In this document: one piece after another, positions 1 to 56,322 of the stretch | Layout of the letters: the number at the start of each line of letters is the position of its first letter | How positions within the stretch are numbered: position 1 is the first letter of the stretch | Virus record (IMG/VR): IMGVR_UViG_3300051212_000212 | Span: 1-56,322 of that record | DNA length: 56,322 nucleotides | From: a virus | Strand: one strand, 5' to 3' | Position numbers and translations under genes: made by a program | The notes under the pieces: generated by a model | Seen by the model: the letters and a program-made list of their open reading frames with translations, nothing else | The model's database searches: none | What the model was told of the DNA's origin: nothing

Positions 1-1
1 A

Positions 2-907
2 AATCCATTTAGGTTTGATGATGCTAGAAATGCTGCGCTTGCTTTAATTCCCACCGATATTGACTACTGTATGTCCGTAGACATGGATGAGGTTTTGTCA
101 GAAAGTTGGCGGGAACAATTTAATCTTCTACCACCAGGAACTACAAGACCTATGGTTAGGCAAGCGACAAATATAAAAGACGGCAAACCAGAAATGACAT
201 TTAAATCAATTAGGGCGCATGCTAGAAATGGATTTAGATGGAAGCATCCTGTCCATGAAGCATGCGTGTCATATTTAGTTGGCGGGATAGAAGCAAGGTT
301 TGACCTAGACATAGATATAATACATTTACCAGATGATAGTAAACCTAGATCACAATATTTGCCTATGCTACAAATGGCTACACAAGAAGAGCCTAATGAT
401 GAAAGAATGTCATATTATTATGGGAGAGAATTGTTCTTCCGTAAAAAATATGATGAGGCTATAAAAGAATTAAATAGATATCTTGAACTTCCGTCCGCTA
501 CATGGAACCCAGAGAGAGCATATGCAATGAGATACCTTGCCAAATCCGATCCAGACAATAAAGAGACCTGGTTAATAAAAGCATACGAAGAGTTTCCAGA
601 ATCTAGGGATGCCATAGTTGATTTGGCAGAACATTATTACCTGAATCAAGAGTGGCAAAAATGTTTAGAGGCGGCAGAAAAAGCTTTATCCATAAAAGAA
701 AAAAGCCTAAACTACTTTACGGAATCATATGCTTGGGAAGATACCCCATATGATCTAGCCGCATTAGCTTGCTATAACTTGGGGTTATACGATAAAGCGG
801 TGGAGTATGGTAAAATTGCTATAGAATACAAGCCAGATGACGAAAGGCTGAGGGGTAATCTAGAATTCTACACACAAACTCATAACCCCCAGAATGGTAT
901 AATTTAA
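2..907 (+). CDS. Family 2 glycosyltransferase with TPR tail (5' partial)
   Basis: The reading frame is open from the first bases of the window, so the N-terminus is missing and the internal ATG at 71 is not the start. The first visible residues contain FDDARNAAL followed by VDMDE. This matches the GT-A pattern in which an ARN segment precedes the DxD motif that binds the metal and nucleotide sugar (visible residues D27 and D29). After about residue 130 the protein is helical with TPR-like repeats ([17 protein letters not shown]; later [13 protein letters not shown] and [13 protein letters not shown]). GT2-plus-TPR proteins are known, SunS-type enzymes among them. It ends two bases before a collagen-like fibre gene rich in Thr, so fibre glycosylation is a plausible job, but that is inference. 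Family call fairly sure; acceptor unknown. Confidence 0.8.
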
Positions 908-909
908 GA

Positions 910-3020
<2,111 letters not shown>

Positions 3021-3024
<4 letters not shown>

Positions 3025-3164
3025 GCGATATAGTTGAAGTAAATGTTGAAACTGGAGAGGTAACTACAAGAAGTTATACTCAAGCAGAAATAGATCGTAT
3101 CCAGGCTTTAGAGCAAAAGATTGCAGAGATGCTTGCAGCGGCAGGAGAAAATAATGGCAATTGA
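3021..3164 (+). CDS. Small 47-residue protein between fibre genes
   Basis: ATG 3021 overlaps the fibre stop as ATGA, and the gene ends inside the next fibre gene (TGA 3162-3164, next ATG 3154). The protein starts [20 protein letters not shown] and ends with a short heptad-like helix ([20 protein letters not shown]), so a small coiled-coil peptide is likely. The tight coupling on both sides supports translation. Similar tiny helical peptides sit beside phage fibres and can act as chaperones or fibre-tip parts; that role is only a guess. No family recognised. Confidence 0.65.
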
Positions 3165-4533
3165 TTTTCCTAATAACCCGTCTCTAAATCAGATATTTAC
3201 ATCTGGAAATACTTCCTGGCAATGGAATGGTTTCACGTGGAACGTTGTTAGAATTTCAACAGGCCCTACGGGTGCAACTGGACCTACAGGCGCAACAGGT
3301 CCTACAGGCTCAACTGGCCCAACTGGTCCTACTGGAGCAAATAGCACAGTAGCAGGTCCGACAGGTCCAACAGGATCTACAGGACCGACTGGCTCAACAG
3401 GACCAACAGGCGCAACTGGTGCAGATAGCACAGTTGCAGGCCCAGCTGGTGCAACAGGAGCAACAGGTCCGACAGGACCAACAGGTGCAAATAGCACAGT
3501 AGCAGGTCCACAAGGACCAACTGGTGCTACAGGCCCAACAGGACCAACTGGTGCAGACAGCACAGTAGTAGGCCCAACTGGCCCAACTGGATCAACAGGT
3601 CCTACAGGCCCAACTGGACCAACAGGTGCAGCAAGCACAGTACAAGGTCCGACAGGACCAACAGGTACTGCAGCATCCATAACATTAGGAACTGTTAGCA
3701 CTGGATCTGCTGGATCAAATGCTTCTATATCAAATGTTGGAAGCGCAACAGCAGCAATATTTAATTTTACTATACCACGTGGAGACACTGGGGCACAAGG
3801 ACCGCAAGGTACAACTGGTGCAACTGGTGCAACTGGTGCAGCTGGCGCAACTGGTGCACAAGGTCCACAAGGACCGCAAGGTACAACTGGCGCAACGGGA
3901 TCACAAGGTCCACAAGGTCCTACAGGCCCAACTGGGCCAGCAGGAACAATAACCTACCCATTATATTCACCAGAATTTAATGCAGCAGTTTTAGATGGAT
4001 TTACATCTATTAAGTCAGCATCAACTGGCGGAACTGGAAGCTGGTTCCCATATTCAGATGTAACATATAACCTTGGTTCATCAACATATAAATGGAATAA
4101 TATTTATAACCGTGTTTCAACAATTAATACATCTGATCAAAGAGAAAAGAAAGATATTATTTCTTCCGATCTTGGCCTTGAATTTATAAAAGATTTAAAT
4201 CCAGTATCTTATAGATTTATAGTTGGTCAAAATTCAGAAGTTTTAGATGAAAATGGTAATCACGTTCTTGATGGAAATGGAAATCCTACATATCAACCAG
4301 AACCAGGTTTAAGATATCATTACGGATTAATTTCTCAAGAAGTAAAACAAACAGTAGATAATCATACTGACAAAGATTTTGCTGGGTGGATTTTAATGAA
4401 TCCGTCTGACCCTAACTCAGAACAAGGTTTACGTTATGGGGAATTTATTGCTCCACTTATTAAAGCTGTGCAAGAATTGTCTGCACAAGTAGAGGCTCTT
4501 CAGCAAGAGATAGAAACTCTTAAAAATCAGTAG
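3154..4533 (+). CDS. Collagen-like tail fibre with S74 auto-cleaving chaperone
   Basis: A 459-residue fibre. ATG 3154 is preferred to the upstream TTG at 3121 because AGGAGAA lies at 3143-3149 and the protein then begins [15 protein letters not shown], a common phage fibre N-terminus. Gly-X-Thr triplets fill about residues 36-170 and 213-264. The C-terminal 135 residues are an intramolecular chaperone of the S74 peptidase family. The SDQREK motif (S327, K332) gives the Ser-Lys dyad, and GLISQEV and a [17 protein letters not shown] helix follow. Known relatives trimerise the fibre and then cut themselves off just before the Ser. A terminal coiled coil completes the domain. Confidence 0.88.
3259..3945 (+). 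repeat. Gly-X-Thr coding repeats in second fibre
   Basis: Two runs of 9-base collagen-like units (about 3259-3675 and 3790-3945), separated by a non-repetitive insert. The second run uses more Gly-Ala-Gln and Gly-Pro-Gln triplets. Segments are identical to parts of the first fibre gene, including 3289-3320 against 2371-2402. Confidence 0.85.
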
Positions 4534-4541
4534 GAGATTAA

Positions 4542-6386
4542 ATGGCATATAAAGATGTAATCCTATCTGATAGTCCAATAGCGTTCTTAAGATCTAATAA
4601 TGTAACAGGAACAGGAGTGGCGACGTATCAGGAAGTACTAGATAATTATAGTACTTACTCTGAATTGTTTGCTGACATTGAAGATTACTCATCAATAGTT
4701 GGAAGTGCAATTATTGATGAATCCCCCTGCGGGAATAATGCTTCGTATATTGGAGACATCCAGACTAACCTACTGCCAGTAATTCCAGGAGAAACTTATG
4801 GAATGAAGATAGATGTAGATAGTTCTATTGTTGTAACAATATCAAATGATTATCAAGGACGGGCAGTGTCTGGTAGCGCATTTGGAACAACTTATAATTC
4901 AGATAATGACTTTACATTATCATTATGGGTAAGACCAAAAATATCAAGTACAGGACTAATACCATTGCTTGCAGATACAACAAATGGAATAGGATTATAT
5001 TATCAAAAAGGTAATATTGTATTTAAATTACAGAATGAAGTAGTAGAATATACTCTGCCATATTTAGACAGATCTTTTTATGTGGCGGGAACCTATAATG
5101 GCACAACCATGAATCTATATATAGATGGAGAATCAAAGTCTATTAAGACTTTAAGTAATTTCTCTTTTACAAATACATCGGTAAATTTGCAAATTGGACC
5201 AACTGCTTCTAATGAGTATTTTATAACAAATGGGGTAGCGATATACAGATATGCTTTAGGTGCTGCAGATTTTGCTGATCATATGAATCAATCTATTGGA
5301 ATTCCACCATTGCAGGTAGCCTCCGTAGATAATGGAAGTTTATTTGAGTTATATGACAGCACAGCGTCAGATACATTTAGTTTTACATATCCAACAAATA
5401 AAAGCTGGTCTTATCTTGTAGAAGATGGTTTGGCATATGATACTGTGTCTAATAATTTATATATGGAAAAGACAACAGGAGCAACGGCACAAACAATAGA
5501 GGTTGAAGATTTTATATTTTTGCCTACAACAAATAATATGGATTCTTCAAAAATAGAATGGTCTGGAGATAATGGCGTAGCAATACATGCCAGCCTAGAT
5601 GGAGTTACATATGTGCCTTGCATAAATGGCGGGGTTATTCCAGGATATTCCCTATCCTCATTTAGCTCAGATAGAAAACTATATTTAAAGTTTATTTTTA
5701 CATCAACAGATTCAAGTCGATATACACCAAAACTAGAGTATGTATTTATTAAAATGTATAATAATTACTCTGAGTCTGCTACAAATTCAGCAGATTATTT
5801 TACAACTCTTGAAGGCGTATCTGGAGTGTCTAACTACGATGTCACAATAGGCAATAATCTATTTCCAGCCCTGATTAGAGACGCTAGGAACGGTGTTCAG
5901 GTATCATCAGGCTCTGGCTTCCTAATAAACTCTCAAAACGGCTTCAGGACCCTTGAATTCTTTTATACTCCAAAGACCCTATCGGCAAGTGGACTTATAT
6001 CAGATTCAATCTATTATAGATGGAATGGGTCTGGTTTAATATCATCAAATGGAATTAGTTGGATCTATGTTAATGGGGTAGACAAAACAACTGCTACAAA
6101 TGTTTCTCAATTATTTGAGGCTGGTGAAACATATCACGTTATGATTGGCCTAACAAGCCTAGCCTCTGGCGCAATTAAATTTAATCACACATCTTCTGGA
6201 TCGGCGGCAGCAAGATATCAAAATATAACCCTATACCCAACCATATTGGCTCAGTCAAAGGTTCAAGAAAATTATAATTTGTATAGGGGAACTTCTCAAT
6301 TTACAGTAAGCGCAGGTGCATTCTCTGTGACAGAATCATCGGCTGAGTACTATAATATTGACTGGACAGTGGTCGAAAACGCATAA
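4542..6386 (+). CDS. LamG-like tail fibre/adhesin protein
   Basis: A 614-residue beta-rich protein with a good Shine-Dalgarno (AGGAG just before ATG 4542). Residues about 120-245 read as a laminin G/concanavalin A-like lectin domain: FTLSLWVRPK, then IVFKLQN, YVAGTYNGTTMNLYIDG and VNLQIGPT. A second region with the same flavour lies near residues 455-590 (RTLEFFYTPK and AGETYHVMIGLTS). These domains in phage virions usually bind surface glycans. It directly follows two collagen-like fibre genes and closes this transcription unit, so it is most likely another host-contact protein. Exact position in the virion is unknown. Confidence 0.72.
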   Translation: MAYKDVILSDSPIAFLRSNNVTGTGVATYQEVLDNYSTYSELFADIEDYSSIVGSAIIDESPCGNNASYIGDIQTNLLPVIPGETYGMKIDVDSSIVVTISNDYQGRAVSGSAFGTTYNSDNDFTLSLWVRPKISSTGLIPLLADTTNGIGLYYQKGNIVFKLQNEVVEYTLPYLDRSFYVAGTYNGTTMNLYIDGESKSIKTLSNFSFTNTSVNLQIGPTASNEYFITNGVAIYRYALGAADFADHMNQSIGIPPLQVASVDNGSLFELYDSTASDTFSFTYPTNKSWSYLVEDGLAYDTVSNNLYMEKTTGATAQTIEVEDFIFLPTTNNMDSSKIEWSGDNGVAIHASLDGVTYVPCINGGVIPGYSLSSFSSDRKLYLKFIFTSTDSSRYTPKLEYVFIKMYNNYSESATNSADYFTTLEGVSGVSNYDVTIGNNLFPALIRDARNGVQVSSGSGFLINSQNGFRTLEFFYTPKTLSASGLISDSIYYRWNGSGLISSNGISWIYVNGVDKTTATNVSQLFEAGETYHVMIGLTSLASGAIKFNHTSSGSAAARYQNITLYPTILAQSKVQENYNLYRGTSQFTVSAGAFSVTESSAEYYNIDWTVVENA

Positions 6387-6409
6387 TTTTGTCAAATCGC
6401 TTGACAAAA
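6387..6409. promoter_or_regulatory. Perfect 9-bp inverted repeat, operator or weak terminator
   Basis: TTTTGTCAA and TTGACAAAA are separated by five bases, starting one base after the LamG gene stop. The right arm contains a consensus TTGACA hexamer. No U-tract follows on the + strand, so an operator that masks a -35 element is as likely as a terminator. It marks the border between fibre and head modules. Confidence 0.5.
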
Positions 6410-6411
6410 AG

Positions 6412-6441
6412 CTGGACTTAGATACATCAAGGTGGTAAAAT
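6412..6441 (+). promoter_or_regulatory. Possible promoter for head module
   Basis: TGGACT (6412-6417), an 18-base spacer and TAAAAT (6436-6441) lie eight to ten bases before ATG 6449. The alternative -35 is TTGACA at 6401, but no good -10 sits 16-18 bases after it. Moderate support only. Confidence 0.35.
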
Positions 6442-6448
6442 AAACACA

Positions 6449-6781
6449 ATGGACATGAAAGCAAAGATTTTAGATGAAGAGACCCGCCTAGGTATCTATG
6501 TATGGGAAATGCCAGATGGTCGTTGGATCGGCGACGATGAAGGAAATTACCTATCCATAACATCGACAAAAGGAAATAGGTCTAGAATTGACGCTCTTGC
6601 CAGAGAGGTTCGTTCTTATGGAATTTATGAGGGAACTCCTAAATTCTTATCTGGAAGGCGGAAAATAGATGATGAAGAATTTGAACTACAGCAACAAAGA
6701 TTAAAGTGGGGTCTGGTTCCAGATCCTTTGGATATTGGAAATTATAAGGATGAGATGAAGAATCTCAAGGGTGGCAATTAA
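6449..6781 (+). CDS. Hypothetical protein preceding the portal
   Basis: A 110-residue, charged, probably soluble protein that starts MDMKAKILDEETRLGIYVWE and ends in a Lys/Asn/Gly-rich tail. Its stop overlaps the portal start (TAATG at 6779-6783), so it is co-translated with the portal and is likely part of head assembly. No strong Shine-Dalgarno lies close to ATG 6449; AAGGTGG is 13 bases away and ATG 6455 is an alternative start. I do not recognise a family. Confidence 0.7.
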   Translation: MDMKAKILDEETRLGIYVWEMPDGRWIGDDEGNYLSITSTKGNRSRIDALAREVRSYGIYEGTPKFLSGRRKIDDEEFELQQQRLKWGLVPDPLDIGNYKDEMKNLKGGN

Positions 6782-8358
6782 TGGAATACATGGATGAAGA
6801 CGATTCACAAGATATAGTAATTAGCAATTCGTCTGATTGGACTTTGCCTTCTTCAAAAGATATTAAGTCAAACGATCCATTTAAGGCTGAGGGTGAAGCT
6901 CTTCTAAAGATACAAGGGCTCGGAACAGCAATGCGTCGTAAGATACACAGAACCCTAGAAAAAAGATTTACTGGACAAGAAGGAACAGAAACTCAACAGA
7001 TTCTTCTTGCACAAGCAATTACTGGATACGCAACATTTGATCTTATTGAGCCATCCTACAACCTAGATTATCTATCTAGAATTTATGAAATATCTCCATA
7101 TAACTATGCAGCAATTAATGCAAAGGTAGCAAATATTGTTGGTCTTGGATATTCTTTTGTTGAAACTAAAAAGACTAACGATGCTTTAGATTCAATTACA
7201 GATGATAAGCAATTGGAAAGAGCACGTAGAAAATTAAATAAACTTCGTCAAGACTTACAGGATTGGTTAGATTCAACAAACGAAGAAGATACATTTACAG
7301 AAACTTTAATTAAGGCGTATACAGATCTTGAAGCAACAGGAAATGGCTATCTTGAAATAGGCCGCACAACTTCTGGAAATATCGGATATATCGGACATAT
7401 TCCAGCAAAGACAATGCGTGTGCGTCGCCTGCGTGATGGCTTTGTTCAATTGCTTTACGGCAAGGCTGTGTTCTTCCGTAACTTTGGAGATCAGGAAACT
7501 CCTAACCCATTGTCGGGCGGAAACGATAGACCAAATGAAGTTATACATCTAAAGAAATATACACCGATGAATAACTATTACGGTATCCCAGATATCGTAG
7601 CATCTTCAAATGCTATGGCTGGAAACGAATTTGCTGGCAAATATAACTTAGATTATTTTGAAAACAAAGCAGTTCCAAGATATATTATTACCGTTAAAGG
7701 TGCTAAACTTTCAAGCGAATCAGAGCGCAAGCTTCTTGAATTTTTCCAGGTTGGATTAAAGGGTAAGAACCATAGGTCTCTATATATTCCACTTCCTCCA
7801 GATAGCCAGGATTCTAAAACTGAATTTAAGATGGAACCAATTGAGGCGGGTAATCAAGAAGGCTCATTTGAGAAATACCGTAAGACAAATAGAGACGAAA
7901 TATTACTTGCTCACAGAACACCAATTAATAAAATTGGAACACCAGAGGGTGTTAATTTAGCAGTTGCTCGTGATGCAGATAAAACATTTAAAGAACAGGT
8001 TTGCCGTCCAGCACAGGATAAACTTGAAAAGAAATTAAATAGAATATTTGCAGAAAAGACAGATGCTCTATTAATTAAATTCAACGAGCTAACCCTGACA
8101 GATGAGGACACTCAGTCTAAGATTGATGAGCGTTATTTGAGAATGCAGGTAATTACTCCAAATGAAGTTCGTATCCGTAAGGGTATGATTCCTCTAGACG
8201 GAGGAGACGAAGTGGTACAATTAAAACCACAACAACAGGCGGATATTAGGGCAAATGCTGGAAATACCAGAGCTAGGTCCCAAGAAAGACAAAATACCCA
8301 GCCAGACATTTCGGGAGAAGCAAGGAACCCAAAGGGCGAAGGAAGACAAGTCGAGTAG
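6781..8358 (+). CDS. Portal protein
   Basis: A 525-residue portal of the siphovirus/PBSX type. It forms the dodecameric vertex ring through which DNA enters and leaves. Typical segments are seen: ISPYNYAAINAKVANIVGLG near residue 100, then YTDLEATGNGYLEIGR, and the conserved core NEVIHLKKYTPMNNYYGIPD followed by YNLDYFENKAVPRYIITVKG. The later part (HRTPINKIGTPEGVN and a long helix) matches the stem and clip. The C-terminal 40 residues are Gln/Arg/Gly-rich and likely disordered. Position before protease and capsid genes is canonical. Confidence 0.93.
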   Translation: MEYMDEDDSQDIVISNSSDWTLPSSKDIKSNDPFKAEGEALLKIQGLGTAMRRKIHRTLEKRFTGQEGTETQQILLAQAITGYATFDLIEPSYNLDYLSRIYEISPYNYAAINAKVANIVGLGYSFVETKKTNDALDSITDDKQLERARRKLNKLRQDLQDWLDSTNEEDTFTETLIKAYTDLEATGNGYLEIGRTTSGNIGYIGHIPAKTMRVRRLRDGFVQLLYGKAVFFRNFGDQETPNPLSGGNDRPNEVIHLKKYTPMNNYYGIPDIVASSNAMAGNEFAGKYNLDYFENKAVPRYIITVKGAKLSSESERKLLEFFQVGLKGKNHRSLYIPLPPDSQDSKTEFKMEPIEAGNQEGSFEKYRKTNRDEILLAHRTPINKIGTPEGVNLAVARDADKTFKEQVCRPAQDKLEKKLNRIFAEKTDALLIKFNELTLTDEDTQSKIDERYLRMQVITPNEVRIRKGMIPLDGGDEVVQLKPQQQADIRANAGNTRARSQERQNTQPDISGEARNPKGEGRQVE

Positions 8359-8376
8359 TCCTACTCAACTAATTAT

Positions 8377-8405
8377 TTGCCTTTTTATATATAAAAAATT
8401 ATAAT
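8377..8405 (+). promoter_or_regulatory. Promoter giving a leaderless capsid-protease mRNA
   Basis: TTGCCT (8377-8382), 17-base spacer, TATAAT (8400-8405). Only seven bases separate the -10 from ATG 8413 and no Shine-Dalgarno is present, so transcription should begin at or next to the A of the start codon. Just upstream an inverted repeat GAGTAG-TC-CTACTC (8353-8366) overlaps the portal stop and could be a weak terminator or operator. Confidence 0.65.
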
Positions 8406-8412
8406 TGACCAT

Positions 8413-9726
8413 ATGAATATTGAAAAATCGCATTGGTCTGCTGACGGAGACAGGATCTCGTTTTCTGTTCCCTTCACCAAAGTCAATCGTGAAAAAAGAA
8501 CAGTCTCAGGTTTTGCAACACTAGATAACCTAGATCAGACTGGCGATGTAGTCACAGCAGAAGCATCATCAAAAGCTTTTGAAAGTTTCCGTGGCAACAT
8601 CAGAGAAATGCACGGACCTACAGCAGTAGGTAAAATGCTTTCGTTCAGATCAGAATCTTTCTATGATCCAAAGTCTGGAGATTTTTTCAATGGCATTTAT
8701 GTAGATGTTTATGTTTCAAAGGGTGCACAAGATACTTGGGAAAAAGTTCTTGATGGCACTCTTTCTGGTTTCTCAATCGGCGGAAAGATTAAAGATTCAG
8801 ATAACGAAGTAAACAAGGCCACAGGACAAACAACAAGATTTATTAAGGAATATGATTTGATGGAGTTGTCAATTGTTGACTCTCCAGCAAATGAGCTTTG
8901 CAACATCCTGTCTATTCAGAAAATGAATGGGCAACTAGTGTTTAAGGGAATGGCTGCAGAAGTACAAACAGAGAATATCTTTTATTGTGAAGATAGCGAC
9001 TCTGTATTCATGTCCACAGAGTCAACATACACATCTCCAGTTTCTGGAAAACCAGCAACACTAATTGGGTGGGTAGAATCTAACGACATTAATAAAGCAA
9101 AAGAAATAGATAGAATTCTTGATTCATATAAGAAGTCAAGAGTAACGTTGCCTGATACACAAATAATTGCAAAACAGGCAAACGCAGAAGGAGGTAATGA
9201 AGTGTCAGAAAACACAGAAAACACAGTAGTTGAAGAAACTCCTGCCGTTGAAGAAGCAGCACCAGTAGTCGAAGAGACAGCTCCTGCTGCAGATGCACCT
9301 GCTGAAGCAGTTGCAGACGCTTCTGCTGAAACTCTGGAAAAAGCAGCCGATGTATCAGAAGTTGAGGTTGATGAACCTGATTTTGCAAAGATGCTAGGCG
9401 AACTCAAGGGCTTTTTCTCAGACACTTTGAATAAGGCGTCAGAAGCTAATGCCGCTCAAGTAACATCCATTAAGGATACAGTTGAGACATTTAGCAAGAG
9501 TGTAGACACCAGAATTTCAGAGTTGGCAGAACAGCATGCTGCATTAAGCAAGGCTGTAGAAGATATAAAGGGCACAATCGACAATGTCGAAAAGCGTGTC
9601 GACGCAGTTGAATCAGAGACTGCAATTAAGAAGTCCTCAGACCTTGGCGGGTCTCAGGAAGTTACACTCAAAAAATCCAAATGGAACGGTTCTTTCCTTG
9701 GTTCCGTAAACGAACTTTTTAATTAA
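8413..9726 (+). CDS. Prohead protease (XkdF-like) fused to scaffold domain
   Basis: A 437-residue two-part protein. Residues 1-175 match the XkdF-like phage capsid maturation protease family: VSGFATLDNLDQTGDVV, then H67 (REMHGP) and S121 (LSGFSIGG) as the probable catalytic His and Ser, and DLMELSIVDSPANELC. From about residue 265 the sequence becomes an acidic Ala/Glu/Pro tract, followed by long amphipathic helices (about 310-415) typical of a scaffolding protein. The C-terminus is basic. A strong internal start at 9202 would release the scaffold part alone. The start is ATG 8413, expressed from a leaderless promoter. It is followed after 17 bases by the capsid gene. Confidence 0.88.
   Translation: MNIEKSHWSADGDRISFSVPFTKVNREKRTVSGFATLDNLDQTGDVVTAEASSKAFESFRGNIREMHGPTAVGKMLSFRSESFYDPKSGDFFNGIYVDVYVSKGAQDTWEKVLDGTLSGFSIGGKIKDSDNEVNKATGQTTRFIKEYDLMELSIVDSPANELCNILSIQKMNGQLVFKGMAAEVQTENIFYCEDSDSVFMSTESTYTSPVSGKPATLIGWVESNDINKAKEIDRILDSYKKSRVTLPDTQIIAKQANAEGGNEVSENTENTVVEETPAVEEAAPVVEETAPAADAPAEAVADASAETLEKAADVSEVEVDEPDFAKMLGELKGFFSDTLNKASEANAAQVTSIKDTVETFSKSVDTRISELAEQHAALSKAVEDIKGTIDNVEKRVDAVESETAIKKSSDLGGSQEVTLKKSKWNGSFLGSVNELFN
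9202..9726 (+). CDS. Internal-start scaffolding protein (nested, in frame)
   Basis: Inside the protease gene the sequence AAGGAGG (9188-9194) lies seven bases before an in-frame GTG (9202). This is a better ribosome site than that of the full gene, which has none. Starting there gives a 174-residue protein beginning MSENTENTVVEETPAVEE, which is exactly the acidic plus coiled-coil scaffold part without the protease. Lambda C/Nu3 shows that such nested starts supply free scaffold in excess over protease. The sequence evidence is direct; production of the protein is inferred. Confidence 0.7.
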   Translation: MSENTENTVVEETPAVEEAAPVVEETAPAADAPAEAVADASAETLEKAADVSEVEVDEPDFAKMLGELKGFFSDTLNKASEANAAQVTSIKDTVETFSKSVDTRISELAEQHAALSKAVEDIKGTIDNVEKRVDAVESETAIKKSSDLGGSQEVTLKKSKWNGSFLGSVNELFN

Positions 9727-9743
9727 AGGAGGGTAGAAAAAAA

Positions 9744-10793
9744 ATGAGCAATGAAACATTAGAAAAAGCAGTTGCCGCTGGTACGACAGAGACAGCCACT
9801 ATGGTTGGTTCTTCGTTCTCAGACACAGGTATCCATCGTGCAAACGAGGGTAAGGGTGGTCTTCTAAATCCAGAGCAGTCTGCACGTTTTCTTGATTACA
9901 TGTTCGATGCAACTGTAATCGGCAAAGTGGCTCGTACTGTTCGCATGCGAGCAGACACCACAGAGATTGATCGTATTGGCGTTGGGGAGAAACTTATGAA
10001 ACTCGCCACCGAAGCTGACAATACTGCTACAAACGCAGCAGTCACTTTCTCCAAGATTTCTCTCACAACAAAGAAGCTCCGCCTAGATTGGGAACTCTCA
10101 ACAGAGTCTCTAGAAGACAACATTGAAGGTCCAGATCTAGAGGATCATATTGCACGTATGATGGCTACACAGGCAGGTAACGACATTGAGGATGTAATCC
10201 TTAATGGAGATACTGGTAACACAGGAGATGCACTTTATAAGGCATTCAACGGTGTTGTTAAGCTATCAAAGGCAAATGGCCGTGTAGTAGATGGCGGTGG
10301 AAATAACATTTCCCGTGAAATCTTCAACAAGGCACTCAAGGCTATGCCACGTAAGTACAAGCAACGTCGCAACGACCTTCGCTTCCTTGCTGGATCGAAC
10401 TTGATTCAAGATTATCTATACAGCACATCTCAAAACATTCAAAATGTTAACCCACAGGATATCGCTTCAAGCATTATCCGTGGCGACCAGCCAGGTCTTG
10501 GTGGTCCAGCAGGTTTCGTAGCACCTTTTGCATTCGGTATTCCGATTGTTGAAGTTCCGCTACTTCCAGAAACTCAAGCTGGCGACTATTCAGGCGCAGC
10601 TGGTTCACATGGCGATGTCCACTTGACATTCCCAAATAACGTTGTTATTGGTGTTAAGCGTGATGTAACCGTATATCGTTTCTTCTGGCCACGTAAGGAC
10701 TCCATCGAGTACACAATGTATACTCGTGTTGGCGTTCAAATCGAGCAAGCAGATTGCTGGGTCGTAGTCAAGAACGTTAAGGTCGCTTCCTAA
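9744..10793 (+). CDS. Major capsid protein (HK97 fold)
   Basis: A 349-residue capsid subunit with a strong Shine-Dalgarno (AAAGGAGGG) before ATG 9744, as expected for the most abundant virion protein. The segment LLNPEQSARFLDYMFDATVIGKVARTVRM and the later LTTKKLRLDWELSTESLEDN, followed by the long helix DHIARMMATQAGNDIEDVIL with NGDT, fit the P-domain and spine helix of HK97-type capsids of the PBSX-like group. Codons here use more GC at third positions than the neighbours, suggesting selection for expression. A strong terminator follows directly. Confidence 0.92.
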   Translation: MSNETLEKAVAAGTTETATMVGSSFSDTGIHRANEGKGGLLNPEQSARFLDYMFDATVIGKVARTVRMRADTTEIDRIGVGEKLMKLATEADNTATNAAVTFSKISLTTKKLRLDWELSTESLEDNIEGPDLEDHIARMMATQAGNDIEDVILNGDTGNTGDALYKAFNGVVKLSKANGRVVDGGGNNISREIFNKALKAMPRKYKQRRNDLRFLAGSNLIQDYLYSTSQNIQNVNPQDIASSIIRGDQPGLGGPAGFVAPFAFGIPIVEVPLLPETQAGDYSGAAGSHGDVHLTFPNNVVIGVKRDVTVYRFFWPRKDSIEYTMYTRVGVQIEQADCWVVVKNVKVAS

Positions 10794-10814
10794 TTTATAG
10801 GATTTAGACTGCAT

Positions 10815-10850
10815 AAAAGCCCCTAAATTAATTTTTGGGGGCTTTTACTT
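10815..10850 (+). terminator. Rho-independent terminator after capsid gene
   Basis: AAAAGCCCC (10815-10823) pairs with GGGGCTTTT (10838-10846) around a 14-base loop. The stem ends in its own U-tract, continued by ACTTTT. It lies 22 bases after the capsid stop and limits read-through into the connector genes. Confidence 0.88.
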
Positions 10851-10871
10851 TTAATTTACTAATGCTATAAT
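10844..10871 (+). promoter_or_regulatory. Extended -10 promoter for connector genes
   Basis: TTTACT (10844-10849), 16-base spacer, TATAAT (10866-10871) with TG at 10863-10864. The -35 region overlaps the tail of the terminator. The leader then has AAGGAGAAA before ATG 10899. The same TTTACT-16-TATAAT arrangement occurs before the Hsp20 gene. Confidence 0.75.
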
Positions 10872-10898
10872 TGATTTACCTAGAATAAGGAGAAATAC

Positions 10899-11297
10899 AT
10901 GTCATTTGATACACTTAAGGTATCCGAATTAAAGAAGATTGCAGAAGATTTCGCAGTCGAGACAAATGGATTAAAAACTAAAACAGACATTATTGCAGCC
11001 CTAGCAGATGAAGGCGTTTCATGGTCGATATACCAGAACACGCTAGAAAAAGTGGCGGAAGCAGCAGAAGAAGTAGACGAAATTCTACCTAGATTTGATT
11101 CAAAGGCGGTACAGCCAGAAAACACAGTCCTAGTTAGAATGAATAGAGAAAACTTCAGGTATGATATCAATGGATATACCTTTACAAAAGAACATCCATT
11201 TGTGGCAATGCCAGAAGACGATGCTCAGAAAATTTTTGACAAGGAGGAAGGTTTCAGATTAGCAACCCCGAAAGAGGTTCAAGAGTACTACAGCTAA
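10899..11297 (+). CDS. SAP/Rho-N-like head-tail region protein
   Basis: A 132-residue protein with a good Shine-Dalgarno (AAGGAGAAA). Residues 4-38 (TLKVSELKKIAEDFAVE, then LKTKTDIIAALADEGVS) look like a Rho N-terminal/SAP helix-extended-loop-helix motif. The C-terminal 55 residues (NFRYDINGYTFTKEHPFVAMP and a helix) form a separate small domain. Such proteins often sit between capsid and connector genes in phages. Their exact role is unclear; nucleic-acid binding or capsid stabilisation are both possible. Confidence 0.65.
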   Translation: MSFDTLKVSELKKIAEDFAVETNGLKTKTDIIAALADEGVSWSIYQNTLEKVAEAAEEVDEILPRFDSKAVQPENTVLVRMNRENFRYDINGYTFTKEHPFVAMPEDDAQKIFDKEEGFRLATPKEVQEYYS

Positions 11298-11311
11298 TCT
11301 AGGCCTTTATA

Positions 11312-12307
11312 ATGGCAGAGATATATGTAAATACAATTAGTAAAGTCGGCATGAAAACTTTTTATGCTGGAAATATTATCGACGCTCTAATACCAATAAC
11401 AGCGTCAATTTATGATATTACAGAAGATCAAACTATATCTCCTGCTATTAGCCCAACAACTCCATTGTATGCAGGTATCATTGCTGAGAAAACAGAAACA
11501 GACCCTGGCTCATATGAGATCATAATCCCATATGCAATTACAAATAGACCAAGAAAGCTAAAGGTTACTTGGCAATACTTGTATGGTTCCCAGGCTATAA
11601 CTCAGTATACATTTGTTGATGTTGTTGTACCTTATGCTTCTATTGAAGAAGCAATTACAGATTTAGGAATCAGCACAGATCCAAGCGATCCAAATTACAA
11701 GAGCTACCATGAATTAAGCATGGCAGAAAAGTATGCCCGTAAAGTTGTTGAAGATTTTACAGGGCAAGATTTCTATACTTATTTTGATGTAGATGTTGTA
11801 TATGGAAGCGGATCAGATATACTGCCTACATCCACTAGAGTAGAAAAGATTTATAAGCTATATGCAGATGATATTCTTCTTATAGATACACTTGCTAATC
11901 CTCCAGTAAATAATTGGGGATACACTCCAATCATTTCAGAGACTGGATTTGGAATTAGGCTAGATAGAACAACCCTACTAGATAATACAGTTTATGTCGC
12001 AAACGGAATGGTTCCACCATCAATTAGCGACGAGTACGCAGGACAGGCTTTCAGAAAGGGTGTTCGCTATAAGATTGTAGGAGAGTTTGGCTGGAGTCGA
12101 GTACCAGATGAAGTTGAGCAGGCAACAATACAACTTATGGGTCATTACTTTGCTAAAGATAGAGCATGGGCAGATAGATATCTAAAGAATGTATCCACAT
12201 TTGACTGGGACTTTGAGTATAGCGATGAAGTCTATAAGGGAACTGGTTGTGCTTATGCGGATAAGCTTTTGTCTGAATACGTTATAACCAGTATCATACT
12301 GGTATAA
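11312..12307 (+). CDS. Head-tail adaptor (connector) protein
   Basis: A 331-residue protein. Residues 1-105 form a beta-rich domain (IIDALIPITASIYD, then ITNRPRKLKVTWQYLYG). From about residue 130 the sequence LSMAEKYARKVVEDFTGQDFY, and further on STRVEKIYKLYADDILL and VPDEVEQATIQLMGHYFAKDRAW, matches the helical adaptor domain of siphovirus connectors (HK97 gp6/SPP1 gp15 type) that docks under the portal. The stop overlaps the next ATG (TAATG). No clear Shine-Dalgarno is seen at ATG 11312. Confidence 0.72.
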   Translation: MAEIYVNTISKVGMKTFYAGNIIDALIPITASIYDITEDQTISPAISPTTPLYAGIIAEKTETDPGSYEIIIPYAITNRPRKLKVTWQYLYGSQAITQYTFVDVVVPYASIEEAITDLGISTDPSDPNYKSYHELSMAEKYARKVVEDFTGQDFYTYFDVDVVYGSGSDILPTSTRVEKIYKLYADDILLIDTLANPPVNNWGYTPIISETGFGIRLDRTTLLDNTVYVANGMVPPSISDEYAGQAFRKGVRYKIVGEFGWSRVPDEVEQATIQLMGHYFAKDRAWADRYLKNVSTFDWDFEYSDEVYKGTGCAYADKLLSEYVITSIILV

Positions 12308-12723
12308 TGTTTGGGTTAATAGATTCCGTTCTCTCAATGAAGCTTGACGTTTATCGTCAAGTAGATTCACAAGATGAAGAGACTGGTGCTATACGAAAGT
12401 ATTGGCAATATTATAAAACTCTTGATTGCCATGCAAAAGGAGTAATAACAAATTCAGCTACAACAAGATCAAGCGATAAGCAAATTATTTCTAACAAATA
12501 TGCATTCGATCAAATCATCCAGGTTAGAACAGATGTTAAATTAAGTCTAAGAGAAAAAATATCAAATATTAGGTCTGCAGAAGGTGTAGTCATTTGGCAA
12601 GAACTAGACTATCCAAACGAGACTCCAACAGTTTTTGAGGTTATGGGGGTAACTCCAATTACTGATCCTTTTGGTGCTTTGATAGGATACATCTCTAAAG
12701 AGGTCGGAGGTACAAAGACTTGA
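12307..12723 (+). CDS. Head closure (stopper) protein
   Basis: A 138-residue protein overlapping the adaptor stop by TAATG. The opening MKLDVYRQVDSQDEETGAIRKYW, in which a VYR pattern leads into a D-x-x-TG turn, is characteristic of small SPP1 gp16-like stoppers. The order adaptor, stopper, neck protein, terminator, tube is the usual siphovirus order and supports the call more than sequence alone. Confidence 0.65.
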   Translation: MFGLIDSVLSMKLDVYRQVDSQDEETGAIRKYWQYYKTLDCHAKGVITNSATTRSSDKQIISNKYAFDQIIQVRTDVKLSLREKISNIRSAEGVVIWQELDYPNETPTVFEVMGVTPITDPFGALIGYISKEVGGTKT

Positions 12724-13499
12724 ACTCTAATGCATTATTAGTACAAGCAGCCAGCGGACTAGAAAGAATGATGGCTGGCAGTAAGTATGAGAATTTAAAA
12801 GAAAGCGTAGTAGCTCAAGTATCTGCTACCGTATACTATAAAGCTCATGTATTAGCAAAGGTTGCTACAAGCAAAGCATTTAAAGAGAAATTTACCAAGG
12901 TTGTATTTGATCAGATAAATAAAGACTTTGGAGAATATATTGATGCCAAAGCTAGAATATCCCCTAAGTCATTGCACCATGTATACGAATGGAAAAAGAC
13001 AGGGTCTGCAACAGCAAGACTATTTAAATTAAATCTATTGCCAGGAGAAGGATTATCATTCCGCATATCTTCAGAATTCAAGCTTTCTACAAGCATGGTC
13101 CCAACTGGAAAAGGAAAGCATAGACATGTATTTGCAAATAAAGCAATGGTCATGGAACAAGGAAACCCAGTAGTAATTACTCCAAGAAGTGCTGAAAGAA
13201 TTGTTTTTGATATAAATGGATATACTGTTTATATGCCTAAAGGTGCATCTGTAACAGTAAGACGACCTGGAGGAGCTGCTGCAAAGCAATCATTTGAATT
13301 AAATAAGAGACACTTCTTTGCAAGCGATCTTGTAAATCAATCCATAAAGAGATCAGGATTTCAAAATATATTCTCTTCTTCTATGGCCCGTGCACTCGGA
13401 GTTCCAGCAAGTGTTAAAAAAGTTTCATATTCGTTTTCTCCAAACACTCTTCAAAGAGCAGCAGAGACTGCAGTAGAAACAGCATTTGGAGGCATCTAA
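12720..13499 (+). CDS. Neck/tail-completion protein
   Basis: A 259-residue protein starting at TTG 12720, which overlaps the previous stop as TTGA and has CGGAGG nine bases upstream. The protein is mixed alpha/beta with many Lys, Ser and Ala. A central segment resembles an LPGEGLSFRISSEF beta domain followed by a His-rich GKGKHRHVF stretch. By position between stopper and terminator it should be an HK97 gp10-like neck component. I cannot confirm the family from sequence alone. Confidence 0.55.
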   Translation: MNSNALLVQAASGLERMMAGSKYENLKESVVAQVSATVYYKAHVLAKVATSKAFKEKFTKVVFDQINKDFGEYIDAKARISPKSLHHVYEWKKTGSATARLFKLNLLPGEGLSFRISSEFKLSTSMVPTGKGKHRHVFANKAMVMEQGNPVVITPRSAERIVFDINGYTVYMPKGASVTVRRPGGAAAKQSFELNKRHFFASDLVNQSIKRSGFQNIFSSSMARALGVPASVKKVSYSFSPNTLQRAAETAVETAFGGI

Positions 13500-14011
13500 T
13501 GACAGTAAATTATAAGCAAGACGCAATGATAGAGGTGAGAAAGTTCCTTTGGGATAAATTGACGGCGGCAGGGCTATTTAATCCAGACCATTACTACAGT
13601 GAGAATATATCTGAAACTATAATCCCAATACTACCAGTACAGCAAGCGCCAGAAATGAATCAATTCCTTAATGGCAAAAAGCATTTTGTGTACGACAAAA
13701 TCGGAATGTCGTATGAAAATATGTGGGCTATATGCTGCGAACAGATACTGTTCACAATATACGCCCCACAAGTATCCGATATTATAGAAATCAGGAACTT
13801 CATGACAGATGAGTTTAGACGTATGGACGAGTCTGCAAAGGATATAAATGCCTCAAGCGTGACTTCAAATAAGTTTAATTTCTATAGCGTCTTTATAGCA
13901 GACATATCCCCTATTTCTCCTTCTGAGGAGCTACAGGGCATGTTCGCCACAGACGTAATTCTTGAGATAAAATACGGCAGGGCTACAGATAGAAAAGGTA
14001 GATTTATATAG
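13499..14011 (+). CDS. Tail terminator protein
   Basis: A 170-residue protein with TAATG overlap to its predecessor. The N-terminal helix DAMIEVRKFLWDKLTAAG, followed by strands (EQILFTIYAPQVSDIIEIRNF), a second long helix, and the C-terminal DVILEIKYGR strand, is the layout of gpU/gp17-like ring proteins that cap the tail tube. Placement directly before the tube gene supports this. Family assignment rests on architecture and synteny. Confidence 0.6.
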   Translation: MTVNYKQDAMIEVRKFLWDKLTAAGLFNPDHYYSENISETIIPILPVQQAPEMNQFLNGKKHFVYDKIGMSYENMWAICCEQILFTIYAPQVSDIIEIRNFMTDEFRRMDESAKDINASSVTSNKFNFYSVFIADISPISPSEELQGMFATDVILEIKYGRATDRKGRFI

Positions 14012-14019
14012 TTTGCCTT

Positions 14020-14047
14020 TTGACCTCTAATAGATTAGAATTATACC
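14020..14047 (+). promoter_or_regulatory. Promoter for the tail tube gene
   Basis: TTGACC (14020-14025), 16-base spacer, TATACC (14042-14047). The 5' leader of about 45 bases contains the perfect palindrome AATTTCGAAATT (14074-14085) immediately before the strong Shine-Dalgarno AGGAGG, so a small hairpin could tune initiation. Confidence 0.5.
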
Positions 14048-14098
14048 AAGAGGAAAGAGCCTAGCCAGCCAATAATTTCGAAATTAGGAGGTAATTAA

Positions 14099-14812
14099 AT
14101 GGCAAGAGAAAGTTATAACTCAGCCAAGAACATCATCGTTGGTGCTTCACCACTATTCATTAGCAAGTCTCAAGCAGGTTTGTCTAAGTTGGATCCAACA
14201 TCTGGTGCAGAAAAAGTAGATTTCGTTGCAAACGAGTCTTACATTGATACACTGAATGGAACAACTGGCGCTTCAAAGTGGCGCAATGTTGGTTACACCA
14301 ATAACGGTCTTCAAATTACATACAACCCATCATACGGTTCTGTAACTGTTGACCAGCTTCTTGACACAGCAAAACTTTTCAAGGAGTCCATGGAAGTCAT
14401 GCTTATGACAGAAATGGCAGAAGGTACTCTAGAAAATCTAGTTGTAGTATTTGGTCAGCCAGATGTCGCTAACAGCGATACAATTGGAAACACAAATACA
14501 CTACAGAGCTCAGATCCAGCAGCAAATGGAACTAAGGCTCTCGGTCTTGCAGCAGGAGCATTGCTCCAGGCTCCAGTCGAGCGTCAGCTTTGCGCTGTAG
14601 GTCCAGCTCCAGATTATTCTGGTTCAACCGCAATCAGCGGATATACAAAGAATGAGCGTGTATATTATGCTCGCCGTGTGCTCTCTGTGCAACAGTCACA
14701 GTTCTCATTGGCTCGTAATACACCAACAACATTCCCAGTAACATTCCGTCTTCTTCCAGAAGCAGCATATGCAGGCGCTGAATATGGTAAGATCATTGAT
14801 CGTGTATTCTAA
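14099..14812 (+). CDS. Major tail tube protein
   Basis: A 237-residue protein with a strong Shine-Dalgarno (AGGAGGTAATTAA before ATG 14099), its own promoter and a strong terminator behind it, all expected of the abundant tube subunit. The protein is beta-rich: GLQITYNPSYGSVTVDQLLDTA, then ENLVVVFGQPD, and the closing VTFRLLPEAA strand typical of tube/Hcp-like folds. Codon use is more GC-rich than the surrounding genes, as in the capsid gene. It lies just upstream of the tail-assembly chaperones. Confidence 0.82.
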   Translation: MARESYNSAKNIIVGASPLFISKSQAGLSKLDPTSGAEKVDFVANESYIDTLNGTTGASKWRNVGYTNNGLQITYNPSYGSVTVDQLLDTAKLFKESMEVMLMTEMAEGTLENLVVVFGQPDVANSDTIGNTNTLQSSDPAANGTKALGLAAGALLQAPVERQLCAVGPAPDYSGSTAISGYTKNERVYYARRVLSVQQSQFSLARNTPTTFPVTFRLLPEAAYAGAEYGKIIDRVF

Positions 14813-14838
14813 TTAAATTTCAATTTAATTAATTCGAG

Positions 14839-14864
14839 ATCCCCCCAGAAATGGGGGGATTTTC
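14839..14864 (+). terminator. Rho-independent terminator after tube gene
   Basis: ATCCCCCC (14839-14846) and GGGGGGAT (14853-14860) form an 8-bp stem with a 6-base loop, followed by TTTT. Very strong stem. It rules out the ATG at 14851 as a start, since that lies inside the stem. Confidence 0.9.
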
Positions 14865-14866
14865 GC

Positions 14867-14895
14867 TTGTCTTTATAACATGTATTTGTTATAAT
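14867..14895 (+). promoter_or_regulatory. Extended -10 promoter with overlapping inverted repeat
   Basis: TTGTCT (14867-14872), 17-base spacer, TATAAT (14890-14895) preceded by TG (14887-14888). TTATAACA (14873-14880) and TGTTATAA (14887-14894) form a perfect 8-bp inverted repeat with a 6-base gap that covers the spacer and -10. This is a good candidate operator for the chaperone and tape-measure transcript. Confidence 0.75.
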
Positions 14896-14922
14896 GAATG
14901 TAACTATCCGAAGGAGGATAAA

Positions 14923-15255
14923 TTGGCTACAAAGGTATATGATGTAGAAGAAATCGAGCTCCAGAATGGGGCTAAGGTTAAGTTAAAACCATTAACTATC
15001 AAGGAACTACGTAAGTTCATGACAGCAATTCAAAAGACTGCAAATGTAACAACAGAAGATGAGACACTAACAATTCTTATCGAAGCGTGTGCAGTAGCAT
15101 TAGAGAAGCAGCTTCCAGATCTTGTAAAAGATCTAGACGCTCTAGAAGATGCTTTGGACGTACCAACTATCAATCGCATTCTAGAAGTATGCGGTGGAAT
15201 TAAGATGGACGACCCAAACCTTCTAGCGGCAGCGGTTCTGGCTGGGCAGAACTAG
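14923..15255 (+). CDS. Tail assembly chaperone, short form (gpG-like)
   Basis: A 110-residue protein starting at TTG 14923, with GGAGGATAAA (AAGGAGG) upstream. The ATG at 14851 is rejected because it lies in the terminator and before the promoter. The protein is small, helical and acidic: KLKPLTIKELRKFMTAIQK, then ETLTILIEACAVALEKQLPDL. The place between tube and tape measure and the overlapping -1 frame are the hallmark of gpG-like chaperones that coat the tape measure during tail assembly. It ends in VLAGQN at the 0-frame stop. Confidence 0.85.
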   Translation: MATKVYDVEEIELQNGAKVKLKPLTIKELRKFMTAIQKTANVTTEDETLTILIEACAVALEKQLPDLVKDLDALEDALDVPTINRILEVCGGIKMDDPNLLAAAVLAGQN

Positions 15256-15578
15256 ATTTAGCCGCTTTACTCGGAGAAGTTTTCCTTCTTGGTAATTGGA
15301 AAAATTACGAAGAACTAGAGGATAACTTATCAATGCCAGAATTAATCCAGACGTTTAAGGCAATGCAAAAAACGGAGGAAGAGAAGAGGAGATTCTTAGC
15401 TTCACTTCAAGGCATTAACTTAAATGAGCAAGAAGAAGAAGGCCCGTCCTTTGAAGATGTTCAAAGAAAAGCCTTGGGAATAAATGCAAGAGGAGACGAT
15501 GTGGTATCACTACAAGGTCCGTTTGCAGCCCAAGCAGGTTTTGGTGTCGGAATGGGATTGGGATATGAACAGGGGTAG
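14923..15578 (+). CDS. Tail assembly chaperone, -1 frameshift fusion (gpGT-like)
   Basis: Translation of the gpG frame can slip back one base at CCCAAAC (15213-15219) into a frame open from 15204 to the stop at 15578. That gives about 218 residues: 99 from gpG, then a Ser/Gly linker (PSSGSGSGW), AELDLAALLGEVFLL and the C-terminal T domain. The T domain contains YEELEDNLSMPELIQTFKAM and ends GMGLGYEQG. The second frame has no good start of its own; ATG 15333 lacks a Shine-Dalgarno and would remove the hydrophobic part. Known gpGT proteins recruit tube subunits through T. The next gene is the tape measure. Confidence 0.85.
15213..15266 (+). promoter_or_regulatory. -1 programmed ribosomal frameshift element
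   Basis: Slippery heptamer C-CCA-AAC in the correct phase (X XXY YYZ). After a 5-base spacer, AGCGGC (15225-15230) pairs with GCCGCT (15261-15266); inside the loop GTTCT (15235-15239) pairs with AGAAC (15248-15252). Spacer length and stem position fit a stimulatory RNA structure. Confidence 0.85.
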
Positions 15579-15589
15579 TATATTGACAA

Positions 15590-18500
15590 ATGGCTGACGA
15601 GCAAATTGTAACTAATATAGTTGCTAATGCCGACTTTTCTAATCTCATCGGAGATTTAAATAAAGTAACGGTAGCGCTCAGTCGCATGCAGTCCGAACTA
15701 AAGTCCACTCAAAGATCTTTAGGTAATCAGATTCGTGCAATCAATACCCAATTCGGTGAGACTCTTAGAAGCACTGGACAGTTCACATCCCATTTCGTAA
15801 CCATATCTTCAGATGTAGAAAAGTTTGGTAGAAGCCTAGACTCAGGCAAGATGAAGTTAGGCCAATACTTTAAGGTATGGCAAGACCATCATAGAACTGC
15901 AGGCGGATTAATTAGAGACCTTGCTAAACAGCAAGTTCAAATGCAAAATGCGGTTCTGCAACCAATAGGTAAAAATGCAGAAGGAATGATGCGCTTTGCT
16001 GTGCATGTTCCTAAAGGCTTAGATTTAATAAGAAACAAAACAGCTTTAACTCGTCAAGAGTTAGCTATTATGAATAAGGTTGTGCAGGACGGAGCACAGC
16101 AATTAATTAACTGGGGTAAAAATACACAGTGGGCTGGTCGTCAGTTAACTGTAGGATTAACCGTACCACTTGTAGCATTCGGCAAAGCAGCAGCAGACGC
16201 ATTTAGAGCGGCAGACCAAGAATTAGTTCGTCTAACAAAGGTTTATGGAGATTTAGGCGAAACAACAACTGCTAATCTGGCACAAGTAAGAAAAGAAGTT
16301 GTAGCAACAGCAAAAGAACTTTCTACTACAATGGGAGTTTCCTTTAAAGACACAATTGCTCTTGGCGCTGATATTGCTGCTACTGGTAAAACTGGAAATG
16401 AACTACTTTCATCTATCTCAGAAACAACTCGTCTTGCAGTTCTTGGTGAGGTTGATCGTCAAGATGCTATGAAAGCAACGCTTGCAATTCAGTCAGCATT
16501 TAAAGCAAATACAGAAGAACTAGCAGAATCAATTAACTTCCTAAACGCAGTTGAAAACCAAACATCAACAACTCTAAACGATCTCGTAGAAGCAATTCCA
16601 AAAGCTGGTCCTGTAATTAAAGGTTTGGGCGGAAGCGTACAAGATCTTGCTCTTTATCTAACTGCTATGCGTGAAGGCGGAATTAACGCAACAGAAGGAG
16701 CGAATGCTCTAAAGTCAGCACTAGCATCTTTGATTAACCCGACAGATGTTGCTGTAAAGAAATTTGAAGGATTTGGAATAGACCTACTTGGTATTGTAAA
16801 TAACAATGCTGGTAATGTAACAAAGACTCTATTAACCCTACAATCAGCATTAGATCAGTTAGATCCTTTGGCTAAGCAGCAGGCAATCGAACAATTGTTT
16901 GGCAAGTTCCAGTTCTCAAGACTAAATGCTTTGTTTGAGAATTTAGGAAAGCAGGGAAGCCAGACACTACAGGTTTTAGATTTGATGAAGGCATCATCAG
17001 AAGACTTGGCAAATATAGCTGGTCGAGAATTAGCGGCAGTAACAGAATCGGCTTCTGGTAAATATCGTAGAGCGCTTGAAACACTAAAAGCAGACCTAGC
17101 TCAAACTGGAGAACAGTTCCTTAATATTGCTACAAAGGTAATTAATGCAACAGATAAAATAATTAATTTTATAAACAATTTGCCCGAACCAATGAAGAAG
17201 ATTCTTGGATTGGCTGGAGGATTTACTGCTCTGGTTGGTCCACTTATCATGCTTACTGGTGTTCTTGGAAACTTCTTTGGCTATATTGTAAAGGGAGTCT
17301 ACCACTTCAAAGCACTTTTCAAGGGTGCAGAAGGATGGAAACTTCTTACTCCAGAAATTATGGCGGCAAACAATGCTGGAACATTAATTGAGAAAACATT
17401 TTATTCTGATGCGAAAGCGGCGGCTGTACTACACAAAGCAATACTAGATTTAACTGCACAGTATAACGGGCTTGCAGAAGCAGCAGCAAGAGCTGCAATT
17501 GGAACTGGAGCAGTATCTACAACAGCAGGAAACCCTGTAATAGTATCTACACCAGGCGGCGGAAAGAGAATTGTAGACCCAACACACCCATTAGCAGGTA
17601 GAGAAGGAACCAGATCATTTGCACATATGGTTCCAAGAAAGACAGATCAACCTGGAAGTATATTTGGAGTTGTTCAATCTTCAGGTCCAGTAAATACTCT
17701 TGTTGGCGAAAATCCTATGATTTACGCAGCAGACGATTTGCCAAATATTCCAGGACTTACAACAATTGAAAGAAGTGTAAAGACTGCTGCTGGAAGACAG
17801 CCTATGGCCGTATCTACAGGAGTTGTAATAGATGAGGTTGCTAAACAGCATGCCTTGATGGCAGCATTGGCAATGCAAGGAAAACAAGAATTAATTGAAA
17901 TTGAAGATACCCTAAAAAATAGCGGAATGCTAACAGTAGGGTTTATGCAAACATTTGATGACATCCTGCCAGAGACTTCAAGAATTGCTAAAAATGCAGC
18001 AGCTGCATCACAAGCAATTATTGCAGAAGTTCAAGCAGGAAAAGTAACTGTAGAACAAGCAAGAGCAAAAATTATTCAATTGAATATTGCAGTAGAACAA
18101 GAAATTATAGAAACAATGTCTTTGCTTGCTGCTTCAAGAGGTGCAGCATTTGACCCATACACAATACCTCTTCTTTCACAGCCCTCAATAACTGCGGCTG
18201 GAAAATCAAATATGAAAGAGCTTTTCCATAAAGAAAATACTCGTGATTTGGTAAATCAAATTGCTACATTGCTTGGAGTTAGAACTTCAGGCGCTGGTTA
18301 TAATTTAGAAACTACAACTCCAGTCGGTGCTCGTAAAGGATATAGGCAGCTTCCATTGCCAGGATTTATAGGCGGAGGACAGATAGCAGACGGAGTATAT
18401 ACTCTAAATGATGGAAATATTGTTCCTGGTCCAAAACATATAAATAGAGATATTCAATTTGGAATATTACCAGTAGATTCATTTGTAGTAAATCAGGGTG

Positions 18501-21500
18501 CTACTAAAAAGAATCTTGAATTTTTGCAAGGAATGGTTGGAGAAAAGAACAATTTAACTGGGGGCGGACAACCAGTAATGCTTTCGCCATTTGAATTTGT
18601 AGTTCCCCCAGAAGTAGTAAATGAAGGAAATAATTTAGATATATTAAAGGGTATAAATTCTGGACAAATAACATTTAGTAATACTGGTGGCAAAATACCA
18701 GCTCTACAATATTTTGCTGCTGTAAATGCTGGAAGAATGGTTGCAAGAAAAACAACTCCATTAAAGGTTACTCTTTCAAAATCAAAGATAAAGAAAATTG
18801 ATCCTAAGTGGTCTCCTAGAAATCCAAAACGAGGAGATACATGGAATTTAAAACCAGCAAGTGGTGGAGTATATGGCGTAGATGATTCTGGGGTAAATGA
18901 AAGGCTTGCAACTACTGGAGCTTCGGCGTCAGAGTATCTTGAGTCTTTAAGAAATGCAGCAGTTATAAAAGGTTCAAGCAACCCATTGGTTGGAACAACA
19001 GATGATTTCTTGGAAGCCCTTGTCTTAGCTGGAAAGATTTCTAAATCTGAAGCAGACAGGGTATTAGTAAGTCTATCTAAAGCTTACACTGCTAAAGTAA
19101 AAGAGATGTCTGTAATTACAGATCCAACAAATCCATATCACGCACTATCTGAGCGGGCAATTATGGATTCTCCATATGCAGCAAAAATTTTGCCTTGGTG
19201 GAAACAGTTTAAGGTTAAAACAGGATCAATAGAAAAAAACAGACCTTCTGGCTCAAGAAGTGGAGCTTCTGGAAGTCCAACATCTACAATTTTAGTTGTA
19301 GATGGTGAAGTTGTAAAAGTAAAACCATTTGAAGGAAGCAGAAAAGACTCTATAAAAGCACTTCATGGTGCAAATAAAGATTGGTCTGATTTTATAGAAG
19401 AGTCTTTGGGAACTGGAGTGGGCGCTGCAATGCTGGGCGGCTTAATACAAAAATTTGCTGCATTCATGCCAGGAAGAAAAGTACAGAAAAAGGTTGGACC
19501 AGAGTTTGAAGAAGAATTTCCTGATTGGGTAATTAGAAATGAAAAAACTAATTTATCCAATACAGACCCATTACATGGACCACTTCAAATTGGAAGATAT
19601 CAACCACCACTAACTATAAGAACTAGGCGTCAGCCAGCAGGAATTATGTATCGTGGTCGTTATACAAAATCTATATGGCAGGGTGGACCAAAGAAGGGCG
19701 AAGCCTATTGGAGCCCAAGACATACAGCTAAAGTTGAAGCATTTTTAACTGGCGATGAGGCAGCACGTGCAAATTATATAATTGAAGAATATATGCGTGG
19801 CGCATATAGCGTTATGGGAATAAAAGGCGCAGCAGAAGCTCTTCGTGCCGCCGCAAAAAAGGTTAGCGGAAGATTTTATAGGGGAATAACTCTTGGAGGA
19901 AGAAGCAGAGTTGGCGGCACAATGTCTGCATTACCAGATTGGTTAGAACAAGAACTTGAGTTGGCAAGAAAGACTGGAGACTTTTCTGGAGTTATAGGAA
20001 GAGAGTTTATTCTACGCAGGTCTTCTTGGAGCGAAAATCCAAAAACAGCTGGAGGTTTTGGAGACTTCTTTATAACAGCAGATGTAAAAAATAGAAATGC
20101 TGTTAAGGCATCAGAGATGTTCCCAGATCTCAGATTCCCAGACCCAAGAACTGGAGAAATGTTGCCAGTTAATGAAAGCGAATCTTTCTTTGGCGGCAAG
20201 TTTAGAATTGTAAAAGCAAGCAAAGATGGAATGTATGTTCAAAGCGTAAACAGCCCTATGGGTGGAAACCGTGCTATGGGCGGAGATGTTAATGCTGGAA
20301 CCCCATACATAGTAGGAGAAAATGGTCCAGAGGTATTTATTCCAAGACAGAGCGGCGGAATAATTCCTAATAACATGATGCAATATAAACTTGCAGGCGG
20401 AGGAATTAAGGCTATATGGAATGCAATTCGTGGAGTTCTTTCTAAAGGCAAAACAGCAAAAGCACCAGCAACTACAGCAGCACCAAGTGGTTCTGGACAA
20501 ATGGAGTTGGATCTAGGAGTACCCGCAGCAGCGGCAGCAGATGATTTAACTGGACAGATGTCTCCGTTTGGATTTAAGGGACAAATGATTGGACTCGGCG
20601 GAAGTTTGGCGGGAGGAGCAATAGGACAATCAATTGGCGGAACACCAGGATTTATGGTTGGTAGCATGGTTGGAAATATGGCAATGTTTATACCACAACT
20701 AATTAAGGCTGCTAAAGTTGCTGGAACATTATTTAAGCTATTAAAGAATTTAACTATAGGCGGAGCAGTAATAACAGCATTAATTTCTATTGGAAAGTAT
20801 TTGCTAGATCTTAAGAAGAAGGCGGAAGATTTAGGAAAGGCTAATAGATTAGCATTTGGCGGAACTCAAGAATCATTTACATCTGTAGGCATAAAGAGCT
20901 ACAAATCAATGTCTGACCGTATTAAAGACATAAATGAGCAATTGGAATTACATCGAGCAAAGGTTAAATCAGTATATGAATCATATACCAAGACTGGTGT
21001 ATCTGGTCTAAGCCTTACAATTGAAGAACTTAGAAAAGCAATTGAAAATGCTAAAACAAGCCAGAAAGAATATGTTGAGGCATTTAACAACATAGATTCA
21101 GGCAGAGTTGTAGAATATGCTGCTCAATTAAAAGCACAATTTGTTGCTATGGGAATGTCAGCACAAGAGGCTACAAATCAAATTTATGCAATAGTTAAAG
21201 CATCAGAAAAGGCTGGGCAGGCGTTTTCAGCAATAACATCAAAGGCATTTACATCAATTAAAGACTCCACTAGTGGCATAGAATTTATTATAAACTATCT
21301 AAAAGAATCTCTTGGAGACACGTTTAACGTAGAAGAGTTTAATACAGGCCTGGACACACTTTTAAATGCTGTATTAATGTATAGAGATTCTTTGGTTGGA
21401 ACAGCGGATGATCAAAAGAATATTAGAGATGAAGCAGATGCAACAGCAGAAACTTTAGAAAAAATTGGTAAAATGAAGGGCTCTGAAAGAATAATAAATG

Positions 21501-24500
21501 CAGAGCAAATAGAACAGCTAAAATCACAAAATATTATATATGGCTCTATACTTAGCAGCACAGAATCTATTGAGAGCATAACTGCTAAGATCCTTCTGTA
21601 TAGCTCTGGATTGGCTGATGTTGTTGATCTAGGAAGAATGTCTGCAGAAAATGCAATAGCTCTTGCTAAAAACTTTGCTACTGTTCAAAATATAATGAAC
21701 TCAGTAACAGAAGATATTCAAGATGATAAATATAGAAATACATTAGAGCCTCTTGCAAAAGTAATTAAAACAGTAAAAGATGATTCTGATAGTGCTGCTG
21801 AAGCAGTAAAGCGTTTAAAAAAGGTTGATGAAGATTATTATAGAAACAAGATGAAGGCTATTGATGATCTTATTAAGAAACTTCAAAAAGAAAGAGACGA
21901 AAGGCTTAAGCTAATCGATCTTCAGGAAAGAGCTTCAACATTTGAAAATCAAATGAAGTCAGCTCAAATTAAATATCAGCAATCATTGACTGCTGGTAAT
22001 TTGGCTCAAGCAGCACAAGAGCAATTAAACATAAATCAATTATCTTCAGAAAGACAAAGACAGCTTTTGCGTGATTCTATTAATGATAAATATAATGATC
22101 AGATAGATAAACTTCAAGCTCAAAAAGATAAATTACAGGACGATCTTGATAAGGCTAATAAAAACTATAATGCCAAAACAGCAGCGGCATCAGAAAAAGC
22201 TGCGGAGCTTGCAAAGCTTCAAGCGTATAGAGACGAACTAGAATTAATAGCACTTAGAAATGTAGATGGACCAATTAGCAAAACTGATTCTATGCGTATT
22301 GAAAATATATTTAAAGAAATGACAGACGCTGGCGGAGAACTAAAGAAAGCAGCTGAAGCAATGCGAGTTGGAAACCCAGCAGTTCCATCGATTAGAGGTA
22401 CTGCAGGAAAGTCATTCTCTCAAGTACTTGTAGACAATTTGAATGCTGATGTAAAGTCTAGGGCTGCTGAAAATAAAACATTTAAAACTGCAGTTGATGC
22501 TTTTGTTAAAGCTGTAGATAAATTTAAGGGAGACAGTACTATCCCAGCAGCACCTGGAGCAGGAGACTATAAAAATGTTAAATTTGGTATAGACTACAGT
22601 TATTTGCATTTCGAAGCACCTTCTGGAAAATATGTAATTAAAGTTAATTCAACTAGATATGACGATACTTTCCAAACCGTTAAAGATAAGGGATGGACTC
22701 CAGTAAGATGGAATGATGTCAGAATGAAAGGCTTTAAGGATCTTGGTACTCAAGGAGAAGACGGAGAACTTTCAGATCAAAATCTTGCTACTGGAGGCTA
22801 TGTAAAGGGTTACTCTAAGGCGGGAGAAATTACAGGAAGTGGTGGAACAGGAACTTCTGATGACATATTAATTCGTGCCTCTAGAGGCGAATTTATGGTT
22901 AATGCAAATTCAGTTGCTAGTGCTGGAATAGAGAATATGCACTCTATTAACCAAAAGGGCGCAGACGGAATTATTGAAGCTGCAATGAGATTGCTTTCTG
23001 GATCAAAGAGATTAAACAAGGGCGGAATTACAGACCAACAGATGGCAAAAACAAATAAGGGTCTTTCTTACTATGATAAGAATATAGATCCAAAATTTGA
23101 ATCTTTTGCAAGGTTAACTGCAAAATTATTTACAAATTCCCCAGGAGGATATATTCTTCCAGCCATGCATGTGGCAAAAGATGTTTTTGGTTCATGGCTT
23201 TTTGGAGCAAAACCAACATTTGGTAAGCGTGGCATATTAAAAGACTTAGATCCAAAAACCTATACACCTTATTTAGAAGCATTCAATATGTCAATGCTTC
23301 ACCCATTCTCAGAAATTGCAAAGGGAAGTGCAACAAAGGGAGACTGGATAAATGCCGCTTTGTTTATGGTTCCACAATCAAAGGCTGGCACAGGCCTATC
23401 AGCAGCGTCAAGAATTCAAATGTCTAAGTCTGGAGCTTTTGCTGCTCTTTCAACTAAGAGATACAAGGATTTTGTTAAATCAATATATCAAACAAAGTAT
23501 GTGGAAAATGATGGACTTAAATTCCCAACACATACAATAGGAACAGATAGCACTAGATTTGGATTTGAGGGATACGGAGAAGATTTATCTGGACTATTAA
23601 AGGCGGGTAAAATAGATGAGATTGTTAAAACCACTCCTGAAGGAATACTAGAGGCTGCATTAAAACTAAATCCTAAGAGTAAAGAAATTAGATCTTTGCT
23701 TGATAATTTTAAAAATAAAAATATTACCCAAAAAGAAATAGAATTTTTAGATCAAATGATTGGCGCTACCTCTATAAGTAATAGAGGAAAGCGTACACAA
23801 TTAGAGCAAGGCGAAGGATTTGCAATGCTTTTGGCTGCCCTTAAGGGAGACAAAAATGCTCAAGATATAGTTAAAATTAAAGCTGGAATTGCTGAAGAGA
23901 TAGTTAAAAAAGAAAGACTTGCAAGAAATAAAGAAGTTGCTGAGTCGTATAAGGGATTTAGACTGGAGGACGGTCCAGTTGAGCCACAAAATGTTCCAGT
24001 AATACATTCTACAAAATATCCTGTTGTAAGGGATAAAAACGGAAATGTAGTTTTACATACCTATGGAGATCAAAATATAGGTACAGATGTAGCGTACCCT
24101 AGAGCATCGCTACACTTTACATTAGAAGATACTGTAAAATCTCACATGCAAGGTCAATGGGATTCTGCACAAAATAAAATAGTCTCTAGATTGTCTACAA
24201 TGATAGACGATAGCGGATTGCCATATCAATTAAATTCCACAGATACATGGTGGATGAGAAATCCTGGACAGCCTCTTAAGATATCTGATGCTAGTGTTAT
24301 TAAGCCGTTTACAAATTATTCTTCTTATGCCGATGAATTAATTTCAAGAGGTTTGATGAAGGCTGGGGACGATACCCCAATTATGGCTATAGATACTAAA
24401 ACTAAAGAAATTTTACATCTAATTAAAGAAAACTACACCGACGCAGATAGAATTAAGATTGCTGAATTGCAAGGGTATTCTGCTGGATATGCTGAAACAC

Positions 24501-25183
24501 TAGTTGGCAAAGAGGCTAATGCCATAGAAGAAACAGCTTTGCAACTTGCAAAACAACAGCTTGGCATTAAAACTTCTGCAGTTAATTTAGAACAACATGG
24601 ACTAGGAAGCAAGAGTCGTCAAGACCATATTTATAGAATAGCAAAAGCACTTGGTTTAAGTAGTGAAATACATTCTGGATCAAGGCCTTATATTATGGAG
24701 AGCCTATTCTCTAAGTCTTTCTTTGGTCCAAATAGAAATACAGAAATAGCAAGCAATAAATTGTGGGTTGATACACAAGAAGCCTTAAGGTCTCTTGCAC
24801 AGCATGGATATTTTAAAACTTTAATTAAAAAAATGAAGAGTGCAGACGACTTTGATTTTGCTCGTGGCGGATACATTAGAAAATTCCATGACCTAAGAGG
24901 ACCTATTCCAGGGCCATATAATGCAGAAGTTGGAGCGCTTGTTCGTGCAAAAACAGAAAGTATTTATCCTACAGGCTATGTAGAATCTCTACAAAATGCT
25001 ACAATGAGTGGAGGAAACACATACGTGCTAAAGAATGAAATTCATGCCTCAGAAGGAATGGATGTAAATCAATTGGCAGATGTTGTTACAAAGAGAACTA
25101 TAGATACAATTAAATCAATTGATTCTGTAAACTTAAAGTCTACGGGAACAAATAGAAAGTTTGGAGGTATGATTCCAGCATGA
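15590..25183 (+). CDS. Giant tape measure protein with embedded enzymatic domain
   Basis: A 3197-residue tape measure, far longer than the usual 800-1800. ATG 15590 lies 11 bases after the gpGT stop. The N-terminal 500 residues match the TP901-like core: ALSRMQSELKSTQRSLG, then AGRQLTVGLTVPLVAFG and MREGGINATEGANALKSALA. Membrane-like segments lie near 539-561, 1666-1710 and 1721-1742, and a strong coiled coil near 2070-2235. Recurrent TMP linkers such as GTPYIVGENGPEVFIP (about 1570) and DDILIRASRGEFMVNANS are present. Residues about 1400-1545 resemble an ADP-ribosyltransferase. Residues about 2800-2900 form another globular insert of unknown type. The tape measure sets tail length and is ejected at infection. 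Confidence 0.93.
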   Translation: MADEQIVTNIVANADFSNLIGDLNKVTVALSRMQSELKSTQRSLGNQIRAINTQFGETLRSTGQFTSHFVTISSDVEKFGRSLDSGKMKLGQYFKVWQDHHRTAGGLIRDLAKQQVQMQNAVLQPIGKNAEGMMRFAVHVPKGLDLIRNKTALTRQELAIMNKVVQDGAQQLINWGKNTQWAGRQLTVGLTVPLVAFGKAAADAFRAADQELVRLTKVYGDLGETTTANLAQVRKEVVATAKELSTTMGVSFKDTIALGADIAATGKTGNELLSSISETTRLAVLGEVDRQDAMKATLAIQSAFKANTEELAESINFLNAVENQTSTTLNDLVEAIPKAGPVIKGLGGSVQDLALYLTAMREGGINATEGANALKSALASLINPTDVAVKKFEGFGIDLLGIVNNNAGNVTKTLLTLQSALDQLDPLAKQQAIEQLFGKFQFSRLNALFENLGKQGSQTLQVLDLMKASSEDLANIAGRELAAVTESASGKYRRALETLKADLAQTGEQFLNIATKVINATDKIINFINNLPEPMKKILGLAGGFTALVGPLIMLTGVLGNFFGYIVKGVYHFKALFKGAEGWKLLTPEIMAANNAGTLIEKTFYSDAKAAAVLHKAILDLTAQYNGLAEAAARAAIGTGAVSTTAGNPVIVSTPGGGKRIVDPTHPLAGREGTRSFAHMVPRKTDQPGSIFGVVQSSGPVNTLVGENPMIYAADDLPNIPGLTTIERSVKTAAGRQPMAVSTGVVIDEVAKQHALMAALAMQGKQELIEIEDTLKNSGMLTVGFMQTFDDILPETSRIAKNAAAASQAIIAEVQAGKVTVEQARAKIIQLNIAVEQEIIETMSLLAASRGAAFDPYTIPLLSQPSITAAGKSNMKELFHKENTRDLVNQIATLLGVRTSGAGYNLETTTPVGARKGYRQLPLPGFIGGGQIADGVYTLNDGNIVPGPKHINRDIQFGILPVDSFVVNQGATKKNLEFLQGMVGEKNNLTGGGQPVMLSPFEFVVPPEVVNEGNNLDILKGINSGQITFSNTGGKIPALQYFAAVNAGRMVARKTTPLKVTLSKSKIKKIDPKWSPRNPKRGDTWNLKPASGGVYGVDDSGVNERLATTGASASEYLESLRNAAVIKGSSNPLVGTTDDFLEALVLAGKISKSEADRVLVSLSKAYTAKVKEMSVITDPTNPYHALSERAIMDSPYAAKILPWWKQFKVKTGSIEKNRPSGSRSGASGSPTSTILVVDGEVVKVKPFEGSRKDSIKALHGANKDWSDFIEESLGTGVGAAMLGGLIQKFAAFMPGRKVQKKVGPEFEEEFPDWVIRNEKTNLSNTDPLHGPLQIGRYQPPLTIRTRRQPAGIMYRGRYTKSIWQGGPKKGEAYWSPRHTAKVEAFLTGDEAARANYIIEEYMRGAYSVMGIKGAAEALRAAAKKVSGRFYRGITLGGRSRVGGTMSALPDWLEQELELARKTGDFSGVIGREFILRRSSWSENPKTAGGFGDFFITADVKNRNAVKASEMFPDLRFPDPRTGEMLPVNESESFFGGKFRIVKASKDGMYVQSVNSPMGGNRAMGGDVNAGTPYIVGENGPEVFIPRQSGGIIPNNMMQYKLAGGGIKAIWNAIRGVLSKGKTAKAPATTAAPSGSGQMELDLGVPAAAAADDLTGQMSPFGFKGQMIGLGGSLAGGAIGQSIGGTPGFMVGSMVGNMAMFIPQLIKAAKVAGTLFKLLKNLTIGGAVITALISIGKYLLDLKKKAEDLGKANRLAFGGTQESFTSVGIKSYKSMSDRIKDINEQLELHRAKVKSVYESYTKTGVSGLSLTIEELRKAIENAKTSQKEYVEAFNNIDSGRVVEYAAQLKAQFVAMGMSAQEATNQIYAIVKASEKAGQAFSAITSKAFTSIKDSTSGIEFIINYLKESLGDTFNVEEFNTGLDTLLNAVLMYRDSLVGTADDQKNIRDEADATAETLEKIGKMKGSERIINAEQIEQLKSQNIIYGSILSSTESIESITAKILLYSSGLADVVDLGRMSAENAIALAKNFATVQNIMNSVTEDIQDDKYRNTLEPLAKVIKTVKDDSDSAAEAVKRLKKVDEDYYRNKMKAIDDLIKKLQKERDERLKLIDLQERASTFENQMKSAQIKYQQSLTAGNLAQAAQEQLNINQLSSERQRQLLRDSINDKYNDQIDKLQAQKDKLQDDLDKANKNYNAKTAAASEKAAELAKLQAYRDELELIALRNVDGPISKTDSMRIENIFKEMTDAGGELKKAAEAMRVGNPAVPSIRGTAGKSFSQVLVDNLNADVKSRAAENKTFKTAVDAFVKAVDKFKGDSTIPAAPGAGDYKNVKFGIDYSYLHFEAPSGKYVIKVNSTRYDDTFQTVKDKGWTPVRWNDVRMKGFKDLGTQGEDGELSDQNLATGGYVKGYSKAGEITGSGGTGTSDDILIRASRGEFMVNANSVASAGIENMHSINQKGADGIIEAAMRLLSGSKRLNKGGITDQQMAKTNKGLSYYDKNIDPKFESFARLTAKLFTNSPGGYILPAMHVAKDVFGSWLFGAKPTFGKRGILKDLDPKTYTPYLEAFNMSMLHPFSEIAKGSATKGDWINAALFMVPQSKAGTGLSAASRIQMSKSGAFAALSTKRYKDFVKSIYQTKYVENDGLKFPTHTIGTDSTRFGFEGYGEDLSGLLKAGKIDEIVKTTPEGILEAALKLNPKSKEIRSLLDNFKNKNITQKEIEFLDQMIGATSISNRGKRTQLEQGEGFAMLLAALKGDKNAQDIVKIKAGIAEEIVKKERLARNKEVAESYKGFRLEDGPVEPQNVPVIHSTKYPVVRDKNGNVVLHTYGDQNIGTDVAYPRASLHFTLEDTVKSHMQGQWDSAQNKIVSRLSTMIDDSGLPYQLNSTDTWWMRNPGQPLKISDASVIKPFTNYSSYADELISRGLMKAGDDTPIMAIDTKTKEILHLIKENYTDADRIKIAELQGYSAGYAETLVGKEANAIEETALQLAKQQLGIKTSAVNLEQHGLGSKSRQDHIYRIAKALGLSSEIHSGSRPYIMESLFSKSFFGPNRNTEIASNKLWVDTQEALRSLAQHGYFKTLIKKMKSADDFDFARGGYIRKFHDLRGPIPGPYNAEVGALVRAKTESIYPTGYVESLQNATMSGGNTYVLKNEIHASEGMDVNQLADVVTKRTIDTIKSIDSVNLKSTGTNRKFGGMIPA
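19787..20224 (+). other. Probable ADP-ribosyltransferase (R-S-E) domain within tape measure
   Basis: In tape-measure residues about 1400-1545 three motifs occur in the order of the R-S-E class: FYRGITL (R1431), SSWSENPKTAGGF (S1479-W-S1481, the S-x-S strand) and NESESFFGGKFRI (E1529-S-E1531, an E-x-E pair). Spacing and predicted beta strands around each fit VIP2/exoenzyme-like mono-ADP-ribosyltransferases. E-x-E would favour Arg modification. A second YRG near residue 1348 precedes the domain. Recognition is by motif only. Confidence 0.6.
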
Positions 25184-25632
25184 CATATCCACTAGTATTA
25201 CCTAAAGGATCTGTGTTGTATTTTGATACATCTACTACCTCTACCCCGACCTGGCAAAAAGTATCAGAACATAATAGACAAGAATTTTTAGTAAATAGTA
25301 ATCGAATAGAACAATCAGTAAGAATGGCTAATGGAACTTTGAGGAAATTTTATGTGGCGGATAAAAAAACCTATAGTACATCTTGGAGCATGCTGCCATC
25401 TACATCTGCTTTTACTGTTGATGGTGGATGGGGCGCAACAGATATTAAAACTTTTTATGAAGGAATAGGGAAGGGTGCTTTTAAAATAAAGATAAATTAC
25501 TCCACAGACGGAACAGACCAGTCATCTACAGCAACACCAATATTGGTAATGTTTAGAGAATGCTCTTTGAATCTTGTCAAGCGTGGAGTAGAAGCACACT
25601 GGAATGTATCGCTTGCGCTGGAAGAGGTATAA
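25180..25632 (+). CDS. Distal tail/minor tail protein
   Basis: A 150-residue beta-rich protein whose start overlaps the tape measure stop (ATGA). It contains VLYFDTSTTSTPTWQKVSEH, YSTSWSMLPSTSAF and a closing HWNVSLALEEV strand. The last resembles the end of tube-like or Dit N-terminal domains, which form a hexameric ring under the tube. It is shorter than typical Dit proteins, so it may carry only the ring domain. The assignment relies on its place directly after the tape measure. Confidence 0.55.
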   Translation: MTYPLVLPKGSVLYFDTSTTSTPTWQKVSEHNRQEFLVNSNRIEQSVRMANGTLRKFYVADKKTYSTSWSMLPSTSAFTVDGGWGATDIKTFYEGIGKGAFKIKINYSTDGTDQSSTATPILVMFRECSLNLVKRGVEAHWNVSLALEEV

Positions 25633-27911
25633 TGATCAATCTTGCCAACGCTCTAGAAACTCAAGCAGCTAAAGACATAATAAATAAAAACTATTCGGTT
25701 CCAGTTGGTATCGGATGCTCTATTGAATACAATATGAATTCAATGATAGAAAATGTATCTGTATATTCAACCAATCTCGATTCAGAATATACCAGTGGAA
25801 TTACAGGCGGGTGGACAAAAGCAAGCCCATATAAAAAGCTATTTCCAGTAGACACAATCATTAGACCATTTAGACCGATAGACTCTGGAATAAAATACTT
25901 TATAATTCCATCTAACTCAACCAATTTTTCATATAAAGATCCAAAATCAGTATATTACAACCTAGGTACTGCCAGAATATATTATCCAGGATTTTCAAAT
26001 AAATATAAATATTGGGTGTCTCCAGAAGGAAAGAACGCTAAATTAGTTGTTAAGTATACTCAGTCCACCGCAAAAATAATTGAGGCTACATCTTCAAATC
26101 CTACAAAAGAAAGAGTTGCATACGTAACAGAGTATTCGCATGGATTTGTTGTAAATAATATTGTAAAAATAACTGGCATGTCAAATGCAGCATTTAATAT
26201 TACTGGGGTTATTACAGAAGTCCCAGACACCAAAACATTTGTTTTGGCCAAAAGCATTGCTGCTTCGAATAAAATTTCATCACAATCTGGGACAGCTACA
26301 TTGGTTTTAAGCGAAACACAAGATACAGCAATATCTACAAAGCCAGCAATTGCAAATAAAATTATTATTAGTTTTGAAAAAAATCATAACTTGCCAACAT
26401 CGGTAACGGTAAAAATTAAACACCTAGACGATACCGAAAAGACTACAACTATATCTTCTTTTAATACTACATTTCCAAACGGACAGGTTATTCTATATGC
26501 ACCAGTAGCAGATGGAAATTGGACTACATCTACTACCAACGTATATACTACTCCTAAATTTGTAAAATCTATAGAGGTAGAGGCCACAGCGCCATCATCA
26601 ACAGCAGTTATGGCTGTTACAGAGATATCTGCAAGATGGATAAAAGATGTGACATCTTTACTGGTAATGTCTGATATAAATAAAGAGTCTTCATCCTCAT
26701 CCGAAGATATTCTTCCAGTTGGAAAAATTTCTTCTAATACGGCTACTATTTCATTTTCAAACTACAACCAAGACCAGCTTATGATAATTCCATATTCTAA
26801 ATCTAATCTATGGAATACTGGTACTGGGGTTACTGAATTTGATTTTCTATATATGGTAAAGAATGCTGAGATTAAGCCTTACTTTAAGATATCTAATTCT
26901 ACAAATACATATAGTATTCCGCAGGGAACATATTATGCAGATAGTTGGGAGATAGATCAGTATGGCAATACAAGCGTTACTGCTTTAGACGGGGCAAAGT
27001 ATCTAATGGAATCTATTCCACAAAGCCTGTTGTTAGAACAGTATTCAGCTACTGCGGTTATCAGAACACTACTAGACTCTGTAGGGTTTACAAATTATAA
27101 TTTTAACTTTTTATTTAAAACTGAAAACAACCAAGTTGTTGTTACAGATACATCTATTCCAAACATATCATACTTTTGGACTGATGAAACAAAAACAGTA
27201 TGGGAAATTCTTCAAGAAATATGCAGAGACATACAGATGAATGCATTTTTTGATGAAAACAATATTCTACAATTTTACAGCAGAGATAAAATTTATTCTC
27301 AAACACCTTCAGTTTGGTCTTTTTATGAAAAGCCTGAAGGAGAAATTCTACCTAATATCGTGACAATGTCACAGTCAGAAATTCCTTCTGCTAACCAAGT
27401 AAAGCTTTTGTGGATACCAGTTCTAACTACAGAATACTTGGGTGATGCAGGACCACTTGCACAGGCAAATACTGCTTATCTTTCTGCTGGCGGACTTGCA
27501 TACCCTATTACTGCAGAATCTTCTGCGGAAAATACAGATTTAATAATTAATAATTCTACAATGGACGAGTACGGAGTATTTCAGGCGGGTTCAAGTTTTA
27601 GCGGATTCTTTTTAATTGATGACGAGATTATTGAATTTGATGCGCTAGAATATCAATATGTTGGAAGAGACGAAAACGTGTATACTGTTTGGATAACATC
27701 ACAGTCTGATGTTGATAAGTATTTGGCATTGTCTAAACCAGGAGCAGCAGATGTCAGTAATTACGCAAGAACAGTTTACTTCAGACCTACTGGAAGATAT
27801 CGTGTTAAAACAAGAGGAGCTTTGGGTACAAAGCCAGCGGCACACAGTGTTGTTCCAGTAGATGTCGCAGCAAATAATGGATGGAAGGAGGTTTCTTTAA
27901 ATTTAACATGA
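25632..27911 (+). CDS. Tail hub protein, first of two (Tal-like region)
   Basis: A 759-residue protein starting at ATG 25632 (TAATG overlap). An upstream in-frame start would run far into the previous gene and is rejected. The middle is beta-rich with repeated Ser/Thr linkers. Residues about 510-590 (ETKTVWEILQEICRDIQMNAFFDENNILQFYSRD, given here in parts: KTVWEILQEICRDI and FFDENNILQFYSRD) look like the gp27/Tal hub fold, where one helix and strand repeat is usual. It ends in ATGA overlap with the next hub gene. It probably closes the tail tube and holds fibres. Confidence 0.6.
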   Translation: MINLANALETQAAKDIINKNYSVPVGIGCSIEYNMNSMIENVSVYSTNLDSEYTSGITGGWTKASPYKKLFPVDTIIRPFRPIDSGIKYFIIPSNSTNFSYKDPKSVYYNLGTARIYYPGFSNKYKYWVSPEGKNAKLVVKYTQSTAKIIEATSSNPTKERVAYVTEYSHGFVVNNIVKITGMSNAAFNITGVITEVPDTKTFVLAKSIAASNKISSQSGTATLVLSETQDTAISTKPAIANKIIISFEKNHNLPTSVTVKIKHLDDTEKTTTISSFNTTFPNGQVILYAPVADGNWTTSTTNVYTTPKFVKSIEVEATAPSSTAVMAVTEISARWIKDVTSLLVMSDINKESSSSSEDILPVGKISSNTATISFSNYNQDQLMIIPYSKSNLWNTGTGVTEFDFLYMVKNAEIKPYFKISNSTNTYSIPQGTYYADSWEIDQYGNTSVTALDGAKYLMESIPQSLLLEQYSATAVIRTLLDSVGFTNYNFNFLFKTENNQVVVTDTSIPNISYFWTDETKTVWEILQEICRDIQMNAFFDENNILQFYSRDKIYSQTPSVWSFYEKPEGEILPNIVTMSQSEIPSANQVKLLWIPVLTTEYLGDAGPLAQANTAYLSAGGLAYPITAESSAENTDLIINNSTMDEYGVFQAGSSFSGFFLIDDEIIEFDALEYQYVGRDENVYTVWITSQSDVDKYLALSKPGAADVSNYARTVYFRPTGRYRVKTRGALGTKPAAHSVVPVDVAANNGWKEVSLNLT

Positions 27912-29926
27912 GACCATATTTGGTAACAGAGGGTGGCGGAAGCTCCAATAGTTTAGATATTATATATAATCCAATCATTAACGACTTTGTTATTCCTGGA
28001 GCAAATTATGTTGCAGTAAATATTGAGGTTGATGAATTAGACATGGGAATAGATCCAGACGGATACGGAGTGTCTTATTTAGAATATGCATTAGATGGAG
28101 TAACTCCTAATGGGCTTGAAACCGAAAAACAGATATTCTATAAAACAATTCCAATAACAGCGGTAGAATGTTCTGGAAATACAATAGTTTATACATCTAA
28201 TTCACATCCATTAGTTGTTGGTGACTATGTAACAATAGAGGGGTCTGCTCTTTTAAGATTTAATGTTGTTGATAGAAGAGTTACTGCTGTTTCTACAAAT
28301 ACATTTACAATAGAAAGAACAGGACAAGGCGCTACCGCAGGTACTTTAAACACAACAGCAAGTGCAAGAGAGCTTATGATTGTAAAAAATTTAGGGTCTG
28401 GTGTTAGGTATGACTTTTTTATACAACCATTTAAAGGTAATCCAAATTTAGAAACAAATTTTGCAAACAAAACTCCTTACACAAACTATATAACTAAATT
28501 GTTAAAACCAGCTATTCAAAATAAAACTAGGGCAATTGATCCAAATAAACGTGTTCCTGGAAAATCATATGTCCAGATATCAAATATCGGAGCAAGTAAA
28601 AATCAGTATCAATTCTTGTTAAAAGATTTTGAATCAGTGACAGTTCCAGAAATAACAAAACAACAGCAGACAGTTAAAAAGGGAACAACTACAATACAAA
28701 AAACTATTAATGTTTTTGATACTTCATATTATGCTTTTGGTACATCTATGCTGATAAGCAACTCTGAAAGCCAAAACGGAAGAGGAGGCGGAGGCCTAGG
28801 ATTCTTTATGTCTGGAGACGGTACTACAGGATATTACATTGTTTTAGACACAGGACAAAAAGCATCAGACATAAATGATAATGAACTTAGAATTGTAAAG
28901 GTAAGAGGATCCCAACAAAAAGTATTAAAGGATACACAAAATACTATTACAAGAACTGCTAAAGGCAATACCATGTCTACAAATAAAACACAGGGGACAC
29001 TAGCAAATACTCAGGCGGGTAAAATATATAATATATCTGTAAAGGTTCAGGCTAACAGTAATTCATTAAGAATGATTGTAGAAGTAAATGGATTTAAAGT
29101 AAATGTATATGACGATATAGATTTTGCAGAACCGCTTCCAACTATAATTGCTCCATCAAAAGGTGTAGGCCTATTTTGCACATCTGGCCAGGTAATGTTT
29201 GACTATGCGTATGCAAAAGATATAACTCCAGAAGAATTTAAGAGGGCGGAGTTTGAGCCAGATTTTTATTCTGGACAATTTTCAAATGACTTTATAGATA
29301 GCTCATTTGGTAATTTAATTTATAATCAAAACTTTAACAATACGGATATAGATGAGGTTGATCTCAAGCCAAAAGCAATAGATGAGTTTGGAACAACTGC
29401 TAGAGAGATATATAAACTTAAATCCAAGTTTGAAAATGTTTCAAAGCCTTCAGGGGTATCTCTAGGAAACAATACAAGCGCATCAATCTTGTCAACTAAA
29501 TTTAATAATTTTGAGGCAGAGGTATATGTTTTAAATAATGCCTCAACTACAATCCCCCTAGAAGATTCTGGTTTTAACAGCCTATTTGTTTGGGGAAATG
29601 AAATAACAAGGGGAAGCGTACAAGAATATTTAACTGTAAATGAAACAGACTTTTCTTATATAGAGCCAATTACTTTTGAAGCAAAGTGGGTACAGAATGA
29701 AGAAGACGCAAAGTCATTGGCTGATTGGATAAAGAAGTCTGTTATAAATAAAGGTAAAGTTGTTGAGATGGAAGTATTTGGAAATCCGCTTATTTCTGTT
29801 GGAGATATCGTAAACATTAAATATACATATCAGGGAATTCTCGGCACAGAAAAATTTATTATAACTAAAGTAACACATTCTTTTAATCAAGGGCTGGTGA
29901 CAAACTTAACCTGTAGGTCACTGTAG
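27908..29926 (+). CDS. Tail hub/baseplate protein, second
   Basis: A 672-residue protein. ATG 27908 overlaps the preceding stop as ATGA and is preferred to ATG 27881; AAGGAGG lies 16 bases upstream, somewhat far. Residues about 280-440 hold a LamG-like lectin fold (GLGFFMSGDGTTGYYIVLD and KIYNISVKVQANSNSLRMIV, then VNGFKVNVYDD). The C-terminus, with SLADWIKKSVINKGKVVEME and VGDIVNIKYTYQG, is the typical end of hub proteins, where such a domain follows a long helix. Together with the previous gene it likely forms one split hub complex. Confidence 0.6.
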   Translation: MRPYLVTEGGGSSNSLDIIYNPIINDFVIPGANYVAVNIEVDELDMGIDPDGYGVSYLEYALDGVTPNGLETEKQIFYKTIPITAVECSGNTIVYTSNSHPLVVGDYVTIEGSALLRFNVVDRRVTAVSTNTFTIERTGQGATAGTLNTTASARELMIVKNLGSGVRYDFFIQPFKGNPNLETNFANKTPYTNYITKLLKPAIQNKTRAIDPNKRVPGKSYVQISNIGASKNQYQFLLKDFESVTVPEITKQQQTVKKGTTTIQKTINVFDTSYYAFGTSMLISNSESQNGRGGGGLGFFMSGDGTTGYYIVLDTGQKASDINDNELRIVKVRGSQQKVLKDTQNTITRTAKGNTMSTNKTQGTLANTQAGKIYNISVKVQANSNSLRMIVEVNGFKVNVYDDIDFAEPLPTIIAPSKGVGLFCTSGQVMFDYAYAKDITPEEFKRAEFEPDFYSGQFSNDFIDSSFGNLIYNQNFNNTDIDEVDLKPKAIDEFGTTAREIYKLKSKFENVSKPSGVSLGNNTSASILSTKFNNFEAEVYVLNNASTTIPLEDSGFNSLFVWGNEITRGSVQEYLTVNETDFSYIEPITFEAKWVQNEEDAKSLADWIKKSVINKGKVVEMEVFGNPLISVGDIVNIKYTYQGILGTEKFIITKVTHSFNQGLVTNLTCRSL

Positions 29927-29944
29927 TCGACTAAATGGTATAAT
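29924..29944 (+). promoter_or_regulatory. Leaderless extended -10 promoter with palindrome
   Basis: The palindrome TAGTCGACTA (29924-29933) is followed after five bases by TATAAT (29939-29944), with TG at 29936-29937. ATG 29952 is seven bases beyond the -10 and has no Shine-Dalgarno. No convincing -35 is seen. The same palindrome precedes the terminase promoter at 50448. Confidence 0.65.
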
Positions 29945-29951
29945 AAAAAAT

Positions 29952-30806
29952 ATGGCAACTTCAGACAGCGCAAGCAAGGCAAGACAACCAGCGGTTCCAG
30001 CAAACAGTCCGCTGATTACTGCTGGCATATTAAATAAAAATAAAGTTAGAATATATGATCCTTCTACTGGAGAACTTGCTGATGTCTATGCGCCAATTAA
30101 ACCCTTCTATTCTCCAAGAGTATCAGATCCGTCTAAGGTTGGAACTGGACCTACTGGAGATGACGGGACTGGTCCAACTGGTCCAACTGGTTCTGGATTT
30201 GAAATAATTCAAAAAGATCTTGTAGAATTAACAGATATTGAAAGTGTTACGTTTGAAGAGTATGAAGACCCTATTAGCAAAATTGTAAAAATTAGAGCTT
30301 ACATAAAAGTAAGAAATACAAGTTTAAAACAATCAGATGTAAGCGCAGTAGACGTAAGAATTTTTGATGACTCTGCCGAAAATACAATAACAAAAGAAGA
30401 TACAGTTATAGTTTATACAGGTCCTTCTGGCTCTGTTCCTGGTGGCACTAAGTTTGTAAGGCCTACACCTTCTACGCCTAGCGTAAAGTTTGATAGAACT
30501 GGTACTGCTATTGCCTGGGGGTGGAATAACGTCTCAGGGCTTGGGTCATATTCTTCTGTTTATTATGAATGGATTATTAGTAAAACAAATAAAAAGAATG
30601 CAGCAGAATTAGATTCTGGAGTAAAGAATTACGACAATACTGGAAACTTCCAGATAGGTAATAGTGGAGTTTATAAAAAATATAGGGTAAGCTCAGGTCA
30701 AGGAGATACCACAGCAACTGCATCTGCAAGATGGCTCAGAGTAAGGGCAGTAGTGGTCGGAACTGATGGGAAGAACTATTATTCCGAATACTCAAATCCA
30801 ATTTAG
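29952..30806 (+). CDS. Minor tail protein with short collagen-like link
   Basis: A 284-residue protein. A Pro/Lys-rich N-terminus (to about residue 65) is followed by a brief triplet tract ([19 protein letters not shown], residues about 68-86). Then come a beta domain (VKIRAYIKVRN) and a C-terminal fibronectin-like domain (AIAWGWNNVSGLG, YYEWIISKTNKK, ARWLRVRAVVVG). It is probably an attachment or linker protein in the tail-tip complex. The start is set by the leaderless promoter. Expression may be controlled separately from the hub genes. Confidence 0.6.
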   Translation: MATSDSASKARQPAVPANSPLITAGILNKNKVRIYDPSTGELADVYAPIKPFYSPRVSDPSKVGTGPTGDDGTGPTGPTGSGFEIIQKDLVELTDIESVTFEEYEDPISKIVKIRAYIKVRNTSLKQSDVSAVDVRIFDDSAENTITKEDTVIVYTGPSGSVPGGTKFVRPTPSTPSVKFDRTGTAIAWGWNNVSGLGSYSSVYYEWIISKTNKKNAAELDSGVKNYDNTGNFQIGNSGVYKKYRVSSGQGDTTATASARWLRVRAVVVGTDGKNYYSEYSNPI

Positions 30807-30813
30807 GAGAAAC

Positions 30814-31968
30814 ATGATTAAGGGAACATATATCGTATACGAAGACGGCAAAGAAATATACAGAAGCCGTAATGTTATTACTAAATTTGGAAAAAGGTTT
30901 TTAACAAATTATATTGCTGGATCTATTCCTAATTTTTCAAAAGATATTGCTTTCGGTATAGATAGAAAAGAGTCTTTGATTACTGCCGCTTCTGCATCTG
31001 CTGGAATCATAACATATACTGGATTAAATTATTTTTCTGCAGGAGACAAGGTCAGCATTACAGGGCTATCAACAGAAGATTTTAATATATCAAATGCTAC
31101 AGTAGCCGCAGCAAACTCAACACAATTTACAGTGGCTAGTACAATTACTGGAACTGCTGTTACTGGGTCTACAACTGGGCGGGCATATAAAAATGCAGTA
31201 GATACAGATACAAGATTAGGGTTTGAATTCTATAGATCCCCAGTAGATATATATAGCACAGACATTCAGACCAATGAAGAGACTACTACATATGGGGTAG
31301 TATATAAAACAACATTGCCTCAAGAAGTATCTGGAATTATATCCGAGTTGGGCATATACCCATCTACTAGAATTTCAAAGAATAATTTTGATAGCCAATT
31401 CCTAGACAATTTCTCAGATAACCTCGCATGGTCAGCTAATACTTTAGAGAATCCAAGCTACTCAGAAGTAGGAGCAAGAATTGGAGATGATGTTGTTTCT
31501 CTTGCATCTGGGTCTGGAACTGCAAAGACATATACTAGAGAAATTCCAACAATTAATCTTTTGGGGTATAGCGTTAATGATAGTATTACTTTTGCTTATT
31601 ACAAATCAGATAACAATTTAAGCAAGATAAGAATTAAATTGCATAGCGATACTACAAACTATTTTTATGCAGACATAACACCACAGTCTGGTATTGGATA
31701 TAAGATAGCACCAGATATATCCATGGCAACATTTTTTAACAATCAGATAGGATCACCAGATAAAGCAAACATAGATTTAATATCAATTGAAATACATCCA
31801 ACAACTGGAAACACCACATCAATAGGTGCTGATGGATTACGTATTAATGATGAAGATACATTTGACCCAGGATTTGGTTTAATCAGTAGAACCGCTCTTG
31901 AAACTCCGCTGGTTAAATATACTGGAAGGACGGTTGACGTAGAGTATAGACTGGAGCTGACATTCTAA
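30814..31968 (+). CDS. Minor tail protein
   Basis: A 384-residue beta-rich protein. ATG 30814 is chosen because AGGAGA lies at 30805-30810; the longer open frame from 30766 would overlap the previous gene in a poor context. It starts MIKGTYIVYEDGKEIYRSRN, a pattern common at the N-termini of tail-tip proteins. Residues about 55-130 contain a small repeat domain (YFSAGDKVSITGLSTEDFNI) also seen as VVGDYVTIEGSALLRFNVVD in the hub protein at 27908. Stop and next start are adjacent. Confidence 0.6.
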   Translation: MIKGTYIVYEDGKEIYRSRNVITKFGKRFLTNYIAGSIPNFSKDIAFGIDRKESLITAASASAGIITYTGLNYFSAGDKVSITGLSTEDFNISNATVAAANSTQFTVASTITGTAVTGSTTGRAYKNAVDTDTRLGFEFYRSPVDIYSTDIQTNEETTTYGVVYKTTLPQEVSGIISELGIYPSTRISKNNFDSQFLDNFSDNLAWSANTLENPSYSEVGARIGDDVVSLASGSGTAKTYTREIPTINLLGYSVNDSITFAYYKSDNNLSKIRIKLHSDTTNYFYADITPQSGIGYKIAPDISMATFFNNQIGSPDKANIDLISIEIHPTTGNTTSIGADGLRINDEDTFDPGFGLISRTALETPLVKYTGRTVDVEYRLELTF

Positions 31969-34900
31969 ATGGCATATGAAGATCTCCTAAAAGATACGTC
32001 GCAGTCTTTTGAAGACGGAAACTATTTTATAGTAACTGTTCCAGACCTAACACCTGGAACTATTTACCCTTTAGAGTTTAGATGGAAATATAAAGACGGA
32101 ACATTTGCTGACTGGGGTTGTGTAAAAACAATAACTGCAGCACCAGAAACAAGTCCTAAGAAACCAACTTTAACAGCCACATACTTTCAAGGCATAATTA
32201 CAGTTGCTTGGAACGGAAAAGCGTTTGACGCTGCAGCATATTCTGTAGTAGATCGTGTAGAAGTATATCTACAAAATATAAATATCGGAACCTACTTTCC
32301 TGCTGGTTCAATTCAATATAACAATGGAGTTGGCGGAACTTTAAGCATACCAGTAGAGCCAGGGACATATAAGGTAAGGGGAAGAGCTATATCAAAGGGA
32401 AGCTTAGAGTCTGTATATAGTGATGAGATAACTGTAACAGCTAAGCTAGAGCCTCCAGTAGATGTAACAACAGTAGCCGCAACATGGGCAGCAACAGATT
32501 TTAATATTACATTTACCCACGATCCAGCGGCTGCGGCCAACAAATGGCTTAGCTATTATCTAGTAACTCTAACATCTGGGCTAGACACAAAAACATTTAA
32601 TCTCCTTCCTATAACTGGAACAACACAAAAGTTTTCTATGAGCCTTGCTTCAAATAGAGCAGCATTTGGAATTCCTAAAACATCATTTAGCGGATCAGTA
32701 AGAACAGTAGACATATATGGCAACATGGGAACAGCGATTACATTTGGAAGCATAGCCTATGTAAACTCATTGACCCCACCATCTATCACTGCTACAGAAA
32801 TACAACAAGGTTATAGTATTGCTTACACAACTCCAACTAGTTCTTCTTATGATCATATAGAAATAGAAGAAGTTGAGTCTAACGCTTCAAGCGCACCATC
32901 TTCAGGATATTCAGTAATATTTTCTGGTGTAGCTAACCCAGCGCCAATAATTAGACCTAATCAAAATAAGAGATGGGTTAGGGCAAGGTTTGCAGATAAT
33001 ATAGGTTCATTTAGCGCATACAGCACAGCTATTGCGGCAACACCATTATCTCCAATAACAGCAGACACTACACCACCAGCAGCTCCAGCGACAGGATCGG
33101 TAACGGCAGGAGTAGATAACTCTACGGGGGCTACGGTTGGATTTAATGCTTACTTGAACATTTCATGGAACGCAGTATCTGACACATCATTGCGTGGATA
33201 TAGAATTAGATTTAGAGAAAACGGAACAACCAACCCATATTCTTATGTTGACTCCCCAGGAACTGGAACATCATTTAGACTAAATGGATTGGCAATTGGA
33301 ACTGTTTATGAAGTAGGAGTTGCTTCTTACGACGAATATAATAATACGAGTTCTGCATACACATCATTAGGAACTGCACAAGCAACTGGAACTCCGTTTA
33401 TTGGAAAAAATGTTACTACACAAGGATACTTTGGAGCATCTGCTACTGGGGATACTGGAACATTTAAATTTGGTTATGGAGTGCAGGATAGCGGCGGAGT
33501 CAAAAGAGGACTAGTATTTAACTCAAGCAACTATTGGTACATAGACTCAGCGCAGTCAGCTTTATTTAAACTTGGCGGAGATACAAATAACTACATTGAA
33601 TGGAATGGTGCTTCTTTTATAGTACAAGGAGACATTCGTGCAAGAGCAGGTAACTTTTCTGGAAACGTACAAATAGCATCTGGAGGATCTCTATATTCAG
33701 GAACTATAGTAAGCAATAATTTATCTGGTGCTGGCTTTATATTAAACAACTCTGGACTAACATTTAACTCGTCTACCGTAAATGGTATTACTACAATTAA
33801 TGGAACAACAGGATTATTCACAACATCTAGCGCAAATATTGGTGGATGGAGCGTAACATCAGGTGCAATATCTAAAACAAGCAGCAGTGGAACAATAACA
33901 TTAAATTCATCAAATGCTCAAATTACTTTAGGAAGCACAAGTTATTCAGCAGGTATAGCAACACCAGATACAGACTCTGCCGCTGATATTGTGTTTTGGG
34001 CTGGTGGCTCAAGAAGCACAGGCGCTAATTTTTATGTAAGAGCAGATGGAACAGTCAAACTAGCGTCAGCAATTATTACTGGGTATGCAACTCAGGCCTC
34101 ATTAGATTCAACAAACACTACAGTCTCAGGAAAGGTATCTGCATCTCAAGTTAAAGATAACTTGGGCGGGACAGGAATAACTACAATTACTGGAGATAAA
34201 GTAAGTACTGGAACTATATCTGGAAACAGTTATTCTTACGATGGAACATTAAATCCATTCTCAAATAACGGAATGGCAATTGATTTAACTAATAATATTA
34301 TTCGTTCTCCTCAATTTGCAATTGTTGGAGGAAACGCATATTTTAAAGGACAGTTATCTGCAGCTTCAGGATCATTCAGCGGATCTGTCACATCAACCAG
34401 TTTTAGTTTAACGGCAGGTAGTGATTTTTGGAATAGCAATGGGTCATTCCAGTTTGGCGGAAGTACTGGTATAACTAAATCTACAACAGGTGCAATATCA
34501 ATAGGATCTAACGTAGTAATAAGTGGAAACCTCACAGCTAATCAAGTAAATACAACAAACTTAACTATAGCCACAGATGGTAGAATATATAACTCTGGAG
34601 GATTTGAAGTAACAGCGGCTGGAGTATTAAAAGCAACAGGGGCAGAGTTTACTGGGTCTATTAAATCTGGTTCAACAATTTCGGGAAGCTCTTTTTCTGG
34701 CGGAAGCCTAAATGTAACTGGTGAAAATTTTAATATTAATTATTCTAACGATGCCGACGGATTGGCTCCAGTAGTAAGCTCAACATCCAATGCATTTGCA
34801 AGTACCTATATCAGACAAAATATTAGTTGTGTGGGATTTAATGCTATAGCATTTACTTCAATACAAACTGCTGGTGTGCTAAGTTCTTGGTATCCATACT

Positions 34901-35478
34901 ATGATGCCGATGTAGATTTAGGCGTAAAACAAAGTGCAACATATGGTGGCCCATATAGATGGAGAAACGCTAGACTTACTGGAAGCCTTATGTTGGGTGG
35001 GGACGGTTCAACAGATACTCCAAGCAATACAGGTGTTGGACCATACACGAGAATTTATGGTGATGGAAGAATATATGCAAATACGCTTGGAACTGCAACC
35101 ACAACAAACTATGTAACACAATCTTCTGGATTCCTTAGAGTAAACACCTCTTCTAGCCAAAGATATAAGCATAATATAGTTGATCTTGATTCAATAGAAG
35201 ATTTTAATCCAAATTCATTATTAAATTTAACAGTAAAAGCATTTAAATTTAAACCAGAATATCTTTCAGAAGAAGATCAAAGATTTGATAAAATGGTTCC
35301 TGGATTTATAGCGGAAGAATTAGAACAGGTATATCCTGTTGCTGTAGATTATAACGACGATGGGCTTCCAGAAAGATGGAACGTAAATATTCTAGTCCCA
35401 GCTATGCTTAAATTAATTCAAAAACAAAATAATGAAATAAATAGCTTGAAAACAAGGCTTGACGTCCTTGAAGGATAA
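31969..35478 (+). CDS. FN3-rich tail tip fibre with S74 chaperone domain
   Basis: A 1169-residue fibre. Residues 1-480 are a string of fibronectin type III-like domains (WKYKDGTFADWGCVKTITAAP, in part WKYKDGTFADW; SWNAVSDTSLRGYRIRF; GLAIGTVYEVGVASYDEYNN). Residues about 490-1030 have repeating Ser/Gly/Asn beta turns (ISGNSYSYDG, ITGDKVSTGTISG) consistent with a beta-helix or spike. The C-terminus is an S74 intramolecular chaperone with S-S-Q-R-Y-K as the Ser-Lys dyad, FIAEELEQVYP and a final coiled coil. It should trimerise and self-cleave. It is translated directly from the preceding gene's stop. Confidence 0.8.
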   Translation: MAYEDLLKDTSQSFEDGNYFIVTVPDLTPGTIYPLEFRWKYKDGTFADWGCVKTITAAPETSPKKPTLTATYFQGIITVAWNGKAFDAAAYSVVDRVEVYLQNINIGTYFPAGSIQYNNGVGGTLSIPVEPGTYKVRGRAISKGSLESVYSDEITVTAKLEPPVDVTTVAATWAATDFNITFTHDPAAAANKWLSYYLVTLTSGLDTKTFNLLPITGTTQKFSMSLASNRAAFGIPKTSFSGSVRTVDIYGNMGTAITFGSIAYVNSLTPPSITATEIQQGYSIAYTTPTSSSYDHIEIEEVESNASSAPSSGYSVIFSGVANPAPIIRPNQNKRWVRARFADNIGSFSAYSTAIAATPLSPITADTTPPAAPATGSVTAGVDNSTGATVGFNAYLNISWNAVSDTSLRGYRIRFRENGTTNPYSYVDSPGTGTSFRLNGLAIGTVYEVGVASYDEYNNTSSAYTSLGTAQATGTPFIGKNVTTQGYFGASATGDTGTFKFGYGVQDSGGVKRGLVFNSSNYWYIDSAQSALFKLGGDTNNYIEWNGASFIVQGDIRARAGNFSGNVQIASGGSLYSGTIVSNNLSGAGFILNNSGLTFNSSTVNGITTINGTTGLFTTSSANIGGWSVTSGAISKTSSSGTITLNSSNAQITLGSTSYSAGIATPDTDSAADIVFWAGGSRSTGANFYVRADGTVKLASAIITGYATQASLDSTNTTVSGKVSASQVKDNLGGTGITTITGDKVSTGTISGNSYSYDGTLNPFSNNGMAIDLTNNIIRSPQFAIVGGNAYFKGQLSAASGSFSGSVTSTSFSLTAGSDFWNSNGSFQFGGSTGITKSTTGAISIGSNVVISGNLTANQVNTTNLTIATDGRIYNSGGFEVTAAGVLKATGAEFTGSIKSGSTISGSSFSGGSLNVTGENFNINYSNDADGLAPVVSSTSNAFASTYIRQNISCVGFNAIAFTSIQTAGVLSSWYPYYDADVDLGVKQSATYGGPYRWRNARLTGSLMLGGDGSTDTPSNTGVGPYTRIYGDGRIYANTLGTATTTNYVTQSSGFLRVNTSSSQRYKHNIVDLDSIEDFNPNSLLNLTVKAFKFKPEYLSEEDQRFDKMVPGFIAEELEQVYPVAVDYNDDGLPERWNVNILVPAMLKLIQKQNNEINSLKTRLDVLEG

Positions 35479-35488
35479 TGGTATCCTT
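35471..35488 (+). terminator. Hairpin over the end of the S74 fibre gene
   Basis: AAGGATA (35471-35477) and TATCCTT (35482-35488) pair around ATGG, spanning the fibre stop codon. There is no long U-tract (TTTA only), so it is a weak terminator, an RNA stabiliser or a processing site. Confidence 0.4.
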
Positions 35489-35509
35489 TAGGTCTATAAA
35501 AGGAGAAAT

Positions 35510-35668
35510 ATGACAGAAAAAGTAGAACTAGTTATAACAGCGCTACAACAGCGCATAGGAGAACTGGTCGCAAATTATGAAACTCAGATTGCAATTCTAC
35601 GTGCAGAAATTACTCAACTTGTTGAGGAAAAGAATGCTCAAGAAGCGCCAAGTAGCGACAATAACTAA
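35510..35668 (+). CDS. Small coiled-coil protein
   Basis: A 52-residue protein with a strong Shine-Dalgarno (AAAAGGAGAAAT before ATG 35510). The sequence MTEKVELVITALQQRIGELV and the following ALQQRIGEL/ETQIAILRAEITQL heptads predict one continuous helix, ending in an acidic SSDNN tail. It overlaps the next gene by 35 bases. It may be a virion-associated or chaperone peptide, similar in style to the small peptide at 3021. No family recognised. Confidence 0.7.
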   Translation: MTEKVELVITALQQRIGELVANYETQIAILRAEITQLVEEKNAQEAPSSDNN

Positions 35669-36023
35669 TCCTACTTTAATCCCTTCTGGTCTTGCTGTTA
35701 AAACAGATAAGGCTACTTATTGGGTTAAAGATGGTAAACGCTATAAATTAATTTCTGATCGTGCCGTTAAATCTTGGTGCTTTACAACTGTAAAGGCTAC
35801 AGAAGAAGCGGTGGCAGGAATGAAGCTTGTAGGCAAATTGGGCTTCCGTGACGGGACCTTGATAAAGAACATAGCGGATGGTAAAATGTATTTGATATCG
35901 CAGAACAAGAAGCGTCATATAGTTGACCCAGACTCTTTTGATAAGTACGGACTAGACCGTAAATCAGTATTAGAGGTTTCTGAATCAGAGGCTAATATGC
36001 ACGATATAGGAGAAAATTTATAA
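35634..36023 (+). CDS. Conserved-type phage protein with YWV-DGKRY motif
   Basis: A 129-residue protein. ATG 35634 has GAGGA six bases upstream and is preferred to ATG 35577, which lies deep in the previous gene. Two similar segments, KATYWVKDGKRYKLISDRAV and KNIADGKMYLISQNKKRHIV, suggest a short repeated beta-hairpin module in which a displayed Tyr/Trp follows a D/N-G-K turn. Such modules are frequent in virion surface or cell-wall associated proteins of actinophages. Its stop overlaps the next ATG. Function unknown. Confidence 0.6.
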   Translation: MLKKRQVATITNPTLIPSGLAVKTDKATYWVKDGKRYKLISDRAVKSWCFTTVKATEEAVAGMKLVGKLGFRDGTLIKNIADGKMYLISQNKKRHIVDPDSFDKYGLDRKSVLEVSESEANMHDIGENL

Positions 36024-36478
36024 TGGCAGGAATTACAATAAAGCCAGTAGTGTTCCAAGAAGGCGCACCGCTAGACCCAAATGAATTAAATAAACTTGCA
36101 GACAATATTCAGCAAGTATATCAATTGGGTATATCTTTACAGAATGCCACAACAAATGGATCTCAAACTGTGAGACGAGTTGCTATCGTAGACGCAGGCA
36201 GAGTAACAGTTGATTCTTTAAAAGCCAAAACTGTTTTAAAGCTTGATGTTGATTTAACTCCAAATTTATTTGCTGAATTTCTAACAAGCAAGGACACATA
36301 TCCGTACATTACTGCATCTATTCAGTCTTCAGGAGAAGGGTTTTTGGATAATGCTAAAGATATTCAGATAGCAGTAAGCAATACCAAGACTCCTAAAATT
36401 TTGATTAGATCTGAGACAGCAGTTACAACAGAGTTTTATGTAGCATGGACTGCAGTAGCATTTAAGCAGCTAACATAG
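36023..36478 (+). CDS. Putative minor virion protein
   Basis: A 151-residue protein (TAATG overlap). The N-terminal segment ITIKPVVFQEGAPLDPNELN, followed by a short helix (KLADNIQQVYQLGISLQNA), is like that of phage structural proteins that plug onto the virion. The rest is beta-rich (VAIVDAGRVTVDSLKAKTVL and FLTSKDTYPYITASIQSSGE). It closes the structural unit; a promoter and terminator follow. Role unknown. Confidence 0.55.
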   Translation: MAGITIKPVVFQEGAPLDPNELNKLADNIQQVYQLGISLQNATTNGSQTVRRVAIVDAGRVTVDSLKAKTVLKLDVDLTPNLFAEFLTSKDTYPYITASIQSSGEGFLDNAKDIQIAVSNTKTPKILIRSETAVTTEFYVAWTAVAFKQLT

Positions 36479-36479
36479 C

Positions 36480-36518
36480 TTGACAACCCCCAAATATATG
36501 TTACAATTTGTTGTAACA
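36480..36518 (+). promoter_or_regulatory. Strong promoter with operator-like inverted repeat
   Basis: TTGACA (36480-36485), 16-base spacer, TACAAT (36502-36507) preceded by TG. TGTTACAA (36499-36506) and TTGTAACA (36511-36518) form a perfect inverted repeat around TTTG covering the -10 and likely start site. A protein bound here would block the promoter. It opens the replication unit. Confidence 0.8.
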
Positions 36519-36520
36519 TC

Positions 36521-36545
36521 AAAGTCACGACCTCGTGACTTTTTT
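36521..36545 (+). terminator. Terminator/attenuator immediately after promoter
   Basis: AGTCACG (36523-36529) pairs with CGTGACT (36534-36540) around ACCT, extended by A-T pairs and followed by TTTTTA. The stem begins only a few bases after the predicted transcription start. It either ends the structural transcript or acts as an attenuator of the early promoter. Confidence 0.8.
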
Positions 36546-36560
36546 AGTATAAGGATTTAA

Positions 36561-37361
36561 ATGACAAACGATTTAAAGTGGATGTTATCATCTGACCAGC
36601 AATTCCCGTATCAAGATGATAAAATGATTGAGCTATGGTTTAAGGTAATGAAGTGGTTTAAGCCAGATGTTGTTGATTACCTTGGCGATACAGACGATCA
36701 GGCATGCTACAGCAAATATACAGAAGGACGCTCAGCAGAGTTTTTAAATTTATATAAAACAGATAGTGCAGATTTAATTATTCCAACAATGAGACATGAA
36801 GCAAAGGGTGCAAGAGATTTCTATGCAAAGACCCGTGAGATGCTTCCAGATGCACAATTGTTTTCCGCATTAGGAAATCATGATATCAGAATTTTTAATT
36901 ATGTAGATGCAAAGCTTCCAGATTATATATCAGAAGTTACGCCAGAAGCTTTATGGAACTTAGATTCTCTTGGCTATGAGTATATTTATTATGACTCATT
37001 ACCTAAGCGTAGGTTTGGAGATATCCATGTGCATCATGGGATTTCAATTTCTGCTACTGGATCTGTAAGAAAAGATATGGAAGATATGCAGGTTTCTTTG
37101 ATTCGTGGCCACTCGCACAGAATTGCTTCGCATATGGTTACATATGAATTAAGAAATAATGGCGAAGGCGAAACTCTTCGTGGATATGAAATTGGACATA
37201 TGTGTGATGAAAAAGGTCCAGGCATGAAGTATACTCAGCATCATGATTGGCAAAAGGGATTTGCAATTGCACACATTGTAAATGATTACCCACATATTCA
37301 AATGGTGCATGTTGCCCCTGACTATTCTTGTGTGGTAGATGGGAAGCTATTTAAACTATGA
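36561..37361 (+). CDS. Calcineurin-like metallophosphoesterase
   Basis: A 266-residue enzyme with all motifs of the superfamily in order: D12 (SSDQQFPY, replacing D-x-H), YLGDTDD (D43), GNHD (N106, H107), HVHHG (H158) and GHSH (H184, H186), which bind two metal ions. The substrate could be a nucleic acid, nucleotide or protein. It resembles the phage-encoded DNA-repair-type phosphoesterases found near replication genes, but no Mre11-specific feature is visible. AAGGATTTAA before ATG 36561 is a weak Shine-Dalgarno. It is first in the replication unit after the regulated promoter. Confidence 0.85.
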   Translation: MTNDLKWMLSSDQQFPYQDDKMIELWFKVMKWFKPDVVDYLGDTDDQACYSKYTEGRSAEFLNLYKTDSADLIIPTMRHEAKGARDFYAKTREMLPDAQLFSALGNHDIRIFNYVDAKLPDYISEVTPEALWNLDSLGYEYIYYDSLPKRRFGDIHVHHGISISATGSVRKDMEDMQVSLIRGHSHRIASHMVTYELRNNGEGETLRGYEIGHMCDEKGPGMKYTQHHDWQKGFAIAHIVNDYPHIQMVHVAPDYSCVVDGKLFKL

Positions 37362-37546
37362 TGTGGTGTCAGCGTTGTAATGGAAGGGTGTTCATCGATA
37401 GAGTGTTCTCTCAAAAACTACACATAGAGCTATTTTGTATTATGTGTGGAAGACGCTGGATGCTCAATAAAGATACGAATAGGTTGGGAAGATGGCTAGA
37501 GGAAAGAGACTCAGAGCACAAAAAAAGTTCTTATATTTCTTCTTAA
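37358..37546 (+). CDS. Small zinc-ribbon protein
   Basis: A 62-residue protein overlapping the phosphoesterase stop. Two pairs CQRC (near residue 4) and CIMC (near 28) form a zinc ribbon, followed by a charged tail (DTNRLGRWLEERDSEHKK). Its gene overlaps the next one by 55 bases. Probably nucleic-acid or protein binding; no specific family recognised. Confidence 0.65.
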   Translation: MMWCQRCNGRVFIDRVFSQKLHIELFCIMCGRRWMLNKDTNRLGRWLEERDSEHKKSSYISS

Positions 37547-37974
37547 ACGATAAAGTCCATAAAACAATTCGTGTTCACAGGGGAAAAGATGAACTGGTTG
37601 CTTGGTGCTACAAAGACAAGAAGAGAGTTCTATACTCTTATTCTCAAGTAGAAAAGTATGGGCAAATGGCCTATAGCATTAAACAAGCTGGGGAAATTCT
37701 TAATAGGCACAAAGTAACTATTGAAAATTATATTTTAGATGGCAAAATAAAAGAGCCAGAAAAGATATATTCAATTAGTAACCCAGACGGAGGCTGGACA
37801 AAATTTATGCTCAGCGAAAAAGATATAATGGATCTGCATGAATTTCTTTTAGAGGCTGGGTATAGTCACAACCTTCCTACAAAAACTGAGTTACAGGGTC
37901 TTCTCAAACACAATTTAATATTGTATACTAAGACCGATGAAGGTAAGTTCGTACCAGTTTGGAGGGCGGAATAG
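37492..37974 (+). CDS. MerR/excisionase-like HTH protein
   Basis: A 160-residue protein starting MARGKRLRAQKKFLYFFLND. After a basic, strand-rich N-terminus comes a helix-turn-helix of the MerR/excisionase type (about residues 62-90: YSIKQAGEILNRHKVTIENY) with a wing (ISNPDGGWTKFMLSEKDIM) that ends in a helix. It likely binds DNA and could be a regulator of the operons whose promoters carry inverted repeats. No ligand or dimer domain is visible. Start ATG 37492 lies within the previous gene. Confidence 0.6.
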   Translation: MARGKRLRAQKKFLYFFLNDKVHKTIRVHRGKDELVAWCYKDKKRVLYSYSQVEKYGQMAYSIKQAGEILNRHKVTIENYILDGKIKEPEKIYSISNPDGGWTKFMLSEKDIMDLHEFLLEAGYSHNLPTKTELQGLLKHNLILYTKTDEGKFVPVWRAE

Positions 37975-38084
37975 TGGCAGGTAAAGTTGTAATATGTGAT
38001 ATTTGTAAGAAAGAGATTGAAGTTCGTTGGGGAATATTTGCCCACGACACCCTAAGCAGACATAGAAAGGCGGATCATAAATGA
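37974..38084 (+). CDS. Tiny C2H2-like zinc protein
   Basis: A 36-residue protein from GTG 37974, which overlaps the previous TAG and follows GGAGGGCGG. MAGKVVICDICKKEIEVRWG is followed by HDTLSRHRKADHK, giving the C-x2-C and H-x6-H/H-x4-H pattern of a single zinc finger. Its stop overlaps ATG 38081 (ATGA). Coupling on both sides and the ligand pattern support a real gene. Confidence 0.6.
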   Translation: MAGKVVICDICKKEIEVRWGIFAHDTLSRHRKADHK

Positions 38085-38284
38085 GTGAGACTAAAGTCAA
38101 GGTTGACCTTTCATTTACACGCAACTTAGGAAACTATGAAAGTATTAAAATTGGTATAGGCATAGAAGACTTTGTTAGACAAGGTGAAACTGCAGATGCC
38201 GCAACTGAGCGTGTTTATAAATTTGTAGAGGATAAGCTTATTCAAAAAACTCGTGAGGTGGAAGAAGAGTTAAAGCGTGGCTAG
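38081..38284 (+). CDS. Small hypothetical protein in replication operon
   Basis: A 67-residue protein: strands with a Lys/Ile-rich core (ESIKIGIGIEDF), then a helix (ADAATERVYKFVEDKLIQK) and an acidic/basic tail. It resembles compact phage proteins found next to helicase genes, where the strand-helix layout is common, but I do not recognise the family. ATGA overlap upstream and an 8-base overlap with the next gene show translational coupling. Confidence 0.6.
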   Translation: MSETKVKVDLSFTRNLGNYESIKIGIGIEDFVRQGETADAATERVYKFVEDKLIQKTREVEEELKRG

Positions 38285-38594
38285 TGATAAACTTCCTTAT
38301 ATTCTTATTGGCATATACGAATCATTGTATAAAGATAAATACAAGAAAGCTCCACGCATAAACAAATATCGTGAGAAATGGGCTATGCAAGATGTTATTG
38401 ATAGTGTAGGATATGATCGTGCAAAAGAGCTTCTTGAGTATTATTTTAAAACAAGTAAGTCTGGGCATCCGCTGAACTTCTTTTATTATAATTTTGATAA
38501 GATAGACCGCATAAAGCACGACATCGATTTAGATAAAGTAAATCGTGAAAGATTAAGAGAGCAGACAAAGAAGATGGTTGAGGGCGAAGAATGA
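38277..38594 (+). CDS. Hypothetical protein, possible helicase loader
   Basis: A 105-residue, mainly helical protein from GTG 38277. Features are PRINKYREKWAMQDVIDSVG and ELLEYYFKTSKSGHPLNFFY, then a charged C-terminal helix. It overlaps the helicase start by four bases, the usual place of small loader or replisome-accessory proteins. The loader role is inference from position and size only. Confidence 0.5.
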   Translation: MASDKLPYILIGIYESLYKDKYKKAPRINKYREKWAMQDVIDSVGYDRAKELLEYYFKTSKSGHPLNFFYYNFDKIDRIKHDIDLDKVNRERLREQTKKMVEGEE

Positions 38595-39844
38595 ATATAG
38601 AAGCAACAGTTATATCTGCTGTATGTCATAATAAAGATATTAGCACCCTGCTTGCAGATAACGTAGATGAATTGTTCACATCTCATAGAGATGTTTGGGA
38701 AAGCCTAAAGTCATACTACTATAAATTTAAGGCAGTTCCAGAAGTGGGAATCATAATGGAGCGCCATAAAGATTTCGAGCCAGTAGAAATTAAAGGTGAG
38801 ACTGGATACTACTTAGACAGACTAAAGAGTGAGTTTATATCTAATAAGCTTAAGTCTATTATTCTTCGTGGCGGGTCAGCCCTAAAAGAAGATGCACCAT
38901 CTAGAGTCCTTGCACAAATGCAAAGTGATTTGGCTAACTTGTCACGGTATACAAATAATGTTAGAGACTTGGATGTTATAGATGTTGAGTCTGCTGCTAG
39001 ACACTTTGAGTCTGTAAAAGATAGATCTGCCTTGATGGGCGGTAGCCCAGGAATTCTGACAGGCTTTAATGCTATAGATAAAGCATATCCTACAGGTATG
39101 GCTCCAGGACATCTTATTGTTGCTATTGGTTGGCCAGGACGTGGTAAGACATGGTTTACATCATACCTTGCTTGCAAAGCTTGGGAGCAGGGCTTCAAGC
39201 CGATGATTGTGTCTCTCGAAATGTCTCCAGAGAATATGCGTGACCGCATTTATACAATGCTTGGATCTGGCTTATTCCGTGCAAGTGATTTGTCTAAGGG
39301 TGATATCAACATTGATGATTTTAGATCATGGGGTAAGAAAAAGTTTGAGGGTAAAAATAGTTTTGTACTGGTATCGAACGAAGGCTCTGCAGAGATAACT
39401 CCTGCTACAGTTCAGGGTAAGATAGATCAGCATAAGCCAGACTTGGTAATCCTAGACTACCATCAGCTATTTAATGATAATAAACGCAGCAACTCAGAAG
39501 TAGAACGAAATAGAAATATTTCTCGTGAGTTTAAACTTCTTGCTGTTTCAAATAATATTCCGATTATCGATATCACCGCTGCAACGGCAGACGATATATC
39601 GGACCAAGATGAACCGCCAATGATGAGTCAGGTAGCATGGTCAAAGGCCATTGAGTATGATGCCGATATGGCTATGGCTATCCATAGATATCCAAATACA
39701 AACATGATTGAAGTGGTTAGCCGAAAGAATCGTCATGGACATGAATTTGATTTCTATCTTGACTGGGATATTAATCGTGGTATCGTAAAAGAGATTTACG
39801 AGAATTTGCCAAACATGAAGAATGACGACACACAAAAGAATTAA
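38591..39844 (+). CDS. DnaB-like replicative helicase
   Basis: A 417-residue RecA-fold helicase. An N-terminal helical domain (about 1-110) is followed by GSPGILTGFNAIDKAYPTG, which opens the ATPase domain. Walker A is GWPGRGKT (G180-T187), and SLEMSPENMRDRI, PDLVILDYHQLF (Walker B) and a C-terminal Arg-rich RKNRHGHEF follow as in DnaB/DnaB-like phage helicases. It unwinds DNA at the fork and should work with the primase encoded just downstream. ATG 38591 overlaps the preceding stop. Confidence 0.88.
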   Translation: MNIEATVISAVCHNKDISTLLADNVDELFTSHRDVWESLKSYYYKFKAVPEVGIIMERHKDFEPVEIKGETGYYLDRLKSEFISNKLKSIILRGGSALKEDAPSRVLAQMQSDLANLSRYTNNVRDLDVIDVESAARHFESVKDRSALMGGSPGILTGFNAIDKAYPTGMAPGHLIVAIGWPGRGKTWFTSYLACKAWEQGFKPMIVSLEMSPENMRDRIYTMLGSGLFRASDLSKGDINIDDFRSWGKKKFEGKNSFVLVSNEGSAEITPATVQGKIDQHKPDLVILDYHQLFNDNKRSNSEVERNRNISREFKLLAVSNNIPIIDITAATADDISDQDEPPMMSQVAWSKAIEYDADMAMAIHRYPNTNMIEVVSRKNRHGHEFDFYLDWDINRGIVKEIYENLPNMKNDDTQKN

Positions 39845-40124
39845 ACGGTTTCAAATAGAGGTGCAGTTCCACGATAACTCGCAACTAATTAGCTTGAGAC
39901 CGCAATATGAAAACCTATTGACTCACGACATGAGGGCAAAAGGTTATGTTAGGGTCCTTGACATAGACCCAGCATTTTCTGTAGAATTTACAGGTGAGAC
40001 TTGGAAGTTCTTGATGAGCATCCATGGTATATATGTGGGAAAGAAGAAGGCATGGCAGTTAGAGGGCATAACACAGGGCAAGCAAGTGCCACGAAGTATG
40101 CGCCAGACCATATCAAGTCTGTAG
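39822..40124 (+). CDS. Hypothetical protein between helicase and primase
   Basis: A 100-residue basic protein starting MTTHKRIKRFQIEVQFHDNS. It overlaps the helicase gene by 23 bases and the primase gene by 73. The middle (YENLLTHDMRAKGYVRVLDI followed by FSVEFTGETWKF) is mixed alpha/beta; the tail is basic. Its nested position suggests a replisome accessory factor. No family recognised. Confidence 0.6.
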   Translation: MTTHKRIKRFQIEVQFHDNSQLISLRPQYENLLTHDMRAKGYVRVLDIDPAFSVEFTGETWKFLMSIHGIYVGKKKAWQLEGITQGKQVPRSMRQTISSL

Positions 40125-41050
40125 TTAAATCTATTGGCGTACATATTGCTGGTGAAACAAACTCTGAGATATCTTTCTATTGCCCATTTCACAACAACAC
40201 ACACAGCCCTAGTTGTAGCATAAATAAAGAAACTGGAGCATGGATCTGCTTTAACCCTTCATGCGGTGAGTCTGGCTTAATTATAGATATGGTTAAAAAG
40301 GTTTTAAACAAGAATGACTTTGAGGCTATAAGATTTGTATCTTCAAAAGAAAACGAAGTCTTGGATAACTTTGCTGAGACTTTGGCTGACATGATGGCGG
40401 ATAAGCCAGAGTTTGTAGAGTTTCCACAGCAAACCCTAGATAAACTATACAATGAGTTAGGCAGTAGTAACGCAGCACGTGACTATTTCAAATCTCGTGG
40501 TATAAATGAAGATTCAATGCAGCATTTTAAATTAGGGTACTCTGCCAACATGGACATGGTTATTGTTCCTATACATAGCCCAGATGGAACCCCAGTTGGT
40601 TTAGTTGGAAGATCTATATCTGAAAAAAGATTTAAGAACAGCACAAATTTACCACGTAGTAAAACTATGTTTAATATACATAGGGCTAAAAGAATTGGAG
40701 ACCATGTAATTGTCGTAGAGTCCAGCTTTGATGCAATTAGAATACATCAGGCTGGGTTTCCCAATGTAGTGGCTACTTTGGGTGGACATATATCCCCAGA
40801 CAATCTAAAACTACTTAATAGATATTTTAATAAAATAACTATAATGACAGATGCGGATGTGGCTGGAAGAGACCTGGGTCTTCATATTGCGAATAAACTT
40901 CGTAATAAAAACATCTTGTGGGCTTCCCATAGTTATGGTAAGATATACCCACACAACGCAAAAGATGCAGGTGACATGACCGAAGAGGAAATTGTTACAT
41001 GTATTAAAAATGCAGTTTCCGATATCGAATATCGATCTTGGAACCCATGA
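40052..41050 (+). CDS. DNA primase (CHC2 zinc finger and TOPRIM)
   Basis: A 332-residue DnaG-type primase. The zinc site uses C44, H47, C66 and C71 (YCPFH, then WICFNPSC). The TOPRIM fold has VVESSFDAIRI (E223, D227) and MTDADVAGRD (D267, D269), the metal-binding acidic residues. Between them, the segment ARDYFKSRGINEDSMQHFKL is the normal primase linker. ATG 40052 is chosen, although its ribosome site is poor and the frame is open to 40001; the overlap with the preceding gene suggests translational coupling. It makes RNA primers for the DnaE-like polymerase downstream. Confidence 0.88.
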   Translation: MAVRGHNTGQASATKYAPDHIKSVVKSIGVHIAGETNSEISFYCPFHNNTHSPSCSINKETGAWICFNPSCGESGLIIDMVKKVLNKNDFEAIRFVSSKENEVLDNFAETLADMMADKPEFVEFPQQTLDKLYNELGSSNAARDYFKSRGINEDSMQHFKLGYSANMDMVIVPIHSPDGTPVGLVGRSISEKRFKNSTNLPRSKTMFNIHRAKRIGDHVIVVESSFDAIRIHQAGFPNVVATLGGHISPDNLKLLNRYFNKITIMTDADVAGRDLGLHIANKLRNKNILWASHSYGKIYPHNAKDAGDMTEEEIVTCIKNAVSDIEYRSWNP

Positions 41051-41082
41051 TATAATGAAAGAATAGACGGATCTATACCGTC
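41048..41082 (+). promoter_or_regulatory. Extended -10 promoter with 5' UTR hairpin
   Basis: TGATATAAT (41048-41056) overlaps the primase stop; no good -35 is seen. GACGG (41066-41070) and CCGTC (41078-41082) form a small hairpin in the leader. AAGGAGAAAA then precedes ATG 41104. Confidence 0.6.
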
Positions 41083-41103
41083 AAATATATAAGGAGAAAA
41101 ACT

Positions 41104-41775
41104 ATGGGTATAGTAAAGGGTCTAAAAGACCTCAACAAGGCTTTGGATAAGCCAACGTACAGCGATTCTGATTCTACAAAGGGTCGCTGGGTAAAATTAG
41201 AAGATGGTGAAAGCGTCAAGATTCGTTTCTTGCAAGAGCTAGATCCAGATTCACCTAATTATAATGATAAAGCTGGTCTTGGATTTATTGCTGTAGAACA
41301 CACAAATCCAAAAGATTATCGCCGTAAGGCTCTTTGCACAATGGAAGATCAAGGAAAGTGCTGGGGCTGCGAACAACACCGTAAAGATTATAAGGCAGGC
41401 TGGAAAGGCCGTTCACGTCTTTACATTAATGTCCTTGTTGATGATGGCAAGGAAACTCCATATGTTGCAATTCTTTCGCAGGGTTCTAGCGGAAAGACTG
41501 TAACACCTACCCTCATTGAATACGCAGGAGAGATGGGCTCAATTACAAATCTCATGTGGCGTATTAAACGTTCTGGTACAAAAACAGACACCAGTTATAC
41601 AATTATTCCATTAGCAAAAGATGAGACACCTTTCGACTCGTCTTCTCTAGAATTGTATCAACTAGAATCATCTGCAGTAAGGGATTTGCCTTACGTAGAA
41701 CAGGAATCATTCTTCACAGGCGACGGAGCCGAGGAGAAGCAAGAGTCAACTACATCTAGTAGCGTAGACTGGTAA
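41104..41775 (+). CDS. Probable single-stranded DNA-binding protein
   Basis: A 223-residue protein. It starts MGIVKGLKDLNKALDKPTYS, followed by a beta-rich OB-like core (RWVKLEDGESVKIRFLQEL and SRLYINVLVDD, then YVAILSQGSS). A C-x2-C pair (CWGC) with a nearby Cys and His suggests a bound zinc, as in gp32. The C-terminus is acidic and ends SSSVDW, like the partner-binding tails of SSB proteins. Strong Shine-Dalgarno and own promoter fit an abundant replication protein; it lies between primase and polymerase. Confidence 0.68.
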   Translation: MGIVKGLKDLNKALDKPTYSDSDSTKGRWVKLEDGESVKIRFLQELDPDSPNYNDKAGLGFIAVEHTNPKDYRRKALCTMEDQGKCWGCEQHRKDYKAGWKGRSRLYINVLVDDGKETPYVAILSQGSSGKTVTPTLIEYAGEMGSITNLMWRIKRSGTKTDTSYTIIPLAKDETPFDSSSLELYQLESSAVRDLPYVEQESFFTGDGAEEKQESTTSSSVDW

Positions 41776-41797
41776 CACAGGGTAAGGCGGAGAGTTA

Positions 41798-44700
41798 ATG
41801 TCATTTACACATTTACATGTGCATTCATACTATTCGTTAATGGATGGACTTAACTCTCCTGCCGAACTTGTTCAAGCAGCTAAAGATGCTGGACAAACAG
41901 CATTAGCCATTACAGATCATGGTACGCTTGCCTCACATCGTGAAATGCAGATAGCGTGTAAAGAAATTGGAATCAAGCCAATACTTGGGGTTGAAGCATA
42001 TATATCCCCTACAGATAGATTTGATAGAGCGTCAAAAACAGATAAAACTATTCAGGCTTATAACCATATTATATTGCTTGCAAAAAATAAAAAAGGTTTA
42101 GAAAATATAAATACCTTGCAGGAGATTGCATGGAACGAAGGCTTTTATCATAAGCCACGTATTGATAGAGAGGTATTAAAAGAATATGCGGAAGGTATTA
42201 TTGTTCTTAGCGGATGCCTTAATGGCCTTATTAGTAAAGCTATTGAACGCCAGGAGTTCTCAGAAGCCAAGCTTATACTCAAAGATTTTAAACAAACTTT
42301 TGGTGAAGACTTTTACATTGAGGTTCAGTCGCACAACCCGAAAGAAATAAACTCAAATCTTCTCGAACTCGCAGATGAATTAAAAATTAAGGCGGTGGCA
42401 ACAGGAGATGCCCATTTTGCCAAAGGTGAAGATAAAATATTAGAAGAAGCAATGCTTATTCTATCTACAAATCCCAAATCAGATAAAGAGGCAGACTTTG
42501 AAATGTCTCGACAAATGAAAGACATGCTAGATAGATTTAATTATTTGTATCCTGACCGTAGAATTTCATTTCAAGACTATAATCTATTTATTCAAACCCG
42601 TCAAGAAATTGAGGCGGACTTCAAAGAGGCTGGAATAAATAGAACAGACATATATGACAATACTATGGAGATAGCCTCTAAAATTGGAGAATACGACTTT
42701 TACCAGGGTCTAGACCTACTTCCAGTCCCTAAGACCAATGCTGACAAGAAACTGGCTGAGATGGCCTCAGAAGGCCTTAAAGCCCTAGGTCTGGACAAGG
42801 ATCAGGTCTACTTGGACAGACTTCAGGAAGAGTTACAAGTAATTAAAGATAAGAAATTCGCATCTTATTTTCTAGTTGTAGCAGACATGATTAACTGGGC
42901 TAAGGATAATAATATTATGGTTGGGCCAGGTCGTGGCTCTGCAGCAGGCTCCTTAGTTTGCTACACGCTTGGAATTACAGATGTTGATCCAATTAAATAC
43001 GACCTACTGTTCTTTAGATTTATTAATCCAGAGCGTAACGACTTCCCAGATATTGATACAGATTTTGAGGACCGCCGTCGCAAAGAAGTTAAAGATTATT
43101 TGAAGAAGAAGTTTAAGCATGTTGCTTCTATTTCTACATACACATATTTTAAAGACAAGGGTGTTATTAGAGATGCTGCAAGGGTATTTATGGTTCCGCT
43201 TGGCGAAGTAAACAAAGCTTTGAAATCAGTAGATACATTTGAAGACTACACAGACTCTCCAAATACAAAAGAATTTAGAATGAAGTATCCAGAAGTAACA
43301 TGGCTTGCAGAAAGACTTCGTGGAAAAATTAGAAGCGTAGGCGTACATGCTGCAGGTGTTGTCGTTGCAAAGGATGATATCAGAAAGTATGCTCCTATTG
43401 AATCTCGTGAAGACGCACAGGATAAAGTTTCTGGACGTATCCCAGTAGTTGCATATGACATGGATACTGTAGCAGATGTTGGGCTAATCAAAATCGATGC
43501 TCTTGGATTAAAGTCTTTATCTGTAATTAAAGATACTCTTGATGCCATTAAGAATAGGACTGGCAAAGAAATAGATCTGTCAGACCTAGACCTTCAAGAC
43601 CCAGCAGTATATAAGCTTTTAAATGAAGGGTATACCAAAGGAGTATTTCAGGCTGAGGCAACTCCTTATACAAACCTTTTGATTAAGATGGGTGTCGATA
43701 AGTTTGAAGACCTTGCTGCTTCTAATGCTCTTGTTCGACCAGGCGCAATGAATACTGTAGGGTCTTCATACATTAAAAGAAAAAACGGTCTAGAGGCTGT
43801 TAAGTATGTACATCCAATCATGAAACCTTTTACAGAAAATACATACGGAGTTATCATATATCAAGAACAGGTTATGCAGGCTTGCGTACACCTAGGTGGA
43901 ATGACTTGGTCTGAGGCAGACAAAGTCAGAAAGATTATTGGAAAGAAAAAAGATGCAAGAGAATTTGACCAGTTCAAGGATAAATTTATTGAAGGAGCTT
44001 CGCAGCATATTAGCAAAAAACAAGCCGAAGACCTCTGGCACACGTTTGAAGCTCACGCTGGGTATTCCTTCAATCGTAGCCATGCCGTTGCTTATTCTAT
44101 GCTTTCTTATTATACCGCTTGGCTTAAGTCTTATTATCCTTTGGAGTTTATGTTTTCCGTCCTCAAAAACGAAGGAGACAAAGACGCTAGAACAGAATAC
44201 TTGATTGAGGCAAAGCGTTTAGGTTTGAAGATAAAACTTCCACATGTAAACGAGTCTGATGTTTATTTCTCATTGAAAGAAGATTCTATTAGATTTGGTT
44301 TAGCAGAGGTTAAATTTATATCAGACAGTATTGCTAATAAAATCATAGAGCGTAGACCGTTTAAAAACTACGCAGACTTTATTGATAAGGCTTCTAAAAA
44401 GGGTAGCGGTATTAACAGCAGAGCGGTATCAGCATTAAATTCAATTGGCGGTGCAGCGTTTGAGGACAATCCCAGAGCTGGCAACGAAAAGGATAATTAC
44501 TATGAATACTTGGGCATACCTACATTTAATTTAGATTTGCCGCCTAGAATTAAGTCGCAGGCTAAACCAATAGAAGAGTTCGATGACCTTGGATCTTTCC
44601 CTATGTTTGGAATGGTTAAAAATATTAAACGTGGAACGGGCTGGGCTCGTGTAGAGTTAGTAGATGAAACTGGATCTATTGGTCTATTTCATAATGAACA

Positions 44701-45064
44701 GACACAAATAGAGTCTGGACAAATGTATTTCATTCTTGTAGGAGATAATCGTATTGCAAGGTATATAAATGTAAAAGACATGGATCCCAATGGGTCCGAT
44801 TTGTTTGTAGACTATTTATATAGAAAGCAATATGATATTAAAGACGAAGAGAGACTAGTAATTAGCTTTACGCCATATCAAACTAAGGCTGGCAAAATGA
44901 TGGCTCACATCGTATTTACAGACAAGGATAAAAATCTTACAAGAGCTATTGCTTTCCCAGCCATGTATAAGATAGCATTAGCCAAGATGCGAGAAGGCAT
45001 GGTATGCGTTCCAGTATTATCTAAATTAGATGATGGAACATTAAATATAAAGGAGATAAAGTGA
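41798..45064 (+). CDS. dnaE: DNA polymerase III alpha subunit (DnaE type)
   Basis: A 1088-residue C-family replicative polymerase. The PHP domain begins THLHVHSYYSLMDG and has ITDHG, GVEAY, LSGCL, EVQSH and DAHF, so all its usual metal ligands look intact. The palm has PGRGSAAGSLVCYTLG and FPDIDTDF (D418, D420), with a third Asp near 567 (LIKIDALGLKSL). A fingers/beta-binding region and an OB domain (from about 935: MFGMVKNIKRGTGWARVELV is its first part) follow. An intact PHP site can serve as a 3'-5' proofreading exonuclease, as in mycobacterial DnaE1. A clamp loader or clamp is not seen, so host factors may be used. Confidence 0.95.
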   Translation: MSFTHLHVHSYYSLMDGLNSPAELVQAAKDAGQTALAITDHGTLASHREMQIACKEIGIKPILGVEAYISPTDRFDRASKTDKTIQAYNHIILLAKNKKGLENINTLQEIAWNEGFYHKPRIDREVLKEYAEGIIVLSGCLNGLISKAIERQEFSEAKLILKDFKQTFGEDFYIEVQSHNPKEINSNLLELADELKIKAVATGDAHFAKGEDKILEEAMLILSTNPKSDKEADFEMSRQMKDMLDRFNYLYPDRRISFQDYNLFIQTRQEIEADFKEAGINRTDIYDNTMEIASKIGEYDFYQGLDLLPVPKTNADKKLAEMASEGLKALGLDKDQVYLDRLQEELQVIKDKKFASYFLVVADMINWAKDNNIMVGPGRGSAAGSLVCYTLGITDVDPIKYDLLFFRFINPERNDFPDIDTDFEDRRRKEVKDYLKKKFKHVASISTYTYFKDKGVIRDAARVFMVPLGEVNKALKSVDTFEDYTDSPNTKEFRMKYPEVTWLAERLRGKIRSVGVHAAGVVVAKDDIRKYAPIESREDAQDKVSGRIPVVAYDMDTVADVGLIKIDALGLKSLSVIKDTLDAIKNRTGKEIDLSDLDLQDPAVYKLLNEGYTKGVFQAEATPYTNLLIKMGVDKFEDLAASNALVRPGAMNTVGSSYIKRKNGLEAVKYVHPIMKPFTENTYGVIIYQEQVMQACVHLGGMTWSEADKVRKIIGKKKDAREFDQFKDKFIEGASQHISKKQAEDLWHTFEAHAGYSFNRSHAVAYSMLSYYTAWLKSYYPLEFMFSVLKNEGDKDARTEYLIEAKRLGLKIKLPHVNESDVYFSLKEDSIRFGLAEVKFISDSIANKIIERRPFKNYADFIDKASKKGSGINSRAVSALNSIGGAAFEDNPRAGNEKDNYYEYLGIPTFNLDLPPRIKSQAKPIEEFDDLGSFPMFGMVKNIKRGTGWARVELVDETGSIGLFHNEQTQIESGQMYFILVGDNRIARYINVKDMDPNGSDLFVDYLYRKQYDIKDEERLVISFTPYQTKAGKMMAHIVFTDKDKNLTRAIAFPAMYKIALAKMREGMVCVPVLSKLDDGTLNIKEIK

Positions 45065-45264
45065 CAGAAGAATTAGTTGCTCAAATGAGCACAAACAAGG
45101 TTCTAGTCGCAATTTTAGAAACATTGGGGAAGGTAACTGTTCCAACACTTACATTTCTTGATGCCTCAAATTCAGACAAGGAACTTGTGATTGATTACAA
45201 CGAAGAACCACCTTCGTTTGTTTTTAGTTTAAGGGATAAAGTTGGAGACCAAGATACTAACTGA
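45061..45264 (+). CDS. Small acidic hypothetical protein
   Basis: A 67-residue protein from GTG 45061, overlapping the polymerase stop (GTGA). A helix (NKVLVAILETLG) is followed by strands and an acidic segment (LDASNSDKELVIDYNEEPPS). It overlaps the MazG gene by 23 bases. No family recognised. Confidence 0.6.
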   Translation: MTEELVAQMSTNKVLVAILETLGKVTVPTLTFLDASNSDKELVIDYNEEPPSFVFSLRDKVGDQDTN

Positions 45265-45586
45265 GTACGGACTGGATGCGCTGTCAGCAATTCTTCATGA
45301 GATTGCTAAAGATAAAGGCTTCTGGGAAGGAAACCATAATGATGATAAATTTGGAATGAAGCTGGCTTTAGTTCATTCTGAAGTTACTGAAATTTTAGAG
45401 GCTATGAGAAAGTCTCAGGGTTCAGAAAAAATTGTAGAAGAAATTGCAGATGTTATTATCAGATTGCTAGATGTTTATGCAGCAATGCGAAATGAAGAAA
45501 TTGTATTGCATAGTCTTGATGATGTTTTGCAAAGTAAAATTGATAAAAATAAACAGCGGCCTACTCTTCACGGCAACCGTTTTTAA
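45242..45586 (+). CDS. MazG-like NTP pyrophosphohydrolase
   Basis: A 114-residue all-alpha protein. The metal-binding pattern E-x2-E (E47, E50 in HSEVTEILEA) followed by E-x2-D (E67, D70 in EEIADVIIRLLD) is that of MazG enzymes, which hydrolyse (d)NTPs to monophosphates. Phage MazG may clean or balance nucleotide pools or alter (p)ppGpp signalling. The start is TTG 45242 in the previous gene, with AAGGGA upstream; a shorter start is hard to place. Confidence 0.82.
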   Translation: METKILTEYGLDALSAILHEIAKDKGFWEGNHNDDKFGMKLALVHSEVTEILEAMRKSQGSEKIVEEIADVIIRLLDVYAAMRNEEIVLHSLDDVLQSKIDKNKQRPTLHGNRF

Positions 45587-45604
45587 TGCTATAATAGTAG
45601 ACTA
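45567..45604 (+). promoter_or_regulatory. Extended -10 promoter for recombination operon
   Basis: TTCACG (45567-45572), 17-base spacer, TATAAT (45590-45595) with TG at 45587-45588. TAGTAGACTA (45595-45604) overlaps the -10 end and start site; it differs by one base from the TAGTCGACTA palindromes at other promoters. AAGAAAAGAGA leads to ATG 45618. Confidence 0.7.
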
Positions 45605-45617
45605 AGAAAAGAGAACA

Positions 45618-46622
45618 ATGACAATCGCAATAGATGATATATTAGCAAAATTAGATACAAAAACTAGAAATAGAGTTCAATCAGCAGTAGATGTACAGAT
45701 AGAAAAGCAGGCTACCCCAAGCATAGGTTTAAACTTAGCTTTAAGGGGAGGACTTGGATTCGGAAGACAGGTATTAATCTGGGGAAACAAGTCTGCTGGT
45801 AAATCTTCTTTTTGTTTACAGATGATTGCAGAAGCACAGAAGGCTGGTAAGTCTTGTGCTTGGATCGATGCTGAGGCTTCATACGACCAGAAATGGGCGG
45901 AAGAGTTGGGCGTTGACTCATCTAAACTAATATATTCCTCTGCTAAAACTATTAATGACATGGTGGATGTTGCTACTCAGTTAATGGAGGCAGAGGTAGA
46001 TGTTATTGTTGTGGATTCAATTTCAGCGCTACTTCCAGCAATATATTTTGAAAAAGATTCCAATGAATTAAAGAAGCTTGAAGACACCAAGCAGATAGGA
46101 GCGGAAGCAAAGGACATGACCCATGCGGTCAAGATGCTAAACTATGCAAACAAAAACACATTACTTGTTCTTATCTCACAACAAAGAAATCAATTTGGCT
46201 CTATGCATGCATCCCACATTCCAACAGGAGGAATGGCTGTTAAATTCTTCTCTTCCACTGTTATCAAGCTCTGGTCTAGCGAAGCCGAAGCGAATGCTAT
46301 TAAGGCTGGTGTTAAGGTTGGCGACAAGATTATTGAGCAGAGAGTCGGACGCCCAGTCAATTGGATTATTGATTACAACAAACTCGGACCGCCCAATTTA
46401 TCAGGACAATATGACTTCTATTTCCAAGGAGAAGCAATAGGAGTCGATCAGATAGGGGAAACCTTGGATGTTGCAGAAATGTGTGGCATTGTAGAAAAAG
46501 GTGGAGCCTGGTATACAGTTGATGGGCAAAGATTGCAAGGACGAGCAAAAGCAGTTCAATATCTAAAGGAAAACACAAAGGTTGCAGAAAAACTTCGCAA
46601 GGAAATTTATGCCAAATATTAA
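45618..46622 (+). CDS. recA: RecA/UvsX-like recombinase
   Basis: A 334-residue recombinase. Walker A is GNKSAGKSS (G56-S64), with a VIVVDSISALLP Walker B. SQQRNQFGSMHASHIPTGG corresponds to loop 1 and loop 2 regions that contact DNA. The C-terminus holds the short motif RLQGRAKAVQYLKEN. It forms filaments on single-stranded DNA and promotes strand exchange for repair and replication restart. It heads an operon with nucleases and a resolvase; its promoter carries an operator-like TAGTAGACTA. Confidence 0.92.
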   Translation: MTIAIDDILAKLDTKTRNRVQSAVDVQIEKQATPSIGLNLALRGGLGFGRQVLIWGNKSAGKSSFCLQMIAEAQKAGKSCAWIDAEASYDQKWAEELGVDSSKLIYSSAKTINDMVDVATQLMEAEVDVIVVDSISALLPAIYFEKDSNELKKLEDTKQIGAEAKDMTHAVKMLNYANKNTLLVLISQQRNQFGSMHASHIPTGGMAVKFFSSTVIKLWSSEAEANAIKAGVKVGDKIIEQRVGRPVNWIIDYNKLGPPNLSGQYDFYFQGEAIGVDQIGETLDVAEMCGIVEKGGAWYTVDGQRLQGRAKAVQYLKENTKVAEKLRKEIYAKY

Positions 46623-46797
46623 TGAGTTCTTTCATAAGCCAGAAAGGCTTGCAGCAACAGAGTTGCAAGCAATATCTGGAGTAAAGCCTTGTTCTAAATG
46701 TGATAAAAATGCACATGAAGGGTTTTGGGATCCAGTAACTATGCAACTGTCCTGGACTTGTCCAGACGGACACCAAACAATACATCAGGTTGGATAA
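46609..46797 (+). CDS. Small zinc-binding protein
   Basis: A 62-residue protein from ATG 46609, which has AAGGAAA upstream and overlaps the recA end. CSKC near residue 32 and a Cys-Pro-Asp-Gly turn (TCPDGHQTIH) near 53 give a likely C-x2-C/C-x4-H zinc site. It overlaps the next gene by TAATG. No family recognised. Confidence 0.65.
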   Translation: MPNINEFFHKPERLAATELQAISGVKPCSKCDKNAHEGFWDPVTMQLSWTCPDGHQTIHQVG

Positions 46798-47108
46798 TGT
46801 CTGAGCGTAGCGAAATAAAAAGAGATGGTGCTAAAGCACAAAAGAATTCAGGTAGAGGTAAGTATCAAAAGGGAGATGCCAAGTGGTTCTCTTTTGTTGT
46901 AGATTATAAAGAGGCTAACGCTTCTTTTAATTTAAATAAAGATGTATGGGCAAAGATTTGCACAGATACATTTAAGGTGAATAGAAATATGCACCCAGCA
47001 TTAAAAGTTATTATAGGTGAAGATTCAAAAGTTAGATTGGGCATAGTCGAATGGGCAATGCTAGAAGAATTGATTACATTTTGGGAGGAAAACCATGTCA
47101 AGCGGTAA
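46797..47108 (+). CDS. PDDEXK-like nuclease/resolvase
   Basis: A 103-residue protein. ATG 46797 overlaps the upstream stop. The segment KNSGRGKYQKGDAKWFSFVV is followed by DYKEA, giving D27 and D36-x-K38, the D-(D/E)xK core of PDDEXK nucleases. The Ser/Gly-rich stretch before KGD is common in Hjc/RecB-like phage resolvases. The expected later basic/Gln helix is less clear. A junction or DNA-end nuclease working with the RecA next door is likely. The pattern call is by eye. Confidence 0.6.
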   Translation: MSERSEIKRDGAKAQKNSGRGKYQKGDAKWFSFVVDYKEANASFNLNKDVWAKICTDTFKVNRNMHPALKVIIGEDSKVRLGIVEWAMLEELITFWEENHVKR

Positions 47109-47229
47109 ACTAAAAGTTAGACGTAGATTTAATAAGACACAAATAAAAAACGGAAGAATTGTAAGGCTTCGTAAAGACGGGACCGTAAAGGCGGATCTTG
47201 GCCCATACCCAAAAGAAAAGAGGTCATAA
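47095..47229 (+). CDS. Tiny basic protein
   Basis: A 44-residue protein with Shine-Dalgarno GGGAGGAAAA before ATG 47095. It is very basic (MSSGKLKVRRRFNKTQIKNG) and probably binds nucleic acid or ribosomes. It overlaps both neighbours (stop TAATG with the next). No family recognised. Confidence 0.6.
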   Translation: MSSGKLKVRRRFNKTQIKNGRIVRLRKDGTVKADLGPYPKEKRS

Positions 47230-47384
47230 TGAAAGAAATATTGCTTACAACAATTACTGGAATGGGAGTAGGTGCAGTTTTTGCTGCGTTTAAGCTCCCT
47301 GTCCCAGCACCACCAGTATTTGCTGGACTAATGGGAATATTTGGTCTGTGGCTTGGATACGGATTAATTCAGAGGGTGTTTTAA
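47229..47384 (+). CDS. XapX-like small membrane protein
   Basis: A 51-residue protein with two membrane segments (LLTTITGMGVGAVFAAFKL and FAGLMGIFGLWLGYGLI) separated by PVPAPP. This GxxxG-plus-P-x-PAPP pattern matches XapX domain proteins, small bacterial inner-membrane proteins of unknown function. In a phage it might act in membrane modulation, as an accessory to lysis or exclusion; that is guesswork. TAATG overlaps on both sides. Confidence 0.75.
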   Translation: MKEILLTTITGMGVGAVFAAFKLPVPAPPVFAGLMGIFGLWLGYGLIQRVF

Positions 47385-47518
47385 TGAATATTGATTCTGT
47401 AACATTTGGATTGTTTATTGGATATTTTAGCGGGTATTTTTCTGCCATGCTAGTTGTACATTTACAGGAAAAGGAGAAGGCCCGTGAACGACAAAAACAC
47501 TCTGGAACTAATCAGTGA
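47384..47518 (+). CDS. Single-span membrane peptide
   Basis: A 44-residue protein. One hydrophobic segment (VTFGLFIGYFSGYFSAMLVV) is followed by a basic tail (EKEKARERQKH), so it is likely an inner-membrane protein with a cytoplasmic tail. It overlaps the next gene by 35 bases. Size and topology are compatible with a spanin/holin-like accessory, but no signature proves this. Confidence 0.6.
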   Translation: MNIDSVTFGLFIGYFSGYFSAMLVVHLQEKEKARERQKHSGTNQ

Positions 47519-47819
47519 TATAACAGAATTTAATGATCTTCATGAGTACATGAAGGATGAGCATCTAGATAAAGCTTTGGCTGTTGTGGTAAAATTGTTA
47601 ATGAATCCAGATGTTCCACCTGCAAAAGCACCGCTTTTAATTATAGAGTTGCAAGCTATGTCAACTAAGTTTGCTGTATTGGCTTCAGTATATTCTACTA
47701 TCGCTAAAGATAAAGCGGGAACAGTAAACAACAATAAAAAGAATGTGTATTACTCAGTAAAGGAGTCGATAGATAAACTTGTGGATGCCCTCAAGTATGT
47801 CGTTCGTTATAATGGCTAG
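47484..47819 (+). CDS. Hypothetical helical protein
   Basis: A 111-residue protein. GTG 47484 follows AAGGAGAAGG, so it is preferred to a TTG at 47454. Helices dominate (NDLHEYMKDEHLDKALAVVV, then APLLIIELQAMSTKFAVLAS and SVKESIDKLVDALKYVV). It overlaps the Cas4-like gene by eight bases and may be its accessory partner. No family recognised. Confidence 0.6.
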   Translation: MNDKNTLELISDITEFNDLHEYMKDEHLDKALAVVVKLLMNPDVPPAKAPLLIIELQAMSTKFAVLASVYSTIAKDKAGTVNNNKKNVYYSVKESIDKLVDALKYVVRYNG

Positions 47820-48588
47820 AGAAATAGTAAATAATTTAAAATTTAAAAAGTCTACTGGTAATTTTAATCCAGAGGCTTTTGCAAAGATGCTTAATGATGC
47901 TTATATGGACAGCAAAAGGGCAGATGGGAAAATGACAAAGACATCCTTTAGTCCAAGTTCATTGGGCTATGGGCATGGCAATTGTCCAAGATATTGGTTT
48001 ATGGCATTTACTGGTGCTGTATTTATAGATAACAATGATGCGGTTTCAGTTGCCAATATGGCAAATGGAACGCAGGCTCATGAAAGAATTCAAAAGATAA
48101 TTAAAAGCATGGGAATTCTGAAGCATGAAGAATTTGAAATTGTAAATGAATATCCTCCTATTCGTGGTTTTATGGATGTAATACTCGATTGGAATGGAGA
48201 AGAGGTTATTGGAGAAATTAAAACTGCCAAGCAGGAAGTTTGGGATACAAGACAGGCAGAGATGAAATCTTCAGCAAACCACCTACTCCAGCTATTGACT
48301 TACATGAAATTACGAAATATTAAAGAGGGATTTTTCTTGTATGAAAATAAAAATACTCAAGAAATGCTTGTCATTCCAGTTCAAATGAACGATAGAAATA
48401 AAAAGATTATTGATGAACTGTTTGAGTGGTTATGCTCTGTTTATGATAATTTTAGAGAAGGTGATCTTCCTACACGCCCATTTATTAAAACAAGTTACAC
48501 ATGTAAAAATTGTCCAGTAAAGAAAGAATGCTGGAAGGGTGAAGAAGGAACAGTAGACATTCCAGCCTATGAGGTTCCTAAAGTATGA
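47812..48588 (+). CDS. Cas4-like PDDEXK nuclease with Fe-S cysteines
   Basis: A 258-residue protein. One Cys (C58, HGNCPRYW) near the N-terminus and three near the C-terminus (C231, C234, C240 in CKNCPVKKEC) are arranged like the 4Fe-4S ligands of Cas4/AddB-type nucleases. The catalytic core has H90, D122 (GFMDVILDW) and E135-x-K137 (GEIKTAK), then an NHLLQLLTYM motif where QhxxY is normal. It is probably a DNA-end exonuclease for recombination or packaging. ATG 47812 overlaps the prior gene. No CRISPR genes are near. Confidence 0.83.
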   Translation: MAREIVNNLKFKKSTGNFNPEAFAKMLNDAYMDSKRADGKMTKTSFSPSSLGYGHGNCPRYWFMAFTGAVFIDNNDAVSVANMANGTQAHERIQKIIKSMGILKHEEFEIVNEYPPIRGFMDVILDWNGEEVIGEIKTAKQEVWDTRQAEMKSSANHLLQLLTYMKLRNIKEGFFLYENKNTQEMLVIPVQMNDRNKKIIDELFEWLCSVYDNFREGDLPTRPFIKTSYTCKNCPVKKECWKGEEGTVDIPAYEVPKV

Positions 48589-48863
48589 TATGCAGTAATT
48601 CAGATTGCAGTAAAGACTTTGAGCCTAAAACACACAACCAAAAATATTGCTCAGATGAATGCTGCCGTATTGCTACAAATAAAAGAATCATGGAAAAGTA
48701 TTATGAGAAAAAAGCAATTAGGGGTGGCAAGTTTCGTCCATGCAATAAATGCAAGGCTCCACTAAGTAGATACAATCAATCAAACTTATGCTCCTCATGT
48801 GAAAAGAATGCTGGATTAAAGAATAGAGATAAGTTGTTGGGAATGATAAATGAGATTAGCTGA
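48585..48863 (+). CDS. Double zinc-ribbon protein
   Basis: A 92-residue protein (ATGA overlap). The first site is C-x5-C with KYCSDEC (residues about 3-27), the second CNKC with CSSC (about 53-73), so two zinc ribbons are linked by a basic helix (ATNKRIMEKYYEKKAIRGGK). The first resembles ribbons that accompany phage HTH/HNH proteins. A DNA- or RNA-binding role is likely; precise function unknown. Confidence 0.65.
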   Translation: MICSNSDCSKDFEPKTHNQKYCSDECCRIATNKRIMEKYYEKKAIRGGKFRPCNKCKAPLSRYNQSNLCSSCEKNAGLKNRDKLLGMINEIS

Positions 48864-49416
48864 GCTGGTTAAGACTAAGGCAAACAGGGTATTAGGTATA
48901 GATGCCTCTACAAACTCTGTAGCATTTTGCTTAATGGAAAATGATAAGCCGATCAGATGGGGCAAGGTAGAGTTTAGCGGATCTGATATATATGAAAAAA
49001 TATATGATGCTAAAGTTAAAATGCATGCCATGCTTCCACAACTTAAATCAGATTATATAGTTGTTGAGGGTGCAGTATTTGTTAAATCTCCAGATGCTGT
49101 GATTAAACTATCATATGTATATGGAGTTGTAATTGCAGAACTTATGTCTACTGGAGCCAAGGTTATGACCATATCTCCTACATCTTGGCAGGCACATATT
49201 GGAAATAAGAATCCAACAAAGATAGAAAAAGATAAGCTTAGATTTGAAAATCCTGGACATGCTGACTCTTGGTATAAGGCAAAGATGCGGGAGATCAGAA
49301 AGCAAAGAACCGTAGATTATTTTAATAAAAAGTATAATTTAGAATTAGATGATTTTGATGTGGCAGATGCATTCGGCATTGCCCACTATTCAAACACGGT
49401 GTTAACAGAACGATGA
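48850..49416 (+). CDS. RuvC-like Holliday junction resolvase
   Basis: A 188-residue RNase H-fold protein. The acidic residues are D18 (VLGIDAST), E73 (YIVVEGA) and D170/D173 (DFDVADAFGIAHY), the RuvC catalytic set. A helical insert after SPTSWQAHIGNKNP is typical. It should cut four-way junctions left by RecA-driven recombination or replication before packaging. It overlaps the preceding gene by 14 bases. Confidence 0.88.
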   Translation: MRLAELVKTKANRVLGIDASTNSVAFCLMENDKPIRWGKVEFSGSDIYEKIYDAKVKMHAMLPQLKSDYIVVEGAVFVKSPDAVIKLSYVYGVVIAELMSTGAKVMTISPTSWQAHIGNKNPTKIEKDKLRFENPGHADSWYKAKMREIRKQRTVDYFNKKYNLELDDFDVADAFGIAHYSNTVLTER

Positions 49417-49559
49417 AACTATATCAAAGTAAAGACTGGCTATATAGACGATATGTGGTGCAGAAAAAGACTGTTACAGAAATTGCGTCAGAATGTGGAG
49501 TCTCTGCTATGACTATACAGAGACACTTGGAGAAGTTTGGATTGATTAAAAAAAGATGA
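49413..49559 (+). CDS. Small HTH protein
   Basis: A 48-residue protein with ATGA overlaps at both ends. MKLYQSKDWLYRRYVVQKKT is followed by a helix-turn-helix (VTEIASECGVSAMTIQRHLE) and a short basic tail. This is the resolvase/Hin-like HTH often seen as a stand-alone phage peptide or attached to HNH nucleases. Probable DNA-binding regulator. Confidence 0.72.
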   Translation: MKLYQSKDWLYRRYVVQKKTVTEIASECGVSAMTIQRHLEKFGLIKKR

Positions 49560-50113
49560 TACATTATTACGGTAGTCAAAGTCAGGCTGGACAAGAATCA
49601 TTTGTCTTAAATGTTTTAAATCAGAAAAGAAACGGGGTCTACTTAGAGATAGGTGGATACCATTCAAAGAGAGATAGCAATACATATTTACTAGAGACAG
49701 CATTTGATTGGACTGGTGTCGCATTTGAAATAGATAAAGATAGATGCGAAGAGTATAATTTAAACAGAAAAAATCCATGCCTAAATGTGGATGCAACTAC
49801 ATTTAATTACTTAGAGTATTTAGAGTCAAATAATTTTCCAAAAACAATAGATTATTTGCAATTAGACATAGAGCCTGCTGCTCAAACTTTAGCAGCGCTA
49901 AAGGCATTACCTCTTGACAAATATAGGTTCTCTGTTATAACATTTGAACATGACTTGTATGCTGATCCAAATAATAGATTGGTAAAGCAGGAAGCGGCAG
50001 AGATATTAGCAAGTCTTGGGTATAAATTGGCTGCTGATAATATAGATCATTGTGGCAACATATTTGAAGACTGGTGGGCAGATTCAAATATAAACATAGA
50101 GGGGATATTGTAA
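49556..50113 (+). CDS. FkbM-like SAM-dependent methyltransferase
   Basis: A 185-residue protein. GVYLEIGGYHSKRDSNTYLL (E31, G33) is the SAM-binding strand and loop of FkbM/Methyltransf_21 proteins. It is followed by WTGVAFEIDKD, the acidic residue that binds the ribose, and by DYLQLDIEPAAQTLAAL and SVITFEHDLY. Family members methylate sugar hydroxyls. It lies far from the glycosyltransferase in the window but could be close in a circular genome; it may modify glycans of the virion, DNA or host surface. Substrate unknown. Confidence 0.75.
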   Translation: MIHYYGSQSQAGQESFVLNVLNQKRNGVYLEIGGYHSKRDSNTYLLETAFDWTGVAFEIDKDRCEEYNLNRKNPCLNVDATTFNYLEYLESNNFPKTIDYLQLDIEPAAQTLAALKALPLDKYRFSVITFEHDLYADPNNRLVKQEAAEILASLGYKLAADNIDHCGNIFEDWWADSNINIEGIL

Positions 50114-50442
50114 TGCTTGAACCAGTATTTGAAGATGTAAAAGAATTTCGTTGTGAAGATTTATATTTGCTGACAGTAGGCACTGAAGCAGGTAAAGAAA
50201 TATGGGATACTTGCCATGAGATTGCTCATATGCTAATTAAAAAGAATATTGCTTACGGTAACTCAGCCTTAGACCCTGTCCGTATATTTTCAAAGGCGGG
50301 ACCAAGAGAACAACTCCATGTAAGAATTGATGATAAATTAAATAGACTTATGAAGGGTACAGAATATCCAGGCGATAATGATATTGACGATTTAATTGGA
50401 TATTTAGTCTTATTAAAGATTGCCAAGCAAAAATCCAGTTGA
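50113..50442 (+). CDS. Nmad1/DUF1599-like protein
   Basis: A 109-residue helical protein. ATG 50113 (TAATG overlap) is preferred to the upstream start at 50074. The pattern of a helix with KKNIAYGNSALDPVRIFSKA, then a HVRIDDKLNRL helix and DDLIGYLVLLKIA resembles the nucleotide-modification-associated domain 1 (DUF1599). This all-alpha family is often near phage DNA-modification genes. Motif recognition is by eye. Confidence 0.55.
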   Translation: MLEPVFEDVKEFRCEDLYLLTVGTEAGKEIWDTCHEIAHMLIKKNIAYGNSALDPVRIFSKAGPREQLHVRIDDKLNRLMKGTEYPGDNDIDDLIGYLVLLKIAKQKSS

Positions 50443-50467
50443 TTTTTTAGTCGACTAGGAATATAAT
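50439..50467 (+). promoter_or_regulatory. Leaderless terminase promoter with palindrome in spacer
   Basis: TTGATT (50439-50444), 17-base spacer, TATAAT (50462-50467). The spacer contains the perfect palindrome TAGTCGACTA (50448-50457). ATG 50476 lies eight bases past the -10 with no Shine-Dalgarno, so the mRNA should be leaderless or nearly so. Confidence 0.75.
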
Positions 50468-50475
50468 ATCTATAT

Positions 50476-51012
50476 ATGGACATTGAATTAGCTGATCATT
50501 TTGATCGTATGAATAAGGTTGTTTCTGAATTGCTCAAGGGCAACAGCGCAACTCAGATTGCTTCTATAACGGGTTTTAAACGGGCAGAAGTTGTAGAGTA
50601 TATAGACGAGTGGAAACAGGTCGTTAGAAGCGATTCTGGAGCCCGTGACAGGGCAAAGGAAGCCATCTCTGGGGCAGACCAACATTACGCTATGCTCATT
50701 AAAGAGGCTTGGAAAACCGTAGAGGATGCAGACCAAGCAGGCCAATTAAATATAAAAGCCACAGCATTAAAACTAATTGCAGATATTGAAGGCAAGCGTA
50801 TAGGCATGCTTCAAGAAGTAGGTTTGCTAGACAACGCAGAACTTGCAACCCAGTTGGCGGAAACTGAGCGGAAGCAAGACATCCTTGTAAAGATTCTAAA
50901 AGAAGTAACAGCAAGTTGTCCAAAGTGTAAATTAGAAGTTGCTAAACGTCTATCTCAAATAACTGGGATAGTTGAACCAGTTGAAATTATAGAGGAAGTT
51001 AGTGGATCTTAA
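50476..51012 (+). CDS. terS: Terminase small subunit
   Basis: A 178-residue protein directly before TerL (11-base overlap). Residues about 18-45 (LKGNSATQIASITGFKRAEV) form an HTH that would bind the packaging site. A long helical middle (ADQHYAMLIKEAWKTVEDAD onward) should drive ring assembly, and the C-terminus contains a CPKC pair. Sequence and gene order together support TerS. Confidence 0.8.
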   Translation: MDIELADHFDRMNKVVSELLKGNSATQIASITGFKRAEVVEYIDEWKQVVRSDSGARDRAKEAISGADQHYAMLIKEAWKTVEDADQAGQLNIKATALKLIADIEGKRIGMLQEVGLLDNAELATQLAETERKQDILVKILKEVTASCPKCKLEVAKRLSQITGIVEPVEIIEEVSGS

Positions 51013-52786
51013 TTTTAATGATCTCATAGACATCCTCGACGGAGAGGAATTTGATGAGAGACCAGTCGATCTACGAACATTTGTTACGGGACAAGATTAC
51101 CTTGCACTACCTCCGCTTTCGGAGCACCAGTATACACTCATTGAGAAGAGCAGCCAAATCTACAAGGAATCTACCCTTATAAAATTATTTGGGGAAGAAG
51201 AAGGAAAACGTAGATTTAAACAAACATGTAATGAAGTTATTGCTCAGCTTGGTAAGGGTAGTGGTAAAGATTATTGTTCCACTATATCTGTTTGCTATAT
51301 AGTATATTTACTATTGTGCCTGAAGGACCCAGCTACATATTACGGCAAGCCACCTGGAGACTCAATAGACATTTTAAATATTGCTATCAACGCACAACAG
51401 GCAAACAATGTTTTTTTCAAAGGCTTTAAAACACGCATAGACTCTTCTCCATGGTTTGTTGGAAAATATGAAGCCAAGGCTTCTGAGATGAAATTTAATA
51501 AAGCAGTAACGGTTCATTCTGGTCACTCAGAGCGAGAGGCATGGGAAGGCTATAACGTAATAGTTGTAGTCCTAGACGAGATCTCAGGCTTTGCTACAGA
51601 AAATACAACTGGGCATGATCAGGCTAAAACAGCAGACGCTATATATGATATGTATAGGGCTTCGGTTGATTCACGTTTTCCAGACTTTGGAAAAGTTATT
51701 TTGCTTTCTTTCCCACGATTTAAAAATGATCCTATCCAAAAGTTTTATGAGTCAGTCATTGCAGAAAAAGAAACTTTAGTTAAAACTAAAGTATTAAAAA
51801 TGGATGACTCATTACCAGACGGAATAGAAGGAAACGAAATAACCGTTGAATGGGAAGAAGATCATATTATTTCCTATAACATTCCAAGAGTATTTGCTTT
51901 AAAAAGACCAACATGGGAAGTCAATCCTACAAAAAAGATTGAAGATTTTAAAGTGGCATTTTATAAAAACATGCCAGATGCTCTGGGAAGATTTGCATGC
52001 ATGCCTTCAGAAGCAGTAGATGCATTCTTTAAATCAAGAGAAAAGGTAGAAAAAGCATTTAGTAATATGGCTTTGGCTATTGATAAATTTGGAAGACTTG
52101 AACCTTGGTTTGCCCCAGACCCAGATAAAGAATATTTCTTGCATGTAGACCTTGCTCAAAAGCACGACCACTGTGCAGTTGCAATGTCTCATGTAAACAA
52201 ATGGGTAAATATAAAAGTTACTGACACATACTCTCAGCCTGCTCCAATAGTTGAGGTAGATGCAGTTAGATATTGGACTCCAACACCAGATAAGTCTGTG
52301 GATTTTACAGAAGTAAAAGATTATATATTAGCACTTAGAACTGCTGGATTTAATATAAGAGTATGTACTTTTGACCGTTGGAATTCGCATGACATGATGC
52401 AACAATTAAAGCAATATGGAATCAACACAGAAACTTTGTCGGTGGCAAAGAAACATTATGATGATATGGCAATGGTTATTCTAGAAGAAAGATTAACTGG
52501 TCCGAACATAAAGCTTCTTATAGACGAATTATTACAATTAAGAATTATGAGGGATAAGGTGGACCACCCAAGAAAAGGATCTAAAGACTTGGCGGACGCA
52601 GTTTGTGGATCTATATATAATGCAATAAGCAGAAGTAAGTTTGATGTTTTTGGAGAAGTAGAAGTTCATACATATGACTCGCTTAAATATGAAGAAAGAG
52701 AAGATGTATATGTACAAAATATGATACGTGCTCCAAGGATGCCTCAACAACTAGAAGAGGCTTTGGATAGAATGGAAATATTATGA
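51002..52786 (+). CDS. terL: Terminase large subunit
   Basis: A 594-residue packaging motor from GTG 51002 (GAGGAAG upstream). Walker A is GKGSGKD (G84-D90) and Walker B VVVLDE (V188-E193). The C-terminal nuclease has D383 (LHVDLAQKHDH), D458 (VCTFDRWNSHD) and D529/D532 (KDLADAV). It hydrolyses ATP to pump DNA into the portal and cuts the concatemer. The stop overlaps the next ATG. Its position far right of the portal suggests that the genome map is circular or permuted. Confidence 0.94.
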   Translation: MDLNFNDLIDILDGEEFDERPVDLRTFVTGQDYLALPPLSEHQYTLIEKSSQIYKESTLIKLFGEEEGKRRFKQTCNEVIAQLGKGSGKDYCSTISVCYIVYLLLCLKDPATYYGKPPGDSIDILNIAINAQQANNVFFKGFKTRIDSSPWFVGKYEAKASEMKFNKAVTVHSGHSEREAWEGYNVIVVVLDEISGFATENTTGHDQAKTADAIYDMYRASVDSRFPDFGKVILLSFPRFKNDPIQKFYESVIAEKETLVKTKVLKMDDSLPDGIEGNEITVEWEEDHIISYNIPRVFALKRPTWEVNPTKKIEDFKVAFYKNMPDALGRFACMPSEAVDAFFKSREKVEKAFSNMALAIDKFGRLEPWFAPDPDKEYFLHVDLAQKHDHCAVAMSHVNKWVNIKVTDTYSQPAPIVEVDAVRYWTPTPDKSVDFTEVKDYILALRTAGFNIRVCTFDRWNSHDMMQQLKQYGINTETLSVAKKHYDDMAMVILEERLTGPNIKLLIDELLQLRIMRDKVDHPRKGSKDLADAVCGSIYNAISRSKFDVFGEVEVHTYDSLKYEEREDVYVQNMIRAPRMPQQLEEALDRMEIL

Positions 52787-53052
52787 GTATATATCAAGAT
52801 AAGGCTAAGGAATGCAAGTGTTGTGGAAAGCATGTTCCACTTCCTACGACATTAAAAGAATACAATAATATAATGCTATGCCCCACCACATTCGCAAACG
52901 TGATAGAATATAAGAGACTATGGAAATCTCTTGGCAATAGACCGCCAGGAAGTATACGTAAACATTTTTCTGATTACGTACAAAAAATAGTTGAAGATAC
53001 TATTGACAAGAATGAGGACGGGACAATACAATTAGACACTAAGCAGCAATAG
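52783..53052 (+). CDS. Small zinc-binding protein downstream of TerL
   Basis: An 89-residue protein with ATGA overlap to terL. ECKCCGKHVP and a later LCP near residue 33 give a possible zinc knuckle, followed by helices (RKHFSDYVQKIVEDTIDK). Its stop codon falls inside the tRNA gene, with ten shared bases (53043-53052). No family recognised; HNH nucleases often sit near terminase, but the histidines needed are missing. Confidence 0.62.
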   Translation: MSIYQDKAKECKCCGKHVPLPTTLKEYNNIMLCPTTFANVIEYKRLWKSLGNRPPGSIRKHFSDYVQKIVEDTIDKNEDGTIQLDTKQQ

Positions 53053-53116
53053 CTTAGTTGGTTAGAGCCCCCGACTCATAATCGGGTAGTCGTAGGTTCA
53101 AGTCCTACTTGCTGCA
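53043..53116 (+). tRNA. tRNA-Met (anticodon CAT)
   Basis: A full cloverleaf: acceptor GCAGCAA with TTGCTGC, D arm with AGTTGGTTA loop, anticodon stem CCCGA/TCGGG with loop CTCATAA, T arm GTAGG/CCTAC with TTCAAGT, discriminator A. CCA is not encoded. A CAT anticodon could also be Ile if lysidine-modified; features of an initiator are absent. It overlaps the upstream CDS by ten bases. Confidence 0.93.
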
Positions 53117-53128
53117 CAAAGGAGAAAA

Positions 53129-53440
53129 ATGTTTGACGATGATGATGGTAGACTACAACACTATTTAGAAATAGGTGCGGTAGAAGTTGCAGGCATAGAC
53201 CCAGATGGAGAATTTATATATGAAATATGCGAAAGGGCACAAGTAGTAGCGCCAGAGTTATGGCATGCCCATCAAATTCATATAGAGCAATCTTTAACTA
53301 AGATGTTTGAAGAAGGTCTTTTAGATGTAACTTATGATGAAAATTTAGAAGCTCATGTTAAGTTAAGCGAAGAGGGCAAAAAGAGATCAAAAGAATTTGG
53401 TATAATTGAGATGGACAAAAAAGATTTGCCCAATAATTAG
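53129..53440 (+). CDS. Hypothetical winged-helix-like protein
   Basis: A 103-residue acidic protein with Shine-Dalgarno AAAGGAGAAA. It contains YLEIGAVEVAGIDPDGEFIY, a helix (LWHAHQIHIEQSLTKMFEEG) and a strand pair (LLDVTYDENLEAHVKLSEEG). This matches a small winged-helix-like layout. It comes just after the tRNA and may be cotranscribed with it. No family recognised. Confidence 0.65.
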   Translation: MFDDDDGRLQHYLEIGAVEVAGIDPDGEFIYEICERAQVVAPELWHAHQIHIEQSLTKMFEEGLLDVTYDENLEAHVKLSEEGKKRSKEFGIIEMDKKDLPNN

Positions 53441-53448
53441 GAGGAATC

Positions 53449-53628
53449 ATGCCTTGGAATATTAAAAGAAATGCTGCGGGATGCAGGGGCTATGCAGTAG
53501 TAAAAGAAGACGGGGAATTAGTTGGATGCCATGAGTCTGAAACAAAGGCTAAGGCACACATGAGAGCCTTGTATGCTTCAGAAGCAGATGCTAAAAAAAT
53601 GAAGGATAAAAAGAAAAAGATTTACTAA
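53449..53628 (+). CDS. Small Lys-rich protein with GCHESETKAKAHMRALYASE motif
   Basis: A 59-residue protein with a strong Shine-Dalgarno (AGGAGG before ATG 53449). The motif YAVVKEDGELVGCHESETKA followed by KAHMRALYASEA is a recurring phage module, often found fused to head maturation or portal proteins, here free-standing. The C-terminus is a Lys tract. Its end overlaps the -35 of the Hsp20 promoter. Confidence 0.7.
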   Translation: MPWNIKRNAAGCRGYAVVKEDGELVGCHESETKAKAHMRALYASEADAKKMKDKKKKIY

Positions 53629-53648
53629 TAAAAACTATTTGCTATAAT
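53621..53648 (+). promoter_or_regulatory. Extended -10 promoter of hsp20
   Basis: TTTACT (53621-53626), 16-base spacer, TATAAT (53643-53648) with TG at 53640-53641. It gives a leader of about 55 bases. Confidence 0.8.
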
Positions 53649-53679
53649 ATATATGGGTCGCCATTCGGGGCCCATATAT
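53649..53679 (+). promoter_or_regulatory. 9-bp hairpin in hsp20 leader
   Basis: ATATATGGG (53649-53657) pairs with CCCATATAT (53671-53679), with further G-C pairs possible in the loop. It begins at or near the transcription start, so it may protect the mRNA 5' end, act as an operator or respond to temperature. It does not cover the Shine-Dalgarno AAGGAGG (53695-53701). Confidence 0.6.
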
Positions 53680-53707
53680 TAATTTATTCGCTTGAAGGAG
53701 GAATAAA

Positions 53708-54130
53708 ATGGTTACAACATATACATGGGACCTTTTCAAGGATCCCTTTTTTATTGGCTTCAACAATATGGTTGATCGCCTAAATTCAGTTCATACAACA
53801 GCAACACATCAATCTTATCCGCCATATGACGTGGCTCAAATTGATGAAAATGAATATATTGTTAGCCTTGCAGTAGCAGGTTTTAGCAAGGAAGATATAA
53901 CCGTTGAGGTTGATAATGGAACTCTTGTAATTAAAGGTGAAAGAGATATTGAGGATGCTCCAAAGCATGTAATTCATAAAGGAATTGCTGCAAGGAAATT
54001 TACTCGCACCTTTGCTCTCGGAGAATATATGGAGGTGTCCAGTGCTCAGTTGGAGAACGGCCTTCTTAATATTCATGTGGAACGAATCGTCCCAGAAGAG
54101 AAAAAGCCAAAGACAATCAAAGTCAAATAA
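53708..54130 (+). CDS. Small heat shock protein (Hsp20/alpha-crystallin)
   Basis: A 140-residue chaperone. WDLFKDPFFIGFNNMVDRLN is an IbpA-like start, and the alpha-crystallin domain has YDVAQIDENEYIVSLAVAGF, KEDITVEVDNGTLVIKGERD and a closing LENGLLNIHVER, with the GLLNI pattern typical. The C-terminal KTIKVK contains the I-x-V anchor that links subunits. It prevents aggregation of partly unfolded proteins, possibly virion subunits or host proteins during infection. It has a strong Shine-Dalgarno and its own promoter. Confidence 0.92.
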   Translation: MVTTYTWDLFKDPFFIGFNNMVDRLNSVHTTATHQSYPPYDVAQIDENEYIVSLAVAGFSKEDITVEVDNGTLVIKGERDIEDAPKHVIHKGIAARKFTRTFALGEYMEVSSAQLENGLLNIHVERIVPEEKKPKTIKVK

Positions 54131-54132
54131 GG

Positions 54133-54247
54133 TATAATGATCTTGGGCATAGTTGCCTAGGATAGTCGGGGGAGACAGCGACTCAAAATAACTGGTATAG
54201 TCCTGAGCATGACTGTAAAAAACTGCTCCTAAAAATTTAGGAGAAAT
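54133..54247 (+). promoter_or_regulatory. Promoter and long structured 5' leader of nuclease gene
   Basis: TATAAT (54133-54138), possibly with AAGACA (54110-54115) at 17 bases, is followed by a leader of about 105 bases with no gene. It holds AGTCG/CGACT and AGTC/GACT stems. Near its end CTCCTAAA (54226-54233) pairs with TTTAGGAG (54236-54243), which buries the Shine-Dalgarno. This looks like a translation switch; no known riboswitch class is recognised. Confidence 0.6.
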
Positions 54248-54655
54248 ATGTACGAATATCGTGTAAAAAAGCTTGTAGGAGTTGTAGATGGAGATACCAT
54301 CGATGTTGATATTGACCTTGGCTTTAATGTTTCATACTCTCAACGAGTTAGGCTTGCTGGCATAGATACTCCAGAATCCCGCACCAAAGATAAGTTCGAA
54401 AAAACACTTGGACTTGAATCAAAAGAATATATCAAGTCAAAGTTAAAAGATGCCACTGATATTGTTATTAAAACAGAGCTCCCAGACTCTTCAGAAAAGT
54501 ATGGAAGAATTCTAGGCTGGCTATTCGTAGATGGATCTTTAAAATCTATTAATGAGCAAATGATAGAAGATGGATACGCTTGGTCATACATGGGTGATAC
54601 TAAGGTAAAAGACTTTGCTGCCCTTGCAGAAAAGAGAAAGAAAAGCGGTAAGTAA
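54248..54655 (+). CDS. Thermonuclease (staphylococcal nuclease family)
   Basis: A 135-residue nuclease. Motifs VVDGDTIDV (D16), QRVRLAGIDTPE (R35, D40, E43) and SEKYGRILGW (R87) supply the calcium-binding and catalytic residues of the SNase fold; four of these numbers coincide with those of staphylococcal nuclease. It cuts DNA or RNA to 3'-phosphates. There is no signal peptide, so it acts in the cell, perhaps on host DNA or RNA. Hidden Shine-Dalgarno suggests controlled translation. The stop overlaps the next start (TAATG). Confidence 0.92.
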   Translation: MYEYRVKKLVGVVDGDTIDVDIDLGFNVSYSQRVRLAGIDTPESRTKDKFEKTLGLESKEYIKSKLKDATDIVIKTELPDSSEKYGRILGWLFVDGSLKSINEQMIEDGYAWSYMGDTKVKDFAALAEKRKKSGK

Positions 54656-54837
54656 TGCCTGCATATGACTACAAGTGTGTACTTTGTGAACACGTCAAAG
54701 AAGTTAACAAGTCTATTAATGATGCAGCAATGGTTGAGCTTTGTGACAAGTGTGGTGCTGCAATGATTAAGCAGTTTGGTACATTTGGAATTCAGTTTAA
54801 GGGTTCTGGCTTTTACAAAACAGATAACGCTAAGTAG
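54655..54837 (+). CDS. FmdB-family zinc-ribbon protein
   Basis: A 60-residue protein. MPAYDYKCVLCEHVKEVNKS, then a second pair (CDKC) and the closing FGIQFKGSGFYKTD, is the full signature of FmdB-type putative regulatory proteins. The first C-x2-C and the second C-x2-C bind one zinc. Function of the family is unclear. It is translationally coupled to the nuclease. Confidence 0.85.
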   Translation: MPAYDYKCVLCEHVKEVNKSINDAAMVELCDKCGAAMIKQFGTFGIQFKGSGFYKTDNAK

Positions 54838-54842
54838 TCCAA

Positions 54843-54894
54843 TGATATAATTAACTTGTTATAAGATTTATAACAAGGAGTTATTAGTTGACTA
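54843..54894 (+). promoter_or_regulatory. Promoter with operator-like repeats before PA14 gene
   Basis: TGATATAAT (54843-54851) is an extended -10. CTTGTTATAA (54855-54864) and TTATAACAAG (54868-54877) form a perfect 10-bp inverted repeat across the start of transcription and next to the Shine-Dalgarno AAGGAG. TAGTTGACTA (54885-54894) overlaps the TTG start codon. Both repeat types recur at other promoters in the window. Confidence 0.7.
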
Positions 54895-56322
54895 GGACTA
54901 AGTTATGGAGATTGTCATTAGCCGCCATTTTAGGGTTTGGTTGGCTATTTCTCACACCCGCTTCTTATAGCGATGACCCTCTAAGCTTAGCCGCTCAAGA
55001 AATACAAGAGCTAAATGAAAAAGTAAGCAATCTAAATGAAGAAGCTGAAACTCAAGCCCTTATAGATATAGCAGAAGATAAATACGATGATGCAGTAGCC
55101 GCAAAAGATGCTAGAGATGATGCCTATGATGCATATGATGCGTCGTTAGCAGCAGAAGCAACAGCATTACAGGAAAAAAATACAGCTCAAACTGCTGTAG
55201 AAAACCAAACTCCAATAGTTGCAACAGCCTTAGAAGATAAAAATGATGCACAAGATGCTTTAGATATAGCAAATATAAATCTACAAACAACGCAATCAGC
55301 AGTTCAAAATGCTGGCAATCAAGGACTACAATATACTGTATACCATCTTACAAGAGGATGGAACGGCGTAGCAATACCAGATTCAGTTATATGTACTGGA
55401 GTATGGAATTCAAATTCAATGCAGCCACCAGTATGCGGTTATTATGAAAACTTTATAGTTAAATTTACTGGAAAGATTACGGTTCCTTCTCATTGGACCA
55501 CCACATATTTTGCTGGATATACAGATGATGGATTTAGAATGTATATAGACGGACAGCTTGCAATTGATGAATGGGTAGAAAAAGGATCTTCCTGGAGTGA
55601 GTATTCTCCAATTTATAATGTTAGTCAGGACAAAACATTAGATGTAGAAATATGGTGGTATAACGGTGGAGGCCCAGGTTACTATCATCTTGGATGGGCA
55701 ATTCCTGGGGGTTGGACAGGAGCGGGATGTGATTATACTGGAGGCTGGGGTATAGGATTTAGTTGTAATCTAAATACATTTTCTTATGGTGTAGGTGCAA
55801 CACAATCACAAATTGACGCATATAATGCAGCAGTAACTGCACAGGCGGCGGCACAGACAGATTATAATAACAAACTTGCTACATACAATACCGCAAACTC
55901 TACATTAACTACATACAATCAAACATTAACAACTAAGACTAATTCGTATAATACTGCAGTAACAAATACAGCAAATGCTTTAACTGCTAAAAATAATACA
56001 CAATCAACCTATGATCAATCTATCATTGATTTAAATAATGCAATAGATGATGCATGGGAACTATATAATGAAACTTGGCAATTTGAAGAACAACAAAGAA
56101 TTCAAGCAGCTATTGCTGCCGCTATGGCAAATCAACCACAGCCAACGCCAGAACCTACAGTAGAACCAACTCCAGAACCTACGCCTGAGCCATCGCCTGA
56201 GCAAACTGAACCAGACGATCCCACTCCAACTCCAGATTCCGAAACCACAGATGAACCGACGCCAGATCCAACTCCTGAACCAGAGCCCACTGTTGAGCCT
56301 TCACCAGAGCCTTCACCTCTGC
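54888..56322 (+). CDS. Secreted PA14-domain protein with Pro/Glu/Thr tail (3' partial)
   Basis: The frame from TTG 54888 (AAGGAG seven bases upstream) is open to the end of the window, giving 478 residues without a stop. A signal peptide is visible (basic start, then LSLAAILGFGWLFLTPAS). A first Ala/Asp-rich helical region runs to about residue 145. A PA14-like domain follows (about 145-285: YFAGYTDDGFRMYIDGQLAI and TLDVEIWWYNGGGPGYYHLG, the sugar-binding fold of glycosidases and toxins). A second helical region (about 300-410) and PT/PE repeats (from about 417) complete it. It may be a surface or virion adhesin, possibly wall-anchored beyond the window. Confidence 0.75.
   Translation, partial: MTRTKLWRLSLAAILGFGWLFLTPASYSDDPLSLAAQEIQELNEKVSNLNEEAETQALIDIAEDKYDDAVAAKDARDDAYDAYDASLAAEATALQEKNTAQTAVENQTPIVATALEDKNDAQDALDIANINLQTTQSAVQNAGNQGLQYTVYHLTRGWNGVAIPDSVICTGVWNSNSMQPPVCGYYENFIVKFTGKITVPSHWTTTYFAGYTDDGFRMYIDGQLAIDEWVEKGSSWSEYSPIYNVSQDKTLDVEIWWYNGGGPGYYHLGWAIPGGWTGAGCDYTGGWGIGFSCNLNTFSYGVGATQSQIDAYNAAVTAQAAAQTDYNNKLATYNTANSTLTTYNQTLTTKTNSYNTAVTNTANALTAKNNTQSTYDQSIIDLNNAIDDAWELYNETWQFEEQQRIQAAIAAAMANQPQPTPEPTVEPTPEPTPEPSPEQTEPDDPTPTPDSETTDEPTPDPTPEPEPTVEPSPEPSPL

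What the first reader, a model, noticed from the sequence alone, without database searches (positions are those of the whole stretch)
19787..20224. ADP-ribosyltransferase-like domain inside the tape measure protein
Residues about 1400-1545 of the 3197-residue tape measure show FYRGITL, SSWSENP and NESESFF, in order, matching the R, S-x-S and E-x-E elements of R-S-E mono-ADP-ribosyltransferases. The tape measure is ejected from the tail when DNA enters, so this could be a pre-packed effector that modifies a host protein at the first moment of infection. T4 delivers Alt in an analogous way, but as a separate head protein. An enzyme built into the ruler itself would be an unusual delivery solution. 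The domain lies between TMP linker segments, as an insert would.
Basis: partly seen in the sequence, partly recalled or inferred. Interest (0 to 1): 0.88.

Follow-up and report, generated by a model that had tools for sequence, protein, structure and literature searches.

The report
ADP-ribosyltransferase inside phage tape measure
The protein that sets the tail length of this virus of bacteria (probably Actinobacteria) carries, as an exchangeable insert, a toxin-type enzyme domain predicted to attach ADP-ribose to host proteins, so the virus may fire an enzyme into its host together with its tail ruler.

Summary
The tape measure protein (TMP; 15590-25183, 3197 aa, one open frame) contains R1431 (FYRGI), S1479-W-S1481 (RRSSWS) and E1529-x-E1531 in order. 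The same domain occurs in 50 IMG/VR contigs, in a TMP frame wherever enough sequence is held and never seen standing alone. R, SSWS and ExE are invariant in every copy that reaches them, across 34-95% identity. dN/dS in nine pairs is 0.12-0.27. An AlphaFold2 model matches only ADP-ribosyltransferases (ARTs) among the best 50 PDB hits (Certhrax, C3, Tre1, Vis, iota, VIP2; E 4e-5 to 7e-4), although no Pfam or PDB sequence profile detects it. It is a discrete insert in a variable slot (about aa 1000-1640). The closest ART-less relative has a kinase-like domain there, and the ART was gained or lost at least four times on the TMP tree. A second variable slot (aa 2440-3090) is swapped in the closest relative. 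Best reading: an arginine-type mono-ART effector ejected with the TMP to modify a host protein at entry. Delivery, activity and target are inferred. An enzyme fused to a TMP has a precedent (P23-45 RNA polymerase), so this is a new variant of a known kind.

The parts
15590..25183 (+). tape measure protein, 3197 aa, single open frame
   Evidence: PhageMin_Tail E 2.9e-29; PHROG tape-measure families
15590..18586 (+). conserved N-terminal TMP block (aa 1-999)
   Evidence: shared by nearly all of 97 related TMPs
18587..20509 (+). variable cargo slot 1 (aa ~1000-1640)
   Evidence: coverage falls to 9-34 of 97 TMPs
18647..19552 (+). module preceding the ART (aa 1020-1321), function unknown; also present in some TMPs without ART
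19553..20293 (+). conserved ART segment (aa 1322-1568)
   Evidence: alignment A2 of 22 distinct domains; AlphaFold2 model and Foldseek
19742..20257 (+). ART catalytic core (aa 1385-1556), the better modelled part
   Evidence: blocks with pLDDT mostly 63-93, highest around the three motifs
19880..19882 (+). R1431 of R-S-E triad (strand 1, YRG)
   Evidence: invariant in all homologues
20024..20032 (+). S1479-W-S1481, counterpart of the S-T-S motif (strand 2)
   Evidence: invariant RRSSWS
20174..20182 (+). E1529-S-E1531, E-x-E of the ARTT loop
   Evidence: both E invariant in all copies that reach them
20312..20344 (+). TMP linker motif VGENGPEVFIP directly after the domain
   Evidence: PHROG 1538/30701 match this stretch
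20630..22249 (+). conserved TMP block (aa 1681-2220)
   Evidence: shared by about 40-67 of 97 TMPs
22907..24859 (+). variable cargo slot 2 (aa 2440-3090), content unknown; replaced by another domain in the closest relative
24860..25180 (+). conserved C-terminal tail of the TMP (aa 3091-3197)
   Evidence: 97% identical to L002 after the swapped region

Best explanation
Residues ~1322-1568 of the TMP are a mono-ADP-ribosyltransferase of the R-S-E (C3/VIP2/Tre1) class, inserted as a cassette into a variable slot of the ruler. Shown here: sequence, fold match, invariant catalytic residues, purifying selection, and cassette behaviour. Inferred: the protein is built into the tail tube in an extended or metastable state. 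It is ejected ahead of or with the DNA. The domain refolds at or inside the membrane and uses host NAD+ to ADP-ribosylate a host protein, probably on arginine because the motif is E-x-E, in the first minutes of infection. This would help take-over or block a defence. Different phages exchange the cassette, perhaps to match their hosts.
For: Foldseek of the AlphaFold2 model: 56 PDB matches at E<0.001, the 50 listed all ARTs, probability 0.99-1.00; in the viral library it matches phage VIP2-like ARTs and head-protein (MuF, minor capsid) ARTs. R, SSWS and ExE are invariant in 22 distinct domains and in 22 more distant contigs. dN/dS 0.12-0.27 in nine pairs. Every copy with enough sequence lies in a TMP frame that holds the TMP N-terminal block, or its continuation in L002; none was found standing alone in viral contigs, none in genome contigs, none by tblastn in phage records. 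ART-less TMPs share both flanks. The closest ART-less relative L004 has a kinase-like domain in the slot. At least 4 gains or losses on the TMP tree; N-block and ART identities are discordant. Precedent for an enzyme fused to a TMP: P23-45.
Against: No Pfam model or PDB sequence profile matches. TM-scores are only 0.30-0.50 against the small ARTs, partly because 83 of the 247 modelled residues are low confidence. The SxS motif has W where classical ARTs have T. Nothing here shows that the domain folds in the virion, is ejected into the cytoplasm, binds NAD+ or has a host target. A folded 20-kDa domain is hard to fit in a tail tube about 4 nm wide (general knowledge).
Confidence: 0.66

Rival explanations
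1. The domain is an active ART, but it acts in the cell where the phage is made: late in infection the newly translated TMP ADP-ribosylates host or phage proteins before tail assembly, and delivery is incidental.
For: TMP genes are late genes in general; selection would conserve the same catalytic residues. Nothing here excludes it.
Against: A structural protein made in few copies and soon sealed into a tube is a poor late enzyme. Exchange of different domains at the same slot and cell-wall domains CHAP and LysM in relatives fit delivery at entry better.
Confidence: 0.12
2. The domain has an ART fold but serves as a binding or structural module of the ruler, for instance for contact with the inner membrane or a host NAD-binding protein, with no transfer reaction.
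For: The W in S-x-S is unusual; no activity is known; TMPs have been found next to host membrane proteins at entry (PMC13190303).
Against: All of R, S, S, E and E are invariant in every copy that reaches them at 34-95% identity, the pattern of a working active site.
Confidence: 0.1
3. The domain acts against competitors, such as superinfecting phages, or outside the cytoplasm, rather than for take-over of the host.
For: The site of delivery is not known; viral ARTs have been proposed for several conflicts (PMC9503650).
Against: NAD+ is cytosolic, and the fold relatives are mostly effectors that act in the cytoplasm of the target cell (general knowledge).
Confidence: 0.07
4. Chance motif match or assembly artefact in an unrelated TMP segment.
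For: No Pfam hit.
Against: 50 contigs with the domain and invariant motifs, one open frame, an independent fold match.
Confidence: 0.02

Closest known systems
T4 Alt and the Alt/VIP2 family of head-packaged phage ARTs
   Same: Phage ART of the R-S-E type that enters with the DNA (PMC5512222)
   Different: Alt is a separate protein packaged in the head; here the enzyme is a domain of the tail ruler
MuF-VIP2 and portal-ART fusions (e.g. Microbacterium phage Percival gp4)
   Same: ART fused to a virion structural protein of actinophages (PMC7302621); among the nearest viral fold matches
   Different: Fusion partner is a head protein; the ART is not a middle insert of the TMP
Thermus phage P23-45 TMP-fused virion RNA polymerase
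   Same: Active enzyme fused to the TMP and thought to work while the TMP spans the envelope (PMC10770324)
   Different: RNA polymerase at the TMP N-terminus; not an ART, not a swapped mid-protein cassette
Polyvalent proteins of phages and conjugative elements
   Same: Several disparate effector domains (ART, kinase, peptidase) in one polypeptide encoded among virion genes and thought to be injected (PMC5512222)
   Different: That paper's text has no 'tape measure'; its polyvalent ARTs are of the H-Y-D clade, this one is R-S-E
Tre1 / C3 / Certhrax / VIP2 toxin ARTs
   Same: Predicted fold and R, S-x-S, E-x-E order
   Different: 8-16% identity, no profile match, and not part of a structural virion protein
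Actinobacterial contractile-injection-system effectors related to TMPs (Sle1, Tme)
   Same: TMP-like scaffold with variable functional domains loaded in a tail-like tube (PMC13277306)
   Different: Cellular injection systems, coiled coil plus C-terminal domain, no ART mentioned

Membership tests
R-S-E mono-ADP-ribosyltransferases (C3/VIP2/Tre1 class) | R in strand 1 (x-R-G/S) | tested here: met
   R1431 in [YFH]RG, invariant in all homologues
R-S-E mono-ADP-ribosyltransferases (C3/VIP2/Tre1 class) | S-T-S (S-x-S) motif at strand 2 | tested here: met
   RRSSWS invariant, followed by A..F as in the classical motif; W replaces T
R-S-E mono-ADP-ribosyltransferases (C3/VIP2/Tre1 class) | Q/E-x-E in the ARTT loop | tested here: met
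   E1529-x-E1531 invariant in all copies that reach it
R-S-E mono-ADP-ribosyltransferases (C3/VIP2/Tre1 class) | ART fold | tested here: met
   50 best PDB matches all ARTs, E 3.8e-5 to 7e-4, probability 0.99-1.00, though TM-scores are modest (0.50 at most)
R-S-E mono-ADP-ribosyltransferases (C3/VIP2/Tre1 class) | detected by curated sequence profiles (Pfam); a convenience, not a defining trait of the class | tested here: not met
   no ART profile match for any of 22 members
R-S-E mono-ADP-ribosyltransferases (C3/VIP2/Tre1 class) | NAD+-dependent transfer to a protein | not testable with these tools
   needs an assay
Siphophage tape measure proteins | TMP domain, longest gene, placed between major tail/chaperone genes and distal tail genes | tested here: met
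   same gene order as Streptomyces phage Yaboi
T4 Alt-type head-packaged ART | separate head protein | tested here: not met
   domain lies inside the TMP frame
Polyvalent proteins | several disparate enzymatic domains in one virion-encoded polypeptide | tested here: inconclusive
   met for relatives (ART with CHAP and LysM in L028, ART with LysM in L076); in the window only the ART is identified, slot 2 has no match
Polyvalent proteins | ART of the H-Y-D (Tox-ART-HYD2) clade | tested here: not met
   triad here is R-S-E

The most novel reading that the evidence does not exclude
In this lineage the tape measure is a general effector magazine with two recombining cargo slots. The slots are loaded with different host-modifying enzymes (several ART types, kinase-like domains, wall hydrolases) that are fired into the cell with the ruler, a tail-borne counterpart of head-packed and polyvalent effectors.
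Probability: 0.45. Interest if true: 0.87.

Novelty: new variant of a known kind. Interest (0 to 1): 0.74.

Why it matters
If true, non-contractile phages can load host-modifying enzymes into the tail by splicing them into the ruler itself, which gives delivery first, in fixed copy number and tied to DNA entry. It would explain part of the extra length and the mosaicism of long TMPs (ART-bearing TMPs: median 2512 aa, others 2150). It makes testable how a globular enzyme passes a narrow tube. It also offers a catalogue of entry effectors, and so of host targets, in bacteria that are hard to culture.

Tried and rejected
Pfam, PHROG and PDB sequence searches of the domain alone found no ART profile. 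tblastn against phage records found nothing, and a genome-contig scan found no relatives. Chance motif match: rejected by the invariant residues and the fold. A degenerate, unconstrained insert: rejected by dN/dS. Slot 2 of the window (aa 2585-3095) gave no family and only weak relatives in L092/L094/L099. A slot-2 family in relatives (A4) looks ART-like by eye (FKG, YFSTN..A..Y) but has K where R is needed; it was not modelled and is not claimed. Literature searches for an ART within a TMP returned no description of one in the titles, abstracts and passages read; only openly licensed papers are held.

Full report
What the sequence shows. The window is a 56,322-base virus record. Its longest frame, 15590-25183, is a 3197-residue tape measure protein (TMP). 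The nearest annotated TMPs are those of Streptomyces phages such as Yaboi, 38% identical over the N-terminal block, with the same gene order around them. Downstream lie DnaB-type helicase, DnaG-type primase, Pol III alpha and RecA genes. GC is 38%. An actinobacterial host is inferred from the relatives only.

Check of the observation. R1431, S1479, S1481, E1529 and E1531 are the candidates for the R-S-E triad and the E-x-E pair.

Relatives. One close relative (L002/L003/L084, one contig; domain 94-95% identical) was found first. A scan with the TMP N-terminal block gave 80 TMP loci, among which L028 and L076 carry the domain. A scan with the domain alignment gave 27 contigs, and a scan with the core alone gave 50, of which 23 are new and more distant. 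In all copies that reach them R, S-S-W-S and E-x-E are invariant; L162 is cut off by its contig end before E-x-E. Each copy lies in a frame that also holds the TMP N-terminal block, except in fragments (L109, L162) and in L002, where the TMP frame is split. No copy outside a TMP was found in viral contigs; none was found in genome contigs or by tblastn in annotated phages. The patterns behind the contig scans are strict, so more distant or free-standing relatives could have been missed.

Fold. AlphaFold2 on the 22-sequence alignment models much of residues 64-235 of the segment well (blocks of 63-93 pLDDT, with a loop at 117-123 below 50) and the first 63 residues poorly. Foldseek against the PDB gives 56 matches at E<0.001. 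The 50 listed are all ADP-ribosyltransferases: Certhrax, C3bot, Tre1-type toxin/immunity pair, Vis, iota Ia, C2-I, CDTa, VIP2, HopU1, C3larvin. The viral library gives phage VIP2-like ARTs and head-protein ARTs. TM-scores are modest (0.30-0.50 against the small ARTs), partly because of the disordered N-terminal part. In the model R110 lies in strand 102-112, the SxS ends strand 151-160 and the E-x-E begins strand 210-223, the order expected of an ART. No sequence profile finds it, so it is a diverged branch.

Selection. Nei-Gojobori dN/dS is 0.12-0.27 in nine pairs of related domains: purifying, though looser than the TMP N-block (0.04 for window against L003).

Anatomy of the TMP. Against 97 related TMPs the window protein has a conserved N-block (aa 1-1000), a variable slot 1 (1000-1640), a conserved block (about 1681-2200), a variable slot 2 (2440-3090) and a C-terminal tail. 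The ART lies in slot 1, after a module that also occurs in ART-less TMPs such as L041 and L061, and before a VGENGPEVFIP linker. Complete ART-bearing TMPs are longer (median 2512 against 2150 aa), although the two sets were sampled in different ways. On the N-block tree the ART label needs 6 changes, at least 4 of them forced by well supported branches. Identities are discordant: L103 and L028 share 85% in the N-block but 47% in the ART, whereas L103 and L106 share 66% and 72%; L096 and L102 share 98.6% and 71.6%. The simplest reading is exchange of the domain between phages.

Other cargo. L004, the nearest ART-less TMP, has in slot 1 a 270-residue domain with an invariant K, DKDLxxDN and DxG pattern. 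Its relatives also sit in TMP frames, mostly at the same position. Its model (pLDDT 85) has protein kinases or kinase-fold enzymes as its 50 best PDB hits, best E 1.9e-3, CtkA with probability 0.99 but TM-scores of 0.42 at most. This is supportive, not conclusive. Slot 2 of the window is replaced in L002, whose TMP N-block is 99% identical. Relatives carry CHAP and LysM domains.

How it most likely works. TMPs are held in the tail tube and ejected into the envelope when DNA enters (established knowledge; restated in PMC10770324 and PMC13277306). The P23-45 TMP carries an active RNA polymerase thought to work at the pore, so a catalytic domain in a TMP can be functional. I infer that the ART reaches the cytosolic side, folds, and ADP-ribosylates a host protein at once. 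E-x-E, rather than Q-x-E, is typical of arginine-specific ARTs (general knowledge). Which host protein is unknown. T4 Alt suggests RNA polymerase as one candidate, by analogy only.

Comparison and novelty. Phage ARTs packed in heads (Alt, MuF-VIP2, portal fusions) and polyvalent injected proteins are known (PMC5512222, PMC9503650, PMC7302621). TMP enzymes known from the literature that I found or recall are wall hydrolases and one RNA polymerase. The polyvalent-protein and viral-ADP-ribose surveys contain no 'tape measure' in their texts. An ART in a TMP, as a recombining cassette, is therefore a new variant of a known kind within the literature that could be searched.

Noticed in passing
L004:13472-14281: Kinase-like domain in slot 1 of the TMP of the nearest ART-less relative, at the place where the window has the ART; 8 relatives, most of the longer ones at the same TMP position.
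   Followed up: yes
window:22907-24859 vs L002:9472-10275: Slot 2 of the TMP is exchanged between the window and L002 although their N-blocks are 99% identical; the L002 family (A4) has an ART-like FKG...YFSTN...EFPQ pattern with K in place of R.
   Followed up: partly
L076:9530-21031 and L100 (TMP frame from 6140): TMPs of 3834 and 3820 aa with further cargo by eye: VanY-like stretch (L076), second ART-like YRGL stretch (L076), kinase-like DAHGGN..DFG and FHGS..GMGFYGT stretches (both). Only LysM in L076 was confirmed by a profile.
   Followed up: partly
L028:13199-14083: HELIHVLGAND metallopeptidase-like motif in the same TMP as the ART, CHAP and LysM; no Pfam match.
   Followed up: no
L002:4834-4844: TMP frame of the close relative is split in two overlapping frames at window aa ~1014-1019; sequencing error or real frameshift, not resolved.
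   Followed up: no
window:18647-19552: Module before the ART, shared with TMPs lacking it, often ending near a conserved H (LHGANKDW, YHSGKPK, FAHTKTP); function unknown.
   Followed up: partly
window:910-4533: Two adjacent tail-fibre-like proteins matching many of the same PHROG families.
   Followed up: no

Follow-up and report, generated by a model that had tools for sequence, protein, structure and literature searches.

The ten-base palindrome TAGT-YR-ACTA appears to be the operator of a dimeric, most likely repressing regulator used by a clade of freshwater, Stanwilliamsviridae-like phages, a reading given a probability of about 0.6 on the basis of sequence comparison. The window analyzed here, meaning the whole stretch of DNA, is a 56,322-base linear phage fragment (IMG/VR record IMGVR_UViG_3300051212_000212). 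The initial annotation of this window had reported four copies of a motif written as TAGTNGACTA and had assigned them to a regulator rather than to a sigma element. That assignment is well supported for three of the four sites, where TAGT-YR-ACTA is probably a real 10-base switch marking a set of genes under one regulator, and fails for the fourth, at recA.

The helicase, primase, ssb, DnaE polymerase, RecA, RuvC, HTH, TerS-like and TerL genes of the window follow the order of Stanwilliamsviridae, which was checked against the annotation of Streptomyces phage Comrade. The family is recognized by a shared order of the TerL, helicase, primase, ssb, DnaE, RecA and RuvC genes, and this order is present in the window, with a TerL of ~60% identity to Stanwilliamsviridae TerL. 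Gene order and TerL identity together suggest that the fragment belongs to a freshwater, Stanwilliamsviridae-like actinophage clade, which has at least hundreds of close relatives among IMG/VR contigs. The labels 'freshwater' and 'actinobacterial host' are assumptions of ours for this clade, drawn from its Streptomyces relatives, from the presence of WhiB and Lsr2 genes in related genomes and from general knowledge of such phages. Isolated Planktophila phages belong to a different family and have genomes of 39 kb.

Definition and distribution of the palindrome

The motif as originally written occurs at exactly four places in the window (Table 1), all of them as reported. Because two of these sites are perfect palindromes, the four places yield six strand matches, compared to a mean of 0.40 and a maximum of 3 in 100 dinucleotide shuffles. 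No excess is seen in the window when one mismatch is allowed (17 versus 13). The original definition, with a free base followed by a fixed G, is better replaced by TAGT-YR-ACTA, since the fixed G of TAGTNGACTA is dispensable and a pyrimidine-purine centre is found in 31 of 33 TAGTNNACTA sites.

Table 1. Putative operator sites, promoter elements and genes in the window (positions from the first base)
Feature	Position	Strand	Remarks
Operator TAGTCGACTA, tail-gene promoter	29924..29933	.	First three bases are the upstream gene's stop codon
Extended -10 TGG-TATAAT, tail promoter	29936..29944	+	
284-aa tail-region protein	29952..30806	+	Behind the 29924 promoter, between phrog_10359 and phrog_9983 tail genes
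Candidate regulator 1, 160-aa protein with MerR/Xis-like HTH	37492..37974	+	HTH_17 below cut-off
TAGTAGACTA at recA	45595..45604	+	Judged a chance match
Candidate regulator 2, 47-aa stand-alone HTH	49413..49556	+	Weak HTH matches; upstream of the terS operator
-35 TTGATT, terS promoter	50439..50444	+	17 bp from TATAAT; from sequence
Operator TAGTCGACTA, terS-terL promoter	50448..50457	.	Fills the 17-bp -35/-10 spacer
-10 TATAAT, terS promoter	50462..50467	+	From sequence; conserved in relatives
178-aa TerS-like protein, N-terminal HTH	50476..51012	+	phrog_9507; first gene of the operated unit
Terminase large subunit	51002..52786	+	phrog_2 terminase; overlaps the TerS-like gene
-10 TATAAT (TGA-TATAAT), PA14-gene promoter	54846..54851	+	From sequence; conserved
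Leader hairpin	54855..54877	+	Just 5' of the PA14 gene's Shine-Dalgarno
Operator TAGTTGACTA	54885..54894	.	Spans the TTG start codon of the PA14 gene
PA14-domain protein, signal-peptide-like N-terminus, TTG start	54888..56321	+	Runs off the window end

Across eight related phage genomes (777 kb), TAGT-YR-ACTA occurs 31 times against 3.0 expected under an order-3 Markov model, with 3-5 sites per genome. The initial annotation had proposed a genome-wide count in relatives and had named equal frequency inside genes as an argument against an operator. The frequency is not equal: 27 of the 31 sites lie outside genes called by a simple in-house script, although ~90% of positions are coding (P about 2e-23, assuming a 10% non-coding share). 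The sequence is also the commonest in a set of 60 palindromes that differ in the order of their half-site letters, and the other common ones fall nearly all within genes. GTYRAC, the HincII-type hexamer within the palindrome, is found at about 40-70% of its expected frequency in genomes G001-G025 and the window, so that the palindrome stands out against an avoidance of its own core. Among the Streptomyces relatives, the palindrome is absent from two and occurs once per about 130 kb in three others.

Confinement to the clade is also seen in IMG/VR, which was scanned with TAGTYRACTAGAATA-N4-16-TATAMT and, in a second scan, with the tail-type promoter. Among the matches listed, proteins of the freshwater clade are found at 129 of 130 loci carrying the motif-promoter module, the exception being one 476-kb contig. 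A scan for the terS-type promoter finds a TerS homologue at 109 of 110 new loci, and at the remaining locus the start of the same gene lies at the contig edge. In 257 Gb of bacterial genomes, a scan for the accessory-type module gives seven matches, a chance level, scattered over Firmicutes, Bacteroidales and Rhizobium with none in actinobacteria, which speaks against a host regulon built on this module.

Two further regions of the window carry inverted repeats. A perfect repeat, TTTTGTCAA-ATCGC-TTGACAAAA, occupies positions 6387-6410 in the gap preceding the gene at 6449 and is possibly another operator or a terminator. At 36480-36542, a strong TTGACA-16-TACAAT promoter is followed by inverted repeats (GTTACAATTTGTTGTAAC, then AAAGTCACGACCTCGTGACTTT with a T run), an arrangement that resembles a promoter with an attenuator-like terminator upstream of 36561.

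Sites at orthologous genes of the clade

The terS, PA14 and recA comparisons described here, as well as the tail comparison on seven full genomes, are free of selection on the motif, while several other site collections were assembled through the motif search itself.

The strongest conservation is found at the terS-terL promoter, where the site precedes the -10 box as claimed, with 4 nt to TATAAT. Using [CT]AGT[CT][AG]ACT[AG], or an equivalent single outer change, within 75 bases, a site is found upstream of the TerS-like gene in 104 of 104 distinct freshwater relatives, a figure that overstates the number of evolutionary tests because the relatives share ancestry and are not independent, and in none of three Streptomyces relatives (unselected). 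This comparison also answers the objection, raised in advance, that the motif might be absent at orthologous promoters. Of these sites, 73 are exact TAGTYRACTA and 31 have a tolerated outer base; their consensus is YYTAGTYRACTARRA. Homologues of the TerS-like protein in Streptomyces phages are annotated as terminase small subunit or HTH protein. Further downstream in the window, a tRNA-Met(cat) gene (53043-53117) overlaps the 3' end of ORF 52783-53052.

At the PA14 gene, whose product matches PF07691 above the gathering cut-off, the site covers the start codon as originally described (TTG at 54888) and lies ~34 nt downstream of TATAAT. The palindrome is present within 95 bases in 35 of 45 distinct relatives, 30 of which have it over the TTG start. 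In the other five the start-codon copy has degenerated to TAATTGACTAG, and TAGTTAACTR stands intact upstream of the promoter, separated from TATAAT by exactly 25 bp; this relocation provides a clean natural experiment on operator turnover. The operator was also considered as the reason for the TTG start codon, an explanation rejected because TTG is kept where the operator is lost.

The sequence at 54885 might instead act in RNA or code for the conserved MTR start, rather than serve as a DNA operator. Consistent with this, TTG and the M-T-R residues outlast a broken palindrome (TAATTGACTAG in L047 and L058), and a small CTAG-CTAG hairpin is predicted in addition to a strong leader hairpin of roughly 10 bp that ends at the Shine-Dalgarno. 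Single-sequence folds predict the 5' stem beside the Shine-Dalgarno in 13 of 14 relatives despite changed stem sequence (z -2 to -4.7). The leaders were misaligned by MAFFT, so that a consensus fold on that alignment yielded no pairs. This explanation is nonetheless unlikely, since TAGTTAACTR is found in 5 of 15 genomes with a broken start-codon palindrome, always 25 bp ahead of the -10 and beyond the transcribed region.

The tail site likewise precedes its -10 box as claimed, with 5 nt to TATAAT (29939-29944). It is real as an operator candidate and restricted to a subset of lineages: the operator is present in none of seven full genomes not picked by motif and occurs at the same place in several lineages that the motif search had turned up. 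The extended -10 promoter is kept in nearly all orthologous freshwater tail junctions, whether or not the operator is present. No family match was found for the 284-aa tail-region protein. In the Streptomyces relatives BillNye (L391) and Comrade (L384), the tail promoter is TTGACT-N17-TATAAT, which in BillNye is spanned by a 10-bp inverted repeat, CTTCTGGTCG / CGACCAGAAG, possibly a different operator at the orthologous place. The idea of a related site in Streptomyces phages was dropped, given that the repeat at the tail promoter there is not TAGT-YR-ACTA.

The recA copy overlaps the -10 as claimed, its first base (45595) being the last base of TATAAT (45590-45595). Its centre is AG rather than YR, which excludes it from TAGT-YR-ACTA, and of 65 distinct regions upstream of recA, only the one in the near-identical contig L085 contains TAGTNGACTA. 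The copy TAGTAGACTA is therefore judged a coincidence that lies outside the operator set, and without it a recombination member of the regulon, as originally proposed, is not supported.

Promoter positions and the accessory-gene module

The varied placement relative to the -10 that was first noted among the window sites extends to the clade. The palindrome lies in the -35/-10 spacer, on the -35, just upstream of the -35 or over the start codon, and its gap to the -10 ranges from 3 to 18 bp, is 25 bp in some cases and in others places the palindrome downstream of the start site. At gap 4, 39 of 41 relatives have a -35 that matches at 4 or more of its 6 positions. A TGn extended -10 accompanies gaps of 5 (13/18), 6 (15/20) and 8 (12/12) and only 1 of 5 sites at gap 7. 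At gaps of 16-17, the right half of the palindrome doubles as the -35 TTGACT in 26 of 32 cases (13/19 and 13/13, respectively).

As in a repressor regulon, the same palindrome occurs at several promoters, above chance and in non-coding DNA, and at most sites it overlaps RNA polymerase contacts (spacer or -35). The fixed distance to the -10 that marks a sigma element is not seen. The over-long 19-20 bp spacer in which MerR-type operators lie is not found either, the spacer being 17 bp at the terS promoter of the window and in the gap-4 relatives inspected.

Accessory-gene promoters share a longer module, tcataca-ttaacatttt-aaatct-TAGTYRACTAGAATA-n-TATAAT, which precedes glycosyltransferase-like (MIPKIIWQTH), methyltransferase, 2OG-oxygenase and small zinc-ribbon-like genes, named by inspection except where a family search was made. 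The block tcataca..ttaacatttt..aaatct lies ~25 bp before the palindrome in L316, L273, L305, L257 and others, and may be a second binding site. A double palindrome is found ahead of an SLT-type lysozyme gene. In L168 (2170-2203) and L170 (1308-1340), the two palindromes have centres 23-24 bp apart and lie between divergent ribonucleotide reductase-like and SLT lysozyme genes.

Candidate regulators and rival readings

In the proposed mechanism, a dimeric regulator would bind the two half-sites of the palindrome and bend the DNA at the YR dyad; the nearly exclusive YR centre fits a protein of this kind. The bound regulator would compete with the host's housekeeping-type RNA polymerase and block the promoter. 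Its targets would be the terS-terL packaging operon, secreted or lysis-type genes (PA14 protein, SLT lysozyme) and accessory genes, and the block would last until the stage of infection at which the regulator is removed. Repression is favored by the placement of the sites, which cover the spacer, the -35 or the message start in no fixed register, and a steric block fits these positions best.

An activator of class I/II-like type, switching on late and accessory promoters, would account for centres at about -42 (relocated PA14 site, gap 25) and about -43/-67 (SLT double site), and for the poor -35 hexamers of promoters with gaps of 5-8. An activator could act at the sites near -42, but it is not expected at terS, where the site with the strongest conservation lies between a good -35 and the -10 with a normal 17-bp spacer. 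Since the spacing to the -10 also varies from 3 to 18 bp and activation makes no sense over the PA14 start codon, this reading is improbable. Still less can be said for a promoter element recognized by a phage sigma factor or by RNA polymerase, or for a motif whose role is in DNA packaging or replication. The sites are always near promoters, and the TTGACT inside the palindrome serves as the -35 at gaps 16-17, yet the palindromic form, the lack of a fixed distance to the -10 and the separate TATAAT and -35 at terS speak against a promoter element, and the scatter of sites with accessory genes, instead of at one packaging or origin locus, makes a packaging or replication role hard to sustain. 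Both variants are highly improbable.

The operator of a repressing regulator remains the preferred reading, and candidates for the protein were sought in the phage genomes. The 160-aa protein at 37492 is present in all eight genomes compared; its structural model is of low confidence (mean pLDDT 61) with weak MerR/Xis/RacA-like matches only, and no solved structure of a sequence relative was found. The 47-aa HTH protein at 49413 has conserved homologues in relatives. Autoregulation of its gene was rejected, as only chance matches occur there, inside the upstream coding sequence. Other DNA-binding candidates are TerS and the WhiB of relatives. All three proteins suggested as binders in the initial annotation (37492, 49413 and TerS) have homologues in operator-free Streptomyces relatives. 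No obvious clade-specific HTH repressor was found, and the clade-specific conserved proteins were set aside because none resembles a DNA-binding protein.

Two known systems show partial likeness. The E. coli TrpR operator core is CTAG-TTAA-CTAG, whose inner ten bases, TAGTTAACTA, fit TAGTYRACTA, and TrpR likewise uses a palindrome overlapping the -35/-10 of several promoters in a repressor regulon of dispersed promoters. In the phages, however, the left flank is mostly T and CTAG is not required on both sides. A TrpR system was rejected because no family protein (PF01371) exceeds the cut-off in any of 11 phage genomes, which give one sub-threshold HTH-like match. The stoperators of L5-like mycobacteriophages, which are asymmetric, more numerous and tied to an immunity repressor, resemble the present sites in that a short, phage-specific sequence recurs at several promoters. 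The palindrome differs in being symmetric and fewer in number (3-5 per genome), in phages without evidence of lysogeny.

The palindrome could also belong to a host transcription factor exploited by the phages, with late and accessory genes then following host physiology. The search that found no clade-specific phage repressor leans this way, as does retention of the site by all relatives, which is expected with a constant host factor. Among the sequence-string matches examined in the open-access literature, none describes a TAGT-YR-ACTA operator; one is a primer and another a look-alike in an actinobacterial repressor, the MarR-family regulator AesR of C. glutamicum, whose footprint includes TAGTCGACTA (PMC13413800), an occurrence that lends the host reading some support. 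The AesR operator is ACTATG-N3-CATAGTCGACTA-N7-TAGTTG (PMC13413800), so that TAGTCGACTA there arises where two different inverted repeats, spaced by N3 and N7, meet and is not itself the repeat, whereas the phage palindrome is the whole repeat and stands alone. A host factor is doubtful given this difference, the chance-level occurrence of the module in bacterial genomes and its confinement to the clade among the IMG/VR matches listed. The chance level in bacteria suggests that the regulator is probably phage-encoded.

The palindrome defines, from sequence, a probable regulon for freshwater actinophages of a large, uncultivated clade whose transcriptional control was previously undescribed, and it supplies a short probe for fishing out the regulator. 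More tentatively, a phage-encoded regulator of undescribed type may run a timed regulon in this common clade while the operator-promoter cassette (tcataca..ttaacatttt..aaatct..TAGTYRACTAGAATA-n-TATAAT) moves together with accessory genes and thereby brings newly acquired ones under phage control. The presence of this cassette before many unrelated accessory genes would explain how cargo can be added without disturbing the expression programme.
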